9,842 bases of DNA from Chloroflexia bacterium (GTDB taxonomy: Bacteria > Chloroflexota > Chloroflexia > QHBQ01 > JADMIH01). Made by a program: the position numbers and the translations under genes. Below the pieces are notes generated by a model. The model saw only the letters and a program-made list of their open reading frames with translations, did no database searches and was not told the DNA's origin. This document shows, in pieces, positions 1-9,842 of the stretch (its first letter is position 1; each line of letters begins with the position of its first letter). Location: contig JAICKM010000206.1 in the NCBI GenBank assembly GCA_025927935.1, forward strand, positions 1 to 9,842, given 5' to 3'.

Positions 1-950
1 AGCGCCAGCCCGGCCAGCGCCGGGATCGCCTGGTAGGTCGCGCCGCCGTTATCCTCGGCCTGGGCCGCCTGGTAGCGCAACGCGCCGCTCGCGTTTTGCA
101 GGTGGACCAGGAAATCGAGCGGGCCGGCCCCGCCCTGCTGCCACGCCGCCGGGTCCTCGCCCACGGCGATCAGCCCCATGACGACCATGCCGGTCGAGTT
201 GCTGTCGCTGGCGGCGTCCGGCCCCTTCTGGTAGGCGAACCCGCCGTCGCTGTTCTGCTGCCCATGCAGGTAGGTCAGCGCCTTGGGCACCACCGGGTCG
301 CTCTTGGCCCCGGCGGCGGCCAGCGCCTGCAAGACCAGCCCGGTGGTGTTGGTGTCGGCGCTGCCCGGCCCCTTGGAGCCGTCGAACGCCCAGCCGCCCT
401 CGCTGCCCTGCCCCAGGCGCAGCCAGTCCAGCGCCTGCGCGCCCAGCGGCCGGCCCAGGTCGGTCAAGGCCAGGATGGACAGCGCGTGCCCGGTGACATC
501 CTTACCGTACTGGCCGGTCGCGGCGTCATAGCCGCCGGTGATTACCTGCTCCAGGTCGACGCCGCCAACCTGATGCATATCGGCGGTCGCACCCGTGGCC
601 GCGTCGAAAGCCAGGATCAGCTTAGCCGCCGCGCCCGGCGTCTTGGCATAGCCGGCAGCCTGGGCGGTCAGGTAATCGAGCGCGCGCTTGGTGCCGGCGC
701 TGTTCGGGTTGCTGTGCCCCGCCGCCACCAGCGCGATCACCGCGTCGGCGCTGGAGCCGACCCCGAAGCCGGGATACGAGCCGCTGGCCTGTTGCTGCCC
801 GGCCACCCAGCCCGCCGCCTGTTGGACGGCGTTATCATAGGCGCCCGCCGCGCGGGCCACCGGCGCCGCCGGGACCACGGCGGCCAGCAGCGCCGCCATC
901 CCCAGGACCAGGGCCGCCCAGCGCGGCCCCCGGTATGTGTTGCGATTCAT
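1..950 (-). CDS. Secreted alpha/alpha-toroid (prenyltransferase/squalene-cyclase repeat) protein, putative cobalamin binder, partial
   Basis: The start codon is at 950 and the frame stays open for 316 codons to the window edge, so the C-terminus is missing. GGGAGGAG at 955-963 is a strong Shine-Dalgarno just upstream. Residues 1-35 are a signal peptide: basic MNRNTYRGPR, a hydrophobic core near 11-30, and cleavage probably after VARA (about 34) or close by. The mature part has repeated helical units near 46-78, 174-214, 225-264 and 278-314, with the pattern LxxLxxQQNSDGGFAY, SDSNSTGMVVMGL and AxG. This is the QxxDGGF pattern of squalene-cyclase/prenyltransferase toroids. The DxDD motif of a class II cyclase is not seen. 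In animals the same fold forms the alpha domain of intrinsic factor and transcobalamin, and bacterial relatives often end in a DUF4430 domain. With a cobalamin riboswitch directly upstream, the inferred job is extracellular B12 capture or delivery. The fold is fairly sure; the ligand is inferred from regulation only. Confidence 0.85.
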   Translation of the reverse strand, partial: MNRNTYRGPRWAALVLGMAALLAAVVPAAPVARAAGAYDNAVQQAAGWVAGQQQASGSYPGFGVGSSADAVIALVAAGHSNPNSAGTKRALDYLTAQAAGYAKTPGAAAKLILAFDAATGATADMHQVGGVDLEQVITGGYDAATGQYGKDVTGHALSILALTDLGRPLGAQALDWLRLGQGSEGGWAFDGSKGPGSADTNTTGLVLQALAAAGAKSDPVVPKALTYLHGQQNSDGGFAYQKGPDAASDSNSTGMVVMGLIAVGEDPAAWQQGGAGPLDFLVHLQNASGALRYQAAQAEDNGGATYQAIPALAGLA

Positions 951-988
951 GTGTACTCCTCCCATACGATACGATCCGTTCGGACTAT

Positions 989-1062
989 ATCACTCTGAGC
1001 GGAGCGAAGCGTCTCGTCTTTTAGGCTACCAGACGGGGATTCTTCGCTCTGCTCAGAATGAC
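989..1062. repeat. Dispersed palindromic repeat (copy A) in the leader of the B12-regulated gene
   Basis: Two 15-base arms, 995-1009 (CTGAGCGGAGCGAAG) and 1042-1056 (its reverse complement with one change), flank a centre of about 32 bases. The outer parts (atcactctgag / ctcagaatgac) also match. The same core, TCTGAGCGNAGCGAAG, recurs near 5563-5673, and a looser relative lies at 3998-4102, so this is a dispersed intergenic family. Here it sits between the riboswitch terminator and the ribosome binding site and would be transcribed. Confidence 0.75.
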
Positions 1063-1086
1063 AAGACGCTGAGGCGGTAAGACAAC

Positions 1087-1114
1087 AAAAAACCCTCTTC
1101 ACCAGGAAGAGGGT
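1087..1114 (-). terminator. Intrinsic terminator, expression platform of the B12 riboswitch
   Basis: On the minus strand ACCCTCTTC, loop CTGGT and GAAGAGGGT form a perfect 9-bp hairpin whose 3' arm runs directly into a T tract (TTTTT, then G, then TT). It lies about 80 bases after the aptamer and about 140 bases before the start codon of the secreted protein, where a riboswitch terminator is expected. Confidence 0.92.
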
Positions 1115-1194
1115 CCGATTCGATAGGATACGACCGGCCGCGGGGCGGCCAGGCTCCCACCCCCTTTCGCGCGAAGGATGTGGAGCAACCACAG

Positions 1195-1315
1195 TGGTGG
1201 GTATCCTGGCTCGCAGCCCCGTCTCGATCAGGCTGCTTACAGTTGCGGCACAGCGCCGGTCTCACACCGGCTTCCCCCAAAGCTGCCCTACGCATCCGGG
1301 CGTAGGGCGCCACCA
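1195..1315 (-). promoter_or_regulatory. Cobalamin (B12) riboswitch aptamer
   Basis: Read on the minus strand, the segment contains the conserved cobalamin-aptamer blocks in order. A closing P1 helix is formed by GGTGG (1314-1310) with CCACC (1200-1196). A perfect 8-bp hairpin has arms 1307-1300 and 1293-1286. GGGGGAAGCCGGTG with GAGACCGGC follows, then the core GCTGTGCCGCAACTGTAA, a GCAGCC/GGCTGC helix, and the 3' box GCCAGGATACC (1210-1200). It lies between a near-consensus promoter and an intrinsic terminator, so it most likely works by transcription attenuation, with B12 turning expression off as is usual for the family. The peripheral region after the core is short. I do not assign a subclass (adenosyl- or methyl/hydroxo-cobalamin). 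Confidence 0.95.
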
Positions 1316-1348
1316 TGTTGCATGATGCGATTGTAAACGAGCCTACTC

Positions 1349-1378
1349 AGTATAGCACCAGGCCGCGCCGCCTGTCAA
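1349..1378 (-). promoter_or_regulatory. Sigma-70 promoter of the B12-regulated unit
   Basis: On the minus strand TTGACA (1378-1373) and TATACT (1354-1349) are separated by 18 bases, close to consensus. Transcription would start near 1342, about 27 bases before the cobalamin aptamer, which fits a riboswitch-controlled leader. Confidence 0.85.
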
Positions 1379-1737
1379 CGCCCGGAAAGGCCGCGGGTGC
1401 GTGGCGCGCCGGGCGGCGCAAGGACGGGGCATCCTGCTGCGCCCGCCCGATGTGGTATGCATATTGCTTTTAGTATAGCCGAGCCTGGAGGCATACTCGG
1501 CCGGGAACATCGGTCGCAATTAAACCGCTCAGTCTGCTTCACGCACGAGACATTGGCGTGTACAGGGCTTGTCTCACCGGCTCGATGAGCTACCACCTTG
1601 CGGTGGATGCGTTGGTTCGGGTAGGGCGCGCCCTTGGCCCGAGCCGTGGGTTGAAGCACAGCATGTGGACTGAACGGGATGTGGCCTGAAGTGATGGCGC
1701 CGGCCTGCTTCAATACCCGTTTATCAAGGAGGATAAC
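1379..1737. other. Long upstream region of the stress-protein gene, no gene seen
   Basis: No convincing gene is seen here. The only open frames are short, lack a ribosome binding site and look unlike known proteins. Small hairpins are visible: GCCGAG (1478-1483) with CTCGGC (1496-1501), and CCACC-TTGC-GGTGG near 1591-1605. I found neither a clear sigma-70 promoter nor a SigB-like one for the stress gene, although its promoter should lie in this stretch. The left edge abuts the -35 box of the divergent B12 unit. Confidence 0.5.
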
Positions 1738-3360
1738 ATGGCTACAGTAGTTGGTTTGTTCGACAACAGTACGGAGGCGCAGCAGGCTATTGAGCAACTG
1801 CGCGCGGCGGGTGTCCCGTCGGAGCAGATCTCGCTGGCGATGCGCGACAAGAGCGAAGCGCGCGCCGTGGCCGAGGAGAGCGAAGTCGGCACCGGCGTTG
1901 CCACCGGGGCGGTCGGCGGTGGAATTCTGGGCGGCCTGGCCGGCCTGCTGGTCGGCATCGGCGCCCTGGCGATTCCGGGCATCGGCCCGCTCGTGGCCGC
2001 CGGCCCCCTGGCGGCGACTCTGCTGGGCGCCGGTATCGGCGCGGCTACCGGCGGTCTGATCGGCGCTCTGGTGGGCGCGGGCGTGCCGGAAGAAGAGGCC
2101 CAGTTGTATAGCGCGGGCGTCGAGCGCGGTGGCGTGCTGGTCAGCGTGCAAGCAGACCCGGATCAGGAAGCGCAGGTCCGCGACATCCTCAACAGCAGCG
2201 GCATGCGTGATGTGCACGCCGATGCCCAGACCTGGAACGAGAATCCCGATTATCGCTACGGCCAGCGCACGGACGAGTCCGTGGCGCCGGAAGCCGTCGG
2301 CGGGGCCGGGGGCGCGGTGGCCGGGGGCCTGATCGGCGCCGCTGTCGGCGGTCCTGTCGGCGCGGCGGCGGGCGCGGCCATTGGCGGCGCTGCCGGCGCC
2401 GGCGCGGGCCATGAAGCCGCGGAGCCGGATACGCATCCGGGCGGCTCAGAAGTAGGCGGGGCGGCGGGCGCCGTCACCGGCGGGGTCATCGGCTCGGTCG
2501 CCGGGCCGGTCGGCACCGTCGCGGGTGCGGCCATCGGCGGCGCGGTCGGCGGCGCGGCGGGCGAAGGCGCCCAGGACACGGCGTCCGATACGACCAGTGG
2601 CCCTGGCTATACCACGTCGGATGTGACCACCGATACAACGCCGGGCTATACCGGCGCGGGTGCGGCGCCCACCTATACCGACGCCACGACAGTCAACCGC
2701 GATCCCTATATGACGCAACCCATCGACACGGCTGCGGCCGCCGGCACAAGCGGCACCTATGATACGAGCGGCACGAGCAGCACCACCTACGAGGCGACCG
2801 GCAGCGGCGATACATTGCAGTCGGGTGGCATGAGCGGCAGCAATGCCGGCGCCGGCACCGGCTACGTGGCCGGCCAGTCCACCACAACGGACTACAATAC
2901 CAGCGGCACAACCGGTAATTATGGCACGACCGGCGCAGCCTATGATACGACCCGGACGGATACCGGCGATACGGTCGCCCCGGAGGCGGCCGGTGGCGCC
3001 GGCGGCGCGCTGGCCGGTGGCGTGATCGGCGGCGTGATCGGCGGGCCTATCGGCGCGGCGGCGGGTGCGGCCATCGGCGGCGCGGCCGGCGCCGGCGCGG
3101 GCCATCTGGGCAGCGAGCCGACGACCAATCCCGGCGGCTCGGAAGTCGGCGGCGCGGCGGGCGCCGTGACCGGCGCGGCCATCGGCTCGGTGGCCGGCCC
3201 GGTCGGCACCGTGGCGGGCGCTGTAATCGGCGGGGCCGCGGGCGGCGCGGCCGGTGAAGGCGCCCAGGACGCGGTCGAGGATACGGAAGCCGCAGACAAT
3301 ACCAGCGGTTATGTCGATCGCAGTGGCTATGTTGATCGAGGCAATTCCGAAACCCACTAA
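1738..3360 (+). CDS. General stress protein (YflT/GSP17M-like N-domain) with duplicated glycine-zipper modules
   Basis: AAGGAGG at 1726-1732, five bases before the ATG, fixes the start. The 540-residue protein opens with MATVVGLFDNSTEAQQAIEQL (1-21), the typical beginning of the GSP17M/YflT domain. That domain spans about 1-165 and holds a hydrophobic Gly/Ala insert at about 56-115 followed by the returning strand GGVLVSVQA (131-139). Two glycine-rich modules follow, 182-281 and 413-512, each with GxxxG-type zippers and the motif NPGGSEVGGAAGAVTG or a close variant. A Ser/Thr/Gly/Tyr-rich linker (282-411) separates them. The tail repeats SGYVDR twice. Family members are usually much shorter, so the extension is unusual. 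Glycine zippers can pack in membranes or self-assemble, but the role in stress is not known from sequence. No signal peptide is evident. A strong terminator follows, so the gene is probably monocistronic. Confidence 0.88.
   Translation: MATVVGLFDNSTEAQQAIEQLRAAGVPSEQISLAMRDKSEARAVAEESEVGTGVATGAVGGGILGGLAGLLVGIGALAIPGIGPLVAAGPLAATLLGAGIGAATGGLIGALVGAGVPEEEAQLYSAGVERGGVLVSVQADPDQEAQVRDILNSSGMRDVHADAQTWNENPDYRYGQRTDESVAPEAVGGAGGAVAGGLIGAAVGGPVGAAAGAAIGGAAGAGAGHEAAEPDTHPGGSEVGGAAGAVTGGVIGSVAGPVGTVAGAAIGGAVGGAAGEGAQDTASDTTSGPGYTTSDVTTDTTPGYTGAGAAPTYTDATTVNRDPYMTQPIDTAAAAGTSGTYDTSGTSSTTYEATGSGDTLQSGGMSGSNAGAGTGYVAGQSTTTDYNTSGTTGNYGTTGAAYDTTRTDTGDTVAPEAAGGAGGALAGGVIGGVIGGPIGAAAGAAIGGAAGAGAGHLGSEPTTNPGGSEVGGAAGAVTGAAIGSVAGPVGTVAGAVIGGAAGGAAGEGAQDAVEDTEAADNTSGYVDRSGYVDRGNSETH
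2281..2580 (+). repeat. Glycine-zipper module, copy 1 (coding repeat)
   Basis: This encodes residues 182-281, beginning VAPEAVGGAGG and ending GEGAQDT. It aligns without gaps to the second copy, with 17 differences in 100 residues. The module is itself two similar halves, each starting VGGAxGA and rich in IGGA steps, so the protein carries four half-modules. Confidence 0.85.
2974..3273 (+). repeat. Glycine-zipper module, copy 2 (coding repeat)
   Basis: This encodes residues 413-512, beginning VAPEAAGGAGG and ending GEGAQDA, offset 693 bases from copy 1. Most differences from copy 1 are small hydrophobic swaps (Val/Ile/Leu/Ala/Gly). The variable patch is the short hydrophilic turn after GAGAGH, EAAEPDTH in copy 1 and LGSEPTTN in copy 2. 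Confidence 0.85.
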
Positions 3361-3381
3361 GATCAATACCCACCCTTAGCT

Positions 3382-3421
3382 GGGACGGCGGTAGAGCCTG
3401 GCTCTCCCGCCGTCCCTTTTT
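3382..3421 (+). terminator. Intrinsic terminator of the stress-protein gene
   Basis: GGGACGGCGG (3382-3391) pairs perfectly with CCGCCGTCCC (3407-3416). AGAG and CTCT extend the pairing inside, and TTTTT follows directly. It begins 21 bases after the stop codon. Confidence 0.93.
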
Positions 3422-3430
3422 GCACCTAGT

Positions 3431-3539
3431 AGCCGTCAGCCGTCAGGTATCAGGAGTCAGTCGTCCGCAATCGAGCCGGCTGATATACCGATACCAACTG
3501 CTAGACAGAGAATCAGCCGGCAACTAATAGCTGACGGCT
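3431..3539. repeat. Heptad tandem repeat plus nested inverted repeats
   Basis: Four consecutive 7-base units ending in TCAG (CCGTCAG, CCGTCAG, GTATCAG, GAGTCAG) occupy 3433-3460. Two perfect 10-bp inverted repeats are nested around the region: AGCCGTCAGC (3431-3440) with 3530-3539, and GCCGGCTGAT (3475-3484) with 3512-3521. No gene is seen in it. It looks like a dispersed, possibly MITE-like element inserted between the terminator and the next gene. Confidence 0.7.
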
Positions 3540-3607
3540 GGACACACACCCCCGCCAGGCCGTAATATGAGGATGGCACCACATGCTGCCCTGGAGGAGA
3601 ACCGGCC

Positions 3608-3964
3608 ATGCCTTACCTGGAACCGCTGGCGATTGAAGCCGACGACAAATTGAACCGCGTGTTTATTGAGTGGAGCGACGGGCATACCACGGAGCACGAC
3701 ATCGAGCATCTGCGCTGGCTCTGCCCGTGCGCCGAGTGCAAAGGGGAGTGGGGCGACCCCGGCAAACTGGCTCACACCCGCGAGCTGACGCCCAAGCAGA
3801 CCGAGCTGACCGATGTCCACCCGGTGGGCCGCTACGGCCTCACGCCGGTGTGGGCCGACGGGCACACGACGGGGATCTATACCTACGAGTATCTGCGGAA
3901 GAACTGCGAGTGCGCCGCCTGCCTGGCCCAGCGGGCTGCGGAGGAAGCCGCTGCCACGCCCTGA
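3608..3964 (+). CDS. DUF971 (GBBH-like N-terminal domain) protein
   Basis: GGAGG at 3593-3597 lies 10 bases before the ATG. The 118-residue product matches the stand-alone DUF971 family in length and in its motifs: VFIEWSDGHTTEHDIEHLRWLCPCAEC (18-44), HPVGRYGLTPVWADGHTTGIY (71-91) and a final YEYLRKNCECAAC (93-105). The domain is the N-terminal zinc-binding part of gamma-butyrobetaine hydroxylase, where three cysteines and a histidine bind zinc. Here Cys39, Cys41 and Cys44, with His86 as a candidate fourth ligand, could do the same. A second cysteine triplet (Cys100, 102, 105) has the same CxCxxC spacing. No oxygenase domain follows. In other bacteria such small proteins often lie near Fe-S or cofactor genes, but here it stands alone. 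The biochemical function is unknown. Confidence 0.88.
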   Translation: MPYLEPLAIEADDKLNRVFIEWSDGHTTEHDIEHLRWLCPCAECKGEWGDPGKLAHTRELTPKQTELTDVHPVGRYGLTPVWADGHTTGIYTYEYLRKNCECAACLAQRAAEEAAATP

Positions 3965-3997
3965 CCCGCGCCCCCTTTTCAGGCCGCCTCGCGGCTT

Positions 3998-4102
3998 GTC
4001 ACTCTGAGAGTATTGCTTCCAGTCTCGCGTATCCTGATGAACGCAGTGAAGCATCTTGTCTTGTAGCCCAACGACGAGATGCTTCACTGCGTTCAGGGTG
4101 AC
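3998..4102. repeat. Palindromic dispersed repeat (copy B) between convergent genes
   Basis: A perfect 18-bp inverted repeat (4039-4056 with 4077-4094, core GAACGCAGTGAAGCATCT) surrounds a 20-base centre. The edges, gtcactctgag and cagggtgac, resemble the ends of the repeat at 989-1062. It lies between the stop codons of two convergent genes and could form a long hairpin in either transcript, perhaps stabilising or terminating both. No T tract follows, so terminator activity is only a guess. Confidence 0.72.
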
Positions 4103-4207
4103 AACGAGGACTGAAAGGTGAACATGAAACCCCGACTCTCGCATGTCCATTGCGATCTCGTCTTCACGACTGCCGTTCTGGTCTACAGCTTGACCCGCAA
4201 CTCGAAC

Positions 4208-4858
4208 TTAGGGCGTGAATAATTTCCAATGACCTTCGGAGATAACTTCGACCGCTCCGTCGATCACTTTGATGGCGGTATCATCGTCAACCACGTACCC
4301 CGGCACCGTCAGCTTGGCGGCCCATTTTTCTGCGGCGGCCAGCGTGTTCTCCGGCAAATTCGGGTTGTCCAGGTGGGGAAACATCGCAAAATCGACCAGC
4401 CCCAGCGTCTTGTCGCTATCGCCTGCGGTGGGTGGCCTCCAGTTGACGAACTCCTGCCCGATGTTGGGGGCCAGCACCATGCTCCCGGCGCTCATTCCCA
4501 CATAGACCGTCTCGCGCAGCTCCGGCAAGAGGTCCGCCAGCCCCGACTGCTGCATCCAGTAGCACAGATACAGCGGATCGCCGCCGCCCACCAGCAGAAC
4601 GTCAGCGGCTTCGAGTTTCGGTAGCCAGGCGTCTTGCGGGATACTGGGCAGGGCAGTTAGCTCCAGCACGCCGAAGGCCTTCCACTCCTGTTGTAGGAGA
4701 CTTTGTGCCGACCGCCCGACAAAGAAGGGTCCGAGCGGTTGCTCTGCTGTGGGAACGAACAACGCCGTGGCCTCGGCAATCGGTTTGCCCATCATAGCAA
4801 CCAGCGCGTTCCGAATGCTGTTGTTCACGATGCCCCCAGAAGTGAGCAGACGTTTCAT
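4208..4858 (-). CDS. Peptidase S51 family protein (peptidase E-like)
   Basis: The frame is open from 4921, but the start at 4858 is preferred: AGGAGAG (4870-4864) lies five bases upstream and the protein then begins MKRLLTSGGIVNNSI, as in the family. The 216 residues match peptidase E-like S51 proteins in length. Landmarks are VLLVGGGDPLYL (88-99, glycine-rich loop), the nucleophile elbow YVGMSAGSMVLAP (119-131) with Ser123, and FAMFPHLDNPNL (157-168) with His162 as the likely catalytic histidine. S51 enzymes are cytoplasmic serine peptidases with a class-I glutamine-amidotransferase-like fold; peptidase E proper cleaves N-terminal Asp-X dipeptides, and cyanophycinase is a relative. The substrate cannot be read from the sequence. 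The gene converges on the DUF971 gene. Confidence 0.9.
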   Translation of the reverse strand: MKRLLTSGGIVNNSIRNALVAMMGKPIAEATALFVPTAEQPLGPFFVGRSAQSLLQQEWKAFGVLELTALPSIPQDAWLPKLEAADVLLVGGGDPLYLCYWMQQSGLADLLPELRETVYVGMSAGSMVLAPNIGQEFVNWRPPTAGDSDKTLGLVDFAMFPHLDNPNLPENTLAAAEKWAAKLTVPGYVVDDDTAIKVIDGAVEVISEGHWKLFTP

Positions 4859-5029
4859 GATTTCTCTCCTTACCAGCTTATTGGGTGCGCATTTGCTGAT
4901 CCAGTCCCTCTCCCCTTCCACCAGCGGCCTCCATACGCATCGCCGGCGCGGTCTGTTGAGAGGCTCCAGCCACAGCTTACTCGGTTGGACCTATGCAAAG
5001 GGGCGCTAAGAGTTATTAGAGTTCCCCTC

Positions 5030-5038
5030 ATTTTAGCA
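5030..5038 (-). promoter_or_regulatory. Possible extended -10 promoter for the S51 peptidase gene
   Basis: On the minus strand TGCTAAAAT is an extended -10 element about 170 bases before the peptidase start. No good -35 is seen at the proper distance, and the leader would be long, so this is weak. The rest of 4871-5029 shows nothing recognisable. Confidence 0.3.
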
Positions 5039-5058
5039 CAAGTGTGTTCATGACGTGA

Positions 5059-5271
5059 TGGTCTGGACACTTCAAATATACGCCCAAGCACAGCAGACGG
5101 CTCAACCAGGTGGAGATCTGGTTGAGCATCCTGGTGCGCCAGCCGCTCAAGCGCGGTAGCTGCAGCTCGATGGACGAATTGGTGCAACAGGTGCCGAGTT
5201 TCATCGCCTACTACAACAAGCAAGCCAGGCCGTTCGCCTGGCCCTATCGCGGGCGGATGTTATCGACCTAA
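5059..5271 (+). pseudogene. IS630-family transposase, C-terminal remnant
   Basis: From codon 5068 the frame reads HFKYTPKHSRRLNQVEIWLS..., then GSCSSMDELVQQ, FIAYYNKQARPF and WPYRGR to a TAA at 5269-5271. This is the end of the DDE domain of IS630-type transposases: the TPKHxxxLNQVEIWxSIL block with the catalytic Glu, followed by the conserved YNxxARPFxWxYRG tail. An in-frame stop at 5056-5058 and the lack of upstream homology show that only about the last 70 residues remain. The N-terminal part and the other catalytic aspartates are gone. I could not identify intact terminal inverted repeats on either side. Confidence 0.88.
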
Positions 5272-5751
5272 TTGTATACTGATTTAGGCCCATCTGTACT
5301 AGTGATAGTGGTGACAGGCTATGGCGCATTGTGGGTTGCCCGCAAGGTAGAACGTGCGGCTCCGTTCCAGGGCTTCCTGGTAGGCCTGGTGGTCGCACTC
5401 ATGTCTTTCGTGCTAGATCTGGGCTTTAGTGGGAAGATTGATCCGGTGGGACTGGTACTCTACGTTCTGATGGTCGCCGCCGGCTGGCTGGGTGGCATCC
5501 TGGGTAGCCGAAGATGCGCCGCTTTCATGGCGAAGAGTCTCGGCGCAGTGGGGGACAAGACGGAGATTCTGAGCGCAGCGAAGAATGACGGATCCCCCAA
5601 GCCTTGTCACTCTAAGCGCAGCGAAGAGTCTCGTCCTCCCGGCTTGTCTAGGGAGCGCAGCGAAGAGGCTCGTCGTGCGAGGGGCAACGCTAATCAGGGG
5701 ATCTCGGCGGTGCGGTCGCCGGGCACCACCAGCATCGAACCGCTGTCATAG
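5272..5751 (+). pseudogene. Truncated small membrane protein joined to the transposase remnant
   Basis: The frame continues in phase directly after the transposase stop; the only start there is a TTG without a ribosome binding site. Residues 1-80 look like a real integral membrane protein, with hydrophobic segments near 7-23, 33-52 and 59-78 and a final GWLGGILGSRR before a basic end. From about residue 85 the sequence becomes low-quality and is encoded by three copies of a dispersed repeat, reaching a TAG at 5749-5751 inside the 3' end of the opposite-strand gene. The likely history is loss of the 5' end to the IS630 insertion or deletion and loss of the natural stop to repeat insertion. No family is assigned. 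Expression is doubtful. Confidence 0.55.
5563..5673. repeat. Dispersed repeat cluster (copies C1-C3)
   Basis: Three direct copies of the core AGCGCAGCGAAGA lie in a row: within 5563-5591 (gattctgagcgcagcgaagaatgac), 5608-5633 (cactctaagcgcagcgaagagtctcg) and about 5647-5672. The core matches the arms of the repeat at 989-1062. The cluster separates the broken membrane-protein gene from the end of the opposite-strand hypothetical gene. Confidence 0.75.
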
Positions 5752-6224
5752 ACGCGGACGGTGTAGGGGCGGTCGCGCCAGTGCGCGAGGAACGCGCGGC
5801 GCGGGTCGCCCTCGAACAGCACGCCGCCGCGCGTGACCCGGCCCTCGCGCGCCAGGCGCAGCGAGAACCCGGCCCAGCTTTCGCGGAAGGCATCGCCGAC
5901 GTGGTCCACGCCGCTGTCGCCGCTGCTTCGCCCGCTATAGCGGCCCCGCTCGCCCGCCGACCGGAAGCGCAGGCAGCGCTGGTAGTTGCGCTGGGCCTGC
6001 TTCTCGATGGCGTCCACCCGGCGCATGATCTCGGTCCACGGCGTGCCGATGGGCACGTCGAAAATGCCGATATGGCCGTGGACCCGGTCGTCGGCGGGGA
6101 AGCGATAGCCGGGATAGACGGTAATCTGCAACTGGCCGTCGCCCAGGTCAAAACCGACGAACAGCATGGTGTCGCCGTACTGGGCCACGGCCCCCGCGAA
6201 GTCCGCGGTCAGAATGTCTTCCAT
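5694..6224 (-). CDS. Hypothetical protein, 176 residues
   Basis: I do not recognise a family. The protein begins MEDILTADFAGAVAQYGDTMLFVGFDLGDGQ and is mainly alternating beta-like and charged stretches: LQITVYPGYRF (32-42), an HGHIGIFDVPIG segment (49-60), an Arg/Ser/Gly-rich middle (85-107) and a C-terminal YTVRVYDSGSMLVVPGD (153-169). No signal peptide or membrane segment is seen. Codon use matches the neighbours (strong G/C in third positions), supporting a real gene. The ribosome binding site is weak (GGAT about 9 bases before the ATG). Only 29 bases separate it from the upstream Fe-S scaffold gene on the same strand, so the two are probably co-transcribed. That makes a link with Fe-S assembly possible but unproven. 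Its stop lies just past the dispersed repeat cluster. Confidence 0.75.
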   Translation of the reverse strand: MEDILTADFAGAVAQYGDTMLFVGFDLGDGQLQITVYPGYRFPADDRVHGHIGIFDVPIGTPWTEIMRRVDAIEKQAQRNYQRCLRFRSAGERGRYSGRSSGDSGVDHVGDAFRESWAGFSLRLAREGRVTRGGVLFEGDPRRAFLAHWRDRPYTVRVYDSGSMLVVPGDRTAEIP

Positions 6225-6253
6225 ATAAGCGATCCGGTGGGCAGGCGCGGGCG

Positions 6254-6658
6254 CTACTCAGAACCGCCGGCGCGCCGCTGCTGCCGATAGCTTTTGACGG
6301 CGTCCTTGAGCGTGCCCAGCGCGAGAGTCGCGCAGCGGGGCCGGCTCATCACCACTTCCCGCCCCAGCAGGTCGATGATTTCGTCGTGCGTCAACTCCTC
6401 GACCGAGTCGAGGCTGGCGCCCTCGGCCCGCTCGGCCACGAACTCGGCGGCGGCCTGGCTGATGGTACAGCCCTGGCCCTCGAAGCGTAGCGCGCTGATA
6501 CGCCCGTCGTCGCCCACCTTCAGGTGATAGGTGAGGATGTCGCCGCAGCCGGGGTTGCCCCCGTTCACTGAGACATCGGCGTCGTCCAGCGTGCCCCGGT
6601 GTTCGGGATGCTGATAAAGTTCCAACAGGTAGTCAATCTGCGATTGTCGATCCATCAT
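6254..6658 (-). CDS. sufU: SufU-like iron-sulfur cluster assembly scaffold protein
   Basis: The product has the three ligand motifs of the NifU_N/IscU/SufU family: GGNPGCGD with Cys38 and Asp40, GQGCTISQAAAE with Cys64, and RPRCATLAL with Cys109. The RxRCATLA ending and Thr after the second cysteine favour the SufU branch over IscU, which has His before its last cysteine. SufU accepts sulfur from the cysteine desulfurase SufS, using zinc at this site, while scaffold roles are proposed for relatives. The frame extends upstream to 6718, but the ATG at 6658 (or the adjacent one at 6655) fits the family start MxDRQSQIDYLLELYQHP and lies downstream of the predicted promoter. No strong ribosome binding site is seen. 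The length, 134 residues, is normal. No sufS, sufB, sufC or sufD gene is beside it in this window. Confidence 0.9.
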   Translation of the reverse strand: MMDRQSQIDYLLELYQHPEHRGTLDDADVSVNGGNPGCGDILTYHLKVGDDGRISALRFEGQGCTISQAAAEFVAERAEGASLDSVEELTHDEIIDLLGREVVMSRPRCATLALGTLKDAVKSYRQQRRAGGSE

Positions 6659-6688
6659 GTGTTCGTCTATTTCTCTGCATAAATAGGG

Positions 6689-6702
6689 CCAGGCAAGCCT
6701 GG
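6689..6702. other. Perfect 14-bp palindrome in the sufU leader
   Basis: CCAGGCAAGCCTGG (plus strand) is two 6-base arms around a 2-base centre, just downstream of the predicted transcription start. It could be an operator site or a small RNA hairpin. No regulator family is assigned. Confidence 0.4.
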
Positions 6703-6719
6703 CGCCGGCAAGTCTCACT

Positions 6720-6748
6720 ACTATAACTTTACACGTATACTACTGTAA
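6720..6748 (-). promoter_or_regulatory. Sigma-70 promoter of the sufU-like operon
   Basis: On the minus strand TTACAG (6748-6743) and TATAGT (6725-6720) are spaced by 17 bases. The predicted start near 6713 gives a leader of about 55 bases. This placement also argues against using the in-frame ATG at 6718. Confidence 0.75.
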
Positions 6749-6817
6749 CGGGGATCTACGCCGCATTCTATCACGCGCCCGCCGCCGCGTCAACGCGCGC
6801 GGCCGCCGCCGCGCCCG

Positions 6818-6922
6818 GCGGCTCAAGCCGCGGGCTACCCTGACCATGGCCGCCTGTGCGGCCTCTTTGCCTAGCCCGCGCAGGCGGCCATCGTAGGCGT
6901 TGCCCGCCCCTTCAGGGGCGGG
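6818..6922. repeat. Structured intergenic palindromes between divergent promoters
   Basis: Three hairpin-capable elements follow one another. GCGGCT-CA-AGCCGC is at 6818-6831. A long stem of ATGGCCGCCTG (6846-6856) with 6881-6891 is extended inward by GCGG/CCGC. An 8-bp stem with loop TTCA is at 6903-6922. None is followed by a T tract. No gene lies in 6659-7017; besides these elements it holds only the two divergent promoters and the leaders. Confidence 0.6.
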
Positions 6923-6941
6923 GGCGGGGGCGGCAGCCTGC

Positions 6942-6970
6942 TTGACATCCACGAGCGCGTTCCCTATAAT
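6942..6970 (+). promoter_or_regulatory. Perfect-consensus sigma-70 promoter of the yceD-rpmF-fab operon
   Basis: TTGACA (6942-6947), a 17-base spacer and TATAAT (6965-6970) match the consensus at every position. Transcription would start near 6977, about 40 bases before the first gene, as suits a highly expressed ribosomal and lipid synthesis operon. Confidence 0.95.
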
Positions 6971-7017
6971 ACAGAGGTTATGCCGCGCCCGATGCGTGGA
7001 CAGGAGTTATGTGTCTG

Positions 7018-7608
7018 ATGGACATGGAATTTAATGTTGCCCAGCTCATGAAAGAGCCGGTCGGCGCGAAACGCAGCTACGACTTCGGCACGCCGGAATT
7101 GCTGCTCAGCGAGGCGCTGGAGGGGGAGTCGCTGGCGCTGGTCGCGCGAGATGTGCAGGGCCACATCGCCTTCACCCGGCTGCGCGCGCAGGTGCGGGCA
7201 GTGGGCAACGTGCAGGCCCAGGTCGAATTGCAGTGCAGCCGCTGCCTGGAATTGTTTGTGACCGCCGTGGACGCGCCGCTGGACGAGCTGTTCAAGCAGA
7301 CCATCGACGTCGTCAGCGGCCACCCCCTGCCTCAGAGCGACAACTCGGACGACGACGAGGACGATGTGTTCCCCATTAACCAGAACCATATCCTCGATCT
7401 GACCGAGCCGGTGCGCCAGGCGCTGCTCGTCGCGCTGCCGATGCGCCCCTTGCACAGCGAGGATTGCCGGGGCCTCTGCGCCACCTGCGGCACCAATCTC
7501 AACCTGGCCCAATGTGATTGCGTGCCCGAAGAAGGCGATCCGCGCTTTGCCGCGCTCTCGAATTTGCTGGCCGATTTCGACACCAGCGACCGGCATTCCA
7601 ACAACTAG
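7018..7608 (+). CDS. yceD: YceD/DUF177 family protein
   Basis: The 196-residue protein has the DUF177 layout: an N-terminal MEFNVAQLMKEPVG segment, the CSRC pair (Cys73, Cys76), an acidic stretch (SDNSDDDEDD, 108-117), and a C-terminal cysteine cluster CRGLCATCGTNLNLAQCDC (150-168). It lies directly upstream of rpmF, the conserved arrangement of this family, whose members are linked to 23S rRNA accumulation and ribosome assembly. An in-frame ATG at 7009 sits only two bases after AGGAG (7002-7006). The ATG at 7018 has 11 bases of spacing and was preferred; 7024 is also possible. It is the first gene after a perfect-consensus promoter, 57 bases ahead of rpmF. Confidence 0.9.
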   Translation: MDMEFNVAQLMKEPVGAKRSYDFGTPELLLSEALEGESLALVARDVQGHIAFTRLRAQVRAVGNVQAQVELQCSRCLELFVTAVDAPLDELFKQTIDVVSGHPLPQSDNSDDDEDDVFPINQNHILDLTEPVRQALLVALPMRPLHSEDCRGLCATCGTNLNLAQCDCVPEEGDPRFAALSNLLADFDTSDRHSNN

Positions 7609-7665
7609 GCCACCCTCGCCGCCCGCGGCGAACCAGCACAAGTAGCAAAGGAGTTTGACAAGGTC

Positions 7666-7863
7666 ATGGGAGCTGTCCCCAAGCAACGAATCTCGCGCGC
7701 TCAGCAGGGCAATCATCGCACCGGCTACCGCGCCAAGACGATTCATGTCGTCGAATGCCCGAATTGCCACAACCTGCACCGCTCGCACTATGTGTGCCCG
7801 TCGTGCGGCACCTATAAGGGCCTGCAAGTGTACGAAATCAAGCAGGCCAAGACCGAGGAGTAA
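7666..7863 (+). CDS. rpmF: Large-subunit ribosomal protein bL32
   Basis: The 65-residue basic protein starts MGAVPKQRISRAQQGNHR, close to the usual AVPKRRxSxxRxxxRR start of bL32. It carries a zinc ribbon of two CxxC pairs, Cys31/Cys34 (CPNC) and Cys44/Cys47 (CPSC), so this is the zinc-binding (C+) form. AAGGAG at 7648-7653 is 12 bases before the ATG, a rather long spacing. It is part of the 50S subunit and is very likely co-transcribed with yceD upstream and fabH downstream. Confidence 0.96.
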   Translation: MGAVPKQRISRAQQGNHRTGYRAKTIHVVECPNCHNLHRSHYVCPSCGTYKGLQVYEIKQAKTEE

Positions 7864-7876
7864 TCCCGGCTTCCCC

Positions 7877-7914
7877 GCGGCGGCGACAGCATCATCCGAG
7901 GCTGCTGCCGCCGC
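7877..7914 (+). other. GC-rich hairpin between rpmF and fabH
   Basis: GCGGCGGC (7877-7884) pairs with GCCGCCGC (7907-7914), and CAGC pairs with GCTG inside. There is no T tract behind it, so it is probably not a full terminator. It may be a processing or attenuation structure that lowers fab expression relative to bL32. Confidence 0.45.
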
Positions 7915-7955
7915 GACTTCTATAAAACCGAACGTGGGCTTCGTCATTCAGGAGC

Positions 7956-8957
7956 ATGGTTGTGAAGAACTACGCCGCAATTCGCGGATGGGGCATGTAC
8001 ACGCCGGAGCGTGTCATGTCCAACGACGAGATGGCTACTTTTGTCGATACCTCGGATGAGTGGATCCGCACACGCACCGGCATCGCCCAGCGCCATATCC
8101 TGGCCGATGATGAAACAACCTCCAGCCTCGCCACCCATGCCGCCCGCCAGGCCCTGGCCCAGGCGGACCTCCCCGCCGACCAATTGGACCTGATTATCGT
8201 CGCCACCTGCACCCCCGATTATTTGCTGCCCTCGACCGCCTGCCTGGTCCAGGAGGCGCTGGGCGCCAAGAACGCCGCCGCCTTCGACCTCGGCGCTGTC
8301 TGCTCCGGCTTTATGTATGCCCTGGTTACGGCCAGCCAGTTCGTGCAGACCGGTAATTACCGCAACGTGCTCGTGGTTGGGGCCGAGTCGCTGAGCCGCT
8401 TCTTGAACTTCAAGGATCGCACCACCTGCGTGCTGTTCGGCGACGGCGCGGGCGCGGTCGTCTTGCAGGCCAACGAGGCCCCGGCGGGCGTGCTGTCCTT
8501 CGTGCTTAATGCCCAGGGGTCGGGCGCGGACCTTATTAAAATCCCGGCGGGCGGCAGCGCCGCGCCCGGTATGCGCGGATCGCTGGCTGAAGAAGAGTAC
8601 TATATCCACATGAGTGGCGGCGAGGTTTATCAGTTTGCGGTGCGCACTATGAGCGAGGATTCGGCGAACGCCGTCCGCAAAGCCGGGTTGGCGCTCGACG
8701 ACATCGACCTCATTATTCCGCACCAGGCCAATATCCGCATCATCGAGGCGGTGTCGCGGCGGCTCGATTTCCCGATGGACAAGTTCTTTGTCAACATCGA
8801 CCGCATGGGCAACACCTCCGCTGCATCCATCCCGATGGCGTTGTGCGAAGCGGTCGCGGCGGGCCGCATACGGCCCGGCGCCAACGTCGTCTTCGTCGGC
8901 TTCGGTTCGGGCCTCACCAGCGGCGCCACGGTCGTGCGCTGGGGGTGGGACGGGTGA
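7956..8957 (+). CDS. fabH: Beta-ketoacyl-ACP synthase III
   Basis: The 333-residue enzyme condenses acetyl-CoA (or a branched primer) with malonyl-ACP to start type II fatty acid synthesis in the cytoplasm. The catalytic triad is visible: Cys116 in DLGAVCSGFMYAL, His256 in IIPHQANIRII and Asn286 in DRMGNTSAASIP. Also present are the N-terminal TSDEWIRTRTGI block (32-43), the FGDGAGAVVL loop (161-170) and the C-terminal GFGSGLTSGATVVRW. The length is normal. AGGAG (7950-7954) is only one base from the ATG at 7956. An in-frame GTG at 7962 has seven bases of spacing and may be the true start, removing two residues. The gene overlaps fabD by four bases. plsX, which often precedes fabH, is absent. 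Confidence 0.97.
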   Translation: MVVKNYAAIRGWGMYTPERVMSNDEMATFVDTSDEWIRTRTGIAQRHILADDETTSSLATHAARQALAQADLPADQLDLIIVATCTPDYLLPSTACLVQEALGAKNAAAFDLGAVCSGFMYALVTASQFVQTGNYRNVLVVGAESLSRFLNFKDRTTCVLFGDGAGAVVLQANEAPAGVLSFVLNAQGSGADLIKIPAGGSAAPGMRGSLAEEEYYIHMSGGEVYQFAVRTMSEDSANAVRKAGLALDDIDLIIPHQANIRIIEAVSRRLDFPMDKFFVNIDRMGNTSAASIPMALCEAVAAGRIRPGANVVFVGFGSGLTSGATVVRWGWDG

Positions 8958-9842
8958 CGGAGACCGCGCAGACCGGCGCCGCCTGGGTCTTTCCAGGGCA
9001 GGGTTCGCAAACCGCCGGCATGGGCCGGGCGCTCTACCAGGAGCTATCGGCCGTCCGCGCGCTGTATGATGAAGCCGATGACGTGCTTGGCTTCGCCCTG
9101 TCGCGCCTCTGTTTCGAGGGGCCGGAAGCCGAGTTGAACCGCACCGCCAACGCCCAACCCGCCCTCGTGGTGACCAGCCTGGCCCACCTGGTGGCCTTGC
9201 GTGAGCGCGGCGTCGCCGTGCCCACGCCGCAATTCGTAGCCGGGCACAGCCTGGGCGAGTACAGCGCCTTGCTGGCCGCGGGCGCGTGGTCACTGGCCGA
9301 GGCGTTGCGCGTGGTGCGCGCCCGTGGCGAGGCCATGCAGGCGGCGGGCGACCAGAGTCCCGACGGCAGCGGGATGGCCGCCGTGCTCGGCGCCGACGAT
9401 GCCATGCTGGCCGAGGTCTGCGCCGCCTGCGACGTGGACCTGGCGAACTTCAACGCGCCGGGCCAGACGGTGATCAGCGGCAGCCGCGGCGGCGTGGAGC
9501 GGGCCGGGGCGCTGGCGAAAGAGCGTGGCGCGCGCCGGATCATGCCTCTGGCCGTCAGCATCGCCTCTCATTCGCGCCTGATGCGCCCCGCCGCCGCGCA
9601 AATGGAAGGCATCCTGGCCGCGGTCTCTTTGCAGCCTCCGCAGGTGCCGCTGATCCCCAACGTCACCGCGCAACCCGAAACAGACCCCGCCGAGATCCGC
9701 CGCCTGCTGGTCGAACAACTCGTCTCCCCGGTGCGCTGGGTCGAGTCGGTGCAGTTCATGACCGGCGCCGGGGTGACGACGTTCTGGGAGATCGGCGCGG
9801 GCAAGGTGCTGGGCGGCCTGATCAAGCGCATCGCCCCGACCG
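8954..9842 (+). CDS. fabD: Malonyl-CoA:ACP transacylase, partial
   Basis: The GTG start overlaps the fabH stop (GTGA), with a G-rich Shine-Dalgarno-like stretch just before it, so translation is probably coupled. The 296 codons present run to the window edge and lack only a short C-terminal part. Family motifs are FPGQGSQTAGMG (13-24), the nucleophile elbow GHSLGEYSALLAAG (97-110) with Ser99, RGEAMQAA (124-131) with Arg124 as the malonyl-carboxylate ligand, NFNAPGQTVISG (165-176), and VSIASHSRLM (201-210) with His206 as the catalytic base. It loads malonyl groups from CoA onto ACP to feed FabH and the elongation enzymes. fabG, acpP and fabF would be expected downstream, outside the window. 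Confidence 0.96.
   Translation, partial: MTETAQTGAAWVFPGQGSQTAGMGRALYQELSAVRALYDEADDVLGFALSRLCFEGPEAELNRTANAQPALVVTSLAHLVALRERGVAVPTPQFVAGHSLGEYSALLAAGAWSLAEALRVVRARGEAMQAAGDQSPDGSGMAAVLGADDAMLAEVCAACDVDLANFNAPGQTVISGSRGGVERAGALAKERGARRIMPLAVSIASHSRLMRPAAAQMEGILAAVSLQPPQVPLIPNVTAQPETDPAEIRRLLVEQLVSPVRWVESVQFMTGAGVTTFWEIGAGKVLGGLIKRIAPT

What the first reader, a model, noticed from the sequence alone, without database searches (positions are those of the whole stretch)
1..1378. B12 riboswitch controlling a secreted intrinsic-factor-like toroid protein
Seen: promoter, cobalamin aptamer, intrinsic terminator, ribosome binding site, and a signal-peptide protein made of squalene-cyclase-type repeats, all in order on one strand. 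Known: animal intrinsic factor and transcobalamin use the same alpha/alpha barrel to hold B12, and bacterial relatives carry DUF4430. Inferred: this is a bacterial extracytoplasmic B12-capture protein, a candidate counterpart of the animal carriers, probably working with a B12 transporter encoded beyond the left edge.
Basis: partly seen in the sequence, partly recalled or inferred. Interest (0 to 1): 0.78.

Follow-up and report, generated by a model that had tools for sequence, protein, structure and literature searches.

The report
Riboswitch-controlled bacterial vitamin B12 capture protein
A bacterial gene switched by a vitamin B12 sensor encodes what looks like one half of a two-part surface clamp resembling the human stomach's B12 carrier split into two proteins; bacterial relatives of that carrier were predicted in 2007, but this two-gene, B12-switched form seems not to have been described.

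The parts
1349..1378 (-). sigma-70-type promoter, TTGACA-18 nt-TATACT
   Evidence: 11 of 12 consensus matches
1179..1328 (-). cobalamin riboswitch aptamer (RF00174)
   Evidence: 60.9 bits, E 2e-13, complete model
1090..1116 (-). intrinsic terminator, the likely expression platform of the riboswitch
   Evidence: 11-pair stem, loop of 5, T-run; refolded alone
956..963 (-). ribosome-binding site GGGAGGAG
   Evidence: read from the sequence by eye
3..950 (-). toroid protein gene, 316 codons present, C-terminus beyond the window edge
   Evidence: SQHop_cyclase_C E 2e-9; 77 relatives P0001-P0077; AlphaFold2 of P0001, pLDDT 90.3
846..950 (-). signal peptide (by eye: charged start, hydrophobic run, ARA-A site)
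   Evidence: read from the translation; no signal-peptide program was run
342..356 (-). conserved DTNTT motif of the toroid
   Evidence: D in 46 of 46 rows, N in 44 of 46
192..206 (-). conserved DSNST motif, aligned with the DxDD region of squalene-hopene cyclase
   Evidence: alignment printed; S and T in 46 of 46 rows, N in 43 of 46

Best explanation
The gene encodes the toroid (alpha) half of a split, surface-anchored B12-binding pair. When intracellular cobalamin is low, the leader RNA lets transcription pass the terminator. The toroid protein is exported and held at the cell surface by an LPxTG-like tail and membrane helix. A second exported protein with the transcobalamin/intrinsic-factor beta-grasp fold, encoded nearby in relatives, closes on the same B12 molecule. 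B12 is then passed to an ECF transporter (EcfT, EcfA, S component). Shown here: riboswitch and toroid in the window; anchor-like tail, lack of the cyclase motif, predicted fold of the partner and gene association in relatives. Inferred: B12 binding, pairing of the two proteins, hand-over to the transporter, and presence of the partner genes in this window's own genome.
Confidence: 0.75

Rival explanations
1. The toroid and its partner bind another corrinoid-related ligand (cobinamide, pseudo-B12 or a lower-ligand compound), or the ECF module is a cobalt importer, rather than the system being for cobalamin itself.
For: EcfT is found by the CbiQ cobalt-transport model. CobC-like and CobS genes, which act late in making cobalamin from cobinamide (general knowledge), sit in 7 loci each, so cobinamide salvage fits well. 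Cobalamin riboswitches also precede a cobalt ECF importer in C. difficile (PMC11477304, passages).
Against: The partner's fold matches cobalamin-carrier beta domains above other beta-grasp folds, and a protein pair of this kind is not expected for free cobalt. CbiM and CbiN were not searched for, so this is not excluded.
Confidence: 0.15
2. The toroid is an exported enzyme of the terpene-cyclase or glycan-acting toroid class that happens to be B12-regulated.
For: Best sequence and structure matches of the toroid are squalene-hopene cyclases and other toroid enzymes.
Against: The region aligned with the cyclase DxDD motif reads DxNST (N in 43 of 46, S and T in 46 of 46). The protein is exported, and relatives sit beside ECF and cobalamin-salvage genes. 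Glycan-acting residues were not examined.
Confidence: 0.05
3. The protein is a docking or regulatory part of the transporter, or a receptor for another B12-carrying protein, without itself holding B12.
For: Fold similarity does not show ligand binding; no binding residues were mapped here.
Against: In transcobalamin both domains sandwich one B12 (Burroughs et al. 2007, passages), and here both halves occur together (40 of 42 loci).
Confidence: 0.05

Closest known systems
Animal intrinsic factor, transcobalamin and haptocorrin
   Different: Here the two domains are separate proteins with anchor-like tails; identity in the beta domain is 7-15 percent; a riboswitch stands before the gene; an ECF transporter is encoded nearby in relatives.
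Bacterial transcobalamin-like SLBB domains (DUF4430 type) with toroids, Burroughs et al. 2007
   Same: Toroid and beta-grasp association, signal peptides, Gram-positive anchors, operons with CbiO/CbiQ, predicted B12 scavenging (PMC1796856, passages).
   Different: The passages seen (12 of 20 places) describe toroid-SLBB fusions, for example in Desulfotomaculum and Bacillus, and operons with a second SLBB protein. Here the toroid stands alone, the partner escapes Pfam's DUF4430 model, the loci are from Chloroflexota, and riboswitch control is seen; the word riboswitch does not occur in that paper's main text.
NCBIfam SCO2321 family (NF053823) and SCO2322 family (NF040672)
   Same: P0001 matches NF053823 at E 3.6e-25 and the partner P0104 matches NF040672 at E 0.002, hinting at the same gene pair in Streptomyces (the SCO numbering as Streptomyces coelicolor, and as neighbours, is recalled).
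   Different: Both are below the curated cut-offs (88.7 of 300; 18.4 of 85), the names give no function, and weak NF053823 matches also ring in 3 of 14 control genomes.
ECF-CbrT cobalamin transporter of Lactobacillus delbrueckii
   Same: Cobalamin importer made of EcfT, EcfA, EcfA' and an S component (PMC5997447, passages).
   Different: No toroid or beta-grasp capture protein appears in the passages seen; the S components here were not compared with CbrT.
Bacteroides BtuG/BtuH/BtuJ surface B12-binding lipoproteins
   Same: Extracytoplasmic B12 capture from riboswitch-regulated loci (PMC13398666, passages; PMC8941943, passage and abstract start).
   Different: Different proteins (for example the beta-jelly roll of DUF4465), working with BtuB and BtuCD/BtuF.

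Membership tests
Cobalamin riboswitch (RF00174) | covariance-model match above the curated score over the full aptamer | tested here: met
   60.9 bits against 31.5, model 1-189
Cobalamin riboswitch (RF00174) | ligand binding and control of expression | not testable with these tools
   needs in-line probing or a reporter
Animal cobalamin carriers (intrinsic factor, transcobalamin, haptocorrin) | alpha/alpha toroid domain | tested here: met
Animal cobalamin carriers (intrinsic factor, transcobalamin, haptocorrin) | beta-grasp domain on the same chain | tested here: not met
   P0001-P0003 end in a linker, LPxTG-like motif and hydrophobic stretch; in relatives the domain is on a second protein
Animal cobalamin carriers (intrinsic factor, transcobalamin, haptocorrin) | sequence match to a Pfam model of these carriers or to solved carriers | tested here: not met
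   no such model among the Pfam matches of the toroid; no carrier among the 60 shown of 76 matched PDB sequences
Animal cobalamin carriers (intrinsic factor, transcobalamin, haptocorrin) | cobalamin binding | not testable with these tools
   no binding assay; binding residues were not mapped
Bacterial toroid plus transcobalamin-like SLBB B12-scavenging loci (Burroughs 2007) | toroid and transcobalamin-like beta-grasp domain encoded together with CbiO/CbiQ-type genes | tested here: met
   in relatives: second protein 40 of 42, EcfT (CbiQ type) 35 of 42, EcfA 22 of 42; predicted fold of the partner. Not seen in the window itself.
Bacterial toroid plus transcobalamin-like SLBB B12-scavenging loci (Burroughs 2007) | Pfam DUF4430 (PF14478) match in the partner | tested here: not met
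   0 of 19 partner proteins; 0 of 6 genomes, while 2 of 14 control genomes ring
Squalene-hopene/terpene cyclases | DxDD acid motif | tested here: not met
   DxDD in 2 of 46 aligned proteins, P0069 and P0071, the two most distant rows (31 percent identity); absent in P0001 and close relatives
LPxTG-type surface proteins | LPxTG-like motif, hydrophobic helix, positive tail | tested here: met
   pattern [LMIVA]Px[TS]G in the tail of 29 of 46 relatives, MPTTG in P0001-P0004; helix 336-360
LPxTG-type surface proteins | a sortase in the same genome | not tested
   no search was made

The most novel reading that the evidence does not exclude
A split intrinsic factor: two separately anchored surface proteins, toroid and beta-grasp, that come together only when B12 lies between them, so the vitamin is the glue that assembles the receptor, which then docks on an ECF transporter. 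Such loci in Chloroflexota, and perhaps the unnamed SCO2321/SCO2322 pair of Streptomyces, would be living two-gene counterparts of the fused animal carriers.
Probability: 0.5. Interest if true: 0.75.

Novelty: new variant of a known kind. Interest (0 to 1): 0.56.

Why it matters
How bacteria outside the TonB/BtuB world capture scarce B12 outside the cell is little known (PMC8941943 says as much of Firmicutes, passage). These loci give a compact, testable system: a riboswitch, two capture proteins of predicted fold and an importer. If true it would also provide a two-gene counterpart of the animal carriers, bearing on the 2007 proposal that animals acquired theirs from bacteria, and would suggest a function for protein families that databases leave unnamed.

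Tried and rejected

Choice of loci. Riboswitch counts: 43 loci = the 30 issued (L003, L005-L033), L002, and 12 that I picked from later rows (L042-L053); other rows were not taken. L003, L006 and L013 were scanned at gathering and at E 0.5; L046 and L051, which showed none, at gathering only. Gene-order counts: 42 loci = L001, L002, L034-L073. An earlier count gave 39 second proteins, 34 EcfT and 9 S components because it measured from ORF starts and so lost L051; one search measures from the matched stretches. 11 of the second-protein queries come from these same loci, with the two partners of L001 and L002 only, matches in the same 40. L034 ends in the toroid; L046, a second toroid gene of G036, has neither partner nor riboswitch.

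Full report
Observation. The minus strand carries a TTGACA-18-TATACT promoter (1378-1349), a full-length RF00174 cobalamin aptamer (1328-1179, 60.9 bits, E 2e-13), a terminator hairpin with T-run (1116-1090), GGGAGGAG and an ATG at 950 (by eye). A reading frame then runs off the left edge. The 316 residues present match SQHop_cyclase_C at E 2e-9. Starts of relatives P0002 and P0003 (92 and 89 percent identical) agree with ATG 950.

Relatives and gene order. No genome is held for the window. L001 and L002 are MAGs named Chloroflexia and Thermomicrobiales; most named hits are Chloroflexota, one (P0032) is called Candidatus Gracilibacteria. Among 400 genomes of L001's phylum 101 have a match at E 1e-3, weak cyclase-like ones included. 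In 42 loci a second protein, exported by eye, is encoded downstream on the same strand in 40, EcfT in 35, a two-domain EcfA in 22, an S component in 10, a CobC-like phosphatase in 7 and CobS in 7. Examples were identified by Pfam and NCBIfam: CbiQ for EcfT; CobS above its cut-off (TIGR00317, 152 of 110); CobC just below (TIGR03162, 148.5 of 162.9); S components by PF12822, two of five below the cut-off. The two loci with downstream sequence whose toroids are most like the window's (L054 and L056, about 50 percent) have the second gene 2 and 73 bases after the toroid. L054 then has a CobC-like gene; neither shows EcfT or EcfA. In the Chloroflexus-like group typified by L058 the order is toroid, second protein, CobC-like, CobS, EcfT (the likeness to Chloroflexus is my guess from context). 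L034 has no downstream sequence and L046, a second toroid gene of G036, has no partner.

Riboswitches. Of 43 toroid loci scanned, 32 have a cobalamin-clan riboswitch at or above the gathering score just upstream on the same strand. Seven more have matches below it (E 8e-6 to 7e-4). Four show none: L006 and L013 even at E 0.5, L046 and L051 at gathering only. In the 12 loci L042-L053 (213,851 bases) the 10 cobalamin-clan matches all lie at the toroid gene, an internal control. One of the four without is L006, the same gene as in L054.

Mechanism. Best reading: low cobalamin permits read-through of the terminator; toroid and beta-grasp proteins are exported and anchored; together they hold one B12; the ECF importer takes it in. 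That cobalamin riboswitches act as off switches is stated in PMC11477304 (passage). That an isolated beta domain can bind B12 is suggested by the title of PDB entry 5np4 (title only). From memory, separated intrinsic-factor fragments also reassemble around cobalamin; that was not looked up. Binding, pairing and transport are inferences.

What is known. Burroughs et al. 2007 (passages) predicted bacterial toroid plus beta-grasp B12 scavengers with CbiO/CbiQ genes and a bacterial origin of the animal carriers. What I did not find in print, by searches, is the two-gene Chloroflexota form with a stand-alone toroid, its partner outside the DUF4430 model, and its riboswitch control. NCBIfam's SCO2321 and SCO2322 families (matches below cut-off) hint at the same pair in Streptomyces; weak NF053823 matches also occur in 3 of 14 control genomes, so the hint is soft. 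Hence: new variant of a known kind.

Limits. The window itself shows only the riboswitch and about five sixths of the toroid gene. Partner and transporter are known from relatives at about 50 percent identity or less. CbiC carriage (10 of 42 genomes behind the loci, 38 of the other 358) does not show that carriers are auxotrophs.

Noticed in passing
window 991-1060, 5565-5629, and weakly 4079-4100: Copies of a short palindromic repeat (about 22-base arms, CATTCTGAGC-type) lie in the toroid gene's leader between terminator and start codon and elsewhere; it looks like a dispersed hairpin element.
   Followed up: partly
window 6942-6970 (+): A perfect 12 of 12 sigma-70-type promoter (TTGACA-17-TATAAT) just before the YceD, L32, FabH-like and acyltransferase gene run.
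   Followed up: no
window 1738-3360 (+): Divergent neighbour gene: a YflT-type stress domain followed by glycine-zipper segments in a 540-residue protein; no evident B12 link.
   Followed up: no
P0069 and P0071: Proteins with an ECF S-component-like stretch (PF12822 below its cut-off) before a toroid in one chain; these two keep a DVDD motif.
   Followed up: partly
rows with open frames of about 700-860 aa (for example G130, G138, G354): Double-toroid proteins: two toroid matches in one frame; one of them (G138, L045) has a cobalamin riboswitch and the second protein.
   Followed up: partly
L058 9067-11650; also L059, L061-L063, L067: A CobC-like phosphatase and CobS lie between the second protein and EcfT, suggesting cobinamide salvage in the same unit.
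   Followed up: partly
L044 6371-6451 (-): A ZMP/ZTP riboswitch (RF01750, 53.6 bits) in the same stretch as a toroid operon.
   Followed up: no
L044, L047, L048, L049: A different gene order: toroid, EcfT, EcfA, then the beta-grasp protein and the S component.
   Followed up: partly
P0089, P0090, P0092, P0093, P0095, P0099, P0125, P0126: A newer Pfam accession, PF28005, is attached to these 8 of 49 partner relatives; it is absent from the library here, so its name was not seen.
   Followed up: partly
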